Shown piece after piece: positions 1 to 64,000 of a stretch of DNA of 64,000 bases. Position numbers and translations under genes: made by a program. This DNA comes from an uncultured Bacteroidia bacterium (GTDB taxonomy: Bacteria > Bacteroidota > Bacteroidia > Bacteroidales > UBA932): the NCBI GenBank assembly GCA_902778105.1, contig CACYWN010000011.1, positions 61,588 to 125,587 on the forward strand, read 5' to 3'. Position 1 is the stretch's first letter, and each line of letters starts with the position of its first letter. The notes below the pieces were generated by a model. That model was not told the origin of the DNA and ran no database searches. It saw nothing but the letters and a program-made list of their open reading frames with translations.

Positions 1-1
1 G

Positions 2-214
2 CGCTTCTATTTCGTGGACTGGATCGGCAAGGTCACCGGCGTGAACAGGAAGTTCCCGCTGGCGATGATCCTGCTGGTGGACGAAATGTACCGTGCACAG
101 GGCCGGACCTACCGCGTAGTGATCGGCGACCCGATCCCCTGGCAGACCTTCGACGGAAGCAAGAAGCCTGCAGAGTGGGCCGACTGGATCAAAGAAAAAG
201 TTGAAAACCTATAA
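2..214 (+). CDS. Acyltransferase C-terminal fragment, GlsA-like (5' end outside window)
   Basis: Only the last 70 residues are present; the reading frame is open from base 2 to the TAA at 212-214 and continues upstream of the window. The sequence resembles the C-terminus of hemolysin-type lysophospholipid acyltransferases (PlsC fold) of Bacteroidetes. The next gene, 30 nt downstream, is an OlsB/GlsB-type N-acyltransferase. In Bacteroides thetaiotaomicron, glsB and glsA are adjacent and make glycine lipids by N- and then O-acylation. The assignment as the O-acyltransferase rests mainly on that neighbourhood, because the catalytic NH(x5)D motif would lie outside the window. Confidence 0.6.
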   Translation, partial: RFYFVDWIGKVTGVNRKFPLAMILLVDEMYRAQGRTYRVVIGDPIPWQTFDGSKKPAEWADWIKEKVENL

Positions 215-244
215 AACGAATCCCTGTACTAAACCTGCCTGCCC

Positions 245-1222
245 ATGAAAAAGATCATCGACCCCGTCGACAGGGAACTCCTGAAGGCGGAACTCAATCA
301 GGAAACGCACCTGCGGGAAACGAACCGCGCCGGCAACCAGTTGTATGTCGTCGGTCCCGAGGCTGTGAACGTCATCCGGGAAATCGGCCGCTTGCGGGAA
401 ATCGCCTTCCGTAACGATGGCGGCGGCACCGGCGAGCCCATGGACATCGACAAGTTCGACACCGATCCCGCCTACGGTTACCGCCAGCTGGTCCTCTGGG
501 ATCCCCAAGCGGAGGAAATCATCGGCGGCTACCGTTTCTGCCTGTGCGACGAGGCTGTCTACGACCGGTTCGGCCAACCCATCCTGACCTCCGCCCACAT
601 GTTCGAGTTTACCAGGAAGTTCCTCCGGGACTTCCTCCCCTATACCCTTGAACTGGGCCGTTCCTTCGTCTCGGTAGAGTATCAGAGTTCCAAGGCCGGC
701 TCCAAGAGCCTGTACGCCCTGGACAACTTGTTCGACGGAATCGCCGCCCTCGGCGTACTGTACAAGGACCGTGTCAAGTTCTTCTTCGGGAAGATGACCA
801 TGTATCCCAGCTACAATACCGAAGCCCGGGAAATGGTGATGTATTTCCTCAAGAAATACTTCGGGGAGAAGGCCAACCTCATCAAGATCCGCAAGGAGGT
901 CAAGGTGAACAACCCCCGCCGCTTCCACAAGGTCTTCAACGGCAAGGACTACAAGGAAGACTACAAGATTCTCAAGACCGAGGTCCTGAAGCTCGGTGTG
1001 AGCATCCCTCCGCTGGTGAATACCTACATGAACCTGTCCCCTTCCATGATCTACTTCGGAACGGGCATCAACGACGAGTTCGCCGACGTCCTGGACTCCG
1101 GCATCCTCATCGCATTCGAGGAACTGTATCCCGACAAGATCGACCGCCACACCAATTCCTTCCGGAAGATCGGCTGGCGGGCCATCAAGGCCATCCTAAA
1201 GCGCTTCCAGCGCAAGGGCTAG
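245..1222 (+). CDS. glsB: GNAT-fold hemolysin-family N-acyltransferase (GlsB/OlsB-like)
   Basis: The 325-residue protein has the Acetyltransf_5 (hemolysin/OlsB) domain over roughly residues 35-200. The region from VNVIREIGRLREIAFR through PAYGYRQLVLWD to TLELGRSFVSVEYQ is typical of acyl-ACP-dependent amino-acid N-acyltransferases. In Bacteroides this family (GlsB) makes monoacyl glycine, the first step of glycine-lipid synthesis; it acts at the inner membrane face. It follows the acyltransferase fragment in the same direction after 30 nt, so an operon is likely. Its 3' end overlaps the convergent thioredoxin gene by 27 nt. Substrate specificity is inferred from family and context. Confidence 0.7.
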   Translation: MKKIIDPVDRELLKAELNQETHLRETNRAGNQLYVVGPEAVNVIREIGRLREIAFRNDGGGTGEPMDIDKFDTDPAYGYRQLVLWDPQAEEIIGGYRFCLCDEAVYDRFGQPILTSAHMFEFTRKFLRDFLPYTLELGRSFVSVEYQSSKAGSKSLYALDNLFDGIAALGVLYKDRVKFFFGKMTMYPSYNTEAREMVMYFLKKYFGEKANLIKIRKEVKVNNPRRFHKVFNGKDYKEDYKILKTEVLKLGVSIPPLVNTYMNLSPSMIYFGTGINDEFADVLDSGILIAFEELYPDKIDRHTNSFRKIGWRAIKAILKRFQRKG

Positions 1223-1705
1223 CTTCTCCACCATCACGGTCCCGAGGACAACCTTCCCGTCCGGCCCCACCAGATACATCGAAGGTATCCATTTGATGTG
1301 GAAATCATCCCCGACCTTGGATTCCTTCTTTGCGACGAAATCGCTGAGCTGCAGCCAGCCGATGCCATTCTCTTCCACGTAGGCGTCAAGTTTCTCCGGC
1401 TCGGTATCGAAGGAAACGCCCACGAAGGTGACTTTGTCGCCGAACTGCGCATACAGTTCCTTCATCCTGGGGACATCGGCCCTGCAGTCAGGGCACCAGG
1501 TGGCCCAGAAATCGTATACGACATATTTCCCGGCAAAATCCGCCTGGGTGCGGACGACACCGGAACGGTCCGGCAGGGAGAAGGCAGGGATGGCCTCGCC
1601 CTTCTTGATCATGTCGACGGCATACTCGCTGTCGGCATCCTTGACGGCGTTCTTGCAGGAAACCAGCGCCGCCACAGCGGCGAGAACAAACAGGATCTTT
1701 TTCAT
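1196..1705 (-). CDS. TlpA-like thioredoxin-fold lipoprotein
   Basis: The 169-residue protein has a lipoprotein signal (hydrophobic stretch ending in VSC, lipidated Cys about residue 17) and a thioredoxin fold with the active-site motif WCPDC (Cys71 and Cys74) after YDFWAT. This is the AhpC/TSA-Redoxin TlpA/ResA group of periplasmic, membrane-anchored disulfide reductases common in Bacteroidetes. Its ATG overlaps the TGA of the upstream DUF5715 gene (ATGA), so the two are translationally coupled. The physiological partner is unknown. It ends in a 27-nt convergent overlap with glsB. Confidence 0.85.
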   Translation of the reverse strand: MKKILFVLAAVAALVSCKNAVKDADSEYAVDMIKKGEAIPAFSLPDRSGVVRTQADFAGKYVVYDFWATWCPDCRADVPRMKELYAQFGDKVTFVGVSFDTEPEKLDAYVEENGIGWLQLSDFVAKKESKVGDDFHIKWIPSMYLVGPDGKVVLGTVMVEKLALALEAL

Positions 1706-2409
1706 TTTCGGACAGTTATATGGAAACAGGTTTGTTTTTTCTCGTATTTCACATAGCAGGCGCCTTCGTCGTGCAGGTCCTTCAGCACCTGCGACAGGGT
1801 GGCACGCAAGTACTCCGGAGGGACATCCGCATAGGGGCGGCCGCGGAGTTCCGGGACCTTGACGTAATGCCAGTAGGACAGATCGAAGGTGGTCCCGTAG
1901 CGATGGGCGGAATTCTCTGAGGCGTTGAGGTTTCCCGTCCTGAGTATCCGGACGTCTTCCTCTGTACGAAGGACGGATGAAACAACCAACTTATTGGGAT
2001 TCAGTCCCTTGGATGCCAGGGAATCCTGGAAATTACGGCCGATCCGCTCCAGCAGGTCAGCCGCGGAAGGAATCAGGAAGGGGATGGAGTGCGTCAGCTG
2101 GTCCACGGTGTACAGCCTGTTGTCCGTGATCTCCACCAGTTTCCCTTTCAAGTGTTCAGCGGCATCCCGGTCTTTCACCGGCGGAACGCCGATCGCCTGC
2201 GCCGTCGCCAGCTGGACGTCGTTCAAGTCATTGAACTCCTTCGCGAACGGGACGTCCCAGATCCGGACGGGATGATTCTCGATGGGGCCGGCGTGAAGCC
2301 AGCGCCAGCTTTTCACCGAACGCACGATCCAGGCGACCAACAGCACCACGATCAGGGTGGCAATGGCCGATACGATCATCCAGAATTTGGTCTTCTTCCT
2401 CAGTTTCAT
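1702..2409 (-). CDS. DUF5715 family protein with M15-like peptidase motif
   Basis: The 235-residue protein has one N-terminal transmembrane helix (about residues 9-30) and a periplasmic domain. Residues 167-176 read SAHRYGTTFD, matching the SxHxxGxAxD zinc signature of M15 D,D-carboxypeptidases apart from Thr for Ala. A late His (about residue 230, in FHITV) could be the third ligand. The DUF5715 label and a cell-wall peptidase role are family-level inference. The long upstream reading-frame extension is discarded because it is antisense to the lipid genes; the ATG at 2409 gives a clean signal anchor. It forms a two-gene unit with the TlpA-like gene. Confidence 0.7.
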   Translation of the reverse strand: MKLRKKTKFWMIVSAIATLIVVLLVAWIVRSVKSWRWLHAGPIENHPVRIWDVPFAKEFNDLNDVQLATAQAIGVPPVKDRDAAEHLKGKLVEITDNRLYTVDQLTHSIPFLIPSAADLLERIGRNFQDSLASKGLNPNKLVVSSVLRTEEDVRILRTGNLNASENSAHRYGTTFDLSYWHYVKVPELRGRPYADVPPEYLRATLSQVLKDLHDEGACYVKYEKKQTCFHITVRK

Positions 2410-2468
2410 CGCATAAATATAGGAATAAATGTCCGGAATGATGCCATTTATAATCAAAAAAGGGCATA

Positions 2469-2501
2469 TTTGCAGAATCCGGATTTTTATTGCTATTTTT
2501 G
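2469..2501 (+). promoter_or_regulatory. Bacteroidetes-type promoter before the CDP-alcohol phosphotransferase gene
   Basis: TTTG at 2469-2472 and TATTTTTG at 2494-2501 are separated by 21 bp, matching the -33/-7 consensus of the Bacteroidetes primary sigma factor. The ATG at 2515 begins only 13 nt after the -7 box, so the 5' leader would be very short. Confidence 0.65.
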
Positions 2502-2514
2502 CAAAAATGGTAAA

Positions 2515-3225
2515 ATGGAAGACAAACGACAAGCAAAACGAATCCAGACATCCATCCTCAATCCCCTGGAGAAAAAAGTCCTCATCCATATAGCCGAGCG
2601 CCTTCCTGCCCGGATGACTTCCGACCAACTCACCTTCATCGGCTTTGTCGGTGCCGTCATCGTCGCGACGGGCTACGCCCTTTCGAACCTGAACCTGAAC
2701 TGGTTGTGGCTTGCCTCCTTCGGTTTCGTCGTGAACTGGTTCGGCGACTCCCTGGACGGCAGTCTGGCCCGGGTGCGCGGCACCCAGCGGAAAATTTACG
2801 GCTTTTTCATCGACCACAATGTGGATGTCATCAACGAGTGCATCATGTTTACCGGTGTTGGCCTTTCTCCGCTGGTGAACATGACCTTCATGGCGGGCGT
2901 CCTGGTGGCTTACCTGGCGCTCAGCGTATACGTATACATAGACTGCTATCTCAAGGGGGAACACCGTCTGACCTACGGCGGCCTTGGCCCTACCGAATTC
3001 CGCATCCTCGCCATCCTGGTGAACACCCTGTTCATCTATATCCCGTTCCTCACCCAGTGGAAACATCATGTCGTCCTCTTCCACAACGAGTTCGAATTCG
3101 GCATCCTGGACGGCATCGCCGTCACGGTCGCCTTCATCCTCTTTTTCTTCTATCTGGTAAGTTTTCTGAGGGATATCCGGTATTTCAAGCGAATCGACCC
3201 CCCGAAACCTTTCGACAAGGCGTAG
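2515..3225 (+). CDS. CDP-alcohol phosphatidyltransferase family protein
   Basis: The 236-residue polytopic membrane protein carries the CDP-alcohol phosphotransferase signature from GDSLDGSLARV to FFIDHNVD (DxxDGxxAR...GxxxDxxxD), whose Asp residues bind the metal and catalyse head-group transfer to a CDP-activated lipid. The acceptor alcohol cannot be read from the sequence. The start at 2515 is chosen because it begins the conserved protein and lies just behind a good promoter; the longer frame is antisense to the DUF5715 gene. It is followed after 3 nt by an acyltransferase and then an SDR, suggesting a three-gene lipid-synthesis operon. Confidence 0.85.
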   Translation: MEDKRQAKRIQTSILNPLEKKVLIHIAERLPARMTSDQLTFIGFVGAVIVATGYALSNLNLNWLWLASFGFVVNWFGDSLDGSLARVRGTQRKIYGFFIDHNVDVINECIMFTGVGLSPLVNMTFMAGVLVAYLALSVYVYIDCYLKGEHRLTYGGLGPTEFRILAILVNTLFIYIPFLTQWKHHVVLFHNEFEFGILDGIAVTVAFILFFFYLVSFLRDIRYFKRIDPPKPFDKA

Positions 3226-3228
3226 TCC

Positions 3229-4110
3229 ATGGTCGTCATCACGCAGCAGGACGCGGCTGAAAGGGTTTCCCCGGCCTTCAAAGGGCTCAAAGGGAAGTTG
3301 CTGTTCAAGCTCGTCACCGACATAACCGGCATCGCGAAAGTCAACGCCTTGCACGACCGGGTTGACAAGACCGGGGTATCCTATGGTCCCCCGTTCGCCA
3401 AGGCTATCCTGGACGAGGTCGGCATCGATTTCCGCATCGGGAATCCGGAGAGGCTGGACGCCCTGCCGGAAGGACCGTTCATCGTCATCGCAAACCATAT
3501 CTACGGTCATATCGACGGCATCTGCCTGCTGGACATCTTCGGGCGGCAGCGTCCCGAGACGAAGGTGATGGTCAATGAGATGCTCACCTGGATTCCCGGC
3601 CTTGCCCCGAGTTTCATCGCCGTCAACCCTGTCACCGCCGCCAACAAGGGCGTGATATCGGATACCAGCATCAACGGCGTCAAGAATGCCCTGCTCCAAC
3701 TGCGGGAAGGCGGTCCCCTGTGCCTGTTCCCGTCCGGAGCGGTCGCCGACCTCAAGCCGCGGGAGCATTGGACGCTCAGCGAACGCGACTGGCAGGACGC
3801 GGCCATCCGGCTCATCCGGAAAGCCCGTGTACCCGTCGTTCCCGTCCGTTTCTTCGACCGGAATTCCCGTTTCTACTACGCGCTCGGCCTTATCGACTAC
3901 CGGCTGCGTTTCATCCGCCTTTTCCACGAAGTGTTCAACAAGCGCGGAACCTGCCCGAGAGTGGGAATCGGTGCTCCCATCACGGTCGAGCAGCAGGAGC
4001 AGTACCCTGATTTACAAGCATTCAAGGCCTTCCTGCGAAGCAGCGTCTACGACATGCCTCTTCCGGAGACCTTCGTCAACCGATCCCGAATATGGAAATC
4101 AAGCAAGTGA
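3229..4110 (+). CDS. Lysophospholipid acyltransferase family protein (hemolysin-type PlsC)
   Basis: The 293-residue protein has the acyltransferase motif IANHIYGHIDGI with His90 and Asp96 spaced as in the NHPxGGxD variant of Bacteroidetes hemolysin/GlsA-type enzymes, and a second block LCLFPSGAVADL typical of PlsC family motif III. It should transfer an acyl group to a lyso- or amino-lipid at the membrane. It starts 3 nt after the CDP-alcohol phosphotransferase and overlaps the downstream SDR gene by 19 nt. Being a second GlsA-like enzyme near a glsB homologue, it may act on a different lipid; that is inference. Confidence 0.8.
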   Translation: MVVITQQDAAERVSPAFKGLKGKLLFKLVTDITGIAKVNALHDRVDKTGVSYGPPFAKAILDEVGIDFRIGNPERLDALPEGPFIVIANHIYGHIDGICLLDIFGRQRPETKVMVNEMLTWIPGLAPSFIAVNPVTAANKGVISDTSINGVKNALLQLREGGPLCLFPSGAVADLKPREHWTLSERDWQDAAIRLIRKARVPVVPVRFFDRNSRFYYALGLIDYRLRFIRLFHEVFNKRGTCPRVGIGAPITVEQQEQYPDLQAFKAFLRSSVYDMPLPETFVNRSRIWKSSK

Positions 4111-4910
4111 AAGTCGTCCTCCTGACCGGAGGAAGCAGCGGCATCGGAGCCGCCACCGCCCGGCTGCTCGCCGAGTCGGGCATCACCGTCTATGCCGGCT
4201 CCCGCCGCGGAACCGTCGAGAAACCAGCCCCCCGCATATTCCCGGTCCAACTGGACGTCAATGACGAGGACTCCTTGAAAAGCGTCGTGGAACGCATCGT
4301 TTCCGAGCAGGGACACCTGGATGCCGTCGTCTGCAATGCCGGCAACGGCATTTACGGGCCGGTGGAAGGGGCCTCTGACGAAGAACTCCGGTACCAGTTC
4401 GAAACCTGTTTCTTCGGATCCTTCAAGACGGTCCAGGCATGCCTCCCGGTTTTCCGCCGGCAGGGATTCGGGCGCATCGTCACCGTCACCTCGGTGATGG
4501 CCATCCTCCAACTCCCCTTCCAGGGCTTCTATTCCGCTGCCAAGGCAGCCTTGCTCTCTCTGAGCGAGTCCCTTTCGATGGAACTGAAAGGGACGGGCAT
4601 CGAATGCTGCAGCGTCCTCCCGGGCGATGTCGCCACCGGTTTCACGGCGGCCCGGAAGTTCACCGTCGCCGCCCAGGATCCCGGTTCCCCTTACCGGGAA
4701 AGGATGGACCGCAACCTGAAGAAGATCGAAAAAGACGAGCTGGGCGGCATGATGCCGGAAGTGATCGGCAAGGCCATCCGGAAGCAGCTGACCCGGAAGC
4801 ACATGGCCGTCCGGGTCATTCCGAGGATTGACTACGGGGCCGTCGGTCTCCTGGTCCGGATCCTGCCCGAACGGGGAAAAATCTGGCTCCTGAACCTTCT
4901 CTACAGTTGA
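4092..4910 (+). CDS. Short-chain dehydrogenase/reductase
   Basis: The 272-residue classical SDR has the nucleotide-binding motif TGGSSGIG (residues 12-19), NAG at 82-84, a catalytic Ser near 134, and YSAAK with Tyr147 and Lys151. It should perform NAD(P)H-dependent reduction or oxidation. The 19-nt overlap with the acyltransferase and the neighbouring CDP-alcohol phosphotransferase point to a lipid substrate, for instance a keto- or ketosphinganine-like intermediate, but this is not shown by the sequence. Confidence 0.85.
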   Translation: MEIKQVKVVLLTGGSSGIGAATARLLAESGITVYAGSRRGTVEKPAPRIFPVQLDVNDEDSLKSVVERIVSEQGHLDAVVCNAGNGIYGPVEGASDEELRYQFETCFFGSFKTVQACLPVFRRQGFGRIVTVTSVMAILQLPFQGFYSAAKAALLSLSESLSMELKGTGIECCSVLPGDVATGFTAARKFTVAAQDPGSPYRERMDRNLKKIEKDELGGMMPEVIGKAIRKQLTRKHMAVRVIPRIDYGAVGLLVRILPERGKIWLLNLLYS

Positions 4911-4914
4911 GTCA

Positions 4915-4946
4915 TTTGCGGCTTTCCCGAAAAAAACGTATATTTG
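4915..4946 (+). promoter_or_regulatory. Promoter of the DUF5686 gene
   Basis: TTTG at 4915-4918, a 20-bp spacer and TATATTTG at 4939-4946 match the Bacteroidetes consensus. It lies right after the SDR stop codon, so the DUF5686 gene can be transcribed on its own; the ATG follows 7 nt later. Confidence 0.65.
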
Positions 4947-4953
4947 ACGGATT

Positions 4954-7434
4954 ATGTCGAGATTCCGTCTCATAGCGTTGTGGTTGCTGTTCCTGCTGCC
5001 CGCCCTGGTCTCCGCCCAAGTGACCCGGGTCCGGGGCACCGTGACGGATTCCCGAACGGGTCAGGGTATCCCCTATGCCCTGGTCTATTTCGAAGGGACG
5101 ATGATCGGCGTATCCTCCGACCGGTCCGGCAATTACCACATCGACAGCGACGATGCATCCTCCAATCTGGTGCTTACGGTCATCGTGGACGGATACAAGT
5201 CCCAGTCCTTTCCGATTGAAAACGGCGTCAACGCCCTGTTGGACATCGTCCTCAATCCCGAAGACAAGTCTGAATCCGACCAGGGGATCTACCTCCGTTC
5301 CATCCTGTATGAACTGGAGAACAACCGTCCCCGGCACGATCCGGAGCGGCGGGACGCCTGGCAGGCCGGCATTTACAGCAAGGTGGAACTGGCTGTCGCC
5401 AACGTGGACAACATCGTCGGAAAGGCCATCTTCCGGAAGATGAACGACCTGATCCCGGAACTGCAGGATTCTACGGCCTTCAACGGCTACATTCCGGTCC
5501 TTCTCTCCGAAGCCATCCTCCGGAGGTACCATTCCGTCAACCCCTCCGTGGACAAGGAAGTGTTCGAAGCCAGCCGCATCTCCGGCCTGGACCAGCAGAA
5601 CGTCCTCCGCCAGTTCACCGGCTCCTCCACCCTGCGGATGAACTTCTACCGGGACATCATCCCCGTCTTCAACATCAGCATCCCCTCCCCGGCCAGTTCC
5701 ATGGGGCACGTCTTTTATAACTATTCCCTGGTGGATAGCCTTTCCCTCGGCGGCCGGAAGACCTATTCGGTCACGTTCACGCCCAAGAAACTGATCACCT
5801 CCCCCACGTTCGAGGGAAGGATGGAAATCGATGCGGAGGACTTCGCCATCCACAGCGTCTACGCACGCCTGTCCCCCACATCGAACATCAACTGGATCAG
5901 GCAGATCGTCGTGGACAGCGAGAACGAGCGGCGGGAAGACGGCACCTGGTTCTTCCGGGACGAACAGATGTTCCTGGACGCAGCCTTGCGCATGAATGAC
6001 AAAGTCACCGTCGTCTCCGTCCAGATGAAACGTGACATGCAGTACACGTCCGTCGAATTCGGTCCCTTCCCGGGTGTAGAGGGCATGACAGGGGGCGACA
6101 AGGTCGAGGTGGGAGAACAGCCGGAAAAGGATTCCCTCTGGTGGGACGGGGCCCGTCCCGGAGATTTGACAGTCCGGGAAAAGGCCATCTTTACCACGGC
6201 TGAACGCTTCAAGGAGAAGCCCTCCTTCAAATGGCTTTCCGCCCTGGGGAACATGTTCACGACCGGATACCTCGAGAATACGGACATCGGCATCGGCTAT
6301 GGCCCCTGGGAACGGACCGTCACATTCAACGGGACGGAAGGCGTGCGCCTGCAGGTCGGCGGCCATACGACCAAGGAATTCAGCAGGAAGGTCCGGATCT
6401 TCGGTTTCGCCGCCTACGGCTTCCAGGACCGCCGGTGGAAAGGAGGCGCATCCACTGAATTCATGCTGGGAGACAACCAGAAACGGACGAACAAACTCAC
6501 CGTTTCGGCAGGCATCGACTATGAGAGCCTGGGACGGGGGTCCGGCGTCTTCACGGAGAAAAACATCATCAACTCCCTGCTGGCTCCGGGCGGTTTCGAC
6601 AAGCAAGGACTGGTTTTCAACGCCCAGATTGAACATCAGTACGAGTTCAGCCCGAACTTCAATTCAACCATTGCCCTTCAGCACAGGCGGATCTATGCGA
6701 ATCCGGACGTTCCTCTCGTCCGCCCTGACGGGACCCTGGCCGCGAGCTGCTCGGTCAACCAGATCCACTGGACCGGCCGGTTCTCCTGGGACGAGCGTAT
6801 CAACCGGGGCGTCTTTGACAAGGCCTATATCTTCACCCGGTATCCTATCGTATCGGTGGACCTTCTGGGCGGTATCAAGGGCATCACGGCAGACGACTGT
6901 TCCTTCCTGCGGGGCGAGCTTACCGTAGACTGGCGGATTCCTGCCGGATTTCTGGGATTCGGCAACCTGCACCTGAACGGCGGTGCCATCCTCGGATCCG
7001 TCCCCTATCCGCTGCTGAAGCTCCATGAAGGAAACCAGAGCCAACTGTTCGGCAGCCCCGTTGTGGGTCTCCTTGCGAAGTCGGCCTTCTCGATGATGAA
7101 CTTCTACGAGTTCGGGTCCGACCGCTGGGTCACCGGCTACTACGAACATAATTTCAACGGCCTGATGCTGGGTGTCATCCCGCTTGTCAAGGAACTTAAC
7201 CTCCGCGAGGTAGTCACCATTCGCGGCGCCTGGGGCACCATCACCGAACGCAACCGCAGCCAGGCTCCATTCCTGTTGATGGAAGGCCTTAACTCCCTGG
7301 AAACGCCTTACGTGGAAGCTGGCGTAGGCATCGCGAACATCTTCCATCTGGTCCGGGTGGACTGCTTCTGGAAGCTTACCCACCGCAATGGCCGGGATTT
7401 CTGCGTGAACATCGGCATCGATCTCGATTTCTGA
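4954..7434 (+). CDS. DUF5686 outer-membrane protein with carboxypeptidase-regulatory-like domain
   Basis: The 826-residue protein has a Sec signal peptide (LLFLLPALVSAQ, cleavage about residue 22), a CarboxypepD_reg-like beta-sandwich (about residues 25-105, starting VRGTVTDSRTGQGIPYALV), and a long C-terminal region rich in alternating aromatic/polar strands ending in aromatic residues (DLDF), as in outer-membrane barrels. This is the domain order of the Bacteroidetes DUF5686 family. The function is unknown; it is presumably an outer-membrane assembly or transport protein. It converges on the DUF4249 gene with 13 nt between stops. Confidence 0.8.
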   Translation: MSRFRLIALWLLFLLPALVSAQVTRVRGTVTDSRTGQGIPYALVYFEGTMIGVSSDRSGNYHIDSDDASSNLVLTVIVDGYKSQSFPIENGVNALLDIVLNPEDKSESDQGIYLRSILYELENNRPRHDPERRDAWQAGIYSKVELAVANVDNIVGKAIFRKMNDLIPELQDSTAFNGYIPVLLSEAILRRYHSVNPSVDKEVFEASRISGLDQQNVLRQFTGSSTLRMNFYRDIIPVFNISIPSPASSMGHVFYNYSLVDSLSLGGRKTYSVTFTPKKLITSPTFEGRMEIDAEDFAIHSVYARLSPTSNINWIRQIVVDSENERREDGTWFFRDEQMFLDAALRMNDKVTVVSVQMKRDMQYTSVEFGPFPGVEGMTGGDKVEVGEQPEKDSLWWDGARPGDLTVREKAIFTTAERFKEKPSFKWLSALGNMFTTGYLENTDIGIGYGPWERTVTFNGTEGVRLQVGGHTTKEFSRKVRIFGFAAYGFQDRRWKGGASTEFMLGDNQKRTNKLTVSAGIDYESLGRGSGVFTEKNIINSLLAPGGFDKQGLVFNAQIEHQYEFSPNFNSTIALQHRRIYANPDVPLVRPDGTLAASCSVNQIHWTGRFSWDERINRGVFDKAYIFTRYPIVSVDLLGGIKGITADDCSFLRGELTVDWRIPAGFLGFGNLHLNGGAILGSVPYPLLKLHEGNQSQLFGSPVVGLLAKSAFSMMNFYEFGSDRWVTGYYEHNFNGLMLGVIPLVKELNLREVVTIRGAWGTITERNRSQAPFLLMEGLNSLETPYVEAGVGIANIFHLVRVDCFWKLTHRNGRDFCVNIGIDLDF

Positions 7435-7447
7435 TGGTCGTGGATTT

Positions 7448-8527
7448 CTAATAGTATATGACGTCGTCCATGGGTGGATATTCCTGTGTACACGTGTAGA
7501 ACGGAATCTCAGACACCGTCTCCACGCCCACGAAGCCCAGTCCTCCTTCCACGTTCGTAGGCAGCGTCGTCGGTTCCACCAGGAAACTCATGTCCGTCCC
7601 GAAGGTTTCCAGGATCTCCAGCGACTTGAAATAGTGATACTCCGGAAAATCCAGGCTCCTGAGCTGGAGAGTGACGCGCCGGGAGACCTTCCGCTTCATG
7701 GATCTGAGTTTCTCCCAGTCAATCTCGTCCCCCATCCAATCCGGAACATAGATACCGTAATGAAAACCCTCCGGGAGACGGAAACTGTCGTGGTAGACCA
7801 GCGGCCGGATCGTTCCTTCGCGGCCGGAAAAAGGGGTGTCCGAGAAACAGTGATAGGAATTCTCTGCCGCAAGAAGGGCCCCGAGGTCGGCACCGCCCGT
7901 CTTGCCCGCCCCTTCGCTGATGACCGGGTCGAAACCCGTTTCCACCCAGAGGGAGGATTCCGAGGTACCGGAATAACCGGGAACCGGATTGCCCTCCTCG
8001 TCCAGATAGGTGAACTCGTCCACCATCCGGCCATCGACCCGGTAGAAGGAGGTCCCTGGCAGGTCCTCGAATTCCGTCTTCAGCTGCAGATAGGTGGAAG
8101 CATCCCCCATATAGGACATCCGGACCGTCGAGGTATCCAAGGATGAGATGGTTACGGCTTCCGGCACCGTCACCGTGGAAGACAGGGTCATCTCCCCGGA
8201 CCGGGCCTCGATCCGGATTTCGTCCCCGGGCTTGAAAACTGATTCAAACGTATAGGCCGTTTCCCACTCCCCTTCGTAGGAAGCGGGGATCTCCTCTGCG
8301 ACCGCGGCCTGCATTCCGTTCACGAAAATGCGGACCTGCGCCCCGGGCATCGCACGGACCCGGCTCTTCTGACTGACGGAGAGGAAGACCGAGTGGACCG
8401 GCTCCAGCGTATTCAGCTGCGCATTCATCACCCCGACCGGCTCGTTATCCCCGACGGGAAGCACCACCTCTTCGTGGCAGGAGGCCGCCAGGAAGGAAAG
8501 GACAGACAGGAAAACAATCTTTTTCAT
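7448..8527 (-). CDS. DUF4249 lipoprotein
   Basis: The 359-residue protein has a lipoprotein signal with the lipobox FLAASC (Cys17) followed by an Ig-like region with extracytoplasmic character. DUF4249 proteins are encoded next to TonB-dependent receptors with carboxypeptidase-regulatory plugs throughout Bacteroidetes, exactly as here: the receptor ends 5 nt upstream of this ATG. It is presumed to be a surface-exposed partner of that receptor; the ligand is unknown. It is the last gene of a minus-strand run reaching back to 13246. Confidence 0.85.
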   Translation of the reverse strand: MKKIVFLSVLSFLAASCHEEVVLPVGDNEPVGVMNAQLNTLEPVHSVFLSVSQKSRVRAMPGAQVRIFVNGMQAAVAEEIPASYEGEWETAYTFESVFKPGDEIRIEARSGEMTLSSTVTVPEAVTISSLDTSTVRMSYMGDASTYLQLKTEFEDLPGTSFYRVDGRMVDEFTYLDEEGNPVPGYSGTSESSLWVETGFDPVISEGAGKTGGADLGALLAAENSYHCFSDTPFSGREGTIRPLVYHDSFRLPEGFHYGIYVPDWMGDEIDWEKLRSMKRKVSRRVTLQLRSLDFPEYHYFKSLEILETFGTDMSFLVEPTTLPTNVEGGLGFVGVETVSEIPFYTCTQEYPPMDDVIYY

Positions 8528-8532
8528 CGCCG

Positions 8533-10968
8533 TCAGAATTGCCAGGTATAACTCACGGAAGGGACGAAAGGCAGGATGGTCAGCTTGTCCATCACGAGTT
8601 TCGTCTCCGGTTCGGCCTCCGGAGAGGGCCGCTCCGTCTCATAATGGAAGAACACCAGGTTCGGATTGAGCTGCCGATACAGGTTGTACACGCTCAGGCT
8701 CCAGATCCGCTCCCCGTGGCGCTTCTTCTTGTGGAAGTTGGCGCCGACGTTCAGGTGGTGGCTGGGCGGAAGGCGGTAATTGTTCCGGTGCTCCACGAAA
8801 TCGGCGCTGCTCAGCCGGCCATCCGGCCGGAGGATCATCGTCTGCCGCATCGGCAGGGTCGTAGTGCCACCGGTCGCAAAGACGAAGGTGGCGCTCAGGT
8901 CGACACGGGGGGCCACCTGCCAGTTCAGGTTGATGTTGAAGTTGTGCCTGCGGTCGTACTTGTAAGGGAAGCGTTCGCCCAGGTTGATGGTCCCGTCCGG
9001 GAAAAGCCGGTCGGATTTCGCCAGGGTATAGGCCAGCCAGCCGGTCAGCGGGCCGGCCGTCTTCTGGGCGAAGAACTCCAGGCCCATCGCCCGTCCGGCC
9101 CCCATCTCCACCTTGTTCTCCCAACCCGTATTTGTCGCGACCATCAGGGTCCCGTCCTTGTATTCCAGGATGTTGCGCATCGACTTGAAGTACCCCTCGA
9201 CCGAGAACTCCCAGCCCCTGATCCCGTCGAAATACACCCCCGCCGAGAATTGGTCCGAGGTGACCGGCTTGATGTCCCTGGTAATCGGAACCCACAGGTC
9301 GATGGGCAGGGAGACCTGCGCGGAACTCAGCAGGTGGACGTACTGGGCCATCCGGGCATAACCCGCCTTGACGGACCAGCCGCTGTCCCAGGCATATTTG
9401 GCAGACAGGCGGGGCTGCAGGTTCCAGTAGCTTTTCCCATCGGTCCGGAACAGGGAGAGATGGAGTCCCGGATTGACCGTCAGGTGGTCACCAACGGAAA
9501 AGTCATCTTCGGCATACACGGAGAAATCATGTCCCCGGTATGGTTTCGTATTCCCGTATTTCTGTTCTTCCTGCGCTTCTTCATCCCCCTCCTGCGTGAA
9601 AGAAACGGCCGTCAAGGTCTGCGGAATGAAGGTATGATACACATATTCCGCACCGAACTTGACCAGATGACGCGGCGAGGGGACATAGTCGAAGTCCATC
9701 TTCGCGCTCCAGTCCCGGATGCCGGAAATGTAATCGATGTCGAAGTCATAGACATACCGCGACCCGTCATAATCCCTCCCCTGACTCCGCATCCCGGAAT
9801 CCATACTCATCCGGTAATGATTGTAAGCCAGGGTGGTATTGGCAAACAACTGGCTGGAAAACACGTGGTTCCAGCGGAGCGAGACCACATTGTTCCCCCA
9901 GCCGAGCCCGACCCGCGTCCGGTCGAAGCCGTCCGTATCGGAAAACGTCCCTTCCCGCTCGTCGAACCGCAGGTTCATCTGGTCCCGACCGCTGTAAGCC
10001 CCGAGGAAGAAACGGTCCCGGTCGCTCAGGCGCCAGGTGAGTTTTCCATTCAGGTCATAGAAGAAGTAGTTCGCATACATCTCGGTACCCGTCTCGATCC
10101 GTTTCCCGAAATAGCGGATGAGCGGATCGAAAAAGACCGTATGCAGCCCGCGGGCGCTGACGGAATAACTGAGCGTATCCTTGATGATGGGCCCCTCCAG
10201 ATGGAATTTCTCCGTCAGGGCGCCGACGCCGATGCTGCCGTGGGTCTCCCTCATGTTGCCGTCGTTGGTCCGGATGTCGACGATGGAGGACACACGTCCC
10301 CCGTAACGGGCCGGAAAAGACCCTTTGTACAAGGTGACCTTCTTCACCGCTTCCGTCTGGAAAACGGAGAGGATGCCCAGCATGTGGTCCACATTATAGA
10401 CGGGGACGCCGTCCAGCAGGATCAGGTTCTCGTCCGGGCCGCCGCCGCGGACATAAAGTCCCGTGAATCCTTCGTTGCCGCCCTGGACACCCGGCATCAA
10501 CTGGATGGCTTTCAATACGTCGGCCTCGCCGAAGACGACCGGAGTACGCTGGATATGGACGAGCGGGATGTCGATGGCGCCGAGATAGGTGGACTGGATG
10601 CCGGCATCCTTCTGGGCCACGACCGTCGCCTCCCGGATCTCGGCCGATGGTTTGAGGAGGATATTGATGGTGGTATCGCGCTGCAGGTCCAACTCCACGG
10701 CCTGGCTCTCATAGCCTACATAACTGTACTGGAGGGAAACCCTGCCGCAAGGAACGGTCAGGGTGTAATAGCCATAGGCATTGGTCACGGCCCCGGTCGG
10801 GGTTTTCCGGGATGCATCTTCGACGAGGACGCCGGCACCGATCAGGGTTTCACCGGAGCCGGTATCCGTTATATATCCGCTTACGGTGGCGCTTCTCCCC
10901 ATCTGGCCCCGGGAGGGCAGGACAGCCAGGAATACCGCAGCCAGGAGCAGGACGATCTTTTTGTTCAT
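8533..10968 (-). CDS. TonB-dependent receptor with carboxypeptidase-regulatory-like domain
   Basis: The 811-residue outer-membrane receptor has a signal peptide (LLLAAVFLAVLPSRGQ), a CarboxypepD_reg-like domain (about residues 28-115), a plug domain (about 125-235, with YVRGGGPDENLILLDGVPVYN) and a 22-stranded-type barrel ending in aromatic VSYTWQF. It should import a TonB-energised ligand together with the downstream DUF4249 lipoprotein. It lacks a SusC-like signature and has no SusD partner nearby, so a glycan role is not supported. prsW lies 39 nt upstream. Confidence 0.9.
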   Translation of the reverse strand: MNKKIVLLLAAVFLAVLPSRGQMGRSATVSGYITDTGSGETLIGAGVLVEDASRKTPTGAVTNAYGYYTLTVPCGRVSLQYSYVGYESQAVELDLQRDTTINILLKPSAEIREATVVAQKDAGIQSTYLGAIDIPLVHIQRTPVVFGEADVLKAIQLMPGVQGGNEGFTGLYVRGGGPDENLILLDGVPVYNVDHMLGILSVFQTEAVKKVTLYKGSFPARYGGRVSSIVDIRTNDGNMRETHGSIGVGALTEKFHLEGPIIKDTLSYSVSARGLHTVFFDPLIRYFGKRIETGTEMYANYFFYDLNGKLTWRLSDRDRFFLGAYSGRDQMNLRFDEREGTFSDTDGFDRTRVGLGWGNNVVSLRWNHVFSSQLFANTTLAYNHYRMSMDSGMRSQGRDYDGSRYVYDFDIDYISGIRDWSAKMDFDYVPSPRHLVKFGAEYVYHTFIPQTLTAVSFTQEGDEEAQEEQKYGNTKPYRGHDFSVYAEDDFSVGDHLTVNPGLHLSLFRTDGKSYWNLQPRLSAKYAWDSGWSVKAGYARMAQYVHLLSSAQVSLPIDLWVPITRDIKPVTSDQFSAGVYFDGIRGWEFSVEGYFKSMRNILEYKDGTLMVATNTGWENKVEMGAGRAMGLEFFAQKTAGPLTGWLAYTLAKSDRLFPDGTINLGERFPYKYDRRHNFNINLNWQVAPRVDLSATFVFATGGTTTLPMRQTMILRPDGRLSSADFVEHRNNYRLPPSHHLNVGANFHKKKRHGERIWSLSVYNLYRQLNPNLVFFHYETERPSPEAEPETKLVMDKLTILPFVPSVSYTWQF

Positions 10969-11007
10969 ATCATTGAAATCCCGGCCGGGACGGAATCTTG
11001 CATGTGC

Positions 11008-11739
11008 CTACTGCTCGTCGACGCCTCCGCCCGTGGAATAATCGGAAGCATCGGCAATCAAGTGCTTCTGCATCCCTTGCCGGGCCCATTTCACCATCTG
11101 GAAGCAGAAAAGGAGGATGGCGATGGTGATGGCAGCGCTCAGCTGGGGCGTGACGGCGGACATCATCGCGACCGTATCGTAGATACCGTGGGCCAGCACC
11201 GGATAGAGCCACATCTTGACGGCGGCACCCGGGGCACGATACCTGTCGAAATGATTGAGAGAGAAGAAATAGCCCATCAGGACGGCAAAGCCGAAATGGC
11301 CCGGAATGGCGGTAAGGGAGCGCCCGATGCCGGTGGTCACCCAGTCGGTCCCGGCGGCGAACAGATACTCGACGTTCTCGAAGGCCGCAAAGCCCATGCC
11401 CACGCTGACCGCATACACGATCCCGTCCATCCGCTCATCGAAATAGGGATTCTTCCGCAGGAAAAGCCACAGGCAGAAGAGCTTGGCCGTCTCCTCCGGG
11501 ATGGCCGCCCCAAAGAAAGCCTGACGGAAAGCATCCCAGAAGGAATGGATCTCCTCCGGAAACAGTCCCAGGTTCAGCGCTGGAACGGAAATGAAGAACG
11601 AGCAGAAGACGGAAAGGCAGCCGAACAGGAAACCTTTCGCAACCATCTTCACGGGCTCCCGCTGCATCTTGTCCTGCTGGTAGGTGTAGAAAAGGAGGAT
11701 CAGGGCCGGCAGGACGGCCAGGGCGATTACGTTAATCAT
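11008..11739 (-). CDS. prsW: PrsW family intramembrane metalloprotease
   Basis: The 243-residue polytopic membrane protein has the PrsW motifs: PEETAKL (paired Glu), then AFENVEY, HFGFAVLMGYFF and AHGIYDT, which supply the Glu and His residues of the intramembrane zinc protease. In Bacillus, PrsW cleaves an anti-sigma factor; here no target is evident nearby, although an ECF sigma unit lies about 5 kb away. It overlaps trmO by 8 nt and precedes the TonB receptor in the same direction. Confidence 0.85.
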   Translation of the reverse strand: MINVIALAVLPALILLFYTYQQDKMQREPVKMVAKGFLFGCLSVFCSFFISVPALNLGLFPEEIHSFWDAFRQAFFGAAIPEETAKLFCLWLFLRKNPYFDERMDGIVYAVSVGMGFAAFENVEYLFAAGTDWVTTGIGRSLTAIPGHFGFAVLMGYFFSLNHFDRYRAPGAAVKMWLYPVLAHGIYDTVAMMSAVTPQLSAAITIAILLFCFQMVKWARQGMQKHLIADASDYSTGGGVDEQ

Positions 11740-12388
11740 AGTCGATGACTGTCAAGATATCGTTTTCAACACGGAAATGCACCTCTTTCCCGGCAAAGGG
11801 CATCCCATATACTTTTCCAGGGTCATCCTGGTAGGCGGGACGCGGGTCCAGGGAAAGGATTCCAACCAGGGCCTCCCGCTTTTCCGGACTGATGAGCAAG
11901 GTATCCGGGATCCGCACCTCCAGCGTCGCTTCCGGAGCACCGTTCACGAATCCGCTCCGGGCATCCGGGAAACTGTCCGCGTATGGAATGTACGGCTTGA
12001 TGTCATACACGGGCGTTCCATCCATCAGGTCCGCTCCCTTTACGAGCAGATCGAACCCGTCGACCCCTTCCAGTTCCACGCAGGAAAGGCCCAGCGGATT
12101 GGGCCGGAAAGGAGACCGCGTTGCCCAGACCCCCATCGCCGTATTGCCCCCCAGGCGGGGCGGTCGGACCGTCGGCTGCCAGTCCCCTTTCGCCGGCTTG
12201 TTCGCGGAGAAACCCCATATCAGCCAGACCCGGTCGAAACCGTCCAGCCCACGCAGGGCTTCCCGGTTACGGAATGCGGGCTCGAACACGATGCGCCCGC
12301 GCAAGGACGGGACGAGCCCGCTCTGGCGCGGAATGCCGAACTTGGAGCCGAGGGCCCCTTGGTAATGGGCTACCGGTCTGAGTTCCAT
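11732..12388 (-). CDS. trmO: tRNA (N6-threonylcarbamoyladenosine37-N6)-methyltransferase TrmO
   Basis: The 218-residue protein matches the TrmO (YaeB/TsaA) family: an N-terminal SAM-binding beta-barrel with IPRQSGLVPSLRGRIVF, the GLDGFDRVWLIWGFS block and the signature FRPNPLGLSCVELEG. It methylates t6A37 of certain tRNAs with S-adenosylmethionine. It lies directly behind the GH106-like lipoprotein gene and overlaps prsW, a chance-looking operon of unrelated functions. Confidence 0.93.
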   Translation of the reverse strand: MELRPVAHYQGALGSKFGIPRQSGLVPSLRGRIVFEPAFRNREALRGLDGFDRVWLIWGFSANKPAKGDWQPTVRPPRLGGNTAMGVWATRSPFRPNPLGLSCVELEGVDGFDLLVKGADLMDGTPVYDIKPYIPYADSFPDARSGFVNGAPEATLEVRIPDTLLISPEKREALVGILSLDPRPAYQDDPGKVYGMPFAGKEVHFRVENDILTVIDYD

Positions 12389-13246
12389 CTATTTAACCTT
12401 CAATTTCCTCCGGTCCGCAAAGGAAGCGAAGACAATGAACGTTTCGTCGCCCGGGACGGTGTTGAACGTTACCCGGGTCCCGCGTTTGCTCATCTTGTAG
12501 GAAACCGGCCTGATCTCGCCCGAATCCGGGTTCCACTGCAGCGGCTGACGCCCACGGACCCGGAAGCGGACCTTGGCAGGCCCCGAATGGTACCCCGTGT
12601 TGCAGATCCGGTAGATCTCCGCATCGGGAAGATGCCTATGCTGGAAGGCAAGGCCTTCCACCTTGGTCTTCATGTCCGGCCGGACGCCGGCGGCCTTGAG
12701 GATGGATTTCACCGTCTTGCCGGACATCACGTTTCCCGACAGCCACACTTTCTCCACCGTCCGCAGGAACACCTCGCTGTCCGTATCCAGGCATTCAGAC
12801 GGTTTCATCCCGCCGATGAAGGCACCCTGGGACGCGAGTTCCGCGATCCGGTCCAGCACGGCCTTGGACATCCGGCTGTCCTGGAGATACAACAGGCGCC
12901 CGTTGAGGCCGCCGTCGGTATATAGCCGTCTTGAACGGGTGTGGAGGCTGTCTTTCAGCACGGAAGTGTCGATGGATTCGCAGGAAAAGCCGTAGGGAAC
13001 GGAAGGCTGTTTGAACAGGCTGTCCCCCACTTCCCCCCGATAGACGATGATATCGGCCACCGGAACACCCTGTCCCATCAGGTATGCGGTCCTTCCCCCG
13101 GGAAGGGAATCCGGAACCGAGACGAACCCCGCCTCCAGGGCGGCGAGCGCCTTCTCCGACGCGGCGATGTCGATATGGTCGTACCGGCTGCGGCCGCAAC
13201 CGGCCAGGACGGCGACTGTAAGGACTCCGATGAGCAGTCTTTTCAT
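12389..13246 (-). CDS. Lipoprotein resembling the C-terminal half of GH106 (catalytic domain absent)
   Basis: The 285-residue protein starts with a lipoprotein signal ([10 protein letters not shown]). After a short linker it reads like the C-terminal part of GH106 alpha-L-rhamnosidases: a glutaminase-like module with [33 protein letters not shown] and [12 protein letters not shown], followed by a beta-sandwich with [11 protein letters not shown] and [13 protein letters not shown]. The N-terminal catalytic barrel of the usual roughly 1000-residue enzyme is missing, yet the signal peptide is intact, so this is either a non-catalytic derivative or a domain that stands alone. The start at 13246 is set by the signal peptide. 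The family match is by eye. Confidence 0.55.
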
Positions 13247-13299
13247 CTTCCTATTCTTCTTTATCCATACAAATGTAAGGATTATTCCCTTTTTTTGCG

Positions 13300-13307
13300 T
13301 ATTTTTG
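13300..13307 (+). promoter_or_regulatory. Probable -7 box of gpmA
   Basis: TATTTTTG matches TAnnTTTG 30 nt before the gpmA ATG. No convincing TTG lies 19-21 bp upstream, so only the -7 element is claimed. Confidence 0.5.
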
Positions 13308-13337
13308 CGTGTTAAATCGCACAAAAACAACCTGTCA

Positions 13338-14084
13338 ATGAAAAGAATCGTATTAGTTCGCCACGGCGAGAGTGTCTGGAACAAGGAGAACCGTTTCACC
13401 GGATGGACCGACGTGGACCTGAGCCCCAAGGGCGTGGAAGAGGCCGTCGAGGCCGGTAAGCTCCTCAAAGCCGAAGGTTTCACTTTCGGAAAGGCTTATA
13501 CCTCCTACCTCAAGCGGGCCGTCAAGACCCTCAACAACATCCTGGACCAGATGGACCTGGACTGGATTCCCGTGGAGAAGAGCTGGCGCCTCAACGAGAA
13601 GCACTACGGCAACCTCCAGGGCCTGAACAAGGCCGAGACCGCCGAGAAATACGGTGACGCCCAGGTGAAGATCTGGCGCCGCAGCTTCGACGTCGCTCCG
13701 CTCCCCCTCGGTGAGGATGACGAGCGCAACCCGAAGTTCGACCCCCGCTATGCCGGAGTCGCCGACAGCGACCTTCCGCGCACCGAATCCCTGAAGGATG
13801 CCATCGCCCGTGCCGTCCCGTACTGGAAGGAAGTCATCTTCCCGAACCTCGCCACCGAGGACAGTCTCATCGTCGTCGCCCACGGCAACTCCCTCCGCGG
13901 CATCATCAAGTACCTGAAGAACATCTCCGACGAGGACATCATCGGCCTGAACCTGCCGACCGCCGTCCCGTACGTGTTCGAGTTCGAAGACGGCAAGCTC
14001 GTCAAGGATTACTTCCTGGGCGACCAGGAGGCCATCGCCGCCAAGATGAACGCCGTCGCCAACCAGGGCAAGGCGCAGAAATAA
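13338..14084 (+). CDS. gpmA: 2,3-bisphosphoglycerate-dependent phosphoglycerate mutase
   Basis: The 248-residue enzyme interconverts 3- and 2-phosphoglycerate in glycolysis. It carries the histidine-phosphatase motif RHGES at residues 8-12 (phospho-accepting His9), [15 protein letters not shown], the RRSFDVAP block and the second His in [10 protein letters not shown]. Its length is normal for dPGM. The start is the ATG at 13338 that begins the conserved [11 protein letters not shown]; the longer frame runs into the divergent gene. The next gene follows after 1 nt and is probably cotranscribed. Confidence 0.96.
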
Positions 14085-14085
14085 G

Positions 14086-14736
14086 GTGAACCGCTTCTTG
14101 GAAAAAGTAGGCGTCTCCATCGCCTCCCGCATCGGAATCACGGCCGCAATCGCTCTGATTGCGGCCGCGCTTCTGGGTGGCGGTTACTGGTGGCTCAGAA
14201 CAAAGGCACCCCGCGACACGGTCAAGGCGAAGGAAACCGGTGTGAAGGTGGACGTGGAGCAACTCTCCTTCTACGGAGACCGGAACGTCCGGGTGGATGG
14301 AACGGTCTTCCGCCCGTCGGAGACGCTTGACGCCAAGCTACCCGCCGTGATTTACTGTCAGGACAGGTCTTACGGGGAAAGTTGGTGCCGTTCCCTTGCC
14401 GGGAGCGGTGTCGTGGCCTATTGCTTTGATTTCCAGGGAGACGGCGAAAAAGCCCGGGAAAAGGATCTGGAGACGGTTCTGAAGGGTATCCGGAATCTGC
14501 GTCACGTGGACAGGGACAAGGTCTATCTCCTGGGCGAAGCGAACGGATGCCTGACCGCCTGCACCATCGCTTTTGAGAATCCCAAGAGAATCAAAGGACT
14601 GATCCTCGTCTCCCCCGGATTCAACCCGCTGGAAATCAGCCGGAAAGCGAAACGGTACAACGGCACCGTCCTCATCGTGGACGATGCGCAGGGGCGCAAA
14701 GCGAATCTGGAGGAGATCCGGGACTTCGTCTATTGA
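14086..14736 (+). CDS. Membrane-anchored alpha/beta-hydrolase-like protein with altered active site
   Basis: The 216-residue protein uses a GTG start 1 nt after the gpmA stop. It has an N-terminal transmembrane helix (about residues 18-37) and a truncated alpha/beta-hydrolase domain. The nucleophile elbow reads GEANG where active enzymes have GxSxG, so the catalytic Ser is replaced by Ala. The chain ends soon after a possible acid (IVDDAQG), and no catalytic His is visible. It is likely a non-enzymatic relative or a decayed esterase. It converges on the next gene with a 7-nt overlap. Confidence 0.6.
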   Translation: MNRFLEKVGVSIASRIGITAAIALIAAALLGGGYWWLRTKAPRDTVKAKETGVKVDVEQLSFYGDRNVRVDGTVFRPSETLDAKLPAVIYCQDRSYGESWCRSLAGSGVVAYCFDFQGDGEKAREKDLETVLKGIRNLRHVDRDKVYLLGEANGCLTACTIAFENPKRIKGLILVSPGFNPLEISRKAKRYNGTVLIVDDAQGRKANLEEIRDFVY

Positions 14737-15719
14737 CCGCCCAGGCGGCCGAAGAAGGTGAGCACGTCGGCCCAGGTGCGCAGCGGGTCTTCCCCGAAGG
14801 TCAGAACCGTTCCCATGAACCCGTCGCATCCTTTCCGGGAGAGGAGATAATCCCCCATGAGCAAGTCCGGGTGGTTGCCGACGATGACACGGTTCCAGGC
14901 AGGGACGCCCAGGTGGGTTTCCGCCCAGCGGACGTTCTCTCCCCACAGTTCCGGTTTGTTCGGATCCTCCCGGCAGACGATGTAGGTATCATACCATTCC
15001 GACAGCTTATTGAATACCTTGAAGGCCTCCCCGATGGGGAGGTCGTTCCGTGTATCCCGGAGGACATCGTCCAGTTCCACCAGCAGCGTCCGCTTGGAGC
15101 GTCCTTCCTGACGGTCATCGATCCACTGCATGACGGGAAGCAGGGCCCATAGGAAAGTATGGTCGTTGAGCTGATGTTCACCGTCGAAATGCAGGGACTG
15201 CGGATAATGGGCGGCGAACTCGTCAAAACAGTTCACCAGCGTGTCCTTCGTTCCGAACAGGCCGAACACCCGTTCCGGTTCCACTACGGAAAACCGGGCG
15301 TCGGAAACGGTCCTGTACTCCTCCACAAGGGCTTTCGTGACCATGAAGGAAGTCTGCCCGTCCTTGCGGGCCGCGTGAAAGTCCTGCTTCCCCAAACCGT
15401 TGTTTTTCAGGATGGTATCGGCCAGGTGCATCGCCGGATTCACGCAAATGCGGTCGAAACCGGTCAGCTGTTCCGTATACATGCCGCCCATGGAAGTTCC
15501 CACGATCAGATCCGGATTCTCCCGGGTGCAGACGTCCTTCAACAGCCGGATCGCCTCATGCGGATCCACGGGCAGGTCCGGAGCGATCACCGTCGCCTGC
15601 GGCAGCAGCAGCCGCATCCGCCCCACCGTCCCGCTGGAGCCGGACGAGGCAAAACCGTGGACATAGAGGATCTTCTTGCCGGCGAAAAGTGCCGGCCGCG
15701 CATATTCATACAATTCCAT
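14730..15719 (-). CDS. YqiA/YcfP-type esterase fused to an NT5C-like HAD domain
   Basis: The 329-residue protein has two parts. Residues 1 to about 205 form a UPF0227-type alpha/beta hydrolase with VHGFASSGSSGT, the nucleophile elbow GTSMGG, an Asp in FGTKDTLV and a His in DGEHQL. Residues from about 210 resemble 5'(3')-deoxyribonucleotidases: RTLLVELDDVL at motif I and MGDYLLSRKG...GFMGTVLTFGED at motif IV. The first motif-I Asp is Glu and the motif-IV acidic pair is gone, so the HAD half is probably not a phosphatase. The start at 15719 is the ATG before ARPALFAGKKILYVHG. Confidence 0.7.
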   Translation of the reverse strand: MELYEYARPALFAGKKILYVHGFASSGSSGTVGRMRLLLPQATVIAPDLPVDPHEAIRLLKDVCTRENPDLIVGTSMGGMYTEQLTGFDRICVNPAMHLADTILKNNGLGKQDFHAARKDGQTSFMVTKALVEEYRTVSDARFSVVEPERVFGLFGTKDTLVNCFDEFAAHYPQSLHFDGEHQLNDHTFLWALLPVMQWIDDRQEGRSKRTLLVELDDVLRDTRNDLPIGEAFKVFNKLSEWYDTYIVCREDPNKPELWGENVRWAETHLGVPAWNRVIVGNHPDLLMGDYLLSRKGCDGFMGTVLTFGEDPLRTWADVLTFFGRLGGQ

Positions 15720-15735
15720 ACTGCGAAGGTACGGA

Positions 15736-17004
15736 TTATTCCCCGAAATTGAAACGGATACCCAGCGACAGATTGTAATGCAGGGGCTTTTCCGTATAGG
15801 CCGAACGGACAGCCGCGCCGTTGTCGAAATGGTATTCCACGCCGGGGGCGAAATAAACGCCGAGGAAGCGGTTGAAACGGTACTCAGCCCCGGCGGAGGC
15901 CCCGACGGACCAGAGCAGTCCCCCCGTATCCGGTTTCCCGTCCGTCGTTTCCTCCAGATGGTCCCCGATATAGGATTCGGTCCGGCTGGAGGCCAGCAAT
16001 CCCTTTTCCACCATTCCACCGGCTCCAGCATAGAGCCGGAGATTCTTCCAAGGATGGAAGCCGGCTTCCAGGCGGAGCGGAACGCCCAGATAGCCCAAAT
16101 CCTGTTTGACGACGGTCCGAGTGCCGACGGTGGATTCCTCGAAATCGCTGGAAAGGGCCGTCCAGTTGAGTCCGCTCGAGAGGCTCAGGTGCGGAGTCAT
16201 CCGCCAGGCGACCGTAATCCCCGTCCGGATGGGGGAATGATGACGGGCATCGAACGACGAAGCGCGATTGGCGGAGAGCATCCGGACCAGGCCGCCCGGC
16301 GCCATCTCCGTCCCGGGTTGCACTGATCGGGTCGACAGCTGATCGGTATGGGTCATTCCATAACCCTGCGACTGCTCACCCGCAGCCTGTCCCCCTTCGT
16401 TGTACACGCCGACAGAAAACCGGGGCGAAGACGTAGCATTCCTTACTTCCGTCACCGGCTCGTCAGGAATGGGTATAACCACCTCGGATGAAATACTAAC
16501 AACATCTTCCTCAGTCACTTCCGCATCTGATTCATCCGTCGCTTCCACAACTGTTTCCACAGGTTTTACCTGAGATGGAATCTCTGCGGGGACCTCCTTC
16601 GCTTCCGCCAGCAGGGGACGACGGGAAGCGACGGCAAAAGCAGCCGGCCGGGAGGCGGTTGCTTCGACCGGCTCAGCAACCGGCTCAGCAACCGGCTCAG
16701 CAACCAGTTCCATGTCATTTCCGGATTCGACCGGAGTCCTGCGGGCCGTATCGACTTGAACCGACTGTGCGTAGCGGTCCGTGTTCTCAGGTTGTTCGGA
16801 AGTCCTCCGGGTAGGCAGGAAGACGCCGAGGGCGACCGCAGCAGCGGCGGCCAGGCCCGACAGCAGCCAGACGGGGAGCAAATTCCTGCGCTTGCTCCCG
16901 GCAATCCCCTGCTCTATCCCTTCCCAAAGCCCCTCCGGCTCCGGGACGGAATAGTCCGAGAAGCGTTTCCGCAGTTTGTCTTTCCACGTGTTATCCATTG
17001 TCAT
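15736..17004 (-). CDS. Anti-sigma-like inner-membrane segment fused to an outer-membrane beta-barrel domain
   Basis: The protein of about 422 residues begins with a 45-residue cytoplasmic region (WKDKLRKRFSDYSVPEPEGLWEGIEQGI), then one transmembrane helix (LLPVWLLSGLAAAAAVALGVFL), a long Glu/Val/Thr/Pro-rich linker containing four AEPV units, and a C-terminal porin-family barrel-like domain ending in IRFNFGE. The gene follows and overlaps an ECF sigma factor, a very common Bacteroidetes pair, and the short N-terminus may bind that sigma. The start at 17004 (MTMDNTW) is taken; 16998 is the alternative. The topology, spanning both membranes, is inferred. Confidence 0.65.
   Translation of the reverse strand: MTMDNTWKDKLRKRFSDYSVPEPEGLWEGIEQGIAGSKRRNLLPVWLLSGLAAAAAVALGVFLPTRRTSEQPENTDRYAQSVQVDTARRTPVESGNDMELVAEPVAEPVAEPVEATASRPAAFAVASRRPLLAEAKEVPAEIPSQVKPVETVVEATDESDAEVTEEDVVSISSEVVIPIPDEPVTEVRNATSSPRFSVGVYNEGGQAAGEQSQGYGMTHTDQLSTRSVQPGTEMAPGGLVRMLSANRASSFDARHHSPIRTGITVAWRMTPHLSLSSGLNWTALSSDFEESTVGTRTVVKQDLGYLGVPLRLEAGFHPWKNLRLYAGAGGMVEKGLLASSRTESYIGDHLEETTDGKPDTGGLLWSVGASAGAEYRFNRFLGVYFAPGVEYHFDNGAAVRSAYTEKPLHYNLSLGIRFNFGE
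16668..16703. repeat. Three tandem 12-bp repeats encoding AEPV
   Basis: CCGGCTCAGCAA occurs three times in a row (16668-16679, 16680-16691, 16692-16703) with a diverged copy beside it. In the minus-strand gene it encodes the linker tetrapeptide AEPV, and copy number could vary by slippage without breaking the frame. Confidence 0.9.
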
Positions 17005-17557
17005 GCAATCTGATGTATTCCTTGATCCACCGGGCCAGCAGCGCTTTCGCATGGTACAGCTGGCTGGCGGAACTGTTTTCCTTGATACCCAGCAGGGAGG
17101 CGATCTCCTTGTGGGACTTGTCCTCGAAGACAAAAAGGTTGAAGACGGTCCGGTAGCCGTCCGGAAGTCTCCGGATCATCTCGTGGATGACCGGCAGCGG
17201 AACGGCGTCGAAGGACGGTTCCTCCTCATCCGGCCGGTCAGGCAGCGTCTCTACAAGCGGCAAGGCCTTCTTGCGCCGGAGTGCCTTCAGGGAATCATTG
17301 ACGACAATCCGCGTCATCCATGCCTTCAAGGATCCTTCCCCCCGGTAGGAGAAGCGGTCCATTGACTGGAATATCTTGATGAACGCCTCCTGTAAGATGT
17401 CCTTTACGGAATCGTCATCCGGGATATACCGGGCGCACACGGCCGTAAGATACCCCACGTACTGGCCGTAGAGCGTCTTCATCGCGGCTTTGTCGTGCTG
17501 GAGGACCTTCCGGACGAGGTCCTGTTCCGACCCGCTATTTCGGGCTCCGGTAGTCAA
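16991..17557 (-). CDS. ECF-type RNA polymerase sigma factor
   Basis: The 188-residue sigma-70 family protein has region 2 (DSVKDILQEAFIKIFQSMDRFSYRGEGSLKAWMTRIVVNDSLKALRRKK) and region 4 (MIRRLPDGYRTVFNLFVFEDKSHKEIASLLGIKENSSASQLYHAKALL) of the ECF group. No ATG lies at the family's usual position; the best start is a TTG at 17557 inside the 3' end of the NigD-like gene (23-nt overlap), implying low or coupled translation. The following gene probably supplies its regulator. Confidence 0.88.
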   Translation of the reverse strand: MTTGARNSGSEQDLVRKVLQHDKAAMKTLYGQYVGYLTAVCARYIPDDDSVKDILQEAFIKIFQSMDRFSYRGEGSLKAWMTRIVVNDSLKALRRKKALPLVETLPDRPDEEEPSFDAVPLPVIHEMIRRLPDGYRTVFNLFVFEDKSHKEIASLLGIKENSSASQLYHAKALLARWIKEYIRLHDNG

Positions 17558-18245
17558 AGGTCAATGTTTTCCTTGTTCTGTCAAGGTCGATATAAGTCAA
17601 TTGGATGGTAATGGTATCTTCCGTATCAGAAAGATAGTTTCCGATCGGAAAACAGATGATTCCATCCGTCGTCGTTCCTTCCGTGTCCCCGTGCGCCTCA
17701 TGGACAAGACGGAATTCCACTTCATTCGCAATACAGGTCACAAGAGGATATAGGGAAAAGTCGTGACTGGCCTTCCCTTTGGACGGAAAACAATAGTGGA
17801 TAGTCAGGAAACCGTCTTCCACCGATGTGATCCAGTCCGCAATAACGGAAACGGGATCGTTTTCGGGGTAGTTCAGCTCATACCGGATTTCTCCCACATC
17901 CAGCGGAGATGTCCATTCCACCAGGATGGCCTCGGTGCAGAAAGCGGGCGTTTCGGAAGAAAGGACGCGGCGGTACTCCAGAAAAACCCGGGTCCCGGAT
18001 GGAATCACCTGGATTTCAGACGGATTGATGACGTAGGCGGCCGACTTGGGATCAAGCTGGATGTATCTCACGCCCGCCTGCTCCCGAACAGTTCCGATGG
18101 CCAGGCTGGCCCGGTCGTCGAACGGACCTTCAGAGGAGGTATACGAAGAATCAGCCTTCGGATCGATATCCATCGCCTTGCTGCAAGAGAAAAGCGACAG
18201 GAGCACGGACAGGACGGACAGGAAATGTAAGATGTTTCGTTCCAT
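17535..18245 (-). CDS. NigD-like lipoprotein
   Basis: The 236-residue protein has a lipoprotein signal (FLSVLSVLLSLFSC) and the two-part layout of NigD-like proteins: an OB-like N-terminal region (LAIGTVREQAGVRYIQLDPKSAAYVINP...GTRVFLEYRRV) and an Ig-like C-terminal region. The founder is annotated as a bacteriocin-related gene in Bacteroides, but the biochemical function is unknown. The start at 18245 (MERNILHF) is chosen because it begins the signal peptide. It heads the minus-strand unit with the sigma factor, which starts inside its 3' end. Confidence 0.7.
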   Translation of the reverse strand: MERNILHFLSVLSVLLSLFSCSKAMDIDPKADSSYTSSEGPFDDRASLAIGTVREQAGVRYIQLDPKSAAYVINPSEIQVIPSGTRVFLEYRRVLSSETPAFCTEAILVEWTSPLDVGEIRYELNYPENDPVSVIADWITSVEDGFLTIHYCFPSKGKASHDFSLYPLVTCIANEVEFRLVHEAHGDTEGTTTDGIICFPIGNYLSDTEDTITIQLTYIDLDRTRKTLTFDYRSPK

Positions 18246-18283
18246 ACACCCTATAAATCCGGGATGCAAAGAATCTTGCACCG

Positions 18284-19543
18284 TCAATTGAGATTTTTTC
18301 CGTGACAGTGGCAGTAGCGCAGTCCGCTTCCGCAAGGACAGGGATCCATCGGCGCTACGTGCGGAATGGCCAGGCCGAAAGGGAAACCTTCGGGCATCAA
18401 GGGAGAAAGCCGGTCCAGGACCTCATCCTTCTCGATCAGGTCGGAATACCCCTCGGAAATGGTAGGCCGGGGCATCGTCCAGCGGGGATAATCCGCATCG
18501 TCTGGCAGGTTTTCCGCAGGGTCCTCAGGTGGTGGAGACTCCAGGACCAGCACATCCATTTCAAGGGCATTATACCCGTTCAGCGTCCATTTGGGAACGC
18601 TGTTGGCATAATCGACGATGGCCTTGAGACTGGCATAGTGGATGGCGTCCGAGGCGATGGTGTCCCTCCTGTCGATCACGGGAGCGAACAGCGCCTTGTT
18701 GCCAAAGGGAAACTGGGCTTCGGCCCAGATGTCGTGCTGGACCTTTACCAGGTCGAACCCTTCATACCCGATCTGCCGGAGCAGCCGGGTCAGCGTCTCC
18801 CCTTCCGGGGTTTTCATTCCCACCGTGAAATACGGGGCGCCTGCACCGGCCTCCAAGGCCATCTCGACCGGGAACGCCTTGAATTCAGCAGGGTTCAGGG
18901 CAAGTTCTTCCCGAAGCAGGAATACTTCCTCCGGATTTCCGACGCATGGGGAGAACAGATAATCGCCCCGTTTGTCCACATTGCGGCAAACGCGAAGGAG
19001 CGGGCTTTCCCGCAGGATCCGGACCAGGGCGTCGTAATCGGGTCCGAACGTATCTTCATAATAGTTTGCCATCAGGTCCAGGAAATGATCCGTAGGAAGG
19101 ACTCCGTACAGGTTCAGGTAGCCGATTCCTACCCGTTCCATCTGGAAACGGCCGCTCTTCTCCCCCTTCCGGATGGCCTGGTCGATATGGGGAGCGACGA
19201 TGTCATAGACTTCCCGGCGGACCCAGACCTTGTTGAACCGGCCCTCCGATTCCTCCGTCTCCACCAGCCCGCTGACTTCCAGGATGGACGGATAATCCGC
19301 CTTCTCCAGGTAATGGACCTTGCCGGGGCCGCCATGGACGAGGGTTTTCAACAGCCGGATATCCCGCTCCAGCAGATGGGAGAGCCACCGCTTGGGACGG
19401 GTGGTCAGGTATTCGTTCAGCTTCGCGACCTGTTCCGCCTTGCGCAGGCGGGACGACAGTTCCCGGCCCAGGATGTTTCCCAGGTCCTCCAGTTCCACCT
19501 TCCGGAATCCTTTGAGTATGTCGGCGATCGTCCGCTCCTTCAT
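18284..19543 (-). CDS. SEC-C zinc-binding domain protein of unknown function
   Basis: The 419-residue soluble protein ends in a SEC-C motif (PCPCGSGLRYCHCHG), a zinc site also found at the C-terminus of SecA and thought to bind ribosomes or partners. The rest has no motif I recognise; it is helical, and a region around residues 90-330 looks like a single alpha/beta domain. It is preceded by its own -7 box 7 nt before the ATG. The stop lies 38 nt before the NigD-like start, so readthrough into that gene is possible. Confidence 0.75.
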   Translation of the reverse strand: MKERTIADILKGFRKVELEDLGNILGRELSSRLRKAEQVAKLNEYLTTRPKRWLSHLLERDIRLLKTLVHGGPGKVHYLEKADYPSILEVSGLVETEESEGRFNKVWVRREVYDIVAPHIDQAIRKGEKSGRFQMERVGIGYLNLYGVLPTDHFLDLMANYYEDTFGPDYDALVRILRESPLLRVCRNVDKRGDYLFSPCVGNPEEVFLLREELALNPAEFKAFPVEMALEAGAGAPYFTVGMKTPEGETLTRLLRQIGYEGFDLVKVQHDIWAEAQFPFGNKALFAPVIDRRDTIASDAIHYASLKAIVDYANSVPKWTLNGYNALEMDVLVLESPPPEDPAENLPDDADYPRWTMPRPTISEGYSDLIEKDEVLDRLSPLMPEGFPFGLAIPHVAPMDPCPCGSGLRYCHCHGKNLN

Positions 19544-19550
19544 AAGGCTG

Positions 19551-19558
19551 CAAAGATA
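19551..19558 (-). promoter_or_regulatory. -7 box of the SEC-C gene
   Basis: On the minus strand this reads TATCTTTG, a match to TAnnTTTG. The ATG at 19543 follows after only 7 nt, so the transcript would be nearly leaderless. Confidence 0.55.
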
Positions 19559-19564
19559 AGAAAA

Positions 19565-19598
19565 AACCCCGAAAGTTTTTTGTCTAACTTTCGGGGTT
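19565..19598 (-). terminator. Intrinsic terminator of the gcv operon
   Basis: A perfect 13-bp inverted repeat (AACCCCGAAAGTT at 19565-19577 and its complement at 19586-19598, 8-nt loop) is followed on the minus strand by a T-run (the A-run at 19561-19566). It lies 31 nt past the gcvPB stop. Confidence 0.9.
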
Positions 19599-19629
19599 CA
19601 TGTCATTCTCACCGGGGTTCAGGAAGAAG

Positions 19630-21036
19630 TTACCGCGCGTCCTTGAATTTCAGGATCGGGTTGCGCGCCGCAGCCGTCTCGTCTGGCCGCTTGATAGGCG
19701 TACCGTGCGGGGCCTCCTGCAGGATCCGGGGATCCTCGGCCGCCTCCGCGGCGATCTTGTGCATCACGTCGATGAAAGCGTCGATGGTTTCCTTGGACTC
19801 GGTTTCCGTGGGCTCGATCATCAACGCCTGGTGGAACAGGAGCGGGAAGTAGATGGTCGGGGCGTGGAAGCCGAAATCCAGCAGCCGCTTCGCCACATCC
19901 AGGGTGGTGGCGCCATGGACATCGTCGTGGGCTCCGTCATTGATGAGGCCGTCGAAGACGAATTCGTGCTTGCACACACCCTCGATCGGGAGCTTGTAGG
20001 CATCCTTCAGGCACTCCTTGATGTAATTCGCGCTAAGGACCGAATACTGACCGACTTTCTTCAGATTCTGCCGGCCCAGCATCAGGATGTACGCATAGGC
20101 GCGCAGGATGACGCCGAAGTTGCCGTGGAAACCGGAGACCCGGATTTCGGGCAGGCAGTCCACCAGATGCGCGGCGACGCCTACCGGGCCGGAACCCGGA
20201 CCGCCTCCGCCATGCGGCGTGGAGAAGGTCTTGTGCAGGTTCAGGTGCATGATGTCGAAGCCCATGTCACCGGGACGGACAACGCCCATCATCGGATTCA
20301 TGTTGGCTCCGTCGTAGTACATCAGGCCGCCCGCGGCATGGACGAGTTCCGTGATCTCCCTGATCTGCGTTTCAAACAGGCCCAGGGTGTTCGGGTTCGT
20401 CATCATCATGCCGGCAATGGTTTCGTCGAGCAGGGGCTTGAGCGCCTCCACGTCCACACGGCCGTTCTCCAGCGACTTCACTTCCACGATTTCCAGGCCG
20501 CAGACGGCCGCGGAAGCCGGGTTCGTGCCGTGGGCGCTGTCCGGAACGATGACCTTCGTACGGGCGAGGTCCCCGCGGTTCATGTGGTACTGACGCATGA
20601 TCATCAGGCCGGTAAGCTCACCGTGGGCGCCCGCGCAAGGATCGAAGGTGAACGAATCCATCCCGGTGATGGCCGCGAGGAACTTGTTCATGTCCTGGTA
20701 CACCTTCAGGGCCCCCTTGGTAAGTCCGGCATGCATCAGCGGATGCAGCCCGGTGAAGCCGGGCAGGGCAGCCACTTCCTCATTGACCTTCGGATTGTAC
20801 TTCATCGTGCAGGATCCGAGCGGATAGAAGCCCGTGTCCACGCCGAAATTCATCTGGGAGAGGTTCGTATAATGACGGACGACATCCACCTCACTGACTT
20901 CGGGAAGATCGAGGGAGGCTTCTCGACTGAGTTCAACCGGAAGTTCCGGTGCCGAAGGGAAACGATTGACCGGCAACGAATAGCCGATCCGGCCTTTCTG
21001 CGAAAGTTCGAAAACGAGTTTGTCGTAATACTTCAT
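19630..21036 (-). CDS. gcvPB: Glycine dehydrogenase (decarboxylating) subunit 2
   Basis: The 468-residue protein is the C-terminal subunit of a split P-protein. It contains the PLP lysine in [23 protein letters not shown], and the N-terminus ([16 protein letters not shown]) is the genuine start of a stand-alone GcvPB, not a broken GcvP. With GcvPA it decarboxylates glycine and loads the aminomethyl group on lipoyl-GcvH. It starts 3 nt after gcvPA and is the last gene before the terminator. Confidence 0.96.
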
Positions 21037-21039
21037 GGC

Positions 21040-22368
21040 CTAACCCTCCTTCACGGTTTTGACAAGTGCATCGATTTCCTCCTTGGTACGCTTCTCGGTC
21101 ACGCAGAAGGACACATAGCCCTCCTCCGTTTCGAGGGCGGCGAAGAAGCCCGCTTTCTCCAGGGCGTTCTGGACCAGGCCGGGATGCTTCGCGGGTTTCA
21201 GCACGAATTCCTTCAGGAACGGCTTTCCGGGGAACGGATCCTCGAACTGGCCGGTCTTCAGGAGTTCGTCCTTCAGGTAGTGGGCCCCGTCATAGCTGAG
21301 CCTGTTCACCTCGCGCAGGCCTTCCGGTCCCATCAGGGACAGGTACACCGTCACCCAAAGGGCCATCAGGGACTCGTTGGAGCAAATGTTGGAAGTCGCC
21401 TTCTCGCGCTTGATGTGCTGCTCGCGGGCCTGAAGGGTGAGAACGAAGGCACGCTTGCCATCCTTGTCCGTCGTCTGCCCGACGATACGGCCCGGCATCT
21501 TGCGCATATAATCCTTCTTCACCCCCATGAAGCCCACATACGGACCGCCGTAGCACAGCGGAACGCCCAGGGACTGGCCGTCACCCACGGAGATGTCGGC
21601 CCCCCACTCGGCCGGACTCTTGATCACGGCCAGGGTGGACGGGTCGCAGTACTCGACCAGGAGCGCCTTCGCTTCGTGGATGGCGTCGGCGAAGCCGGCG
21701 TGGTCCTCGATGATGCCGAAGCGGTTGATTTCCGGGACGATGACACCGGCCACGTCGCCCTTGGCGAGTTCGGCCCTCAGGCAGTTCGGGCAGGTCTGGC
21801 CATTCATCACCGGAACATAGCCGATCTCCACGCCGTGGAACTTGGCGTAGGTCTCGACAACCGCGATCACATTGGGCAGCAGGCCTTTGGAAAGGAGCAC
21901 ACGCGTCTTTTTCTTCGTGCAGGCGACCGTCATCTTCATGGCCTCGGCGGCGGCCGTCGGGCCGTCGTACAGCGAAGCGTTGGAGATGTCCATGCCCGTG
22001 AGTTCGCAGACCATGCTCTGATACTCGAAGATGTAGCGGAGCGTGCCCTGGGAGATCTCGCACTGATACGGCGTATAAGCCGTCAGGAATTCGGAACGGG
22101 AGGTGATGTAGGGAATCACCGACGGCGTGTAATGGTCATAGGCGCCGGCACCCACGAACACCTTCATCCTGGGGTTCATATCGGCCAGGGAACCCAGCCA
22201 CTGACGGACTTCCCCTTCGGACATCGCATCAGGAAGGGCATAGGGGCCCTTCTTGAGGAACTCCTTGGGGACATCCGCGTACAGGTCTTCGACCTTGCCC
22301 ACGCCGATCCGGTCCAGCATGGCCCGGATGTCCGCGTCGGTATGCGGAATATAGGAGAAACCTGCCAT
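21040..22368 (-). CDS. gcvPA: Glycine dehydrogenase (decarboxylating) subunit 1
   Basis: The 442-residue protein matches the N-terminal half of P-protein: FSYIPHTDADIRAMLDRIGV at the start, GAYDHYTPSVIPYITSRSEFLTAYTPYQCEISQGTLR in the middle and NICSNESLMAL later. It pairs with GcvPB to form the heterotetrameric decarboxylase. The gene sits 3 nt behind gcvH and 3 nt before gcvPB. A two-subunit P-protein is the arrangement of clostridia, bacilli and Thermotoga; many Bacteroides have a single-chain GcvP. Confidence 0.96.
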   Translation of the reverse strand: MAGFSYIPHTDADIRAMLDRIGVGKVEDLYADVPKEFLKKGPYALPDAMSEGEVRQWLGSLADMNPRMKVFVGAGAYDHYTPSVIPYITSRSEFLTAYTPYQCEISQGTLRYIFEYQSMVCELTGMDISNASLYDGPTAAAEAMKMTVACTKKKTRVLLSKGLLPNVIAVVETYAKFHGVEIGYVPVMNGQTCPNCLRAELAKGDVAGVIVPEINRFGIIEDHAGFADAIHEAKALLVEYCDPSTLAVIKSPAEWGADISVGDGQSLGVPLCYGGPYVGFMGVKKDYMRKMPGRIVGQTTDKDGKRAFVLTLQAREQHIKREKATSNICSNESLMALWVTVYLSLMGPEGLREVNRLSYDGAHYLKDELLKTGQFEDPFPGKPFLKEFVLKPAKHPGLVQNALEKAGFFAALETEEGYVSFCVTEKRTKEEIDALVKTVKEG

Positions 22369-22371
22369 TGC

Positions 22372-22752
22372 CTACTCTCCGATGTGCTCCTTGTACGCAG
22401 CGGCGTCCATCAAGGCGTCCAGCTCGGACGCGTCAGACATCTCCACCTTGATGATCCAGTTCTCGAAAGCATCCTCGTTCACGAGCTCGGGCGTGTCGTC
22501 CAGAGCCTCGTTCACCTCGACCACCTTGCCGGAGACCGGGCTGATCAGGTCGCTCGCGGCCTTCACGCTCTCCAGGGCGCCGAATTCTTCGCCGGCGCTG
22601 ACCTCGTCGTCCACGTCGGGCATGTCCACATAGGTGATGTCGCCCATTTCCTTCTGGGCGAAATCGGTGACGCCGATAACGGCGAGGCCGTCCTCGACCT
22701 TGACCCACTCGTGGGATTCGGAATACTTGAGTCCTTCGATAATCTTGCTCAT
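22372..22752 (-). CDS. gcvH: Glycine cleavage system H protein
   Basis: The 126-residue lipoyl carrier has the lipoylation motif ESVKAASDLISPVSGKVVEVN, whose Lys bears the lipoyl arm that shuttles aminomethyl groups between GcvP and GcvT. The start is the ATG at 22752 (MSKIIEGLKYSESHEWV); a TTG two codons upstream is less likely. The gene lies between gcvT (29 nt) and gcvPA (3 nt). Confidence 0.96.
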   Translation of the reverse strand: MSKIIEGLKYSESHEWVKVEDGLAVIGVTDFAQKEMGDITYVDMPDVDDEVSAGEEFGALESVKAASDLISPVSGKVVEVNEALDDTPELVNEDAFENWIIKVEMSDASELDALMDAAAYKEHIGE

Positions 22753-22781
22753 AATCAATGTTTTAATGTGTTTATGGTAAC

Positions 22782-23897
22782 TTATTTCTTATAGTTCGTC
22801 TGATAGAAGCGCTTTTTCACCACCTTGCCGGGGAACACCTTCTTGCGGATGCGGATCCACAGCGGGGTGTCCAGGGCGGCACAGGCCTTGTCCACGAGGG
22901 CGAAACAGATGCTCTTGTCCAGCGAGATGGAGTGGTAGCCGGTCGTCACGATGCCGACCTCCGTCCCGTCTTCCAGTTCCACCGGATAGCCGGCGCGCGG
23001 AATGGCCTTGTCCTCGATCTCAATGCCGACGAGTTTCCGCTGGAGATTGCCGGCCTTCTGGTCCAGGAGGGCCTCCTTGCCGATGAAATCCTTGTCATAC
23101 TTGCAGAACATCCCGAGTCCGGCCATCACCGGGCTGATTTCGGGGCTGAGTTCATCGCCGTACAGCGGCAGGCCGGCCTCGAAACGCAGGGTGTCGCGGC
23201 ACCCCAGTCCGCAAGGCTGGACGCCGGCGGCAATCAGGCGGTCCCACAGGTCCACGGTGCCCTCCAGGGAGGTGTACAGTTCGAAACCGTCCTCGCCCGT
23301 ATAACCGGTACGGCTGACAATCAGGCGCTTGCCCATGTATTCGGTATCATAGAAGGTATAGAAGCCCAGGTTCACGGCCTCCTTCAGGCCCAGCACCTCG
23401 ACCACTATCTTCTCGGCCTCGGGGCCCTGGACGGCAATCTGTCCCCACACCGGAGACTCGTTGCGGACCACGCAGTCGAAGCCCTTGGCATGCTCCTCGA
23501 TCCAGGCGAAGTCCTTGTCGATGTTGGCGGCGTTGACCACCAGCAGGAAGTGCTCCGGCGCGAACTCCCGGTAAACGAGCAGGTCGTCCACCACGCCGCC
23601 TTCCGGATAGCACATCATCCCGTACAGGACCTTTCCCGGCTCGAAGCCGCGGATCTCGTTGGTGAAAATCCAGTTCACGAATTTCTCGGCCTCAGGGCCT
23701 TCCACGAAGATTTCGCCCATGTGGGAGACGTCGAACATGCCCACTTTCTGCCGGACGGCATTGTGCTCCACCGTGATGGTGTCGTACTGGATGGGCATCA
23801 TGAAGCCCGCGAAGGGGCTCATCTTGGCCTGGAGCGCCACATGCCTGTCGTACAGGCAGGTCTTGAGGAGCTCCGCATTGTTCAGGTTTTCAGACAT
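22782..23897 (-). CDS. gcvT: Glycine cleavage system aminomethyltransferase (T protein)
   Basis: The 371-residue protein transfers the one-carbon unit from aminomethyl-lipoyl GcvH to tetrahydrofolate, releasing ammonia. It shows the family blocks FAGFMMPIQYD, VGMFDVSHMGEIFVEGP, GYTGEDGFELY and LGCRDTLRFEAGLPLYGDEL. It is the first gcv gene, 27 nt behind the SUMF1-like lipoprotein gene and in the same direction. No glycine riboswitch can fit in that gap. Confidence 0.96.
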   Translation of the reverse strand: MSENLNNAELLKTCLYDRHVALQAKMSPFAGFMMPIQYDTITVEHNAVRQKVGMFDVSHMGEIFVEGPEAEKFVNWIFTNEIRGFEPGKVLYGMMCYPEGGVVDDLLVYREFAPEHFLLVVNAANIDKDFAWIEEHAKGFDCVVRNESPVWGQIAVQGPEAEKIVVEVLGLKEAVNLGFYTFYDTEYMGKRLIVSRTGYTGEDGFELYTSLEGTVDLWDRLIAAGVQPCGLGCRDTLRFEAGLPLYGDELSPEISPVMAGLGMFCKYDKDFIGKEALLDQKAGNLQRKLVGIEIEDKAIPRAGYPVELEDGTEVGIVTTGYHSISLDKSICFALVDKACAALDTPLWIRIRKKVFPGKVVKKRFYQTNYKK

Positions 23898-23924
23898 AAT
23901 GTATAAATTGGTTATCAGTGTCCA

Positions 23925-25373
23925 TTACAGCACCAGGCGGAATCCGATGGTGGTCCGGAAACGGCTGGCTTCAAATTCGTTGCGGTTACTGACCCGGCAC
24001 TTGTCCGCGGTCGTGGCGGCGCTGCCGCCCCGCATCGTGCGGACATCGCCCAACGTCGATTCCTCCGGGCCCGTGGGGTCGTGCTGGGCAGCGGAACTGT
24101 AGGGACCGGGACGGTCCTGGACCCATTCCCAGGCGTTGCCGCTCATATCATACAATCCCAGTTCGTTCGGCGAATAGCGCGCGACCGGGCGCGTACGCAT
24201 GTCCTCGAACCCGAACTGCGCCACGCCCTGGGGATAAGGGGAACCGGCGTATTCCGTCCCGCGACTTTTCTGTCCGCCCCGGGCGGCATATTCCCACTCC
24301 GCCTCCGTGGGGAGACGGAACTTCCTTCCTGTCAACGCATTCAGCTGACGAAGAAAAGCCTGGACATCATACCAGGAAACGTTGCCGACAGGATAATCGG
24401 CCCCCTGGTTTCCGTAAGGGACCTCTCCCATGACCGCTTCCCAAAGCGCCTGCGTCACTTCCGTCTTGCCGATCTTGAAGTTGTCCAGGGTCACTTCGTG
24501 CAGCGGAAGCTCATCCTCACGGACGATCGTGGATTTGTTCTCCCGGCCGCCCATCGTGAAGGTGCCGCCCAGAACCGGCAGCATCTCGAACTTGACGCCG
24601 TTCACCTCGAAGGATTCCGCTTTCACCTCGGTTGCCTTGAAACGCTCCCGGGGAACCTTGTTCGCAACCAGGATGTCGTAAAGGGCTTGATCATAAGGCG
24701 CTTCCATCGAAACGGCCACACGGAGTCCCACGTCCCCGGCCTTGACGGAAGGAAGCATCCCCTTCCGGCTGATGGGCTTGTTGTTCTTCTCCAAAGCACT
24801 ACCGCCGCGGAGGGCGTGTTCTTCCCCTTCTTCGGGGCCCTGGGGGTTGACGGTCAGTGCATTGCCCAGATCCTCCGTCCACCGGTCGGAGCACCATTCC
24901 CAGGCACCGCCGGCCATTCCTTCCCGTTGCCGGGCAGCGTTTTCCCACTCCGCTTCGGTCGGTAGACGGAACGGGACGCCCGTCGCCTTGGAGAGTTTGT
25001 TCAGGAACTTCTGCGCATCATTGAGGGTGACATTGCTGACCGGCGCCGTCGGTACATCCTTCGGACTGGGATTGCTTCCCATCACGGCCTTCCAGAGAGC
25101 CTGCGTCACCTCGGCAGTGCCGATGGCATATCCGTCCAGGATCACCTGGTGGATGGCCGGTGTACGATAACGTCCCTGATCCAGGGTTTCCCCCATCGCG
25201 AAGGTTCCGGCAGGAATGGCGGCCAGTTGGAACGTCTCCCCTTTCACGGTGAACGTATACAAGCCGTCCTGTCCCTGGAAAGGGGTCAGGTCCACCGGAC
25301 CGGCAACACTCCCCGATCCACCGCATGCGGCAACGGACAGGAGGACAAGGGCCCAAATCAATACTTTCTTCAT
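23925..25373 (-). CDS. Lipoprotein with two formylglycine-generating-enzyme-like (SUMF1) domains
   Basis: The 482-residue protein has a lipoprotein signal (LVLLSVAACGG) and two FGE-sulfatase domains. Domain 1 (about residues 45-230) is shortened: it keeps GTFAMGE and RLPTEAEWENAARQ but then jumps to AWEWCSDRW. Domain 2 (about 255-482) is complete, with GTFTMGG, RLPTEAEWEYAARGG, GLYDMSGNAWEWVQDR and RGGS. The Cys pair of true sulfatase-activating enzymes is not present in domain 2, which has one Cys, so this is probably a non-FGE member. The start is the ATG at 25373, overlapping the arginase-like stop by one base. Confidence 0.75.
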   Translation of the reverse strand: MKKVLIWALVLLSVAACGGSGSVAGPVDLTPFQGQDGLYTFTVKGETFQLAAIPAGTFAMGETLDQGRYRTPAIHQVILDGYAIGTAEVTQALWKAVMGSNPSPKDVPTAPVSNVTLNDAQKFLNKLSKATGVPFRLPTEAEWENAARQREGMAGGAWEWCSDRWTEDLGNALTVNPQGPEEGEEHALRGGSALEKNNKPISRKGMLPSVKAGDVGLRVAVSMEAPYDQALYDILVANKVPRERFKATEVKAESFEVNGVKFEMLPVLGGTFTMGGRENKSTIVREDELPLHEVTLDNFKIGKTEVTQALWEAVMGEVPYGNQGADYPVGNVSWYDVQAFLRQLNALTGRKFRLPTEAEWEYAARGGQKSRGTEYAGSPYPQGVAQFGFEDMRTRPVARYSPNELGLYDMSGNAWEWVQDRPGPYSSAAQHDPTGPEESTLGDVRTMRGGSAATTADKCRVSNRNEFEASRFRTTIGFRLVL

Positions 25374-26101
25374 CACTTCAAGCAATCCAGGATAAACTCC
25401 TGTAATTCAATGTTAGTTTCACAATTAATCCGGAGGTCCTCCTGCGTAGCCCCCTTGGAAGGGGTCAGTTCTCCGCACAGGTCGACAGCCACCACATCTT
25501 TCTTCAGGATCCCCCCAAGCCATCCCTTCAGGACATCCAGCAAGTAGGTTCCCTGGCTCCAGTCCGTACGGGAACAACTGCGGTCGAGGACATCCTTGTC
25601 CACTGACAGGTACACCCGTTTTCCCTCCAACGCTGCGAGAAGGTCGTCAATTCCTTCCTCCAACTCCCGGTCCACCGTTCCCGCGCTGTTCCGGATGCGA
25701 TGGTCGGGCCCCAGGGTCCAAACCGCTTCCAGCATCGGATTCTTCTCCTTCATCTCCCGGACCCAACTGCCGCAGCTGAGCACTCCGTCGAAGGCGGGTT
25801 CCTGGTCGTCCGGATGGTTGTCGATCAACACAAGCGTGAAGGGTGTGGTCTCCCCATCGGCAAGGATCCGGGTCATATAGTGATAGTCGCCACTGTCAAT
25901 CCATCGGATACCGGAGGCTCTTGCGGGAGCGAGACGGCGGAGGATTTCAGCCTCCGCATCCGGGTCGCAATAGCAGCTCGTTCCTTCCAGGTCGCGGAGT
26001 TGGACATGCCGGTACGGAAGGTCTCGCTCCTGCAATTCCAGCAGGAATCCTTCCGCTTCATACACGCCGCTGAAATCGACTATGCTCAAGCCCGCTTTCA
26101 T
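25373..26101 (-). CDS. Arginase/agmatinase/formiminoglutamase-fold protein
   Basis: The 242-residue protein shows ureohydrolase-type metal blocks: SGDYHYM, IDNHPDDQ (in place of the usual DAHxD), and SVDKDVLD followed by TDWSQGTY, which matches SxDxDxxDP...PG. The last Pro-Gly motif is degenerate, and the chain is shorter than the usual 300 residues. Substrate is unknown. Its stop overlaps the ATG of the SUMF1-like gene, so the two are coupled and probably run on into gcv. Confidence 0.65.
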   Translation of the reverse strand: MKAGLSIVDFSGVYEAEGFLLELQERDLPYRHVQLRDLEGTSCYCDPDAEAEILRRLAPARASGIRWIDSGDYHYMTRILADGETTPFTLVLIDNHPDDQEPAFDGVLSCGSWVREMKEKNPMLEAVWTLGPDHRIRNSAGTVDRELEEGIDDLLAALEGKRVYLSVDKDVLDRSCSRTDWSQGTYLLDVLKGWLGGILKKDVVAVDLCGELTPSKGATQEDLRINCETNIELQEFILDCLK

Positions 26102-26105
26102 CTTT

Positions 26106-26113
26106 CAAATATA
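26106..26113 (-). promoter_or_regulatory. -7 box of the arginase-like gene
   Basis: Read on the minus strand this is TATATTTG, 4 nt before the ATG at 26101. A TTG at 26137-26139 is 23 bp away, longer than usual. The AT-rich gap 26114-26282 otherwise holds only the palindrome at 26233. Confidence 0.45.
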
Positions 26114-26232
26114 GTCATTTTCCCCGAATTCCCTTTCAATTTCAACAGAAAAAGCGGCGGATTCTTCAGAATTAATCAAAAACTGGCCAAAAGGAATATT
26201 TTCGATATAGTTAATTGACAAATAATCAATAA

Positions 26233-26265
26233 AACAAATATGTTAAAGCTTATAACATATTTGTT
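26233..26265. terminator. AT-rich 13-bp inverted repeat; likely terminator of the UDG-like gene
   Basis: AACAAATATGTTA (26233-26245) is the exact complement of 26253-26265 with a 7-nt loop. It lies 17 nt past the minus-strand UDG-like stop and is followed on that strand by a T-rich tract, fitting an AT-rich terminator. A dimeric-regulator operator for the arginase-like gene is the alternative. Confidence 0.5.
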
Positions 26266-26282
26266 AATATCGAGAATCGATA

Positions 26283-26864
26283 TTACCCAATGAGTCCTAC
26301 GGCCTTGAAGAGCCCCCGATACGCGGCCGCTTTCTTCTCCAGTGACAAGGGATAGGCGCGCGAAGTGGAAGGCATCCGGAAGAACCGGAGCGTCCTTCCG
26401 CCGATGCGGATAGCTTCTGATTTCCCAACCGCGGGAGCTGCGCATCCATACTTTTCGGTCAGGACATCGGTCGCCTTCTGTCCAGTCGTGACGACCGTCG
26501 TGCAGGAAGGGAGCCGGTCCAGCAAGGCCGTGATGTCGGTCGGTTCCACGACCTCCAGGAACTTGTCCGACGCATTGTCCTGTAACCGGCGGACGGCCGT
26601 CGCCGTATCGTAGAGAGCCATCCCCTTCTCCGTACAGAAAGCCTTGACACGGTCCACGTCGAACCGTTTCTCCCCCGCTGTCACGAAATGGTTCCGGTTA
26701 CCATAGAATACCAGCCCGCACACCCGCCAGAAATCATTCAGCCAGTTCGGGTAGTAGAACTCCATGCACCAGCGCTTTGGCTGGGGCGGGAAGCTGCCCA
26801 GGAACAGGATGACGGCCCCGGCGGGCAGGAAGGGTTCGAACGGATGTCTTTCGGTTTCGATCAT
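26283..26864 (-). CDS. Uracil-DNA glycosylase family protein (MUG/SMUG-like)
   Basis: The 193-residue protein has the layout of a UDG-superfamily group found in Bacteroidetes: an N-terminal GSFPPQPKRWCMEFYYPNW...FW..CGLVFYGNRNHF block, and a late MPSTSRAYP block in the position of the leucine-loop motif (LPSTSPAN in relatives). It should excise uracil or a related damaged base from DNA. It is transcribed divergently from the his operon, with its own -7 box 5 nt before the ATG. Confidence 0.75.
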   Translation of the reverse strand: MIETERHPFEPFLPAGAVILFLGSFPPQPKRWCMEFYYPNWLNDFWRVCGLVFYGNRNHFVTAGEKRFDVDRVKAFCTEKGMALYDTATAVRRLQDNASDKFLEVVEPTDITALLDRLPSCTTVVTTGQKATDVLTEKYGCAAPAVGKSEAIRIGGRTLRFFRMPSTSRAYPLSLEKKAAAYRGLFKAVGLIG

Positions 26865-26869
26865 GTCTG

Positions 26870-26877
26870 CAAAGATA
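26870..26877 (-). promoter_or_regulatory. -7 box of the UDG-like gene
   Basis: On the minus strand the sequence is TATCTTTG, ending 5 nt before the ATG at 26864. This is another near-leaderless arrangement. Confidence 0.55.
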
Positions 26878-26911
26878 CGCTATTTTATTATTAAAATATT
26901 TGCAGAAACCC

Positions 26912-26941
26912 TTGCATCCAACGGAATTATTACTACATTTG
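26912..26941 (+). promoter_or_regulatory. his operon promoter
   Basis: TTG at 26912-26914, a 19-bp spacer and TACATTTG at 26934-26941 match the Bacteroidetes promoter. Transcription would begin within a few bases of the leader-peptide ATG at 26949. Confidence 0.75.
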
Positions 26942-26948
26942 CAAAAGT

Positions 26949-27002
26949 ATGAATATGAATATCAACAACAAGCATCATCACCACCTTGTCTTCGGCAGAT
27001 AG
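26949..27002 (+). CDS. hisL: his operon leader peptide
   Basis: A 17-codon frame encodes MNMNINNKHHHHLVFGR and then stops with TAG. Four consecutive His codons (CAT CAT CAC CAC, 26973-26984) sit between the his promoter and an intrinsic terminator, ahead of hisG. This is the classic layout of ribosome-mediated attenuation: scarce charged tRNA-His would stall the ribosome on the His codons and favour an antiterminator. GGGCGG at 27002-27007 can pair, with one G-U, with CTGCCC at 27055-27060, which would take the left terminator arm. The ATG lies 7 nt after the -7 box. Confidence 0.85.
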   Translation: MNMNINNKHHHHLVFGR

Positions 27003-27049
27003 GGCGGACTCCTTGTTATATCTCATATCCATACCGATAGGAACGATGA

Positions 27050-27082
27050 AGACCTGCCCACCCCAAGGCAAGTCTTTTTTTT
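27050..27082 (+). terminator. his attenuator terminator
   Basis: AGACCTGCC (27050-27058) pairs with GGCAAGTCT (27067-27075) with one C-A mismatch and an 8-nt loop. It is followed by eight T (27075-27082) and ends 28 nt before hisG. Together with the His-codon peptide it forms an attenuator. Confidence 0.85.
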
Positions 27083-27110
27083 GTATGCTTAACGAATAGA
27101 CAAAACCATC

Positions 27111-27962
27111 ATGCTCAGGATTGCCATCCAATCCAAGGGACGCCTCAACGAAGAGAGCCTCTCCCTCCTCCAGGACATCGGCATCGAAGTCGATGCCCCC
27201 AAGCGGAAACTGCTGTCCAAATCGCAGACTTTCCCCCTCGAAGCCTTGTACCTCCGCGACGACGACATTCCCCACGTCGTAGCCGGCGGTACTGCCACGC
27301 TCGGCATCGTCGGGCTGAACGAACTTGAAGAACGCGGTGCCGACATCGACATCCTTGCCCGGCTCGGCTTCGGGGCCTGCCGCCTGAGCCTGGCCATCCC
27401 GAAAGGCGAAGACTATGACGGTCCCTCCTGGTTCTGCGGCCGGCGAATTGCGACATCCTATCCCAACATCCTTCGGAAATATCTGGATGACAAAGGGATA
27501 GATGCCAAGATCGAAGTGATCACCGGCTCCGTCGAAATCGGTCCCGCCATCGGCATCGCCGACGCCATCTTCGATATCGTCTCCTCCGGAAGCACCCTCA
27601 TCGCCAACGGGCTGAAGGAAGTGGAGACCGTCTTTGAATCGGAAGCGGTTCTTATCGCCCGAAAGGACCTCAAGGCGGAAGAGCGGGTCCTCATCGACGA
27701 CCTCCTGTTCCGGATCGAGTCGGAAACGGTCAGTCGGGGTAAAAAATACCTGTTGATGAACATTCCCAGGGCGTCCCTGGACGAAGCCATCCGGATCCTG
27801 CCTGCCATGCGGAGCCCTACCGTGATGCCCCTGGCCTCGCCCGACTGGTGCTCCCTGCACTCGGTCGTCAACACCGCCGACCTCTGGACCAAAGTACGCC
27901 AGCTCAAGGCCATCGGCGCCGAAGGAATCCTCGTCATGGACGTAGACAAGATCATCCTATGA
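27111..27962 (+). CDS. hisG: ATP phosphoribosyltransferase (long form)
   Basis: The 283-residue enzyme condenses ATP and PRPP in the first, feedback-controlled step of histidine synthesis. It starts MLRIAIQSKGRLNEESLSLL and includes the PRPP-binding stretch ADAIFDIVSSGSTLIANGL. Its C-terminal ACT-like domain, ending AEGILVMDVDKIIL, marks the long HisG form that needs no HisZ and binds histidine directly. The TGA overlaps the hisD ATG (ATGA). Expression is expected to be set by the upstream attenuator. Confidence 0.97.
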   Translation: MLRIAIQSKGRLNEESLSLLQDIGIEVDAPKRKLLSKSQTFPLEALYLRDDDIPHVVAGGTATLGIVGLNELEERGADIDILARLGFGACRLSLAIPKGEDYDGPSWFCGRRIATSYPNILRKYLDDKGIDAKIEVITGSVEIGPAIGIADAIFDIVSSGSTLIANGLKEVETVFESEAVLIARKDLKAEERVLIDDLLFRIESETVSRGKKYLLMNIPRASLDEAIRILPAMRSPTVMPLASPDWCSLHSVVNTADLWTKVRQLKAIGAEGILVMDVDKIIL

Positions 27963-29236
27963 GAATCATCGTGAATCCGCCGCGGTCGGAGTGGGATGCG
28001 CTGACCCGGCGCCAAGGAGTTGATTATGAAGGCATCCGTCCTCGCGTGGAGGCTATCCTGAATGCCGTGGAAAGCGAGGGAGACGTGGCCCTGAAGCGCC
28101 TGATGCGTGACATCGACGGTGTCGATGCAGCCTTGGAAGTAACTGATGTCGAGATCGATGCCGCATGCAGGGCTGTCCCGGAAGCGGTCGCGGAAGCCAT
28201 CCGCACCGCCAAAACGAACATCGAGGCCTTCCACCGTGCCCAGATGCCCCGGGAAATCCGCGTGGAGACCGCGCCCGGGGTTGTCTGCATCCAGCGACCG
28301 GTTCCCATCCGCCGCGTGGGACTGTATATCCCCGGCGGCAGCGCTCCCCTTTTCTCCACCGTCCTGATGCTGGCCGTTCCGGCCGCCCTGGCCGGCTGCA
28401 GCGAGCGCATTCTGTGCACCCCTTGCGGAAAGGACGGCTCCATCGCCCCCGAAGTACTGTTCGCCGCCCGGGAATGCGGGATCAACCGGATTTTCCGGCT
28501 GGGCGGCGCCCAGGCGGTTGCCGCCATGGCCTTCGGGACCGAAAGCGTTCCGAAAGTGGACAAGATCTTCGGTCCCGGCAACCCGTATGTCACCCTTGCC
28601 AAGCAATTGGTGAGCGGCCGGAACACCGCCATCGACATGCCGGCAGGCCCTTCGGAAGTGATGGTCCTTGCCGACGGAAGCGCTCCAGCCGCCTTTGCCG
28701 CGGCAGACCTTCTCTCCCAGGCGGAGCACGGGAAAGACAGTACGGCCGTCCTTGTATGCACCGAAAGCAGTTATGCCGAAAGTGTACTGCAGGAAGTTGA
28801 TTATCAAAAGAGTAAACTTTCTCGAAGTATACAGGTGGACGGCTCGCTGGCCCACAGTTACGCCGTCGTTTTCCCGGACATCCGGGAGATGGTGGACTTC
28901 GCCGAAGCCTATGCTCCCGAGCACCTCATCATCGCGATGGAGAACGCTTCGGACGTAGCCGGCCGCATCACGGCCGCCGGCAGCGTATTCGTCGGTCCCT
29001 GGAGTCCCGAGAGTGCCGGCGATTACGCCTCCGGCACGAACCATACGCTGCCCACAAGCGGGTGGGCCCGTTCCTGCAGCGGGGTCAATATCGACAGTTT
29101 CCTCCGGAAAATGACACTTCAGGAAATCACCCGGGAAGGCCTCGCCTCCCTCGCCCCAACCATCGTGTCGATGGCCCAGGCGGAAGGCCTGGAAGCCCAC
29201 GCCCGCGCCGTAACCATCAGAACCACCTCGCTATGA
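27959..29236 (+). CDS. hisD: Histidinol dehydrogenase
   Basis: The 425-residue enzyme oxidises L-histidinol to histidine in two NAD-dependent steps. It carries VGLYIPGGSAPLFSTVLMLAVPA, the GPGNPYVTLAKQLV block, the DMPAGPSEVMVLAD block and GTNHTLPTSGWAR with the metal-binding His. The start is the ATG at 27959 overlapping hisG; the longer frame is not supported. The stop overlaps the hisC ATG. Confidence 0.97.
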   Translation: MRIIVNPPRSEWDALTRRQGVDYEGIRPRVEAILNAVESEGDVALKRLMRDIDGVDAALEVTDVEIDAACRAVPEAVAEAIRTAKTNIEAFHRAQMPREIRVETAPGVVCIQRPVPIRRVGLYIPGGSAPLFSTVLMLAVPAALAGCSERILCTPCGKDGSIAPEVLFAARECGINRIFRLGGAQAVAAMAFGTESVPKVDKIFGPGNPYVTLAKQLVSGRNTAIDMPAGPSEVMVLADGSAPAAFAAADLLSQAEHGKDSTAVLVCTESSYAESVLQEVDYQKSKLSRSIQVDGSLAHSYAVVFPDIREMVDFAEAYAPEHLIIAMENASDVAGRITAAGSVFVGPWSPESAGDYASGTNHTLPTSGWARSCSGVNIDSFLRKMTLQEITREGLASLAPTIVSMAQAEGLEAHARAVTIRTTSL

Positions 29237-30264
29237 GTCGGATAACTTCCCTTGTCAGGCCCAACATCGCAGCCCTGGCCCCGTATTCGACCGCACGGGA
29301 CGAATATGACGGCCCCCTCGGCATATTCCTGGATGCCAATGAAAGTCCGTTCCAGAACGGGTATAACCGGTATCCCGACCCGCATCAGGCCATCCTGAAA
29401 GACCGCCTGTGCTCCCTGAAAGGCCTCCGGAAAGAGAATATCTTCCTCGGGAACGGCAGTGACGAAGCCATCGACCTGGTTTTCAGGATTTTCTGCGAAC
29501 CCGGGAAAGACAACGCCGTCATCATTTCCCCCAGCTACGGGATGTACGGCGTGGCGGCCGCCATCAACGATGTCGAGGTCCGGCCGGTCCGGCTCGGGGA
29601 AGATTTTTCCCTGGACAGCGAAAAGCTTCTCGGAGCCTGTGATCCGCGGACCAAGGTCATCTTTCTCTGTTCCCCGAACAATCCGTCCGGCAATGCCTTC
29701 CCGAAAAGCCAGTTGCTGGATATCTGCGACCGCTTCCCCGGCATCGTCGTCGTGGACGAGGCCTATGTGGATTTCTCGGAGAAAGGGAGCCTGGCCGCCG
29801 AAGCTTCATCCCGGGACGGACTGATTGTTCTCCAAACCCTCTCCAAGGCCCGGGCTATGGCCGGACTCCGCATCGGAATGGCCATCTCCTCCCTGGAGAT
29901 CATCCGGCTGATGTCGATGGTCAAATATCCCTACAACCTGAGTCTGGCCGCGATGGAAAAGGCGATGGAATTCCTAGAAAAGAAAATTGATTTACAAGTA
30001 GATACAATCATCAATGAAAGGGAAAGATTAGCATCTGTCCTTCCACACTTCCCCTTCGTGCGGAAGGTCTATCCCAGCGATGCGAACTTCCTTCTCACCC
30101 GGGTGGACGATGCCGATTCCCTGTATGGATATCTCCTGGAAAACGGCATCATCGTCCGTAATCGCAGCCGTGTCCCGGGATGCGAAGGATGCCTGCGGCT
30201 GACCGTCGGCCTGCCCGGAGAGAACGAAACCTTGTTGAACGCATTGGAACACTATATGGTATGA
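29233..30264 (+). CDS. hisC: Histidinol-phosphate aminotransferase
   Basis: The 343-residue PLP enzyme of fold type I converts imidazole-acetol phosphate to histidinol phosphate. Visible motifs are LDANESPFQNGYNRYPDP, NGSDEAIDLVFR, FLCSPNNPSGN, VDEAYVDF and the PLP Lys in LQTLSKARAMAGLRIG. ATGA overlap with hisD sets the start, and the hisB ATG overlaps its TGA, continuing the coupled chain. Confidence 0.97.
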   Translation: MSRITSLVRPNIAALAPYSTARDEYDGPLGIFLDANESPFQNGYNRYPDPHQAILKDRLCSLKGLRKENIFLGNGSDEAIDLVFRIFCEPGKDNAVIISPSYGMYGVAAAINDVEVRPVRLGEDFSLDSEKLLGACDPRTKVIFLCSPNNPSGNAFPKSQLLDICDRFPGIVVVDEAYVDFSEKGSLAAEASSRDGLIVLQTLSKARAMAGLRIGMAISSLEIIRLMSMVKYPYNLSLAAMEKAMEFLEKKIDLQVDTIINERERLASVLPHFPFVRKVYPSDANFLLTRVDDADSLYGYLLENGIIVRNRSRVPGCEGCLRLTVGLPGENETLLNALEHYMV

Positions 30265-31328
30265 CTCCCCTGAAAAAAGCCCTCTTCATCGACCGCGACG
30301 GAACCATCCTGGTCGAACCTTCAGACGAACAGATCGATTCCCTGGACAAGTTCGCCTTCGTTCCCGGCGCCATCTCCGGGCTCAAGGCGCTCACAGGCCT
30401 GGGGTTTGAACTCGTCCTCGTGTCCAACCAGGACGGACTCGGCACCCCTTTCTTCCCGACCGAGACCTTCTGGCCCTGCCAGACCCTGATGCTGAATACG
30501 CTCAAAGGGGAAGGTATCGTTTTCGACAATGTCCTGATAGACAAAACCTTCCCGCACGAGAACGCACCCACCCGCAAGCCCGGGACTGGGATGTTGACGG
30601 CCTACCTGGACGGATCCTATGACCTGGCATCCAGTTTCGTGATCGGCGACCGGGAATCCGATGTCCGGTTGGCGGCCAACCTGGGTGCGAAGGCGTTGCA
30701 AGTCGGTCCGATGACCTGGGCGGAAATCGCCGAGGCGGTGCGGAGCAGCGACAGGCTGGTTACCCTCACCCGGAAAACCCGCGAGACGGACATCACCCTG
30801 ACGCTGGACCTGGATGGCAAGGGACCGTCCGGAATCTCGACCGGGCTGCATTTCTTCGACCACATGCTGGAGCAGATTCCGCACCACGGCGGGGTGAGCC
30901 TTGCCCTGGAATGCAAGGGTGACCTGGAGGTCGACGAGCACCACACGATGGAAGATACGGGCATCGTGCTCGGCCAGGCCATCGATGCGGCGCTGGGGTC
31001 CAAGAGAGGCATCGAACGATATGGATTCGCACTTCCGATGGATGAGTGCAAGGCATTGGTCCTGATCGATTTCGGTGGACGTGCAGATTTTGTCTGGAAG
31101 GTGGATTTCACCCGCGAATACGTGGGCGATACCCCGACGGAGATGTTCTCCCATTTCTTCAAGTCGCTATGCACCGCAGCCCGCTGCAACCTCCGCATCG
31201 AGGCGGAGGGCGAGAATAACCACCACCTGGCGGAATCCGTCTTCAAGGCCTTCGCCCGGGCACTCCGCCAGGCGGTACGCCGCAATGTATTCGACGGTTC
31301 CCTCCCCTCATCCAAAGGAACGCTATGA
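30261..31328 (+). CDS. hisB: Bifunctional histidinol-phosphatase/imidazoleglycerol-phosphate dehydratase
   Basis: The 355-residue fusion has an N-terminal HAD phosphatase (FIDRDGTILVEP; FVIGDRESDVRLAANLG) over about residues 1-165 and a C-terminal dehydratase (LHFFDHMLEQIPHHGG, DEHHTMEDTGIVLG, EGENNHHLAESVFKAFARALR) with the Mn-binding His clusters. The same fusion occurs in enterics and Bacteroides. It supplies the sixth and eighth steps of the pathway. The stop overlaps the hisH start. Confidence 0.97.
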   Translation: MTPLKKALFIDRDGTILVEPSDEQIDSLDKFAFVPGAISGLKALTGLGFELVLVSNQDGLGTPFFPTETFWPCQTLMLNTLKGEGIVFDNVLIDKTFPHENAPTRKPGTGMLTAYLDGSYDLASSFVIGDRESDVRLAANLGAKALQVGPMTWAEIAEAVRSSDRLVTLTRKTRETDITLTLDLDGKGPSGISTGLHFFDHMLEQIPHHGGVSLALECKGDLEVDEHHTMEDTGIVLGQAIDAALGSKRGIERYGFALPMDECKALVLIDFGGRADFVWKVDFTREYVGDTPTEMFSHFFKSLCTAARCNLRIEAEGENNHHLAESVFKAFARALRQAVRRNVFDGSLPSSKGTL

Positions 31329-31915
31329 TTGCCATCATCGACTATGACATGGGCAACCTCCGTTCGCTGGAGAACGCCCTGGACCGGCTCGGAGCGGTCT
31401 ATACCGTGACGGCGAACCCGGAAACCATCCGCCGCTCCGACCAAGTCATCCTCCCGGGCGTCGGACACGCCGGCCTCGCGATGGACAACCTCGTGGAACG
31501 CGGGCTTCCGGATGTGATCCGGTCCCTGCGCCAGCCGGTGCTGGGCATCTGCGTGGGCATGCAGGTGCTATGCCGGGACAGCGAAGAAGCCCCCGGAAAG
31601 CCCTGCCTGGGCGTTTTCGACGCCCACGTGCGCCGCTTCTCCCCCGCCCCCGGCTGCAAGGTTCCGCATATGGGCTGGAACGATATCAGAAACCTGGAGA
31701 GTAAGCTGTTCAAGGACCTGCCGTCAGGCTCCTACCTCTATTTCGTACACTCGTATTACGCAGGCCTGTGCCCGGATACAATAGCGACCTGCAAGTACGC
31801 CGGGGCGATGTTCAGCGCCGCGCTGCGCTACGAGAACTTCTACGGAACGCAGTTCCACCCGGAAAAGAGCGGTTCCGTCGGCGAAAAGATCCTCCAAAAC
31901 TTCCTGGCCCTATGA
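31325..31915 (+). CDS. hisH: Imidazole glycerol phosphate synthase glutaminase subunit
   Basis: The 196-residue class I glutamine amidotransferase has the nucleophile Cys in GICVGMQVL, preceded by LPGVGHAG, and the catalytic His-x-Glu in TQFHPEKSG near the end. It delivers ammonia to HisF. The gene overlaps both hisB and hisA by 4 nt. Confidence 0.97.
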   Translation: MIAIIDYDMGNLRSLENALDRLGAVYTVTANPETIRRSDQVILPGVGHAGLAMDNLVERGLPDVIRSLRQPVLGICVGMQVLCRDSEEAPGKPCLGVFDAHVRRFSPAPGCKVPHMGWNDIRNLESKLFKDLPSGSYLYFVHSYYAGLCPDTIATCKYAGAMFSAALRYENFYGTQFHPEKSGSVGEKILQNFLAL

Positions 31916-32637
31916 TCGAGATCATCCCCGCCATCGACATCATCGACGGCAAATGCACACGGCTCTCCCAGGGAGATTACGCAACACAGAAAGATTACGG
32001 CGGCGACCCGGCGGAATGGGCAAGGGCCTATGCCGACTGCGGCGTCAAACGGCTGCATCTCGTGGACCTGGAAGGCGCCAAAACCTCCCGGCCCAAAAAC
32101 CTCCGGACCCTGGAGAGAATCGCCTCCCTGAGCCTTCTGACACTGGAATGGGGCGGCGGCATCAAGGATGACGAAGCCCTTGCATCGGTCTGGAACGCAG
32201 GTGCCGACGAGGCCATCATCGGCAGCATTGCAGCCAAGGAGCCGGAACGGATGCTCACCTGGCTCCGACACTATGGCAGCCGCATCATTCTCGGTGCCGA
32301 CGTCCGCGACGGCAAGGTCGCCGTGAGCGGCTGGCTGGAGGACAGCGGCATCGGCCTGGACGAGCTCATCCAGACTTTCCTGCCGTCCGGGCTGAAACGG
32401 GCCATCGTCACGGACATTTCCCGCGACGGGATGCTACAGGGGCCGTCTTTCGACCTTTACAAGGGGTTGCAAGAGCGGTTTCCGGACCTGACGACTATCG
32501 TAAGCGGCGGCGTATCGTCCCTGGACGACGTGCGCCGTGCGGACGAAATGGGCCTGCCCGGCATCATCGTGGGCAAGGCCATCTATGAGAACCGAATCAC
32601 ACTCAAAGACTTGAAGCGATGCTTGCAAAACGGATAA
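31912..32637 (+). CDS. hisA: ProFAR isomerase
   Basis: The 241-residue TIM barrel isomerises ProFAR to PRFAR. It has the catalytic Asp in IIPAIDIIDGKCTRLSQGDY, the phosphate sites GGGIK and SGGVSSLDD, and the second acid in TDISRDGMLQGP. The start is the ATG at 31912 that overlaps hisH. Its end overlaps hisF by 19 nt. Confidence 0.97.
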   Translation: MIEIIPAIDIIDGKCTRLSQGDYATQKDYGGDPAEWARAYADCGVKRLHLVDLEGAKTSRPKNLRTLERIASLSLLTLEWGGGIKDDEALASVWNAGADEAIIGSIAAKEPERMLTWLRHYGSRIILGADVRDGKVAVSGWLEDSGIGLDELIQTFLPSGLKRAIVTDISRDGMLQGPSFDLYKGLQERFPDLTTIVSGGVSSLDDVRRADEMGLPGIIVGKAIYENRITLKDLKRCLQNG

Positions 32638-33377
32638 TCCCCTGCCTGGATGTCAAGAACGGCCGCGTGGTGAAGGGCATCAACTTCCTGGACCTGAAAG
32701 ACGTGGGCGACGCCGTGGATCTCGGCCGCCGGTACGCCCTGGAAGGGGCCGACGAACTCGTGTACCTGGACATCAGCGCCACGCTGGAAGGCCGGAAGAC
32801 CTTCGCGGAACTGGTTTCCCGGGTCGCGGAGGCCGTCAACATCCCGTTCACCGTGGGCGGCGGCATCCGGAGCCTGGACGACGCTTCGCGCCTGCTGGAC
32901 GCCGGGGCCGACAAGATCACCCTGAACAGCGCCGCCATCGCCCGTCCGGAACTCATCGGCGACATCGCGGCCAAATACGGTCGGCAGTTCGTCGTGGTGG
33001 CGATCGACGCGAAATCCTGTCCGGACGGCCGCTGGCACGCGACTACCCACGGCGGAAGCCGCCCTTCCGACAAGGAACTCTTCTCTTGGGCGCGGGAGGC
33101 CGAAGACCGCGGAGCCGGCGAGATCCTGTTCACGTCCATGGACCACGACGGCACCCGCAGCGGCTATCCCTGTGACGTTTATGCAGCGCTTTCCGATTCC
33201 CTGGGTATTCCCGTCATCGCATCGGGCGGCGCCGGCAGCGTGGCGGACATCGCGGCCGTCCTCATCGAGGGCAAGGCAGACGCGGCCCTCGCCGCCAGTA
33301 TCTTCCACTATGGGCAGTACACCGTGGCGGAAGTCAAGCGCCAGCTCGCCGAAGCCGGCATTCCCGTTCGCATTTAA
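32619..33377 (+). CDS. hisF: Imidazole glycerol phosphate synthase cyclase subunit
   Basis: The 252-residue TIM barrel forms imidazole glycerol phosphate and AICAR from PRFAR and ammonia from HisH. It shows IIPCLDVKNGRVVKGINF, VGGGIRSLDDASRLL, VVVAIDAK, TSMDHDGTRSGY and SGGAGSVADI, all family hallmarks. It overlaps the end of hisA and precedes hisIE by 13 nt. Confidence 0.97.
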   Translation: MLAKRIIPCLDVKNGRVVKGINFLDLKDVGDAVDLGRRYALEGADELVYLDISATLEGRKTFAELVSRVAEAVNIPFTVGGGIRSLDDASRLLDAGADKITLNSAAIARPELIGDIAAKYGRQFVVVAIDAKSCPDGRWHATTHGGSRPSDKELFSWAREAEDRGAGEILFTSMDHDGTRSGYPCDVYAALSDSLGIPVIASGGAGSVADIAAVLIEGKADAALAASIFHYGQYTVAEVKRQLAEAGIPVRI

Positions 33378-33390
33378 CCGATTGATTCCT

Positions 33391-33990
33391 ATGACATTCG
33401 ACGATTTTAACTTAAGCAAGACTGGAGACGGCCTCCTCCCCGTTATCATCCAGGACGCCACAACGCTCAAGGTCCTCATGCTCGGCTATATGGACCGCGC
33501 CGCCTTCGAAAAAACCGCCGCGGAAGGACGCGTCACGTTCTTCTCCCGCAGCAAGCAGCGGCTGTGGACCAAGGGAGAGACCAGCGGCAACTTCCTGACC
33601 GTCAAGAAGATGTTCTCCGACTGCGACAACGACACGCTCCTCATCCAGGCCGATCCGGCCGGTCCCACCTGTCATCGCGGCACGACCGCCTGCTTCGACA
33701 CGCCCGAGGACGAAGGCTTCATCCGCTCCCTCTCGAAGCTCATCCAGGGCCGCCACGCCGAGATGCCGGACGGTTCCTATACCACGAAGCTGTTCATCAA
33801 GGGTCCCAAGGCCATCGCCAAGAAAGTGGGCGAAGAGACTACGGAAATGGTCATCGAGGCCGTGGACGGCAACCGGAGCCGCTTCGTGTACGAGGCTTCC
33901 GACCTCGCCTATCACCTGCTGGTCCTGCTGGAATCCATGGGCTGCACGGTGGAAGACATCGAACGGGAACTGGCGCTCCGGCACCGGTAG
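33391..33990 (+). CDS. hisIE: Bifunctional phosphoribosyl-AMP cyclohydrolase/phosphoribosyl-ATP pyrophosphatase
   Basis: The 199-residue fusion has the HisI domain first (MLGYMDRAAFEKT, VTFFSRSKQRLWTKGETSGN, with Cys ligands in DCDND and CHRGTTACF) and the HisE helical domain after about residue 108 (KLFIKGPKAIAKKVGEETTEMVIEA). It catalyses steps two and three. The start at 33391 follows hisF by 13 nt. It closes the operon; no hairpin terminator is evident before the next promoter at 33994. Confidence 0.97.
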   Translation: MTFDDFNLSKTGDGLLPVIIQDATTLKVLMLGYMDRAAFEKTAAEGRVTFFSRSKQRLWTKGETSGNFLTVKKMFSDCDNDTLLIQADPAGPTCHRGTTACFDTPEDEGFIRSLSKLIQGRHAEMPDGSYTTKLFIKGPKAIAKKVGEETTEMVIEAVDGNRSRFVYEASDLAYHLLVLLESMGCTVEDIERELALRHR

Positions 33991-33993
33991 TCC

Positions 33994-34024
33994 TTGCAGG
34001 ATTCAGGGGAATTCCATACCTTTG
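33994..34024 (+). promoter_or_regulatory. Promoter of the threonine-aldolase-like gene
   Basis: TTG at 33994-33996, a 20-bp spacer and TACCTTTG at 34017-34024, ending 20 nt before the ATG at 34045. Confidence 0.7.
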
Positions 34025-34044
34025 ATTCCCAATTCCAAAAGACC

Positions 34045-35067
34045 ATGATTCTTTTCAGATGCGATTACGCGGAAGGGGCCCATCCGGAGATTCTCAAGCG
34101 GCTCACCGAAACCAACTTCGAACAGTTGGACGGCTACGGCAATGATCCTTATACCCAAAGCGCGAAGCGGAAGATCCTCGAAGCCTGCCACTGCCCGGAG
34201 GGTGAGGTACACTTCCTCGTGGGCGGCACCCAGACCAACTCCACCGTCATTGCAGCCCTCCTGGCTGACTGTGAAGGTGCCGTGGCCGTCGAGACAGGCC
34301 ATATCGGCGTCCATGAAGCCGGCGCCGTGGAATATACCGGGCATAAGGTGCTGACACTCCCCCAGCACCAGGGCAAAATGGACGCAGGCGAACTGGAAGC
34401 CTACCTCGCCGCGTCCGACGCCGATCCGAACAAGGACCATATGGTCTGGCCCGGTCTCGTGTACATCTCCCTGTCCACAGAATACGGCACCATCTACACC
34501 CGTTCAGAACTTACTGAAATCCAGCGCATCGCCCACAAGTACGGCCTGCCGCTGTTCATCGACGGTGCCCGCCTCGGCTATGCCCTCGCCAGTCCCGCCT
34601 GCGACTTCACCCTGGCGGACATGAAAGACCTCTGCGACGTCTTCTACATCGGCGGCACCAAGGTCGGTGCCCTGTGCGGTGAAGCTGTCGTTTTCACGAA
34701 GAAAGCCCCGAAGCACTTCTTCACCACCATCAAACAGCATGGCGCCCTCCTGGCGAAGGGCCGCCTGCTGGGCGTCCAGTTCGACACCCTCTTTACGGAC
34801 AACCTCTACGGCCGCATCGCTGCGAACGCCATCGACCGGGCGCAGGAAATGATTGCCGTGTTGAAGGAAAAAGGGATTCCCTTCTTCCTTGAAACACCGA
34901 CCAATCAGCAGTTTGTAATCCTGGAAAACCACTACATGGAAGCCCTCTCCACGAAAGTCGGCTTCGATATCTGGGAACCCTACGACGCCACCCACACCGT
35001 CGTCCGCTTCGCCACGTCCTGGGCCACCACCCCGGAACAAATCAAGCATCTTAAAGATTTGCTTTAA
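34045..35067 (+). CDS. Low-specificity threonine aldolase / beta-eliminating lyase family protein
   Basis: The 340-residue PLP enzyme of fold type I matches the GntG/LtaE-like aldolase family: FRCDYAEGAHPEILKRL at the start, FLVGGTQTNSTVIAALL, LFIDGARLGYAL and the PLP Lys in FYIGGTKVGALCGEA. It should cleave threonine or allo-threonine to glycine and acetaldehyde. The ATG at 34045 follows a clear promoter; the longer frame has no support. It ends 49 nt before tRNA-Phe. Confidence 0.85.
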   Translation: MILFRCDYAEGAHPEILKRLTETNFEQLDGYGNDPYTQSAKRKILEACHCPEGEVHFLVGGTQTNSTVIAALLADCEGAVAVETGHIGVHEAGAVEYTGHKVLTLPQHQGKMDAGELEAYLAASDADPNKDHMVWPGLVYISLSTEYGTIYTRSELTEIQRIAHKYGLPLFIDGARLGYALASPACDFTLADMKDLCDVFYIGGTKVGALCGEAVVFTKKAPKHFFTTIKQHGALLAKGRLLGVQFDTLFTDNLYGRIAANAIDRAQEMIAVLKEKGIPFFLETPTNQQFVILENHYMEALSTKVGFDIWEPYDATHTVVRFATSWATTPEQIKHLKDLL

Positions 35068-35071
35068 AAAA

Positions 35072-35102
35072 TTTGCAAACTCAAGAAAAATACCTATCTT
35101 TG
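35072..35102 (+). promoter_or_regulatory. Promoter of tRNA-Phe
   Basis: TTTG at 35072-35075, a 19-bp spacer and TATCTTTG at 35095-35102 match the consensus, 14 nt before the tRNA. Confidence 0.75.
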
Positions 35103-35116
35103 CAATCCCAAACCAT

Positions 35117-35189
35117 GGTGCTGTAGCTCAGATGGTAGAGCAATGGACTGAAAATCCATGTGTCGGCAGTTCGATTCTTCCCAGCACCA
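35117..35189 (+). tRNA. tRNA-Phe (anticodon GAA)
   Basis: A 73-nt cloverleaf can be drawn: acceptor GGTGCTG/CAGCACC, D arm GCTC/GAGC, anticodon stem ATGGA/TCCAT with loop CTGAAAA (anticodon GAA), T loop TTCGATT and discriminator A. CCA is not encoded. The T stem GGCAG/CTTCC has one C-T mismatch at its centre. The last 13 nt of the gene form the left copy of a 14-bp direct repeat whose second copy is at 39277, so this tRNA is the attachment site of an integrated element. Confidence 0.93.
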
Positions 35190-35190
35190 C
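35177..35190 (+). other. attL core repeat
   Basis: CTTCCCAGCACCAC overlaps the 3' end of tRNA-Phe and is identical to 39277-39290. The tRNA-proximal copy keeps the gene whole, as for tyrosine-recombinase elements. Confidence 0.8.
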
Positions 35191-35220
35191 TAACTACATT
35201 GATAATCAATTAGTTACATA

Positions 35221-35243
35221 TTTACGCACAACTTTTACGCATA
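35221..35243 (+). repeat. Left pair of TTTACGCAYA repeats (putative integrase arm sites)
   Basis: TTTACGCACA at 35221-35230 and TTTACGCATA at 35234-35243 are direct repeats with a 13-bp period. The same decamer recurs as a pair at the right end in the same orientation. Confidence 0.55.
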
Positions 35244-35268
35244 ATGAGCGAGAAGTTGTGCGTTTTTT
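35224..35268 (+). terminator. Intrinsic terminator after tRNA-Phe
   Basis: ACGCACAACTT (35224-35234) and its exact complement AAGTTGTGCGT (35253-35263) enclose an 18-nt loop and lead into six T (35263-35268). It should end the tRNA-Phe transcript at the island border. Confidence 0.8.
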
Positions 35269-35292
35269 AGAGTCGCTGCTCTCTCCTCCAAC

Positions 35293-35324
35293 AGACCATT
35301 TTCGTGAGGTTACGAAAATGGTCT
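35293..35324. repeat. Palindrome duplicated from dinD coding sequence
   Basis: AGACCATTTTCGT (35293-35305) and its exact complement (35312-35324) flank a GAGGTT loop. The plus strand encodes DHFREVTKMV followed by a stop and matches, with one loop mismatch, the internal dinD segment at 35979-36008 in the opposite orientation. Confidence 0.9.
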
Positions 35325-35345
35325 AGCTTGTGTTATAATGTAGAT

Positions 35346-36212
35346 TTATTTCATTTTGGGCAACTTTGGTGAGGACTTTTCTATTTTCTTTTGCTCAGAT
35401 GCTACTCTACGTTCCAACTTCTTTATATCTTCTGCGGGAGGTAGTTCCTCCGGACGGATACCACGTTGCCCAAGCATATCACGCACGCTCTTATTGTTTT
35501 GCATATGCTCACGGGTTATGTCATTCTCTCCATACAAATCATTGCTCTCGACGTTGTAGTTCGTCATTTCCGTAGCAAGATTCTTTGCCGCAATAGTAAG
35601 TGTGGGCAAGAAATCAGCAAGTGGGCGATTATCTTTGACGCCAAGACGTCTTTTCATATCTTCTGTGGTATGGCCTCCGAAAAGGACGGCATCCCCCTTG
35701 GAACGAATACGTCCGAACCCCTTGTCGTCCACGCCACGCTCATATATATTTTGAGAGAGCTGTTTTTCTGAAGCACGCAGTCTATCGCGAGACTCAAGGC
35801 GGGCAATATAGTTGATACGTTCCTCAATTAGTTCGGCTCTTCTAGTCTGAACAGCAAAGTAGCTCTGTGCAAAAGCCACTTCTTCTTTCTTCGGGTCTCC
35901 GTTTTGTGCGATTAGATAACACGCATACCGAGTGAGCATATAGTCTTTGACCTCGCGCTCAGCTCCGCTTCCCAGCTTGACCATTTTCGTGACCTCACGA
36001 AAATGGTCGTCAACATTGACTCCCTGCGTATTGCATGACTCAACAGCTCTGTTGATGGCTGTCTGAAAGTTCTCCCAACGCGCATAGCCGAGTACTTTCT
36101 GTAAATCTCTTGCAAACCAAACCTCGATATGCTCTTTTCTATTATCACTCTCGATGTAAGTCTCGATAGCATCAAAAGCAGATTTGTATTGTATGATACT
36201 TTGTTTATCCAT
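35346..36212 (-). CDS. dinD: DNA damage-inducible protein D
   Basis: The 288-residue protein matches the DinD family along its length. The N-terminal BRO/KilA-N-like region reads EVWFARDLQKVLGYARWENFQTAINRAVESC; next come FREVTKMVKLGSGAEREVKDYMLTRYACYLIAQNGDP and AFAQSYFAVQTRRAELIEERINYIARLESRDRL, and the C-terminal half contains GVDDKGFGRIRSKGDAVLFGGHTTEDMK. In E. coli DinD is SOS-induced and inhibits RecA. Homologues are frequent on mobile elements. Its promoter box is at 36232. No LexA box is recognised, since the local consensus is unknown. Confidence 0.9.
   Translation of the reverse strand: MDKQSIIQYKSAFDAIETYIESDNRKEHIEVWFARDLQKVLGYARWENFQTAINRAVESCNTQGVNVDDHFREVTKMVKLGSGAEREVKDYMLTRYACYLIAQNGDPKKEEVAFAQSYFAVQTRRAELIEERINYIARLESRDRLRASEKQLSQNIYERGVDDKGFGRIRSKGDAVLFGGHTTEDMKRRLGVKDNRPLADFLPTLTIAAKNLATEMTNYNVESNDLYGENDITREHMQNNKSVRDMLGQRGIRPEELPPAEDIKKLERRVASEQKKIEKSSPKLPKMK
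35979..36008. repeat. Hairpin-forming segment inside dinD (second copy of the palindrome)
   Basis: GACCATTTTCGT (35979-35990) and its complement (35997-36008) flank GACCTC. On the minus strand it encodes DHFREVTKMV, a conserved part of DinD. It pairs perfectly with itself and nearly so with the copy at 35293-35324. Confidence 0.9.
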
Positions 36213-36231
36213 AAATCGATATGTTTACGTA

Positions 36232-36262
36232 CAAATTTACGGATTCATTCCTATGCAAGCAA
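36232..36262 (-). promoter_or_regulatory. dinD promoter
   Basis: On the minus strand TTG (36262-36260), a 20-bp spacer and TAAATTTG (36239-36232) match the consensus, 19 nt before the dinD ATG. Confidence 0.6.
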
Positions 36263-36338
36263 TCAAAAGAAAAGAAAACACTCACAACTTTTCACATATA
36301 GCATGTGAAGACTATGTGTCTTCAGCGATGTATATACC

Positions 36339-36356
36339 TGTTTATTTGAATAAACA
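36339..36356. promoter_or_regulatory. Palindromic operator-like site 1
   Basis: TGTTTATTTGAATAAACA is a near-perfect palindrome with half-sites TGTTTA and TAAACA six bases apart. An equal site lies 33 bp further on. It is in the gene-free stretch upstream of dinD and of the RNA region. Confidence 0.6.
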
Positions 36357-36371
36357 CATTTTATTGAAATT

Positions 36372-36389
36372 TGTTTAACGCAATAAACA
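36372..36389. promoter_or_regulatory. Palindromic operator-like site 2
   Basis: TGTTTAACGCAATAAACA repeats the half-sites of site 1 with an unrelated 6-bp centre. The 33-bp centre-to-centre distance is close to three helical turns, as for cooperative binding. A lone TGTTTA half-site follows at 36487. Confidence 0.6.
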
Positions 36390-36539
36390 GAATTGGGGTT
36401 TTCCGAGAATGGTTAGTCTCGTGTTTTTCGGCTTGCGCAAAATTTATTTAACGGTTTTACCTGTTCAGCGCAGATTTTGGGGGCTTTGTTTAAACGAAAA
36501 TGCTAAAGCTGACATGTCCGCCGCCTCGCCCGTGAGATT

Positions 36540-37000
36540 CGAAGGTAGGACCTTCGCACCGCACTGAGGGAGACACTTAACATAATCCGAATTGTGTAAT
36601 CAGACGCCCTGTAGGCCGTTTTTGCGGGCTTCTGACCCATTTATATTCGACTCCGCTCGAGCGGGGTACTGACGGTGCCGGCGTGTTACACAATTCCGAT
36701 GGGATTATGTTAAGTGCCCGGATTCTGGGCACTGACGCTCGCGCCGGTACTCCGCCTCCCGGGCGATTATCTCCCCTGGGGCTGGGGGGATAAAAGGATG
36801 GGAGTCTGTGGACGGCTTGTCCGGCCACAGTCTCCCATACCGCTTTTTCTTTTATATGTGCCGTCCTGGACGCCTCGGCGTCCAGGTGGGCACTCATTGA
36901 GCCCAGCCGCTTTGGGCTGGCAAGCTCTGCTGGACTGCCGAATGCGGATGACCGCTTTCTCTATCGGCCCGAGCTGCACTGCCACCGGAGCCTGGCTCCA
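36540..37000 (+). ncRNA. Hairpin array, candidate large structured RNA (strand uncertain)
   Basis: This stretch has no credible gene and is GC-richer than the rest of the island. It holds a chain of strong hairpins: 36540-36556 (7 bp), the 36574-36716 long inverted repeat, 36714-36732 (6 bp), 36799-36837 (12 of 13 bp, then a T-rich tract), 36858-36893 (9-10 bp perfect core closed by GTGCC/GGCAC), 36899-36927, 36944-36955 and 36987-36999. The density suggests a structured RNA or a single-strand recombination substrate. No promoter was found directly upstream on either strand. Confidence 0.4.
36574..36716. repeat. Long imperfect inverted repeat with GTTAAGT-type ends
   Basis: CACTTAACATAATCC plus GAATTGTGTAA (36574-36599) is mirrored by 36686-36716, which carries a 5-nt insertion CGATG between the two blocks. 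The 86-nt interior holds two further hairpins. The ends ACTTAAC and GTTAAGT fit the RYYYAAC/GTTRRRY boxes of integron attC sites, but the paired spacers do not, so it is recorded only as an inverted repeat. Confidence 0.75.
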
Positions 37001-37059
37001 TTGGTCTATATTATTGACATTGACCATCGGCCTACAATGTATTCTATGACACTGTACTA

Positions 37060-37090
37060 TTGTTCGTTTCGCTTCTTTTGGTTACCTTTG
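37060..37090 (+). promoter_or_regulatory. Promoter of the pseudoknot RNA and lipoprotein gene
   Basis: TTG at 37060-37062, a 20-bp spacer and TACCTTTG at 37083-37090. Transcription should start a few bases later, just before the first paired strand at 37098. Confidence 0.75.
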
Positions 37091-37093
37091 TAC

Positions 37094-37263
37094 TTGACAT
37101 AAGATGCCTTGTAACCATCAGAACTGCGACACTTGATTTTTTTCAAGGCATAGAATCATCTTATGAGTGCAAGCAATACACGGGTGTGTACTGCTTTGCA
37201 TTGATGATTAGGATGTCGCAGTCCTATGATGGTGTGCAAAGGCCAACAGTGCGCACCTTTTTT
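37094..37263 (+). ncRNA. Predicted pseudoknotted RNA with own terminator
   Basis: Two long helices interlock. Helix 1 pairs CATAAGATG+CCTTG (37098-37111) with CAAGG (37144-37148) and CATCTTATG (37157-37165). Helix 2 pairs ACCATCA and ACTGCGACA (37114-37120, 37123-37131) with TGTCGCAGT and TGATGGT (37214-37222, 37227-37233). The 5' strand of helix 2 lies inside the loop of helix 1, giving an H-type pseudoknot. A third hairpin is at 37168-37200. GGTGTGC/GCGCACC (37231-37257) plus six T forms a terminator that shares 3 nt with helix 2. It may be a small RNA or a leader controlling the lipoprotein gene 29 nt downstream. Confidence 0.65.
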
Positions 37264-37291
37264 ATATACTGGACTATAAATTCACATAAAT

Positions 37292-37753
37292 ATGAAGAAA
37301 TTATTCTCTTTCCTGGCCATCATGGCCGTTGCCTCTCTCAGTTTTATGTCCTGCGAAAAGGCTAATACGGATACTGATTCTGCCTATTTCTCTGAAGCAG
37401 AGAAGGCCGCTTTAAAAGTTCTTAACGGTTCGTTTACTTACACTCTCAGCGTTGGGAGTTGGTCCAATACCACTACAGTTACTTTCCTTGAGCAGTACAA
37501 TCCCCCAAAAAAGGGAACGCTTGATGACGGCACAGAGATTCGGGTTCACGGAAAGTACCGTATCGTATACGATGCCGGAGAAACTTTTGAAAAATATTAC
37601 AACCTTTCAAATAACGCTGACAGGATTTATTCATACTTTAACCTGACGGGGATCAACTCAATCCAAAAGAAGGATTTCAGAGTAGTTGACGACAACACAA
37701 TCCAGATTAAGGAAGTTAAAGATGTTCTATGGGACACTTATAAACGTAAATAA
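37292..37753 (+). CDS. Hypothetical lipoprotein (island cargo)
   Basis: The 153-residue protein has a lipoprotein signal (LAIMAVASLSFMSC, Cys about residue 20) and a small beta-rich domain I do not recognise, similar in style to lipocalin-like Bacteroidetes lipoproteins (LNGSFTYTLSVGSWSNTTTVTFLEQY). It lies behind the pseudoknot RNA and 2 nt before a beta-barrel gene, so the two products probably work together at the cell surface. Codon use is AT-richer than in the flanking chromosome. Confidence 0.7.
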   Translation: MKKLFSFLAIMAVASLSFMSCEKANTDTDSAYFSEAEKAALKVLNGSFTYTLSVGSWSNTTTVTFLEQYNPPKKGTLDDGTEIRVHGKYRIVYDAGETFEKYYNLSNNADRIYSYFNLTGINSIQKKDFRVVDDNTIQIKEVKDVLWDTYKRK

Positions 37754-37755
37754 CT

Positions 37756-38340
37756 ATGAGAAAACTAATTATCGCATTGTCTTTTGCTCTATTCTCCCTT
37801 CTTGCATCGGCACAGAATGGAGGATACGAGTTCTCTGCGGAAGCGACCGGTGCAATTGGTATATCGAAAAACTCCAAGTATAATGTTGGTGCCTCTATCA
37901 TTAATGGCTATCGCTTTAATGATAGGTTTGCCATCGGCCTGGGTATTGGCTTCCGCTATGCCGAAACTCTTTATTATTATTCCGAGGACAGTAAACTCGG
38001 CAATTATGAGAGTCGTGACAACAAGTTTTTACTTCCCATCTTCCTTCGTGCTAAGTTTGACTTCATCGAAGGGAAAATTGCACCGTTCATCATTGGCGAT
38101 ATCGGCTATACTATAGATGTGGGTCAGAATCAGTATAAGAATCTTGAGGCTCTTTTCGTTGAACCGATAATCGGCGTTGACTTTAAAACAGGTAAATCGA
38201 CATGGTTCCTGGGGCTTGGCGTGAATGTACAGCAGCATCACTATCAGTATTTCCATATTTCCTCTGTGACCATGTCGAGCGAAAGAAGGGTGAATGGTGT
38301 CGCACCCACCCTGGCACTTCATTTTGGCGTACAGTTTTAA
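37756..38340 (+). CDS. Small outer-membrane beta-barrel protein (island cargo)
   Basis: The 194-residue protein has a Sec signal peptide (LIIALSFALFSLLASAQ) and a porin-family-like barrel of about eight strands, ending in the aromatic FGVQF typical for BAM substrates. It starts 2 nt after the lipoprotein gene and is followed by an orphan gene after 19 nt. It could be a surface-exclusion, phage-receptor-masking or adhesion protein; nothing in the sequence decides. Confidence 0.7.
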   Translation: MRKLIIALSFALFSLLASAQNGGYEFSAEATGAIGISKNSKYNVGASIINGYRFNDRFAIGLGIGFRYAETLYYYSEDSKLGNYESRDNKFLLPIFLRAKFDFIEGKIAPFIIGDIGYTIDVGQNQYKNLEALFVEPIIGVDFKTGKSTWFLGLGVNVQQHHYQYFHISSVTMSSERRVNGVAPTLALHFGVQF

Positions 38341-38359
38341 CTATAAACACTAAGGACCT

Positions 38360-38689
38360 ATGGCAAAGGGAACAAGAATAGACCTTCCTGGCGTTGGAGT
38401 TGGTTATTCCGTTGATATGACGGACACCCTCGACCAGATGAAAAGGAAAATGGTGTTTGACCAGTATGCAGAAAAGGTGGTCCACTATCAGCGTTTTGTT
38501 AAGCCATCTATCTCAGAATCTATGGCTAAGGGCATCTTAGAATTATGCGCTGCCATGATATACAATGATAACCCCTCCGATGAAGAGATGGACGAATTCG
38601 CTGAGAAGACTGCAAAGAAATGGGGCGTCGATTGTGAGGAATTATGCTCTGAGTTCTTTGAATTCAGTGATTACGTTCACGGCGACTAA
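38360..38689 (+). CDS. Hypothetical protein, 109 residues (island cargo)
   Basis: A soluble, acidic, probably helical protein with no signal peptide. The central part (PSISESMAKGILELCAAMIYNDNPSDEEMDEFAEKTAKKWGVDCEELCSEFFEF) is rich in Glu and Asp. I do not recognise a family. It is the last gene of the three-gene plus-strand unit and ends shortly before a hairpin terminator shared with the convergent gene. Confidence 0.6.
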   Translation: MAKGTRIDLPGVGVGYSVDMTDTLDQMKRKMVFDQYAEKVVHYQRFVKPSISESMAKGILELCAAMIYNDNPSDEEMDEFAEKTAKKWGVDCEELCSEFFEFSDYVHGD

Positions 38690-38710
38690 TCGGCATTTAT
38701 CATAAGAAAG

Positions 38711-38752
38711 AGCATCGGCCTCCTAACCGGAAGTCGATGCTTTCTCTTTTTT
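38711..38752 (+). terminator. Terminator between convergent island genes
   Basis: AGCATCG (38711-38717) pairs with CGATGCT (38735-38741), with an inner CGG/CCG, and is followed by a T-rich tract ending in six T (38747-38752). Confidence 0.7.
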
Positions 38753-38757
38753 GCCTG

Positions 38758-39168
38758 TCAGGATTTCACCTGCTGTGACCGCGCATCGGCAGGATCCTTC
38801 CGGAAGTAATCGACCTCGCAGTAGGTGTGAGCGCAAAGGCGGGAGCGGTCGGTGAAGCCGAAGTAGTTCTTCAGGATGGTGGCAATGAGGCCGGGAAGGC
38901 GTGGGTCTCCGGCAAGGGCTGTGAGGTCAAAGGAGTCTTGGTCATCGCTGTAGGGGTCGTCGGAGCCGACGCCTTCTGGAGAGTAGCGGAACCTATCGGC
39001 CTTCTCTTTGGTATCGAAATAGATGACCGTAATGTTCTGGTACATCGGCCCGCCATTCTCTTGGTGGCCGCTGATGGTGATGTGCAGATCTTCATCGCTT
39101 TCGGTTTCGCCCAGGTCCGTGGCGATGAAGCCGCGCAAAACATCAGTTTTACGCATATTTTTACGCAT
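38758..39168 (-). CDS. Hypothetical protein, about 136 residues (island cargo)
   Basis: A soluble protein with no recognised domain; the middle (LHITISGHQENGGPMYQNITVIYFDTKEKADRF) suggests a small alpha/beta fold, and the C-terminus has two Cys/His-containing stretches (CAHTYCEVDYF). The start at 39168 is preferred; 39156 (MRKTDVLRG) and a GTG at 39177 are alternatives. The start codons lie inside the right-hand TTTACGCATA repeats, so an integrase bound there could repress the gene. Confidence 0.55.
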   Translation of the reverse strand: MRKNMRKTDVLRGFIATDLGETESDEDLHITISGHQENGGPMYQNITVIYFDTKEKADRFRYSPEGVGSDDPYSDDQDSFDLTALAGDPRLPGLIATILKNYFGFTDRSRLCAHTYCEVDYFRKDPADARSQQVKS

Positions 39169-39169
39169 A
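39148..39169 (+). repeat. Right pair of TTTACGCAYA repeats (putative integrase arm sites)
   Basis: TTTACGCATA occurs at 39148-39157 and 39160-39169 with a 12-bp period, in the same orientation as the left pair at 35221-35243 and 108 bp before the attR core. Confidence 0.55.
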
Positions 39170-39276
39170 ATTGCCACTAAATCGTATTATGCCAAGATGA
39201 ACTCTAACTGACTATTTTTGCTCTGTATCAAACAATTATAGCACTCCATCAAACTCTGTTAAACCTTAAAAATGGA

Positions 39277-39290
39277 CTTCCCAGCACCAC
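39277..39290 (+). other. attR core repeat
   Basis: CTTCCCAGCACCAC is an exact copy of the last part of tRNA-Phe without the rest of a tRNA, as expected for the distal junction of an element integrated in the tRNA 3' end. Host-type sequence resumes within 30 nt. Confidence 0.8.
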
Positions 39291-39318
39291 GAAAACGTGA
39301 CCATTTGTCTGATAGACC

Positions 39319-40278
39319 CTATAAAGAAGCCGATAGAATCTCCGCTATCTCCTTCCGGGCGGCCTTTCCTTCGGGGGTGGGAAGGATGGGGTAAACGTGG
39401 TCCATCTTCTCCCCCACGTGCAGGCGGGCGTCCACGCCCGCGGCCTTCATCTTGTCATAGGCCTTGACGACATCCGTGTACAGGACGTCCCAGGTACCCG
39501 CGTAGATGTCAGCGGGCGGAAGCCCGTGCATGTCGCCGTACAGCGGCGACACCACCGGATCCCTGGGGTCGATGTCACCCGCCCAATCGCGACCGAACAG
39601 AGGAAGCGCTTCCACGGTGAGCCAGTTGTCATGTTTCTGAAGGGACGCGTCCCCGCCCAGGATGTCCACCCAGGGGGCGATGAGGACGAGGTGCCGGGGA
39701 AGGTCGATGAACGCATCCCGGATCTCCTGCACGAGGGCCAGGGTGAAACCGCCGCCAGCGGAGTCGCCCGCGATGACGATCCGGCCGGCAGGATACCGCT
39801 GCAACAGTTCCTGATAGAGTGCCATCACCGGCGGGTGCGCATCCGCAGCCGTATGGAGAGGCAGCAGCGGATAATTGGGCGCCACGATGCCGCAGCCGGT
39901 CTCACCAGCCCATTCGGCGAGCGCCTTCCAGTGCTGCTTCGCGAAGTTGTGGCAATACCCTCCACCGTGGAGATACAGGAGGACCGGCTTCGAATCATCG
40001 GCGGGGTCCGCCTCGAAGACCTGCATGCCGTCCACGCGGTACTCCCGCATCGGCCGGGGGAACTTGAATCCGGCCGGGACCTCGATGGTCCCCTTGTCCG
40101 ACAAGTCCGCCTTGTCCACCTCGTACTTTTTCAGGTCCAGGGCCCGGAAGCCGATGACCTCGTGTACGAATACAGCCTGCGGTGACCGGACGTCGAACAG
40201 CTTGATCCCAAGAAAGATGATCAAGAGCACAGCGACCAGGCCAGCCAGCGGCCAGAGGAGTTTCCCAGGGATTCTCAC
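39319..40278 (-). CDS. Membrane-anchored alpha/beta hydrolase (HSL-type esterase)
   Basis: The 319-residue protein has an N-terminal transmembrane helix (about residues 8-28) and a hormone-sensitive-lipase-type domain: YLHGGGYCHNF (oxyanion hole HGGG), the nucleophile in GDSAGGGF, an Asp in DIYAGTWDVLY and a His in GEKMDHVYPI. It should hydrolyse acyl or acetyl esters; the substrate is unknown. The start is a GTG at 40278, directly behind the PNPOx-like fragment (1 nt). Confidence 0.85.
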   Translation of the reverse strand: MRIPGKLLWPLAGLVAVLLIIFLGIKLFDVRSPQAVFVHEVIGFRALDLKKYEVDKADLSDKGTIEVPAGFKFPRPMREYRVDGMQVFEADPADDSKPVLLYLHGGGYCHNFAKQHWKALAEWAGETGCGIVAPNYPLLPLHTAADAHPPVMALYQELLQRYPAGRIVIAGDSAGGGFTLALVQEIRDAFIDLPRHLVLIAPWVDILGGDASLQKHDNWLTVEALPLFGRDWAGDIDPRDPVVSPLYGDMHGLPPADIYAGTWDVLYTDVVKAYDKMKAAGVDARLHVGEKMDHVYPILPTPEGKAARKEIAEILSASL

Positions 40279-40279
40279 G

Positions 40280-40519
40280 TTAGAACTCGATTTCGATGGG
40301 TGCTGCCGTGAAGGAGCTGACAGTCGCCTTCGCGTCCTTCAGGTAATAGACGGCGGTATTGCCGTCATTCTCGTTGTACATTGCGCGGAGCTCCGGGTAG
40401 GCGTCCAGCATGGCCTTCTTCACTTCCACACGCGAGTCCTCGACGAGGGTGGCGTTCACGCGGAGCCACTCCTTCCCGTCATAGGCGTAGATTCCGGAAG
40501 AAAAGTTCAGCGGCATCAT
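40280..40519 (-). CDS. PNPOx-like C-terminal fragment, 79 residues
   Basis: The short product resembles the C-terminal half of pyridoxamine-5'-phosphate-oxidase-family proteins of Bacteroidetes: IYAYDGKEWLRVNATLVEDSRVEVKKAMLDAYPELRAMYNENDGNTAVYYLKDAKATVSSF. The N-terminal half of the split-barrel, including the usual LATxxxDGxP start, is absent; another gene lies there instead. It is probably a truncated gene. ATG at 40519 or TTG at 40525 may start it. Confidence 0.5.
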   Translation of the reverse strand: MMPLNFSSGIYAYDGKEWLRVNATLVEDSRVEVKKAMLDAYPELRAMYNENDGNTAVYYLKDAKATVSSFTAAPIEIEF

Positions 40520-40521
40520 GG

Positions 40522-40908
40522 TCAATGGGAAGCAGGCAGGTATTCGTCGATGGTGTCGGCGATGGAAAGGATTGTCTGGTAGAAAAGGATGTTGGACCCC
40601 TTGAGGGACTGCCAGCGCTCCTCCGAACCCTTCCCGCGCAGATACCGATCGGTGTAGATGGTCCCGAAGTTGCCGATGAAGACTTCCACTTCGTCCTTGC
40701 CGTTGACTCGGAGGCCACGGATGGGATAGGCCGTGGAATACCCCGTCTTGCTGTCGAAGACCAGAGCCTTGATGTCCGGCTTCTCCTGGTCGTTGTTGGA
40801 TGCATTGACGAACCCGCCGGCACCCTTGATGATGTCGCGGATGGCATCGAGGATGGCGTTGCCCGCCGCCAGGTAGGTATTGGACAGTTCTATGAGTTTC
40901 TTCTGCAT
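40522..40908 (-). CDS. Hypothetical protein, 128 residues
   Basis: A soluble protein starting MQKKLIELSNTYLAAGNAILDAIRDI, with a Gly/Asn-rich centre (VNASNNDQEKPDIKALVFDSKTGYSTAYPIRGLRVNGKDEVEVFI). No family is recognised. Its stop lies next to the start of the PNPOx-like fragment, and the two and the esterase form a minus-strand group. Confidence 0.6.
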   Translation of the reverse strand: MQKKLIELSNTYLAAGNAILDAIRDIIKGAGGFVNASNNDQEKPDIKALVFDSKTGYSTAYPIRGLRVNGKDEVEVFIGNFGTIYTDRYLRGKGSEERWQSLKGSNILFYQTILSIADTIDEYLPASH

Positions 40909-40981
40909 GGGCGATATACTAATCCACGGTCGGTCGGGTTAATCCGTACGAAGATACATCTTTTTTCGCTAATTTTGCCTT

Positions 40982-41077
40982 ATGAACGAGGATACGAATC
41001 AAATGACCAGAAGGAAACCGCTCTGGAGCGCTGCCGATGACCTTGAGAAACCCTACAAGCGCAACATCCCTCGATGA
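40982..41077 (+). CDS. Possible small protein, 31 residues
   Basis: A short frame (MNEDTNQMTRRKPLWSAADD...) begins 4 nt after TAATTTTG (40970-40977), a match to the -7 box. The product is charged and has no recognised family. It could be a real microprotein or the head of a decayed gene; coding status is unproven. Confidence 0.35.
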   Translation: MNEDTNQMTRRKPLWSAADDLEKPYKRNIPR

Positions 41078-41090
41078 TTTCCTTTGCATA

Positions 41091-41120
41091 TTGTCAGTCG
41101 GACAGAAATCCGTATCTTTG
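41091..41120 (+). promoter_or_regulatory. Promoter of the deoxyribosyltransferase-like gene
   Basis: TTG at 41091-41093, a 19-bp spacer and TATCTTTG at 41113-41120, 15 nt before the ATG at 41136. Confidence 0.7.
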
Positions 41121-41135
41121 AACCCGACAAGCAGA

Positions 41136-41573
41136 ATGACATCCCTTATGATCTACGTTGCATCCAGCTGGAGGAATCCCTACTATCCCGATGTTGTCAA
41201 GCGCCTCCGCGCCGAAGGCTTTCCCGTCTACGACTTCCGCAATCCGCCCCATGGCGGTGCCGGTTTCCATTGGACCGACGTGGATGAAAAAGCGCCGGAA
41301 TGGACATTCGAGCAGTATGCCGATGGATTGCGCCATCCGCTTGCCGAGCGCCAGTTCGCCGCCGATCTGGAAGCCCTCGAGGCCGCCGACACTTGCGTCC
41401 TGGTCCTTCCTTGCGGTCGCAGTGCCCACACCGAAGCCGGATGGATGGCCGGGGCCGGAAAGAAAGTCATCGCCTACATTCCGGAGATGGTGGAACCGGA
41501 GCTGATGTACAAGCTGTTCGACCGGGTCGTCGGCAATCTGGATGATTTGGTTGAGAGCATCAATGATAGATAG
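41136..41573 (+). CDS. Nucleoside 2-deoxyribosyltransferase-fold protein
   Basis: The 145-residue protein begins (MT)SLMIYVASSWRN and carries VLVLPCGRSAHTEAGWMAGAGKKVIAYIP, which matches the catalytic region of the N-deoxyribosyltransferase superfamily (Glu in the HTEAGW segment). Such enzymes cleave or transfer the glycosidic bond of nucleosides or nucleoside monophosphates. ATG at 41148 is an alternative start. A nucleosidase gene follows after 16 nt, suggesting a joint role in nucleoside or nucleotide breakdown. Confidence 0.65.
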   Translation: MTSLMIYVASSWRNPYYPDVVKRLRAEGFPVYDFRNPPHGGAGFHWTDVDEKAPEWTFEQYADGLRHPLAERQFAADLEALEAADTCVLVLPCGRSAHTEAGWMAGAGKKVIAYIPEMVEPELMYKLFDRVVGNLDDLVESINDR

Positions 41574-41589
41574 TATCCGTTAGATCAAT

Positions 41590-42159
41590 ATGATAGATAA
41601 AAGTATCCTGGATGAACTCCGGGGCCGCGACGTGATCCTGTTCGTCGCCGACGAAGGTGAAATAGCGCAGGAAAAGGTTCCGTTCCCCGTCGTGTACACG
41701 GGGATGGGCAAGATGCGCATGTTCAGCGCCCTTGTCAAGTGGTATGAGGCCAGGACCGGGAAAGGAAAGCCCGTCATCCTGAATGTCGGCAGCGCCGGAT
41801 CGGCCCGGTATCCAATCGGGGAGATGCTGAACTGCAGCCACATCGTCAATGGCGGCAGCGAACTGGTCTATGACCGGATCGACCTGCCCGGAGACGGTTG
41901 CACCGTCTTCTCCGGCGATTACTTCATGAGTACGCAGACCTTTAGTCCGGAGCAGGTCAAGGATCTTGCCGGAAAGTTTGACCTGTTTGACATGGAGGCC
42001 TATGCCGCCGCCCAGTTCTGCAAACTGCATGGACTCCCCTTTTACTGTTTCAAGGCAGTGTCGGACAACCTGGACGGCTCGTTGAAGGACTGGCAGACGA
42101 TTCTCGGAGAAATCCGGGAGCACTTCACAGTCCTCCTGAATGAACTCAAGACCGATTGA
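41590..42159 (+). CDS. Nucleoside phosphorylase/nucleosidase family protein
   Basis: The 189-residue protein belongs to the PNP_UDP_1 superfamily: VVYTGMGKMRMFSAL, ILNVGSAGSARYPIGE and FDMEAYAAAQFCKLHGLPFYCFKAVSDN, the last containing the catalytic-type ME...SDN segment of MTA/SAH nucleosidases. It is shorter than the usual 230 residues. It probably cleaves a purine nucleoside such as a methylthioadenosine-like compound. It is coupled to the preceding glycosidic-bond enzyme. Confidence 0.7.
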   Translation: MIDKSILDELRGRDVILFVADEGEIAQEKVPFPVVYTGMGKMRMFSALVKWYEARTGKGKPVILNVGSAGSARYPIGEMLNCSHIVNGGSELVYDRIDLPGDGCTVFSGDYFMSTQTFSPEQVKDLAGKFDLFDMEAYAAAQFCKLHGLPFYCFKAVSDNLDGSLKDWQTILGEIREHFTVLLNELKTD

Positions 42160-42172
42160 ACGACGAAGGCAT

Positions 42173-42883
42173 ATGAATTCGCTGCTTGACGAGATGCTTT
42201 CCCAGGCCGATCCGTCCCAGGTGCCGGGCCTTTCCCGCTTTTTCAAGACAGGGCCGGGACAGTATGGTGAAGGAGACAAGTTCCTGGGAATCAAAGTCCC
42301 CGTAACACGGGACGTGGTAAAACAATGCTGGAAGAAGACCACTTGGCAGGAGCTGGAAGAATGCATTGCCAGCGAGTATCACGAGGTACGGCTCGCTGCC
42401 CTGCTGGCGCTGGTGGAAATCTTCGCCCATGCTAAAAAGGACCCGGCCTTGCGGCAGGACTGCATCGACTTCTACCTTGCCCACACGGACCGGATCAACA
42501 ACTGGGACCTGGTGGACCTGTCCTGCTATCCCCTGCTGGGCGTCTGGCTGCTGGACAAGGACCGGAGCCTGCTTTACAGGCTGGCACGCAGCGGAAAAAC
42601 CATCTGGGAGCAGCGCATCGGCATCGTCAGCACGATGACTTTCATCCGGAACGGAGAACTGGAGGACACTTTTGCCATCGCCGACATCCTCCTCCATCAT
42701 CCCCACGACCTCATCCACAAGGCGGTAGGCTGGCTGTTGCGGGAAGCTGGGAAACGGGACAAGGAAGCCCTGGTCTCCTTCCTCGAGACCCGCTATTCCG
42801 TGATGCCGCGGACGATGCTCCGCTATGCCATTGAAAAGTTCCCGGAAACGGAACGCCAGGGATATCTTAAAGCCGCACCTTGA
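42173..42883 (+). CDS. alkD: DNA alkylation repair protein (AlkD family)
   Basis: The 236-residue HEAT-repeat glycosylase has FLGIKVPVTRDVVKQCWK near the start and NNWDLVDLSCYPLLG in the middle, where Trp and Asp form the lesion-binding cleft of AlkD. It removes N3- and N7-alkylated purines. The start is the ATG at 42173, 13 nt after the nucleosidase stop. Its end overlaps the convergent nuclease-family gene by 17 nt. Confidence 0.88.
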   Translation: MNSLLDEMLSQADPSQVPGLSRFFKTGPGQYGEGDKFLGIKVPVTRDVVKQCWKKTTWQELEECIASEYHEVRLAALLALVEIFAHAKKDPALRQDCIDFYLAHTDRINNWDLVDLSCYPLLGVWLLDKDRSLLYRLARSGKTIWEQRIGIVSTMTFIRNGELEDTFAIADILLHHPHDLIHKAVGWLLREAGKRDKEALVSFLETRYSVMPRTMLRYAIEKFPETERQGYLKAAP

Positions 42884-43781
42884 TGAAAACCGGGAAGTGG
42901 TCGGACGGGAGCTTCGCGATGTACCGTTCAAAGGACACTTCGGCGGGAAAATCCCCCACCCGGTAGCGCTCGTCCAGTTCCAGGGACTTGCGGTATGTAT
43001 CAGTCCGGACGGCGTAGTTGTCCACTTTCACGGTCGGTGAAACGAAGATATGGTCTATCCGGCTGGAAGTGAAACTGTTGGGGTCGAAACCGTTGAAGGT
43101 GCCGTTGGGAACATACCGGTCAGCTGCGGTCTCGTAGGAATCCGTGAGCACCTCCGACTTTGTAAAGGTGCTGTATATCTCATTGGTCTGGTCTACGTTG
43201 AAGTCGCCGGTCACGAACACGTACTCGGAAGGCTTGCACATCGATTCGATGCGGCTGACGATGAGTTTCGCGCTCTCGGCGCGGGCGACCACCCCGACAT
43301 GGTCCATATGGAGGTTGAAGAACCAGATCCGCTTGCCGGAATCCTTGTCCTTCAGATATACCCAGGTACAGATGCGGATGCAGGCGGCGTCCCATCCCAG
43401 CCCCGGTTTATCCGGGGTTTCCGACAGCCAGAACCAGCCCTTGTCCAGCAGGCCGAACCGGTCCTTGCGCCAGAACACCGGTTCGAATTCGCCGGCTTCG
43501 GCACCATCGTCACGGCCCACCCCGACATAGTCGTATTCCTGCAGTTCACCTGCCATGTCATGCAGCTGGTCTACAAGGACTTCCTGACTTCCAAAGATGT
43601 CCGGCCGCTCATAGCGCAGCATCGCGCACACGTACGGAAAACGGTCTTCCCAGCCGTTGCCGCGGCCGGCGTCTCCTTCGTTTTCATAGCGAATATTGTA
43701 GCTTCCCACCTTCAGGGCGGTTTCCCGGGAACAGGCCGTAACGGCCAGCGCAAATGCCAGCGCGAACAAAAACTTCTTCAT
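42867..43781 (-). CDS. Endonuclease/exonuclease/phosphatase family lipoprotein
   Basis: The 304-residue protein has a lipoprotein signal (ALAFALAVTAC) and the EEP fold: KVGSYNIRYENEGD, IFGSQEVLVDQL (catalytic Glu), FNLHMDHVG, FVTGDFNVDQTN and the terminal SDHFPVF. Exported members of this group in Bacteroidetes may act on phosphodiesters, lipids or extracellular DNA. It lies alone between convergent alkD and divergent priA. Confidence 0.85.
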   Translation of the reverse strand: MKKFLFALAFALAVTACSRETALKVGSYNIRYENEGDAGRGNGWEDRFPYVCAMLRYERPDIFGSQEVLVDQLHDMAGELQEYDYVGVGRDDGAEAGEFEPVFWRKDRFGLLDKGWFWLSETPDKPGLGWDAACIRICTWVYLKDKDSGKRIWFFNLHMDHVGVVARAESAKLIVSRIESMCKPSEYVFVTGDFNVDQTNEIYSTFTKSEVLTDSYETAADRYVPNGTFNGFDPNSFTSSRIDHIFVSPTVKVDNYAVRTDTYRKSLELDERYRVGDFPAEVSFERYIAKLPSDHFPVFIKVRL

Positions 43782-43807
43782 TTTCGGGAACCGGTTTGAT
43801 TACCGGA

Positions 43808-43815
43808 CAAAAATA
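43808..43815 (-). promoter_or_regulatory. -7 box of the EEP lipoprotein gene
   Basis: The minus strand reads TATTTTTG, 26 nt before the ATG at 43781. No clear TTG lies at the right distance upstream. Confidence 0.45.
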
Positions 43816-43864
43816 CGATTTTTCTTCGGCCCGTCCCATAAAAATTCGTTACTTTGTACCGCTG

Positions 43865-45970
43865 ATGGAAAGTACGGTGTACATAGCGGTCATCCTCCCC
43901 CTCAAACTGGAATGGGACCCCTGCTACCAGCTGCCCGACGGAATGGAAGTCCGGGTGGGCAGCCGGGTCCGCGTGGAGTTTGCCCACAAGGAGTACATCG
44001 GTGTCGTCGGCGGGATGGACGTCACGCCGCAGACATCCGCAGAAAGGATCCGTCCCATCCTATGCGTCGAGACAGGGCTGCCGGACATCTCTCCGGATGA
44101 AATCCGGTTCTGGCGGGCCGTCGCCGAGTACTATCTCTGCTCGGTCGGGGAAGTGTACAAGGCCGCCTGTCCGGCCCTGAAACTGGACCGGGAAGAAGCC
44201 GGAGTCCGGATGCGGGAACGTTTGGAAAGCCAGTTGGAAAAGCTCCGCGAAAAAGCCGGAAAAGCCCGCAAGGACGAGACCCGGGAGAAATACCTCAAAG
44301 CGGCGGAAGCCGTGCAGGCCAGACTGGATGGAAAAACGGTCGAGACGATGGTTTCAGAAGCTGAGATCACCCTTTCCTCCGCCCAGGAAAAGGCAGCGGA
44401 AGGGATCCGGAAAGCCTTCGAGGCCGGAAAGACCGCCCTCTTGCATGGGGTTACCGGCTCCGGGAAAACGGAGGTTTATCTCCGGTTCGCCCAGGAGACG
44501 CTCCGGAAAGGGCGAAGCGTCCTGTACCTCGTTCCCGAAATCGCCCTTTCCCGGCAGTTGGAGGAACGGATTGCCGCCGTCTTCCCGGACATACTGGTCT
44601 TCCATTCCGGTGAAACGGCCGCCCGCCGGACGGACGTTTCCGACCGGGTCCGCCAAGGCGGCCCTTACCTCGTTCTCGGGACCCGCTCCGCCCTCTTCCT
44701 ACCCCACCGAGACCTGGGCCTCGTCATCGTAGACGAGGAACACGACACCTCCTACAAACAGGACGCTCCGGCACCCCGGTACAACGGCCGGGAAACCGCC
44801 ATCATGCTGGCGGTCATCCAGGATGCACATGTCCTCCTGGGCAGTGCAACGCCTTCATTGGAATCGCTCTACAATGCTGAAACTGGGCGTTTTGCGAAAA
44901 TTGACCTGAAGGAACGCTTCCATAGCGGCGAAGAGGCCGGAATCCAAATCATCGACACGGTCGCCGAGCGCCGGAAAAGGGGAATGACCGGCCACCTGTC
45001 CCGGAAACTCCTCGCCGAAATCACCGCGACGACGGAAGCCGGAGGACAGGTCCTCGTCCTCCGGGCCAGGCGTTCATACGCCCCCTCAGTCCAGTGTACG
45101 GAATGCGGACGGATTCCCCGGTGCCCGCACTGCCATGTACCGCTCAGCCTGCACCTGCATCCCGACCGCCTGGTCTGCCACTACTGCGGCCACACGGAGC
45201 CCTATTCCGGCCACTGCCCTTCCTGCAACGGAGAACTCCAGCCGCTCGGAGCCGGCACGCAGCGGATCGAAGAAGAACTGTGTTCCCTTCTGCCCGACCG
45301 CCGCATCGCGCGGCTGGACAGCGACACTCCGGCCACGGAGCAGGCCGGCATCATCCGGGACTTCGGGAAGGGAGAGATCGACATTCTCGTAGGTACGCAG
45401 GTCATCACGAAAGGATTCGACTTCGAACGGCTCAGCCTCGTCGCCGTCATCCAGGCCGACAGCCTCGTGGGCCAGCAGGATTTCCGTGCGGACGAGCGCG
45501 CCTTCCAACTGCTGGAACAGTTCAGGGGCCGGTGCGGACGGCGCGGAACACCCGGAAAGATTATCATCCAGACCCGGGAACCCGCCCATCCCGTCTATGC
45601 CCGCCTGGAAGGGGAAGACGCTGTCAACCTGCTGGCCGAACGGAAACTGTTCGCATATCCGCCCTATACCCGACTCGTCCATATCCAATTGAAAGACAGC
45701 CACGAAAAACGGCTGGATTTCCTGTCCAGGGAGCTTCGTACCGCCCTGCTCGCCGCCTTCGTGGACGTCGACAGCCCGCCCGCCGTCGTGGGGCCCTACA
45801 CCCCGGTCGTGGACCGGATCGCCGGAGAATCCATCCGCCAGATCCGCGTCACTTTCGCCCGGAACAAGGCTTTGACCGCGCTGAAACGGCGCCTCGCCGA
45901 CGCCGTCACCGCCTTCGGAAAGGAAAGGAAATACACGGCCCATCTCGCCATCGACGTCGACCCCGCCTGA
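43865..45970 (+). CDS. priA: Primosomal protein N' (replication restart helicase)
   Basis: The 701-residue helicase has a 3'-DNA-binding N-terminal domain, Walker A GVTGSGKT at residues 195-202, the DEEH box in VIVDEEHDTSYKQ, and the zinc region between the helicase halves (CTECGRIPRCPHCHVPLS...CHYCGHTEPYSGHCPSC). It reloads the replisome at stalled forks. The ATG at 43865 starts the conserved protein; an upstream in-frame extension overlaps the divergent gene and is rejected. Confidence 0.96.
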   Translation: MESTVYIAVILPLKLEWDPCYQLPDGMEVRVGSRVRVEFAHKEYIGVVGGMDVTPQTSAERIRPILCVETGLPDISPDEIRFWRAVAEYYLCSVGEVYKAACPALKLDREEAGVRMRERLESQLEKLREKAGKARKDETREKYLKAAEAVQARLDGKTVETMVSEAEITLSSAQEKAAEGIRKAFEAGKTALLHGVTGSGKTEVYLRFAQETLRKGRSVLYLVPEIALSRQLEERIAAVFPDILVFHSGETAARRTDVSDRVRQGGPYLVLGTRSALFLPHRDLGLVIVDEEHDTSYKQDAPAPRYNGRETAIMLAVIQDAHVLLGSATPSLESLYNAETGRFAKIDLKERFHSGEEAGIQIIDTVAERRKRGMTGHLSRKLLAEITATTEAGGQVLVLRARRSYAPSVQCTECGRIPRCPHCHVPLSLHLHPDRLVCHYCGHTEPYSGHCPSCNGELQPLGAGTQRIEEELCSLLPDRRIARLDSDTPATEQAGIIRDFGKGEIDILVGTQVITKGFDFERLSLVAVIQADSLVGQQDFRADERAFQLLEQFRGRCGRRGTPGKIIIQTREPAHPVYARLEGEDAVNLLAERKLFAYPPYTRLVHIQLKDSHEKRLDFLSRELRTALLAAFVDVDSPPAVVGPYTPVVDRIAGESIRQIRVTFARNKALTALKRRLADAVTAFGKERKYTAHLAIDVDPA

Positions 45971-45994
45971 GCGTGGAACTTTGTGGAACAATCC

Positions 45995-46025
45995 TTGCGG
46001 ATGCAGGGATTATTTCGTACATTTG
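45995..46025 (+). promoter_or_regulatory. parA promoter
   Basis: TTG at 45995-45997, 20 bp, TACATTTG at 46018-46025, 19 nt before the parA ATG. Two GTGGAAC direct repeats lie just upstream (45973-45992) but do not form a parS palindrome. Confidence 0.7.
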
Positions 46026-46044
46026 TAAGCTTATATCATTTTAT

Positions 46045-46818
46045 ATGGGAAAAGTCATCGCCATAGCGAACCAGAAAGGCGGCGTGGGCAAGACCACGAC
46101 GGCCATCAATCTGGCGGCCTCCCTGGCCGTCCTCGAGAAGAACGTGCTCATCATCGACGCGGATCCCCAGGCCAACACCACGTCCGGCCTGAACTTCTCT
46201 CCGGAGGACGACCGTAAGCGCACCATCTATGAGGTCATCCGGGGGGACATTCCCGCGGAGGACGCCCTGATCCAGACCGAGCTCCAGAAACTCCACATGA
46301 TCCCGTCCCACATCAACCTGGTGGGCGCCGAAATCGAAATGGTCAAGTGGCCGGACCGGGAATCCTACCTCAAGAAAGCCCTGGCCCCCATCCGGGACCG
46401 CTATGACTACATCATCATCGACTGCTCCCCTTCCCTCGGCTTCATCACCGTGAACTGCCTCGTGGCGGCCGACTCCGTGATGATCCCGGTACAGCCGGAA
46501 TTCTTCGCCCTGGAAGGCCTTGCGAAACTTATCCAGACCATCCGCCTGGTCCAGAACAACATCAATCCCTCCCTCACAATCGAGGGCTTCGTGGTGACGA
46601 TGTTCGACGGGCGTACCAAAGTGCACAGCCAGGTGGTGATGGAACTCCGGGAGCATTTCAAGGACCTGGTGTTCAACACCATCATCCAGCGGTCGATCCG
46701 GCTCAGCGAAGCCCCTTCGCACGGAAAGCCCATCGTCCTGTACGACGTAACCAACAACGGCACTTCCAACTACCTCCACCTGGCGGAGGAAGTGCTGGCC
46801 AAAAACGAGAACATCTGA
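46045..46818 (+). CDS. parA: Chromosome partitioning ATPase ParA
   Basis: The 257-residue ParA/Soj protein has the deviant Walker A KGGVGKTTT, Walker A' IIDADPQANTTSGL and Walker B IIIDCSPSLG. It forms the ATP-dependent nucleoid gradient that moves ParB-parS complexes. It begins a four-gene unit parA-parB-DUF5683-mltD, a conserved order in Bacteroidetes. The stop overlaps the parB ATG by one base. Confidence 0.97.
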   Translation: MGKVIAIANQKGGVGKTTTAINLAASLAVLEKNVLIIDADPQANTTSGLNFSPEDDRKRTIYEVIRGDIPAEDALIQTELQKLHMIPSHINLVGAEIEMVKWPDRESYLKKALAPIRDRYDYIIIDCSPSLGFITVNCLVAADSVMIPVQPEFFALEGLAKLIQTIRLVQNNINPSLTIEGFVVTMFDGRTKVHSQVVMELREHFKDLVFNTIIQRSIRLSEAPSHGKPIVLYDVTNNGTSNYLHLAEEVLAKNENI

Positions 46819-47741
46819 TGGCGAAAGTGAAGCACGGCCTTGGAAAAGGCCTCGGCGCCCTGCTCGGAGACGATGCCGCCGACCTCAGCCAGATCCGCAA
46901 GCCGGTCGGCTACATCAACAAGGAAGTGGTCGGAAGCGCCGACCCGCAGGACACGTCCGACGTCCTCCGGATCCCGGTGGACCGGATGGAGCCGAATCCG
47001 TTCCAGCCCCGCATGAACTTCGACCAGGAAGCCCTCCAGGAACTGGCCGAGTCCATCCGGACCTTCGGGCTCATCCAGCCCGTCACGGTCCGTAAGAAAG
47101 GTTCCAAATATCAGATTATCAGCGGCGAACGCCGCTACAGGGCCTCCATCCTCGCCGGGATGGACATGATTCCCGCCTATATCCGTGACGCCAACGACCA
47201 GGGCATGCTGGAAATGGCCATCGTGGAGAACATCCAGCGGGAGAACCTGGATCCCATCGAGGTGGCGATGAGCTACCAGCGCCTGATGGAGGAATGCCGG
47301 CTCACCCAGGAACAGATGGCCGACCGCGTGGGCAAGAAGCGCGCCTCGGTCGCGAACCAGCTCCGGCTGCTCAAGCTTCCCGCCAAGGTCCAGCATGACC
47401 TGAAGGTGGGACTCCTGAGCGTCGGCCACGCCAAGGTGCTCCTGGGCGTGGAGGACCCCAAGGTCCAGGAAACGCTCTGCGACCTGGTCGTCCGCCGCGG
47501 TCTCTCCGTCCGCCAGCTCGAGGAGAAAGTCAAGGCCCTGGAGAAGGGCGAGCCCCAGGAAAAGGAACCGCAGGACCTGCCGGACATGTATTACCGGCTG
47601 CTGGAGAACGTCGGACGCTATTTCGGCGACAACATCTCCCTCCGCCGCTCCCCCTCCGGGAAGGGCACCATCACCATCAAGTTCGATTCGGACGAGCAGA
47701 TGGAGCATTTCCTCCAGGCGCTCGACAACAACCGCGGATAA
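46818..47741 (+). CDS. parB: Chromosome partitioning protein ParB
   Basis: The 307-residue CTPase/DNA-binding protein starts with the ParA-stimulating segment HGLGKGLGALLGD, followed by the CTP-binding fold (NPFQPRMNFDQEALQELAESI; SGERRYRASILAG; ENIQRENLDPIEVA), a helix-turn-helix (LTQEQMADRVGKKRASVANQLRLL) and a C-terminal dimerisation part. A parS site was not found in the window by eye. Confidence 0.97.
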   Translation: MAKVKHGLGKGLGALLGDDAADLSQIRKPVGYINKEVVGSADPQDTSDVLRIPVDRMEPNPFQPRMNFDQEALQELAESIRTFGLIQPVTVRKKGSKYQIISGERRYRASILAGMDMIPAYIRDANDQGMLEMAIVENIQRENLDPIEVAMSYQRLMEECRLTQEQMADRVGKKRASVANQLRLLKLPAKVQHDLKVGLLSVGHAKVLLGVEDPKVQETLCDLVVRRGLSVRQLEEKVKALEKGEPQEKEPQDLPDMYYRLLENVGRYFGDNISLRRSPSGKGTITIKFDSDEQMEHFLQALDNNRG

Positions 47742-47746
47742 CAGCC

Positions 47747-48643
47747 ATGAAACTCAGGATCATCCCCCTTCTCGCCGCCCTGCTGCTGCCTGCCGTCCTC
47801 CACGGCCAGGCACGGGACGACCAGTTCAAGCGGGATGCCTTCTCCCAGAATTACGACGACACCACCAAGCAGGCGAAGACCGACAGTTCCAAGCTGTTCA
47901 GTTTCCGCCAGTACTTCGGCAGTCTCGCCCATAAACGGCCCGGACAGGTCCAGAACCTGTTCATGGGCTCCACCGTCTTCGTCGGCGGCGGCCAGATCTA
48001 CAACCGCCAGTATTGGAAACTGCCCGTCGTGTACGGCGGCATCGGTGCCGGCATCGGCATGGGCATCCATTTCAACAACCAGTACAAGGCGACCGGGGAC
48101 GAGCGGTTCAAGCAGTACAGCACCTGGTCCTATGTCGGGGCCGGTCTCGTCTGGTGGGCATCCCTCATCGACGCTACCGCCTGTTTCAAGTCGGACCTGC
48201 ACCCCGATCCCGGCAAGGCGACCGTCTATTCCATCCTGATGCCCGGTCTGGGCCAGATCTACAACGGAGAATACTGGAAGATTCCCATCTACTGGGGCGC
48301 CATCGCCGGCGGCATCTACTTCTACTCGAACAACAAGCGCAATTACCAGCGATACAAATGGATCTATGACCAGGCCACCAGTACCGACCCCTCGGTGGAG
48401 AAACCTCCCGTGTCGGCGGAAACCGCCCTTCTGTACAGGGACATCTTCCGTCGCTACCGGGACTATTCCATCCTGGCCACGGCCCTTTTCTATGTGGTCC
48501 AGGTCGTGGATGCCAATGTGTTCGCTTACATGCAGGACTTCGAGATCGACGACGACATCACCCTCCGTCTCGAACCGGCGGTCCTTCCTTTCGAATACGC
48601 CCAGGCCCCCGCGCTGGGGATGGGACTGACACTCAGATTTTAA
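47747..48643 (+). CDS. DUF5683 membrane protein
   Basis: The 298-residue protein has a Sec signal peptide (LLAALLLPAVLHGQ) and two similar blocks of short hydrophobic segments with the DUF5683 signature PGLGQIYNGEYWKIPIYWG and its first counterpart FVGGGQIYNRQYWKLPVVYG. Function is unknown, but the conserved position between parB and mltD suggests a link between chromosome segregation and the envelope. It begins 5 nt after parB. Confidence 0.88.
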   Translation: MKLRIIPLLAALLLPAVLHGQARDDQFKRDAFSQNYDDTTKQAKTDSSKLFSFRQYFGSLAHKRPGQVQNLFMGSTVFVGGGQIYNRQYWKLPVVYGGIGAGIGMGIHFNNQYKATGDERFKQYSTWSYVGAGLVWWASLIDATACFKSDLHPDPGKATVYSILMPGLGQIYNGEYWKIPIYWGAIAGGIYFYSNNKRNYQRYKWIYDQATSTDPSVEKPPVSAETALLYRDIFRRYRDYSILATALFYVVQVVDANVFAYMQDFEIDDDITLRLEPAVLPFEYAQAPALGMGLTLRF

Positions 48644-48653
48644 GAAGAAGCTT

Positions 48654-50177
48654 ATGAAGAGATCAATACTGATTTTAGCGGCCCTCCTCCTCGCCCTCCC
48701 GTTCCCGGCCGCAGCGGGTGTCCCCGTCAGGAAATCCCGGAAACAGCTGGAACGCGAGAACTTGCAGCTCCGCCAGCGGCTGGAAGCCCTGCAGAACGAA
48801 CTGGACTGGATCCGCAAGGATGCCCAGGAGAGGGACAGTCTCAACATTACCCTGGAACGGCTGTACGAAGAGGACGAGAGCGAAGCGGCGGCCATCATCG
48901 AGGAAGACGACTTTTTCGACACGCCTTCGGAAGGAAGCACGGCTTCCACCCAGCGCACCACCACCCACAGAAGGGCGGTGGATACACGGGACTACTCCGA
49001 CGACATGACCGACAGCCTGCTGAGCCTGTGGTACCTGCACCGCCGTGCCCGCCAGAACCAGCAGGGATCGTCCTATAACATGGACAGCGTCCATTTCTCG
49101 TCCGAAGTCCCGGACAATGTAATGATCGAGCGCCTGCAGCGGATGAATTCCTTCATCCAGCTTCCCTACAATGAGACGGTGAAGAACTACATGGTCCTCT
49201 ACGCCGAGAAGATGCCCTCCAAGATGGGACAGATCCTCGGCCTGGCCCAGTATTACATGCCCATCTTCGAAGAGACCTTCCGCAAGTATGACCTGCCCCT
49301 GGAGCTCAAGTACATGGCCATCATCGAGTCGGCCCTGAATCCCGTGGCGGTCTCCCGCGCCGGTGCGACGGGCATGTGGCAGTTCATGTATTCCACCGCC
49401 CGCAACTATGGACTCCGGATCGATTCCTACGTCGATGAGCGGATGGACCCGGAAGCCTCCGTGGATGCAGCCGCCCGCTATCTGCGGGACGCCTATCGCA
49501 TCTTCGGCGACTGGAGCCTGGCCATTTCGTCCTACAACTGCGGCTCCGGCAACGTGAACAAGGCCATCAAGCGGGCCGGAAGAAGGGACTTCTGGTCCAT
49601 CTATCCGTACCTTCCCGCTGAAACCCGCGGTTACGTTCCTGCGATGGTGGGTGCGATGTACGCCGTAAACTATGCGAAAGAATATGGCCTGAAGCCGGCC
49701 GCGGTGAAGATGCCCGAACACATCGACACCTTCATGGTGAACAAGAACCTGCATTTCCGGCAGATCAGTGAGGTGCTGGGCATTCCCATCGACGACATCC
49801 GCGACCTGAACCCCCAGTACTACAAGGACATCGTCCCCGGTGCACAGGGCGGGCAGGTCCTCCGCCTCCCGTACAACTACAGCAGCGCTTTCCTGGAGCG
49901 CCAGGACACCATCTACAAGCACAAGGCCGCCGAAATGTTCTCCGGCTCCGTCGATGACGGCAGGTATGCCGCCCGTCCGGCCTCACAGGCCTCGACGGCC
50001 AGAAGGAGCACCCAGGCTTCCGGTGCACAATGGACCTACTACAAGGTGAAACGGGGGGACACCCTGGGCAAGATTGCGGCGAGGAACCACACCACGGTCA
50101 AGAACCTGAAGGCCTGGAACAACCTTCGGAGCGACAGGATCCGGGAAGGCCAGCGCCTGAAGATCAAGAGACGCTAG
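48654..50177 (+). CDS. mltD: Membrane-bound lytic transglycosylase with LysM domain (MltD-like)
   Basis: The 507-residue exported protein has a signal peptide, a Glu-rich coiled-coil segment (residues about 26-75), an SLT domain (catalytic Glu in MAIIESALNPVAVSRAGATGMWQFM, then GLRIDSYVDERMDPEASVDAAARYL) and one C-terminal LysM (YKVKRGDTLGKIAARNHTTVKNLKAWN). A second degenerate LysM may precede it near residue 350. It cleaves peptidoglycan between MurNAc and GlcNAc. It is the last gene of the par unit and overlaps the next convergent gene by 4 nt. Confidence 0.92.
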   Translation: MKRSILILAALLLALPFPAAAGVPVRKSRKQLERENLQLRQRLEALQNELDWIRKDAQERDSLNITLERLYEEDESEAAAIIEEDDFFDTPSEGSTASTQRTTTHRRAVDTRDYSDDMTDSLLSLWYLHRRARQNQQGSSYNMDSVHFSSEVPDNVMIERLQRMNSFIQLPYNETVKNYMVLYAEKMPSKMGQILGLAQYYMPIFEETFRKYDLPLELKYMAIIESALNPVAVSRAGATGMWQFMYSTARNYGLRIDSYVDERMDPEASVDAAARYLRDAYRIFGDWSLAISSYNCGSGNVNKAIKRAGRRDFWSIYPYLPAETRGYVPAMVGAMYAVNYAKEYGLKPAAVKMPEHIDTFMVNKNLHFRQISEVLGIPIDDIRDLNPQYYKDIVPGAQGGQVLRLPYNYSSAFLERQDTIYKHKAAEMFSGSVDDGRYAARPASQASTARRSTQASGAQWTYYKVKRGDTLGKIAARNHTTVKNLKAWNNLRSDRIREGQRLKIKRR

Positions 50178-51766
50178 CGGTCCGCCACCAACTGGAATTT
50201 GAGCCCGGCTTGTCCGGGCTTTTCCTTTCTGAACAGGCAGGAAGCCCTGAGATAGAGCCGGATCCGCGTCTTCCGGATCCGGAATTTCCAACCGCCGTAT
50301 GCAAAGGCCGACACACCCGTTCCATAATAGGCCGGGGTCGTAAAGTTTCCGGGGGCATCCCTTTCATAACAGTAGATGCGCGCCTGCCAATCTGGCGTAG
50401 AGAACAGGGTCAGGCGCAGCCAGAGTGCGCCCGCCGGCGGCGTCCATCCTCCTTCCAAATAGGTCAATGCACCGGGATGGCCGTCCAGAAGACCGTTCAG
50501 TCTCCCTTTGACCGCCCAGGAGGGCCATAAGCGGGCTACATCCACTCTCAAGTCCGTCCGTGTATCTTCTCCGCTGCGGTACCGGAAAACAAGGCGGGAT
50601 TCCAGTTTCCAGCGTTCGGACGGGGTCCACGAAGTCAGGAAAGTCGATTTCAATTGCTTCCGCCCCGGATCCTTCTGCGGGATGGGAATCAGGGAACCGT
50701 CCAGGGTGAGCGAAGCCGTGAACGTACGGTCTTCGGAACGGAACCGGCCCCCGACGGCAGCGCCATACTCTCCGTTCTTTTTCCCGGTATAGGCACTCGG
50801 AAGGGCCCGGACCTGCCAGGATGCTTTCCAGCACTCCCCCAAGGGTGTGATTCCCCCCATCAAACCGGAAGGAGAGCCGCCTCTCCAGGCTCCCTCCGCG
50901 AACAGGTCCGTTCCCCGGATACCGAAACGTCCTTCCAGGGACAGGCGGTCCCGGGCGAGGGTCAGGCTGGCCTGTCCGCTCCTTCCCAGCCACCCGGCAT
51001 GGACACCGGCCCTGCCGTCCAGGGCGGCGAAAACGGAGAACTGGAAAGGGCCCGTGGAGGTATCCCAGGCCAGACCGCGCCAGGTCCCGGCTCCGGAAAA
51101 AGACCAGGAAGGGGTGATGCCGTTGCCCCTTTTCAGGAAAGCCTCCGGGGTGGACAGGCCGGACAGTTGGAACGCGCTCCAGAAAGCCAGCCCCTGGCCG
51201 TAGCGGATGTTGAAATCGCCTAGCAGCACCTTGCCGCGACGGGTATTCCACCGTCCATAAAAGGTACCGGTATTCCCTCTCCAGGCCCCGGCCCCTTCAA
51301 GACGCCCTGCCGTCAAACGGTACTTGGCGCCGACATCCTTCATGGTCGCACGGAAGACGGCGGAATGCTTGAAGCGGAGTGAATCGTGGACCGCCTCACC
51401 GGGAACACGGGCCGATTCCAGAGACAGGAAAGGCCGGAGCACAGCCACCGCTTCCGTACCAAACCCGTCCACGAGTTCCAGTTCCGCAAAGGACAATATG
51501 TCCCCGGACACGGAACGGTAGTCCTCCAAAGACGCGACCTGGTATCCGGAGAGGAGCCCGCTCTCCAGCATCCGGGCCCGGGAGGCCCGGTTGACGGGGA
51601 GCGGTCGGTGGCGGTATCCCTCCAGTTCCTCCAGCAGTGTTTCATCCAGTTGCTCGGCGCTGTCCGCCCCTGTCAGATACAGGGCGGCACGGACCGTTTC
51701 CTCCGTCTGGGCCGCGGCCGGAAAGACGGCCGCCAGCAGAATCCCTAGCACAAATCCTCTCTTCAT
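50174..51766 (-). CDS. Helix-hairpin-helix protein with C-terminal beta-barrel-like region
   Basis: The 530-residue protein has a signal peptide (LGILLAAVFPAAAQ) and an N-terminal pair of HhH-like segments (LPVNRASRARMLESGLLSGYQVASLEDY; LSFAELELVDGFGTEAVAVLRPFL) like those of ComEA-type proteins. The long C-terminal part has amphipathic strands (YGQGLAFWSAFQLSG; YYGTGVSAFAYGGWKFRIR) and ends without a clear final aromatic. Homologues of this layout occur in Bacteroidetes near par and hpt genes. A role in outer-membrane DNA handling is conceivable but not shown. Confidence 0.65.
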   Translation of the reverse strand: MKRGFVLGILLAAVFPAAAQTEETVRAALYLTGADSAEQLDETLLEELEGYRHRPLPVNRASRARMLESGLLSGYQVASLEDYRSVSGDILSFAELELVDGFGTEAVAVLRPFLSLESARVPGEAVHDSLRFKHSAVFRATMKDVGAKYRLTAGRLEGAGAWRGNTGTFYGRWNTRRGKVLLGDFNIRYGQGLAFWSAFQLSGLSTPEAFLKRGNGITPSWSFSGAGTWRGLAWDTSTGPFQFSVFAALDGRAGVHAGWLGRSGQASLTLARDRLSLEGRFGIRGTDLFAEGAWRGGSPSGLMGGITPLGECWKASWQVRALPSAYTGKKNGEYGAAVGGRFRSEDRTFTASLTLDGSLIPIPQKDPGRKQLKSTFLTSWTPSERWKLESRLVFRYRSGEDTRTDLRVDVARLWPSWAVKGRLNGLLDGHPGALTYLEGGWTPPAGALWLRLTLFSTPDWQARIYCYERDAPGNFTTPAYYGTGVSAFAYGGWKFRIRKTRIRLYLRASCLFRKEKPGQAGLKFQLVADR

Positions 51767-51863
51767 GCAGCCAAAATAATGCGTTCCGGACGGATTTGTT
51801 CTCCCCCGCGTGTTGTTTCAGGTCAAAATAAATGTTTTCGATGATTTTTTGCCTTTTTCTTGT

Positions 51864-51871
51864 TATTTTTG
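51864..51871 (+). promoter_or_regulatory. -7 box of hpt
   Basis: TATTTTTG, 19 nt before the hpt ATG. The -33 element is not clear in the T-rich upstream sequence. Confidence 0.5.
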
Positions 51872-51890
51872 TATGTAAAATCATCCGGAC

Positions 51891-52448
51891 ATGACAGACA
51901 GAATCAAACTTCATGACAAGGTTTTCAAGCGCTTCATTCCCAACGAGCGCCTGATCGAGGCTATCGACAAAGTTGCGGACAAGATCAATGCCGACTACCA
52001 CGGCACCGGAAAGGTTCCCGTCCTGCTTTGCGTCCTCAACGGTTCCATTCCCTTTACGGCCGAACTGATGAAACGGCTGGACTTCGACGTGGACCTGATG
52101 TCCATCAAACTCACCTCCTACCAGGGGATTTCCTCCACCGGCGAGGTCAAGATGGACATGGGACTCACCGGCGACGTCACCGGCAAGGAGATCATCGTCA
52201 TTGAAGATATCGTGGACACCGGCCGCACCATCGAGACGCTCGTCGACATCCTGCAGGCCCGGAAGGCCGCCAAAGTCAAGGTGTGCACGATGCTGCTCAA
52301 GCCTGAAATGTACAAGAAAGACCTGGCCCTCGATTATGTTGCCATGGAGATTCCGGACGATTTCATCGTCGGCTTCGGACTCGACTACGACGGCCTGGGC
52401 CGCAACTACAAGGACATCTACGTACTCGACAACGAATCCCAGAACTGA
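51891..52448 (+). CDS. hpt: Hypoxanthine phosphoribosyltransferase
   Basis: The 185-residue purine-salvage enzyme has the PRPP loop IIVIEDIVDTGRTIETLV and the N-terminal VLNGSIPFTAEL block of HPRT. It converts hypoxanthine or guanine plus PRPP to IMP or GMP. adk begins 1 nt after its stop, a logical purine pair. Confidence 0.95.
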   Translation: MTDRIKLHDKVFKRFIPNERLIEAIDKVADKINADYHGTGKVPVLLCVLNGSIPFTAELMKRLDFDVDLMSIKLTSYQGISSTGEVKMDMGLTGDVTGKEIIVIEDIVDTGRTIETLVDILQARKAAKVKVCTMLLKPEMYKKDLALDYVAMEIPDDFIVGFGLDYDGLGRNYKDIYVLDNESQN

Positions 52449-52449
52449 T

Positions 52450-53022
52450 ATGAAGTATTACATCCTCTTCGGCCCTCCGGGCGCCGGTAAAGGCACCCAG
52501 GCCAGCGCTATGGTCCAGAAGTACAACCTCTGCCACCTCTCCACCGGTGAACTGCTCCGCAGTGAAATCGCCGCCGGCACGGAGCTCGGCCTCCGGGCCA
52601 AGGCTCTCATCGAGGCCGGGTCCCTCGTTCCCGACGAAGTCGTAGAAGGGATGATCGAGGCCAAGTTCAAGGGCACAGAAGGGGTGGAAGGATTCCTGCT
52701 GGACGGATTCCCCCGCACCATCGCCCAGGCCGAAGCGCTGGACGCGATGCTCGCCAAGACCGGCGAAGCCGTGACGGCGGTCGTCTCCATCATGATCCCG
52801 GACCAGATGATCCACGAGCGCATCGCGCACCGCGCCACCATCGAAGGCCGCGCCGACGACGCCCGTCCGGAAGTGGTCGAGAACCGGATCCGGACCTATC
52901 ACGAGAAAACGGAGCCCCTGGTGGGCTTTTACAAGGAAGCGGGACGCTATCACGAAATCGACGGCGTCGGGACCATTGACGAAGTCCGCTGCCGGATCTT
53001 CGAGGTAATGGACCGTTTCTAA
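52450..53022 (+). CDS. adk: Adenylate kinase
   Basis: The 190-residue kinase has the P-loop GPPGAGKGT (residues 8-16), LSTGELLRSEIAAGTELG, GFLLDGFPRTIAQAE and a short LID typical of the short-form family. It equilibrates AMP, ADP and ATP. The ATG at 52450 follows hpt directly; the longer frame is an artefact. Its stop overlaps the convergent permease gene by 4 nt. Confidence 0.96.
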   Translation: MKYYILFGPPGAGKGTQASAMVQKYNLCHLSTGELLRSEIAAGTELGLRAKALIEAGSLVPDEVVEGMIEAKFKGTEGVEGFLLDGFPRTIAQAEALDAMLAKTGEAVTAVVSIMIPDQMIHERIAHRATIEGRADDARPEVVENRIRTYHEKTEPLVGFYKEAGRYHEIDGVGTIDEVRCRIFEVMDRF

Positions 53023-54185
53023 GAGTCCGCTCTCCCCTGCTGATCATCATTCCGGATCTCAGTCTCGAGGTTCGGAATGAGTCTTTTTACCGGTTTGAGA
53101 TGCGGGAAGAACCGGCTGGCGATGACGCGCACCACCGTATAGGCGGGAATGGCGACCAGCATGCCGGCCACACCACCGATGTGTCCGGCAAGCAGGATGA
53201 CGATGAAGATTTCCAGCGGACTCGCCTTGATGCTCGTAGAGTAGATAAGCGGTTGATACACAAAATTATCCACGAACTGCGTAGCGAGCATGATTGCCAG
53301 TACGATGATCGCGAACACCCAGATGTTCACGCCCAGTCCCACGCCGGTGCCGTACTTGAGGATAACGGCCAGCACGACGCCGATCACCTCGCCGATCAGC
53401 GGCCCCACATACGGGATGATGTTCAGGATGCCGGCGATGAAGGCGATGCCGATCGCGTTGGCGAAGCCAAGCCGGGCAATGATCCACAACCCCAGGAAAT
53501 CCAGCAGGGCCACGCCCATCATTTCAATGAGCAGCCCCACGAAGTATCGGGAAAGGAGACCTTCGATGTCGCCCAGGGCCTTCCCTACCTTCGCTTCGAG
53601 ACGGTCCGGCACCAGCGAGCAGACGATCTTCCGGAACAGTTCCCCATCCCGCACGAAGAAGAAGGAGATGAAGACAATGGAGAACAGGCCGACGGCGAAA
53701 CTGCTGACGAAGGATGTCACGGAACTGATGACCGCAGTCACGTTGGACACGTTCGTCACCTCCTTGAGCTTGTCTATCAGGATCTTGATGATGTCGAAAT
53801 CCGGTCCGAGTGCCGGGAACAGGCCGACGACCCAGTCATTGACGCGTTCGAGCGGATTTCCGGACATCGAGCCGGTATTCAGCACCGAGGCCTCCCGGAC
53901 GATCCGGGTAACGACCGGAATGACCTGCGTGACGATCAGGAGAAGCACTCCGAGGATCACCAGGATGGTCAGCAGGGCGAGCAGCCAATCCGGAGCAGAC
54001 TTTCCCCGGACTTTCACCATCCGGAACAGCCGCATCACCGGTTGTCCGATGAGGGACACGACAAACGCGGCAATGATGTAAACAAGCACATTGCTGAAAT
54101 ACCTGCACAACCATGCCAGGATGGCTATGGTTCCCGCGGCAATAAGGTAGCGGGCCAGCCGGTCGATGCTTCTTTCCTGTTCCAT
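53019..54185 (-). CDS. AI-2E family transporter (PerM-like permease)
   Basis: The 388-residue protein has about eight transmembrane helices and the family's C-terminal block PLIGEVIGVVLAVILKYGTG...DNFVYQPLIYSTSIKASPLEIFIVILLAGHIGGVAGMLVAIPAYTVVRV. Members transport autoinducer-2 or, in other cases, sodium/protons; the substrate here is open. ATG at 54185 fits the family start, while a GTG at 54197 that overlaps the upstream stop (GTGA) is the alternative. Confidence 0.85.
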   Translation of the reverse strand: MEQERSIDRLARYLIAAGTIAILAWLCRYFSNVLVYIIAAFVVSLIGQPVMRLFRMVKVRGKSAPDWLLALLTILVILGVLLLIVTQVIPVVTRIVREASVLNTGSMSGNPLERVNDWVVGLFPALGPDFDIIKILIDKLKEVTNVSNVTAVISSVTSFVSSFAVGLFSIVFISFFFVRDGELFRKIVCSLVPDRLEAKVGKALGDIEGLLSRYFVGLLIEMMGVALLDFLGLWIIARLGFANAIGIAFIAGILNIIPYVGPLIGEVIGVVLAVILKYGTGVGLGVNIWVFAIIVLAIMLATQFVDNFVYQPLIYSTSIKASPLEIFIVILLAGHIGGVAGMLVAIPAYTVVRVIASRFFPHLKPVKRLIPNLETEIRNDDQQGRADS

Positions 54186-54193
54186 AGGAGCTG

Positions 54194-54877
54194 TCACCTA
54201 ACTTTTCTCAGCACATCACCCGAATCGCATGTGATGGTTTTCTTTGCCCAGTCTATGTAATAGACATAATCAAAGTCATAGGTAAAGGAGCACCCGTCAT
54301 CTGGATATGCATCAATGACCTCGGAAGCACCTTCGGAGAAATATGCCTTTCCGTCCGCTTTAATGGTAACGGAAGCACATCTGTCACCAACCCAAGTTCC
54401 AAGCACCCACGGATTCTTGGCAATCACAGTGGCTGCGATCCGGGCACGTTCCGTATCCATCATTTCACTTGCTTTTTCCCATACCTCACGTTCCGTATCG
54501 GAACGAACCTTGGTTTCTCTGAGTTGAGCGGCGATTGACGAATCTTTATGATAGATCACCACATCGTCCCCATTGGAAGCCCAAACAAGGGAATTGGCGT
54601 TCGCTGAAAAATACAATGTTCCGCATAGATCGGCATCTTGGACCAATTCTGCGCTCACCTTGCCATTAACAACCTTCGGGGTACTAAAATAATAGTAAGA
54701 GCCGTGGTCGCTACGCCAGCAGATGAAAAACTCATAATCACCGTACATATGGTCTGTCTTGGAGATCAAGACCATACTTCCGTCGTCCCCTTTCCAGGCG
54801 CCGGCATACCAGGGAGTCTGGGCGTGGAGACAGGTTATCAGAGTCAGAAATGCAAGAATTGCCAAAAAACGTTTCAT
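54194..54877 (-). CDS. Exported hypothetical protein, 227 residues
   Basis: The protein has a signal peptide (ILAFLTLITCLHAQ) and a Trp/Tyr-rich beta region beginning PWYAGAWKGDDGSMVLISK, followed by a helical segment and a second beta region with GTWVGDRCASVTIKADGKAYF; the two halves look like a repeated small domain. No family recognised. It precedes the permease gene closely. ATG at 54877 starts the signal peptide. Confidence 0.6.
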   Translation of the reverse strand: MKRFLAILAFLTLITCLHAQTPWYAGAWKGDDGSMVLISKTDHMYGDYEFFICWRSDHGSYYYFSTPKVVNGKVSAELVQDADLCGTLYFSANANSLVWASNGDDVVIYHKDSSIAAQLRETKVRSDTEREVWEKASEMMDTERARIAATVIAKNPWVLGTWVGDRCASVTIKADGKAYFSEGASEVIDAYPDDGCSFTYDFDYVYYIDWAKKTITCDSGDVLRKVR

Positions 54878-54984
54878 AGAATAAACAATCAAGTGGTGAA
54901 TTATACAAAGTTAAGAAAAATATGCAGAAATCGTATGTCGCACTTCATTTCTACTAATTATTGTTGATTTTTTATGAATAGTTA

Positions 54985-55014
54985 TTGTTTTTCGATAAAT
55001 TTTTTCTACATTTG
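54985..55014 (+). promoter_or_regulatory. Promoter of the NfeD-like/flotillin unit
   Basis: TTG at 54985-54987, 19 bp, TACATTTG at 55007-55014, 25 nt before the ATG at 55040. The rest of the gap 54878-54984 is AT-rich without other features. Confidence 0.7.
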
Positions 55015-55039
55015 CAGCAGAACCAATTTTGTTTCCGAT

Positions 55040-55645
55040 ATGTTAGCAACCTGGTGGGCTGAACTCAGCCCGGTTATGAGACTCCTTTGGGGCGTAACCC
55101 TGACCGCCTCGCTTATCTTCATCATCCAGACCATCATGACCTTCCTCGGTGCGGACACGGATACCGATTTCGACGTGGACGTGGACACCTCGCTGGACGG
55201 AGGCGACCTTTCCAACATCGAAGGCGGGTCCAACCTGTACACCTTCCGGAACTTCGTGAATTTCTTCCTGGGCTTCGGCTGGACCGCCATTCTCCTGCAG
55301 GGCCAGGTCAAATCCACCGCCCTGCTGGTCATTCTCGCCGTTCTCGTGGGCGTCGCCCTTGTCGTCGCCGTGATGTACCTGTTCAAGTGGCTGAGCACCA
55401 TGCAGCAGAGCGGAAACATCGACGTGTACAAAGCGGCCGTCGGCTGCCAGGGCAAGTGCTACCTGACCATCCCGGGAGAGCGTGCCGGAGAAGGAAAGGT
55501 GCAGATCACCATCCAGGGCGCCGTCCGCGAATACAACGCCGTCACCGACGGGGACACCATCAAGACCGGTACCCCCATCAAGGTGATCGAAGCCATCGAC
55601 GCCAATACCCTCCTGGTCGAAGAACCGAATTCCTATATAATCTGA
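55040..55645 (+). CDS. NfeD/YqiJ-like membrane protein with OB-fold
   Basis: The 201-residue protein has about three transmembrane helices (residues about 15-35, 65-85, 90-115), an Asp-rich loop (GADTDTDFDVDVDTSLDGGDLSN) and a C-terminal OB-fold domain (GCQGKCYLTIPGERAGEGKVQITIQGAVREYNAVTDGDTIKTGTPIKVIEAIDANTLLVEE). Such proteins are partners of bacterial flotillins, and a flotillin gene follows after 9 nt. The ATG at 55040 is chosen as it begins the first helix behind the promoter. Confidence 0.82.
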   Translation: MLATWWAELSPVMRLLWGVTLTASLIFIIQTIMTFLGADTDTDFDVDVDTSLDGGDLSNIEGGSNLYTFRNFVNFFLGFGWTAILLQGQVKSTALLVILAVLVGVALVVAVMYLFKWLSTMQQSGNIDVYKAAVGCQGKCYLTIPGERAGEGKVQITIQGAVREYNAVTDGDTIKTGTPIKVIEAIDANTLLVEEPNSYII

Positions 55646-55654
55646 TAATCCCAT

Positions 55655-57076
55655 ATGGAAAAGATCTATCTCATCCTCATCATCGTGGCGGTCCTCTTCG
55701 TGACCCTGGCCGCCATCCTCAGACGTTACCGCCGATGCCCTTCGGACAAGATCCTGGTCATCTACGGTAAGACCGGCAAGAATGCCGGCGGTTCCATATC
55801 ATCCGCCCGCTGTATCCACGGTGGCGCCGCCTTCATCTGGCCCGTGTTCCAGGATTACGCCTTCCTGGACCTCAAGCCCATCTCCATCGAGTGCAACCTG
55901 ACCAACGCCCTCTCCAAGCAGAACATCCGCGTAGACGTTCCCTGCCGCTTTACCGTGGGTATCTCCACCGAGCCGGAAGTGATGACCAACGCGGCCGAAC
56001 GCCTGCTGGGTCTCTCCATCGAAAACGTCCAGAACATCGCCACCGATATCCTCTTCGGCCAGCTCCGTCTCGTGATCGCGACGATGGACATCGAGGAGAT
56101 CAACGCCGACCGTGACAAGTTCCTCGCCGCCGTCAGCCAGAATGTGGAGGCGGAACTCCGCAAGATCGGCCTGAAGCTCATCAACGTGAACGTCACCGAT
56201 ATCCGCGACGAATCCGGCTACATCGACGCCCTGGGTAAGGAAGCCGCCGCGAAGGCCATCAACGACGCGAAGAAGTCCGTGGCCGAGCAGAACCGCTTCG
56301 GTGAGATCGGTAAGGCCGAGGCCGACCGGGACAAGGACATCCGGATCGCCGAAACCACCCGGGACACACGTATCAAGACCGCCGAAGCCAACGCCATCGC
56401 CGTCGAAGGTGAGAACCAGTCCAAGATCACCATCGCCAATTCCGACGCCGCCCGCCGCGAGAAGGAGGCTGAAGCCGCCCGCGTGGCTGTCGCCGCCGAG
56501 AAGGTGCAGGCTGCAAAGGCCCTCGAGGAAGCTTACAAATCCGAGCGCGACGCGGAACTTGCCCGTGCCGACCGGGAAGAAGCCACCCGGAAGGCCAATA
56601 TCGTGGTCCCTGCCCAGATCGAGAAGGAAAAGGCCATCATCGATGCCGAGGCTGAAGCCGAACAGATCCGCCGCAAGGCCAAGGGTGAGGCGGACGCCAT
56701 CTACGCCAAGATGGATGCACAGGCCCGGGGTATCCTGGAGATCCTCACCAAGCAGGCCTCCGGTTTCCAGCAGCTCGTCGGAGCCGCCCAGGGCGACGCC
56801 CAGAAGGCCGTCCTGATGATGATCGCCGACAAGCTCCCCGAACTGGTCAAGACGCAGGTCGAAGCCGTCAAGGGCATCAACATCGACAAGGTCACCGTCT
56901 GGGATACCGGCAACGGCACCGACGGAAAGACGGCCACTTCCAATTTCATCTCCGGGCTGATGAAGTCCGTCCCTCCGCTGGACGACCTCTTCAAGATGGC
57001 CGGCATGGAGCTCCCGTCCTACCTGAAGGGTGCTGGCAAGGACAAGCAGCCCGATGTGCAAGAGGAGGTGAAATAA
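55655..57076 (+). CDS. Flotillin-like SPFH-domain protein
   Basis: The 473-residue protein has an N-terminal membrane anchor (LILIIVAVLFVTLAAILR), an SPFH/band-7 domain (about residues 30-210, with VPCRFTVGISTEP and NVNVTDIRDESGYIDALGKEAAAKAINDAKKSVAEQ) and a long Ala/Glu/Lys coiled coil (about 215-375), as in flotillin/YqiK. It should oligomerise into membrane microdomain scaffolds. It lies between its NfeD-like partner and a small HTH regulator. Confidence 0.92.
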   Translation: MEKIYLILIIVAVLFVTLAAILRRYRRCPSDKILVIYGKTGKNAGGSISSARCIHGGAAFIWPVFQDYAFLDLKPISIECNLTNALSKQNIRVDVPCRFTVGISTEPEVMTNAAERLLGLSIENVQNIATDILFGQLRLVIATMDIEEINADRDKFLAAVSQNVEAELRKIGLKLINVNVTDIRDESGYIDALGKEAAAKAINDAKKSVAEQNRFGEIGKAEADRDKDIRIAETTRDTRIKTAEANAIAVEGENQSKITIANSDAARREKEAEAARVAVAAEKVQAAKALEEAYKSERDAELARADREEATRKANIVVPAQIEKEKAIIDAEAEAEQIRRKAKGEADAIYAKMDAQARGILEILTKQASGFQQLVGAAQGDAQKAVLMMIADKLPELVKTQVEAVKGINIDKVTVWDTGNGTDGKTATSNFISGLMKSVPPLDDLFKMAGMELPSYLKGAGKDKQPDVQEEVK

Positions 57077-57079
57077 GCC

Positions 57080-57307
57080 ATGCCGATCATCATCAACATC
57101 GACGTCATGCTGGCCCGCCGGAAAATGTCCTCCGGCGAGCTGGCGGAAAAGATCGGCATCACCCCCGCGAACCTGTCCATTCTCAAGTGCGGCAAGGCCA
57201 AGGCTATCCGCATTTCCACGATGGAAGCCATCTGCCGCGCCCTGGACTGCCAGCCGGGCGACATCCTGGAATACCAGCCGGAAGAGACTGACAAACTATC
57301 TGAATGA
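57080..57307 (+). CDS. Small Cro/XRE-type HTH regulator
   Basis: The 75-residue protein is essentially one helix-turn-helix: VMLARRKMSSGELAEKIGITPANLSILKCGKAKAIRISTMEAICRALDCQPGDILEYQPEE. It matches the YozG/HTH_26 group that often accompanies a DUF2975 membrane protein; here it instead follows flotillin by 3 nt and may regulate that unit. The M16 protease gene starts 5 nt later. Confidence 0.9.
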   Translation: MPIIINIDVMLARRKMSSGELAEKIGITPANLSILKCGKAKAIRISTMEAICRALDCQPGDILEYQPEETDKLSE

Positions 57308-57312
57308 AATAA

Positions 57313-60168
57313 ATGAAAAGAATCCTGATCCTGGCGGCCCTTGCTGCCGTCGCCGCATCTTGCGGCTCCAAGTATGAAACCGTGAAGGGCGATCCGCTGG
57401 ACGCGAAGATCTACACCCTGGACAACGGCCTGAAAGTGTACATGACCGTCAACAAGGACGAACCCCGCATCCAGACCTATATCGCCGTCCGTGCCGGCGG
57501 AAAGGACGACCCGGCCGACAACACCGGCCTCGCCCACTACCTCGAGCACATGATGTTCAAGGGTACCGAACAGTTCGGTACGCAGGACTACGAGGCCGAA
57601 AAACCGCTGCTCGCGGCCATTGACAGCCTGTTCGAGGTGTACCGCACCCTGAAGGACCCGCAGGAGCGCCTGGACCTGTACCACCAGATCGACTCCATCA
57701 GCTACGAGGCGTCCAAAATCGCCATCCCGAACGAATATGACAAGTTGATGTCCATCATCGGTTCCGAAGGCTCCAACGCCTACACGTCCAACGACGTCAC
57801 CTGCTATGTGGAGGAGATTCCTTCCAACCAGGTGGAGAACTGGGCGAAGATCCAGGCCGACCGCTTCATGAACTGCGTCTTCCGCGGTTTCCACACCGAG
57901 CTCGAGGCCGTCTATGAGGAGAAGAACATGGGCCTGACCTCCGACAGTGAGAAGGCCCTCGACGCCATCGACTCCCTCCTGTTCCCGCACCACCCGTACG
58001 GGACGCAGACGGTCATCGGCACGCAGGACCATCTCAAGAATCCTTCGCTGAAGGCCATCCGCAAGCAGAAGGACACCTTCTATGTCCCGAACAACGTGGC
58101 TATCTGCCTCTCCGGCGACTTCGATCCGGACCAGATGGTGAAAATCATCGAGAAGTACTTCGGCGAATGGAAGCCCAACCAGAACCTTCCGACCTTCACC
58201 GTGAAGCCGGAGGATCCCGTCACCGCTCCCCTCCGCAAGGACATCCTGGGCTATGATGCCGAATTCCTGATGATGGGCTGGCGCACCCCCGGCGCTTCGT
58301 CCCTGGACAGCGAGATCTCCGACATCGTGGCTTCGGTCCTGTATAACGGCCAGGCCGGCCTCATCGACCTGGACGTCAACCAGAGCCAGACCGTCCTGGG
58401 GGCCGGCATCTTCAACTACAACCGGGCCGACCACGGTCTCATGATCGTGGAAGGCATGCCCAAGGAGGGACAGACCCTGGAGGAAGTCCGCGACATCATC
58501 CTCGCCGAGTTCGACAAGCTCCGCAACGGTGACTTCTCCGAATCGCTCGTGGAGGCCGCCAAGGCCAACTACAAGCTCCGCCAGATGCAGGGGCTGGTTT
58601 CCAACAGCAGCCGGGCCGACCAGTTCGTGGATTCTTTCATCAACCGGGTGCCGTGGAAGACGGCCGTGGGCAAGATGGACCGGATCGGAAAAATCACCAA
58701 GGCAGATGTCGTCGCCTGGGCGCAGAAATACCTGGGACCCGACAGCTACGCCGCCGCCTACAAGCACATCGGCGAGGACAAGTCCATCAAGAAGATCGAC
58801 GCCCCGCGCATCACGCCGATCGTGACCAACCGTGACAAGCAGAGCGCTTTCCTCGCCGGCATCGCCGATGCTGAGGTCGCACCCATCGAACCGGTCTTCG
58901 TGGACTTCGGGAAGGACATGACCGTCTCCGAGGTGAACGGACTGCCGCTCCTGTACAAGAAGAACGAGAAGAACGACATCGCGTCCCTCACCATCCGCTA
59001 TGACAAGGGCAGTGACAACGATCCTGTCCTGGCTCTGGCCGCCAGCTATTTCGACTATCTCGGAACGGCAGAGCGTCCCGCTGCCGACATCGCGTCCGAA
59101 ATGTACGCCCTGGCCTGCAGCTACGGCCTCCAGGTGGGTGGGAACACCACCAACATCCTGGTGAGCGGTCTCAGCGAGAATCTTCCCAAGGCCCTCACGA
59201 TCGTGGAGGATCTGCTTCGCAATGCCGCCGGCGACGAAGATGTCCTCACCGAGCTCAAGCAGGATCTGATCCGCAGCCGGATGGACGCCAAGCTGAACCA
59301 GCGTTCCTGCAACAGCGCCCTGCAGACGTACCTGATCTACGGTCCGGACTATGTCAAGGCCAAGACGCTGGACAACGCCGCCGTGGCCGCGCTCTCCTCG
59401 GATGCCCTTACCGGCGCCGTGAAGGATCTGCTGGGCAAGCGGATGACGCTCCTCTACTACGGTCCCGCCTCGATCGAAGAGGTCCGGCAGATGGTGGCTG
59501 AAGCCCATCCTTGCGAAGGCCTGGAACCGCTCGTGAAGACACACCCGGTGAAGCAGCTCACCCCGGTCGCCAAGGTTATCCTGGCCCCGTATAACGCCCG
59601 CCAGTTCAACTATGTGCAGTATTCCAACCGGGGCGAGACCATGGATCTCTCGCAGGATCCGTACATCGACCTGTTCAACGAATATTACGGTGGCGGCATG
59701 AACGCCATCGTGTTCCAGGAAATGCGGGAATCCCGCGCCCTCGCCTACGGTGCCGGCGCCCGCCTCTCCACCCCGTCCTTCCAGGGTGACACCTATGCCT
59801 TCCGGGCCAACATCGCCTCCCAGAACGACAAGCTGCAGAAGGCCGTCGAGGGCTTCGACGAAATCATCGAAGACCTGCCGCAGGCCCCCGAGAACCTGGA
59901 GATTGCGAAAGCCGCCATCCTGGGCAAGCTCCGCACCCAGCGCACCACCGGCGCCTCCGTCCTGTACAGCTACCTGACCGCCCAGGAGCTCGGCCTCACC
60001 GAGCCCCGCGAGAAACAGGTCTATGAGAAGGTCGGTTCCCTCACGATGGACGACCTCCTCGCCACTCACGCCAAGTGGATCAAGGACCGCACCTACGTCT
60101 ATGCCATCCTCGGCGATCCCGCCGACCTGGACAAAGTGTTCCTAACGTCCTACTTTATGGGACGTTAG
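57313..60168 (+). CDS. M16 family zinc metalloprotease, lipoprotein
   Basis: The 951-residue protein has a lipoprotein signal (LAALAAVAASC) and two full pitrilysin-type halves. The first carries the inverted zinc motif HYLEH (His75, Glu78, His79) and a downstream Glu in HTELEAVYEEKN; the second half (about residue 530 on) lacks the motif, as usual, and has the R/Y-type substrate-binding segment ESRALAYGAGARLSTPSF. It should degrade peptides in the periplasm. A strong terminator follows. Confidence 0.92.
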   Translation: MKRILILAALAAVAASCGSKYETVKGDPLDAKIYTLDNGLKVYMTVNKDEPRIQTYIAVRAGGKDDPADNTGLAHYLEHMMFKGTEQFGTQDYEAEKPLLAAIDSLFEVYRTLKDPQERLDLYHQIDSISYEASKIAIPNEYDKLMSIIGSEGSNAYTSNDVTCYVEEIPSNQVENWAKIQADRFMNCVFRGFHTELEAVYEEKNMGLTSDSEKALDAIDSLLFPHHPYGTQTVIGTQDHLKNPSLKAIRKQKDTFYVPNNVAICLSGDFDPDQMVKIIEKYFGEWKPNQNLPTFTVKPEDPVTAPLRKDILGYDAEFLMMGWRTPGASSLDSEISDIVASVLYNGQAGLIDLDVNQSQTVLGAGIFNYNRADHGLMIVEGMPKEGQTLEEVRDIILAEFDKLRNGDFSESLVEAAKANYKLRQMQGLVSNSSRADQFVDSFINRVPWKTAVGKMDRIGKITKADVVAWAQKYLGPDSYAAAYKHIGEDKSIKKIDAPRITPIVTNRDKQSAFLAGIADAEVAPIEPVFVDFGKDMTVSEVNGLPLLYKKNEKNDIASLTIRYDKGSDNDPVLALAASYFDYLGTAERPAADIASEMYALACSYGLQVGGNTTNILVSGLSENLPKALTIVEDLLRNAAGDEDVLTELKQDLIRSRMDAKLNQRSCNSALQTYLIYGPDYVKAKTLDNAAVAALSSDALTGAVKDLLGKRMTLLYYGPASIEEVRQMVAEAHPCEGLEPLVKTHPVKQLTPVAKVILAPYNARQFNYVQYSNRGETMDLSQDPYIDLFNEYYGGGMNAIVFQEMRESRALAYGAGARLSTPSFQGDTYAFRANIASQNDKLQKAVEGFDEIIEDLPQAPENLEIAKAAILGKLRTQRTTGASVLYSYLTAQELGLTEPREKQVYEKVGSLTMDDLLATHAKWIKDRTYVYAILGDPADLDKVFLTSYFMGR

Positions 60169-60188
60169 AATCATTTTCACTCTTTTTT

Positions 60189-60231
60189 GCTTCCTTCGTC
60201 CCACTTTTCGGGACGAGGGAAGCACTTTTTT
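60189..60231 (+). terminator. Intrinsic terminator of the M16 protease gene
   Basis: GCTTCCTTCGTCCC (60189-60202) pairs with GGGACGAGGGAAGC (60210-60223), 14 bp with one G-U, and is followed by six T (60226-60231). Confidence 0.9.
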
Positions 60232-60238
60232 GCCCTCC

Positions 60239-60352
60239 TTTTGATTGTCATAGGCTACCCGGTGGACTCCTTCCGCTTCACTCCACTCCGGCCCCTCCCC
60301 CTACCCGTGTCCGAGGGTGGACACACCCCCGGGCGCCCTATGACAATCAAAA
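60239..60352. repeat. Element bounded by perfect 16-bp inverted repeats
   Basis: TTTTGATTGTCATAGG (60239-60254) and its exact complement (60337-60352) enclose 82 nt of C-rich sequence without a gene, containing an inner GTGTCC/GGACAC hairpin. It may be a MITE-like insertion or a large RNA hairpin. No target duplication is obvious. Confidence 0.7.
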
Positions 60353-60373
60353 ACGTACAAGGTGTATTTTTAT

Positions 60374-60548
60374 TGACATGCCCCCCCAAAAGTTAGACAA
60401 AAAACATTTGGGGGTTGTTATGCGAAAACAACACTCTTATGAAGATCGCCTCAAGTATATGAAAATGCTTGAGGAAGGTTACGGACAATACTATGTCCAT
60501 CGGGTCGGTAAGTTCGTGGGATACATCCACGATATCGTTGTCGCTTAG
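60374..60548 (+). pseudogene. IS3-family remnant with truncated OrfA
   Basis: The end TGACATGCCCCCCCAAAAG followed by TTAGACA resembles IS3/IS150-group terminal repeats and is like the IS end at 63904. A 42-codon frame at 60420-60548 starts MRKQHSYEDRLKYMKMLEEGYG, as an OrfA helix-turn-helix does, but loses similarity after about 27 residues and stops. No right end is visible, so the element was truncated, and its frame now ends inside the 3' end of the next, convergent gene. Confidence 0.6.
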
Positions 60549-61099
60549 AAACTGAATACCAGGCCAATACCGCTTGATGTTGGCCGAAGGGACAGTTCGG
60601 ACTTGGGCTTGTAGGTGGCGTGGTAATCGTCAACAATCTTCTCGACGGCCTGCTCGGCATTTCTTAAAAGGACAATGCCACCGCCCAGAGCCATAATGCC
60701 TGCTACCGTGCAGATGGTCCCGGCGCCACCCAATCCGCTTGTGAAGGAGAATGGGCAGTATTCATCCTTTGGAGCCGCCAACGCTACCACATAGCACAGT
60801 GGTCCAGCGATGATCGTCGGGATTCCTAAATAAAAGAGAGAGCAGCCGATGACATTCTGTACCCTGCTTGTGCGGTATTCCCGTGGATAAAGCGACTTCA
60901 GCAGGTCCTCGGCATCCAAACTGGACAGGGTCATATTGTCATCTGATACGATACTGGATCCAACTGCCCGGATGCCAGGGTAATAAGGCACCGATGACGG
61001 CTTATCGGGTTTTGGACGATAGAGTGCCTGTGCCTGGAGTTGCATAAGAGATGCCAGTGAAAACACGGTTATGGCGAGAAGGAGATGATGTGTGCGCAT
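60545..61099 (-). CDS. Exported hypothetical membrane protein, 184 residues
   Basis: The protein has a signal peptide (LLLAITVFSLASLMQLQAQA), a helical segment and two hydrophobic helices (about residues 80-100 and 110-135, Gly-rich GLGGAGTICTVAGIMALGGGIVLL). No family recognised. ATG at 61099 is chosen; 61117 (MCKLITM) is possible and would be only 7 nt from the -7 box. Its 3' end overlaps the IS remnant by 4 nt. Confidence 0.6.
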   Translation of the reverse strand: MRTHHLLLAITVFSLASLMQLQAQALYRPKPDKPSSVPYYPGIRAVGSSIVSDDNMTLSSLDAEDLLKSLYPREYRTSRVQNVIGCSLFYLGIPTIIAGPLCYVVALAAPKDEYCPFSFTSGLGGAGTICTVAGIMALGGGIVLLRNAEQAVEKIVDDYHATYKPKSELSLRPTSSGIGLVFSF

Positions 61100-61124
61100 A
61101 GTTATCAGTTTACACATTTCGGCG

Positions 61125-61132
61125 CAAAGATA
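61125..61132 (-). promoter_or_regulatory. -7 box of the exported hypothetical gene
   Basis: On the minus strand TATCTTTG matches TAnnTTTG upstream of the start at 61099 or 61117. Confidence 0.45.
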
Positions 61133-61237
61133 ATGCCATGAGACATCCTGATGCATGGGGCATTGCCTCTCGTGTATGCAGAACCAGACCTGAACTGCCT
61201 TCCACCTGTAAGCATCACATCCGTACAGCAGCAAACC

Positions 61238-62392
61238 TCATTCAAAGAAGAAAGCCCCCGGGAGCGGACGGCCATTGTAGGTCGAGGCCATGGATTCGCC
61301 GTAGGCGCCGGCGCTGCGGATGGCGATGAAATCGCCCCGGCGGCAGGCGTCCAGGCTGACCCCCTTGTCAAACACATCCGAGCTCTCGCACACCGGTCCC
61401 ACGACATCATACAGCTGCTCCGGCTCGTTAGAGGTCAGGTTTTCGATCCGGTGATAGGCATGATACAGGGCCGGACGGATGAGTTCCGTCATGCTGCCGT
61501 CCAGGATGGCGAACTGGCGCGTTGTCCCCTGCTTCACATACAGGACCCGGCAGATGAGCGTCCCGCAGGGAGCCACAATGCTGCGGCCCAATTCAAAGTG
61601 AAGCTGCTGACCATGACGCAGTTGCAGGTGCCGTTTGAAAGTATTGAAATAGGCGGAAAAATCCGCCACCGGCAGATGGTTCGGGTGCTCGTAATTGATG
61701 CCCAGGCCGCCGCCCACATTCAGGTCCCCGACCGGAAGAGCCTGCCGTTCCAGCGTGTCCATAAGGCCGTTGATCCGGTTGCACAGGGCCACGAAATCGG
61801 ACATGTCCAGGATCTGGGAGCCGATGTGGAAATGGAGGCCGCAGAACCGGATGTGCGGACATCCCAGGGCCAGTCGGATCACCTCCGGAAGGGTCGCGTG
61901 GTAGATGCCGAACTTGTTCTCCGCCAGGCCGGTCGTAATGTTCGCATGGGTATGGGCGCCGATGTCAGGATTCACCCGGAGGCTCACAGGGGCGACTTTT
62001 CCCATCCGGGCCGCCATCTCCTCGATGACAAGAAGTTCCGCCGACGACTCTACATTGAACCGGGCAATCCCCAGTTCCAGGGCATAGGCGATTTCGTCAT
62101 CGCTCTTGCCCACGCCGGCATACACGATGGACTCCGGGGCGAAGCCGGCTTCGTACGCCATCCGGACCTCGCCGCCGCTCACGCAGTCGGCGCCGAAACC
62201 CGCCGAGGCGATCCTTTTCAGGATTTCCGGATTGGCATTGGCCTTCACGGCATAATGGACTTTCCAAAGCGGACGGTCCTTTATTTCACGGCGGACAGCA
62301 TCCAGCGTCCGCTCCAGCAGGGGCAAGTCATAGAAGTAGAAGGGCGTCTTCCTTCCTGCGAACTCCCCTACCGGGAAATCGCCCTTCATCAT
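61238..62392 (-). CDS. lysA: Diaminopimelate decarboxylase
   Basis: The 384-residue fold-type III PLP enzyme has the PLP Lys in KVHYAVKANANP (Lys50), FHIGSQI, GGGLGINYEHP and the catalytic CESSD. It makes L-lysine from meso-diaminopimelate. It is coupled to lysC by an ATGA-type overlap, so the two ends of the lysine pathway are cotranscribed. Confidence 0.96.
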   Translation of the reverse strand: MMKGDFPVGEFAGRKTPFYFYDLPLLERTLDAVRREIKDRPLWKVHYAVKANANPEILKRIASAGFGADCVSGGEVRMAYEAGFAPESIVYAGVGKSDDEIAYALELGIARFNVESSAELLVIEEMAARMGKVAPVSLRVNPDIGAHTHANITTGLAENKFGIYHATLPEVIRLALGCPHIRFCGLHFHIGSQILDMSDFVALCNRINGLMDTLERQALPVGDLNVGGGLGINYEHPNHLPVADFSAYFNTFKRHLQLRHGQQLHFELGRSIVAPCGTLICRVLYVKQGTTRQFAILDGSMTELIRPALYHAYHRIENLTSNEPEQLYDVVGPVCESSDVFDKGVSLDACRRGDFIAIRSAGAYGESMASTYNGRPLPGAFFFE

Positions 62393-63705
62393 TTCGTGAA
62401 CAGGCTGGCGCTAAGAGCTTTAAGAGCCCTTTCCTTATCTTCCTCTTTAATCAGGAAGGAGATGTTGTAATTGCTGCCGCCATAGGAGACCATCCGCACC
62501 TGGATGTCCTTCATCGCGCTGAGCGCCGCAGACTCGAACCCCACATTCTCCCAGTCCATGTCGCCTACCACGCAGATGATGCACATGTCCAGGTCCACCG
62601 TGACAGTCCCGTATTTCTTGAGGTCATGGACGATCTCGCCCAGGTAGCGGGTGTCGTCGATGGACATGGAAACGCCCACCTCGGAGGTGCAGATCATGTC
62701 GATGGGGGTACGGTAACTCTCGAAGATTTCGAACACTTTGCGCAGGAAACCGTGCGCCAGGAGCATCCGGGAGGACTTGATCTTGATCGCGACGATGTTG
62801 TCCTTCGCCGCCACGGCCTTGATGGTGCCAGGCTCGGGGATATTGTTGATGAGAGTGCCGGGAGCTTCCGGTTCCATGGTATTCAGCAGGCGCACCGGAA
62901 TATTGGCGTACCGTGCCGGCTGGATGCAGGTCGGATGCAGGATTTTCGCACCGAAGTATGCCAGTTCCGCCGCCTCCTCGAAATGCAGGTGGCGCACGGC
63001 GGTCGTTCCCTCGACATAGCGGGGATCGTTGTTATGCATCCCGTCGATGTCAGTCCAGATCTGGATTTCTTCCACGCCCAGGGCCGCTCCCACGAGGGAG
63101 GCCGTGTAGTCGGAACCGCCCCGCTGGAGGTTGTCCACCTCGTCGTGGGCATTCCGGCAGATATAGCCTTGGGTCAGATAGAGCTGCGCATCCGGATGCT
63201 GGGCGATGAGCCCAGAAAGTTTCTCCCGGATATACTCGGAATCCGGCTCACCATGCACGTCCAGGCGCATGAAATCCAGCGCCGGAAGCAGTTCCACGGC
63301 TATCCCCTTCTCCTGCATGTACCAGTACATCAGGTGGGTGGACAGCAATTCTCCCTGAGCCAGAATGACTTTTTCCTGCGCCGGACCGAAGAGCTGTTTG
63401 GCAAAAGTCCCCAGGAAGACGAATGACTCGTGGACGAAGGTGCGAGCCTTGTCGGCATACTCCTCCGTAGCATACAGTTCCTTGATGACTTTCAGGTACT
63501 TCCCTTCCAGGCGGCTGATCGTGTCACGCGCCCCCTCGGAATTGTGGTTGTACAGGTAACCGGCGACCTCCACGAGCGTGTTCGTCGTCCCGGACATGGC
63601 GGACAGGACCACCAGGTTCTGTCCGGCGGATGAGACCAGCTCCGCCACATGCTGCATACGCGCGGCGGACCCCACGGAGGTTCCGCCGAATTTCATAACC
63701 TTCAT
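62389..63705 (-). CDS. lysC: Aspartate kinase
   Basis: The 438-residue kinase has the catalytic start KFGGTSVGSA, RGGSDYTASLVGAAL and two C-terminal ACT domains (IKIKSSRMLLAHGFLRKVFEIFESYRTPIDMICTSEVGVSMSID; DLDMCIICVVGDMDWENVG) for feedback control. It is monofunctional, without homoserine dehydrogenase. With lysA it forms a two-gene lysine operon. Confidence 0.95.
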   Translation of the reverse strand: MKVMKFGGTSVGSAARMQHVAELVSSAGQNLVVLSAMSGTTNTLVEVAGYLYNHNSEGARDTISRLEGKYLKVIKELYATEEYADKARTFVHESFVFLGTFAKQLFGPAQEKVILAQGELLSTHLMYWYMQEKGIAVELLPALDFMRLDVHGEPDSEYIREKLSGLIAQHPDAQLYLTQGYICRNAHDEVDNLQRGGSDYTASLVGAALGVEEIQIWTDIDGMHNNDPRYVEGTTAVRHLHFEEAAELAYFGAKILHPTCIQPARYANIPVRLLNTMEPEAPGTLINNIPEPGTIKAVAAKDNIVAIKIKSSRMLLAHGFLRKVFEIFESYRTPIDMICTSEVGVSMSIDDTRYLGEIVHDLKKYGTVTVDLDMCIICVVGDMDWENVGFESAALSAMKDIQVRMVSYGGSNYNISFLIKEEDKERALKALSASLFTK

Positions 63706-63732
63706 CTGTCAAGTTCGTTTCGTTTCTGAGAG

Positions 63733-63740
63733 CAAAGGTA
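63733..63740 (-). promoter_or_regulatory. -7 box of lysC
   Basis: The minus strand reads TACCTTTG, 27 nt before the lysC ATG. No TTG lies at the right distance. The remaining gap up to 63903 shows no gene or strong hairpin. Confidence 0.45.
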
Positions 63741-63903
63741 ATGATTTTCCCGGACTTCCTGCGATTTCTGCGAAGAATCGTCATAAAGACACCCAGCGAG
63801 ATACCAGCGCACTTGGACAGAATCGCCTCACCGCCAAATAGGCGCACAATAGAACTACGCTCACACCCGTCAGGAAGCCATTCCCGTGCGCCAAGACCTG
63901 ATA

Positions 63904-64000
63904 TGAAGTGCACCCCAAAAGTTGGACATAAAAACAAACAAATATGTCCCAACAAATCAAGTATCCTTTTGCCTATAAGATGCAGGCGATCAACCTGTAT
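63904..64000 (+). mobile_element. Left end of an IS3-family element (runs off the window)
   Basis: The sequence TGAAGTGCACCCCAAAAGTT followed by GGACA has the form of an IS3/IS150-group inverted repeat, and an OrfA-like frame begins 40 nt inside. The right end is outside the window. Confidence 0.7.
63944..64000 (+). CDS. IS3-family transposase OrfA, N-terminal part
   Basis: The frame starts ATG at 63944 and reads MSQQIKYPFAYKMQAINLY to the window end. This looks like the start of the helix-turn-helix OrfA of IS3-group elements (KYPFEKRLEVVN-type). It lies just inside the terminal repeat in the correct orientation. Only 19 codons are visible. Confidence 0.6.
   Translation, partial: MSQQIKYPFAYKMQAINLY

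Follow-up and report, generated by a model that had tools for sequence, protein, structure and literature searches.

The window analysed here, a stretch of 64,000 nucleotides from an uncultured Bacteroidia bacterium, carries an RNA element on its forward strand between a promoter-like motif and a set of three genes. The motif is a −7-like box, TACCTTTG, at positions 37083-37090 (+), which ends at 37090 as the initial annotation of this DNA had noted, and a TTG at 37060-37062 lies about 20 nt 5′ of it. The promoter consensus of Bacteroidetes is TAnnTTTG. Behind the RNA and on the same strand follow a lipoprotein-like gene (37292-37753, 153 aa, no Pfam family), a gene for an outer-membrane beta-barrel protein (37756-38340, 194 aa, Pfam OMP_b-brl 1.5e-7) and, as the third of the set, a gene for a small acidic protein (38360-38689, 109 aa, no Pfam family). 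This position fits a leader of the lipoprotein gene at 37292, one of the two roles that had been suggested for the RNA. The surroundings had also been described as a tRNA island; a tRNA-Phe gene is indeed near (35117-35190), but it is the single tRNA of the whole window.

Two further repeats were seen upstream of the element. A palindrome of 30-35 nt (GACCATTTTCGTGA...) occurs in two inverted copies, at 35294-35328 and 35974-36008, one within a Bro-N gene (35346-36212) and the other between this gene and the tRNA-Phe gene, and possibly it is a recombination or regulatory site. An inverted repeat, CACTTAACATAATCC...AATTGTGTAA, at 36574-36600 and 36686-36716 encloses approximately 90-110 bp and has what we take to be a likeness to Xer/dif half-sites.

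The strands of the element (all +) can be arranged in two ways. In the rod state the 5′ half pairs with the 3′ half through P2b (37114-37120 with 37227-37233, 7 bp), P2a (37123-37131 with 37214-37222, 9 bp) and P3 (37154-37160 with 37203-37209), the three 3′ strands thus following each other within 37203-37233, and the rod is capped by the apical hairpin P4 (37168-37200; 37177-37181 with 37186-37190 plus flanking pairs). In the two-hairpin state the leader strand 37098-37111 pairs within 37144-37165, a segment whose last five bases (37161-37165) lie just after the P3 5′ strand, and the strand 37183-37200 forms a long terminator hairpin of 18 bp with 37235-37257 (37183-37193 with 37247-37257, and 37194-37200 with 37235-37241). 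The initial annotation had named the leader pairing helix 1, a composite helix, and P2b plus P2a helix 2, and both are found in the window. It had also placed a terminator at 37231-37263, where a local hairpin of 7 bp (37231-37237 with 37251-37257) is followed by a T6 run (37258-37263) and shares GGT (37231-37233) with helix 2. This short hairpin exists, but the predicted terminator of the family is the longer one, 37183-37200 with 37235-37257, and the U-run stands directly after its stem as well. A small hairpin B (37209-37226; TAGGA 37209-37213 with TCCTA 37222-37226) encloses the P2a 3′ strand and is suggestive only. Folding of the element's strand gave −59.2 kcal/mol against −41.9 ± 4.1 kcal/mol for shuffled versions (z −4.26), and none of 200 shuffles came as low.

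Homologues and their distribution

DNA similarity did not find the family: a search of 199 genomes of the bacterial family returned no homologue except the window's own copy, and the hits L002 and L003, with 33 and 19 matching bases inside coding sequence, look like chance. The window copy likewise gave no match among phages and plasmids. The first copies beyond the window were reached through the neighbouring proteins. Relatives of the window lipoprotein are present in two of the 198 other family genomes (L006 and L005, the latter cut by a contig end), and in L006 the same RNA, with a differing sequence, stands ahead of the lipoprotein relative. The window's outer-membrane protein is 63% identical to that of L006 and 62% to that of L005, and the third gene is 73% identical between the window and L006; lipoprotein, outer-membrane barrel and an acidic protein of 108-109 aa form a conserved three-gene set behind the RNA in the window (37292-38689) and in L006. 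A third copy, L009, was reached via an alignment of the outer-membrane protein (A1) in the genome of an uncultured Bacteroidales. Here the RNA is followed by a lipoprotein without similarity to that of the window and then by the same outer-membrane protein, and the start codon begins on the final base of the modelled RNA. The L009 copy and its two genes (5025-7167) directly adjoin a tmRNA gene (6773-7167). These three seeds thus came from neighbour-protein searches and not from an RNA model.

A covariance model, R1, was built from the three seeds and includes the local terminator stem of 4 bp and eight P4 pairs. It matched over its whole length in four of 198 family genomes (those of the window and L006 counted) and in eight of 393 genomes of the order (that of the window counted). 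A second model, R2, was built from 12 copies and holds P2b, P2a and P3 as its sole pairs. With R2 at least 82 of the 393 order genomes had a match at E ≤ 0.01, the best match having E ≤ 0.001 in 80 of these, and in a sample of 395 genomes from the phylum at least 14 had one at E ≤ 0.001 (that of the window counted), E-values of the covariance searches applying to one genome. A fuller R2 search of 11 genomes found copies in every one, their number ranging from one to at least 16. All these counts are floors, with seven candidates per genome scored in the order and phylum scans and at most 150 in the fuller search.

The family extends to mobile DNA. The consensus-like copy L055 finds two mobilizable plasmids, of Chryseobacterium and Rhizosphaericola, and gave no match among phages, and covariance search shows RNA copies on contigs of a viral collection too. 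Among the carriers, Rhizosphaericola mali is a cultured one. A search for the P4 pattern of the three seed copies among viral contigs returned ten stretches, none of which has flanks like those of the RNA, and the alignment of the outer-membrane protein found no relative among viral contigs. On the viral contig L090 the RNA copy lies about 1.3 kb from an integrase-like gene, as judged by eye, and on L106 it stands immediately 5′ of an RteC gene. Some neighbouring copies are spaced by 0.6-3 kb. At L035 (3804-5154, the same place as L026) four tandem matches share a strand and span about 1.4 kb. Three are weak (36, 32 and 26 bits), and the matches could be decayed tandem copies. Outside the order of the window, a single genus contributes six copies, one per genome (L107, L108, L109, L110, L116 and L118). 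On inspection by eye, at least five of them are preceded by a divergent HTH-like gene and five are followed, after 200-500 nt, by a large gene for a secreted, receptor-like product; L109 has in addition a topoisomerase-like fragment upstream. Perhaps these copies belong to one integrative element.

Two sets of matched pairings that exclude each other as nested folds

For quantification of the covariation we used the alignment A8, in which 63 sources gave 68 rows and 67 distinct copies. It leaves out shorter fetches of included places and near-identical copies (e.g. L058, L071 and L087), the tandem locus L026/L035 with its one strong and three weak matches, the viral loci L088/L089 and the phylum loci L107-L120. 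Taking P2b, P2a and P3 together, 96.3% of the cells hold standard pairs and 19 of the 20 pairs show two-sided changes, a pairing count that is favoured by the selection of most copies with a model holding P2 and P3. P2b is 99.3% paired with two-sided changes at all six pairs, P2a 97.3% with such changes at seven of eight, and P3 92.0% with changes at six of six. The covariation score over the three helices was 0.956, compared with 0.208 in shuffled alignments and at most 0.130 in slid ones. The three protein-found seeds taken alone are 93.3% paired in these helices and have two-sided changes at five of the 20 pairs, a result reached by one of 500 shuffles. It is clear that helix 2 of the initial annotation, namely P2b and P2a, carries compensatory changes across the 67 copies, and that the helix sequences vary freely: every P2b pair varies and there is no constant core. 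A candidate pairing of GCC(U/C)U with ARGGC, placed in the loop that follows P2a, was noticed by eye solely in the window, L006 and L009, and was set aside.

The second fold was analyzed by cutting each of the 67 copies at the apical loop and folding the halves separately. The right half alone folds into a long hairpin reaching to the U-run, with a median z of −4.44 and values below −2 in all 67 copies. The left half alone forms the leader hairpin and beats its shuffles just moderately, with a median z of −1.99, values below −1 in 52 copies and below −2 in 32; in the window this left hairpin includes helix 1 and the right one is the 18-bp hairpin described above. We then offered each strand the partner of another copy and compared the duplex energies over 2000 permutations. 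For the leader and the P3-arm 5′ strand the energies were −14.5 with matched and −9.9 with swapped partners (z −15.0, 0/2000), and for the P3-arm 3′ strand and the tail they were −22.5 and −16.3 (z −15.9, 0/2000), z values that are inflated because the copies are related; three control pairings gave z of +1.0, +1.0 and −0.1. Ungapped versions of the test, with 63 of the 67 copies and with all 67, likewise speak for the second-fold pairings. None of these pairings was held by the model R2. A pairing of at least 6 bp between P4b and the tail that abuts a U-run of at least four is found in 62 of the 67 copies, five falling short of this definition.

Since the second-fold pairings use strands of P3 and P4, the rod and the two hairpins cannot be nested together. 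Both sets of pairings are kept by matched changes, and as nested folds they are mutually exclusive. This alters the picture given in the initial annotation, where helices 1 and 2 were taken as an interlocked pseudoknot. Both helices exist, and the partner swap bears out the pairing of helix 1, but the knot itself is not needed because the leader hairpin and the longer terminator nest in an alternative fold incompatible with helix 2. The two helices are better read as members of alternative folds, and the suggestion that the long helix competes with termination is supported by these alternatives.

One may still consider that all helices, leader helix and P2 included, are present together in one pseudoknotted or loop-loop-kissing RNA, where two small hairpins would kiss through P2a; the element would then be an aptamer for a ligand or protein, and termination would be secondary. 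The conserved pairing between the leader and the segment after P3a agrees with it, as does the interlocked geometry first described, and the mini-stems flanking both P2a strands match their own partners with z of 5.5 (stem B, 0/2000) and 5.7. These P2a-flanking stems are, as a possible kissing-loop pair, suggestive; in the alignment, however, pairing of stem B reaches only 78.6%, and of the two cross-pairing controls one came out positive as well (z 6.4). Moreover, the extended leader helix and the extended terminator take up one strand each of the P3 arm (5′ and 3′, respectively) and so would break this arm and P4, and the nested alternatives account for the helices without a knot. We consider such a coexisting structure unlikely.

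The computed energies differ between the two folds. The rod is the more stable in 61 of the 67 copies, with a median difference of 11.9 kcal/mol, and another construction gave a median of 11.3 kcal/mol in its favour. Left unconstrained, 49 of the 67 copies have their minimum within 1 kcal/mol of the rod, and one has it that close to the terminator fold. Because of this preference a kinetic or ligand effect must be assumed for a switch to operate. In addition the tail pairs with the segment after the U-run (z 5.0, 0/1000; controls −0.6 and −0.4; 63 of the 67 copies). The usually greater stability of the rod, this pairing of the tail with the segment between U-run and start codon, and the diversity of the downstream genes described below would all suit a constitutive 5′ leader acting on mRNA stability or translation, where nothing switches and the U-run serves ribosome binding or processing. 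Such a leader leaves unexplained why two exclusive sets of matched pairings are kept, one of them ending at the U-run in 62 of 67 copies, and we regard it as quite unlikely. An ATG is present in the leader region of 47 of 66 copies, an uncontrolled count that has no bearing on leader peptides.

Genomic position, cargo genes and a proposed mechanism

The genomic position was counted for 87 distinct fetched copies (88 listed), five of which have no downstream sequence, leaving 82; L113 (a short fetch) and open reading frames lying across the RNA were left out, and the fetched copies are part of all R2 matches. Open reading frames were called mechanically and signal peptides by a crude hydrophobicity rule. 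Of the 82 copies, 75 are followed by a gene of their own strand, with 58 at a distance of 150 nt or less, whereas the upstream gene shares the strand in 47 of 82; several RNAs end 0-30 nt from a start codon. TAnnTTTG occurs within 150 nt upstream of 58 of 86 copies, compared with 12.0 expected from 2-mer block shuffles, and promoter box, element and U-run keep their order and orientation across copies.

These numbers bear on two further explanations. The second role offered by the initial annotation, that of a stand-alone small RNA, here taken as one of about 170 nt acting in trans, fits the RNA having its own promoter-like box and terminator, but 75 of the 82 copies precede a same-strand gene, 58 of them within 150 nt, several end almost at its start codon, and the helices are free to vary in sequence, all of which makes it very improbable. 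An integron-like recombination or cassette site acting at the DNA level as a folded single strand could be imagined from the diverse accessory cargo, from the copies on two mobilizable plasmids and on viral-collection contigs, from the L009 copy beside the tmRNA gene and from the neighbouring copies 0.6-3 kb apart. Integron attC sites have a conserved R-box core. The element shows no such constant core, a comparison judged on the variation of every P2b pair alone, and its promoter box and U-run keep their order and orientation around it; we give this explanation hardly any credence.

The genes behind the element, which we call its cargo, are diverse. A signal-peptide-like start was called in 41 of 75 cargo proteins and in 150 of 523 other proteins of the same loci (Fisher p 1.6e-5). 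Pfam was searched with 50 of the 62 listed cargo proteins, of which 21 had no family at E ≤ 0.01 and the rest were widely spread, examples being LRR_5, SprB, Por secretion tails, VWA, CsgG, RteC, EcoRI methylase, RibD_C, RmuC, helicase, histidine kinase and HTH, among others. By Pfam no common pathway was found among these 50 proteins, in contrast to the single pathway expected behind a riboswitch, and since the cargo genes share no pathway they suggest no ligand.

We consider it probable, from the position of the leader between a promoter-like box and a same-strand gene and from the two exclusive folds, that the element is a cis-acting two-state transcription attenuator. The RNA would be transcribed from the promoter just upstream, as its motif suggests. 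In state I, P2b, P2a, P3 and P4 would join the two halves of the RNA into one long rod; the terminator's 5′ strand would then be occupied, and the polymerase could read through into the gene. In state II the leader would pair with the 5′ side of the P3 arm while the 3′ side of this arm pairs with the tail before the U-run, and the resulting long terminator hairpin (18 bp in the window) is predicted to stop transcription. The left hairpin, being made first, may decide whether the rod zips, and a signal, be it a metabolite, a protein or another RNA, would bias the choice between the folds. The pairing of the tail with the segment after the U-run might hold the readthrough state, for which the evidence is weaker than for the two folds.

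Beyond the single leader, it is a tentative idea that the attenuator represents a new, widespread class of bistable RNA travelling with accessory genes, a general switch that places newly acquired genes under common control of one cellular signal. As part of this same tentative idea, the switch would front surface-protein, restriction and conjugation genes as well as others. Should the attenuator reading hold, a large and apparently undescribed RNA family controls surface genes and horizontally acquired genes across Bacteroidota; its signal should, given so diverse a cargo, be a general one, and would tell how these bacteria control their mobile and surface genes. With both folds conserved, the mechanism lends itself to direct tests.

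Relation to known RNA families

The initial annotation did not recognise a known family, and the covariance search against Rfam agrees. With Rfam 15 at gathering score the window matched the tRNA alone and the element was unmatched, and the six matches around the element up to an E-value of 5 were all far below their own gathering scores. At 20 other loci the element was unmatched too, the single match being the tmRNA beside it, and at six loci nothing was found at E ≤ 1. The element as found here is not described in the literature searched, a scope that lay outside supplements and most subscription papers. None of the text consulted in PMC2864571, PMC7366714, PMC9723704 and PMC8040213 describes the leader element, and in the accessible parts of PMC11109978 and PMC8632094 five Bacteroidetes names have zero occurrences.

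Flavo-1 (RF01705) and other Bacteroidetes motifs are presented in the accessible part of PMC2864571 as computationally found structured RNAs with no known function, and our element resembles these motifs in being a Bacteroidetes structured RNA found by computation. It differs from Flavo-1 in having no Rfam match even at E ≤ 1 (6 loci). It is also oriented, with 75 of 82 copies on the same strand as the next gene, whereas Flavo-1 hits lie indistinctly in sense and antisense according to the part of PMC9723704 available to us. The accessible text of PMC8040213 lists palindromic terminator-like candidates of 80-132 nt, mostly from Bacteroidetes (e.g. HMP2_4205, HMP2_1032 and HMP_4078), several of them with a predicted intrinsic terminator and near TPR, TonB or phage genes. 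They are described there as palindromic only, and our comparison with them is by description and not by sequence; some copies of the element may already be among these candidates, unrecognised as a switch.

With the tRNA-responsive T-box leaders the element shares the plan of a leader RNA that switches a terminator, and it is set apart from them on Rfam alone, where it has no match. In design the element resembles the transcription-attenuation riboswitches and leader attenuators, which also combine an upstream promoter box, a 5′ leader, mutually exclusive terminator and anti-terminator folds and a U-run. Unlike these, the element has no known ligand, leader peptide or protein, no match in Rfam 15 and an unusually diverse cargo, and it switches between one rod and two side-by-side hairpins. 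Collectively, these comparisons point to a new and apparently undescribed family within a known kind of regulatory RNA, one whose design, a rod against two hairpins, is unusual.
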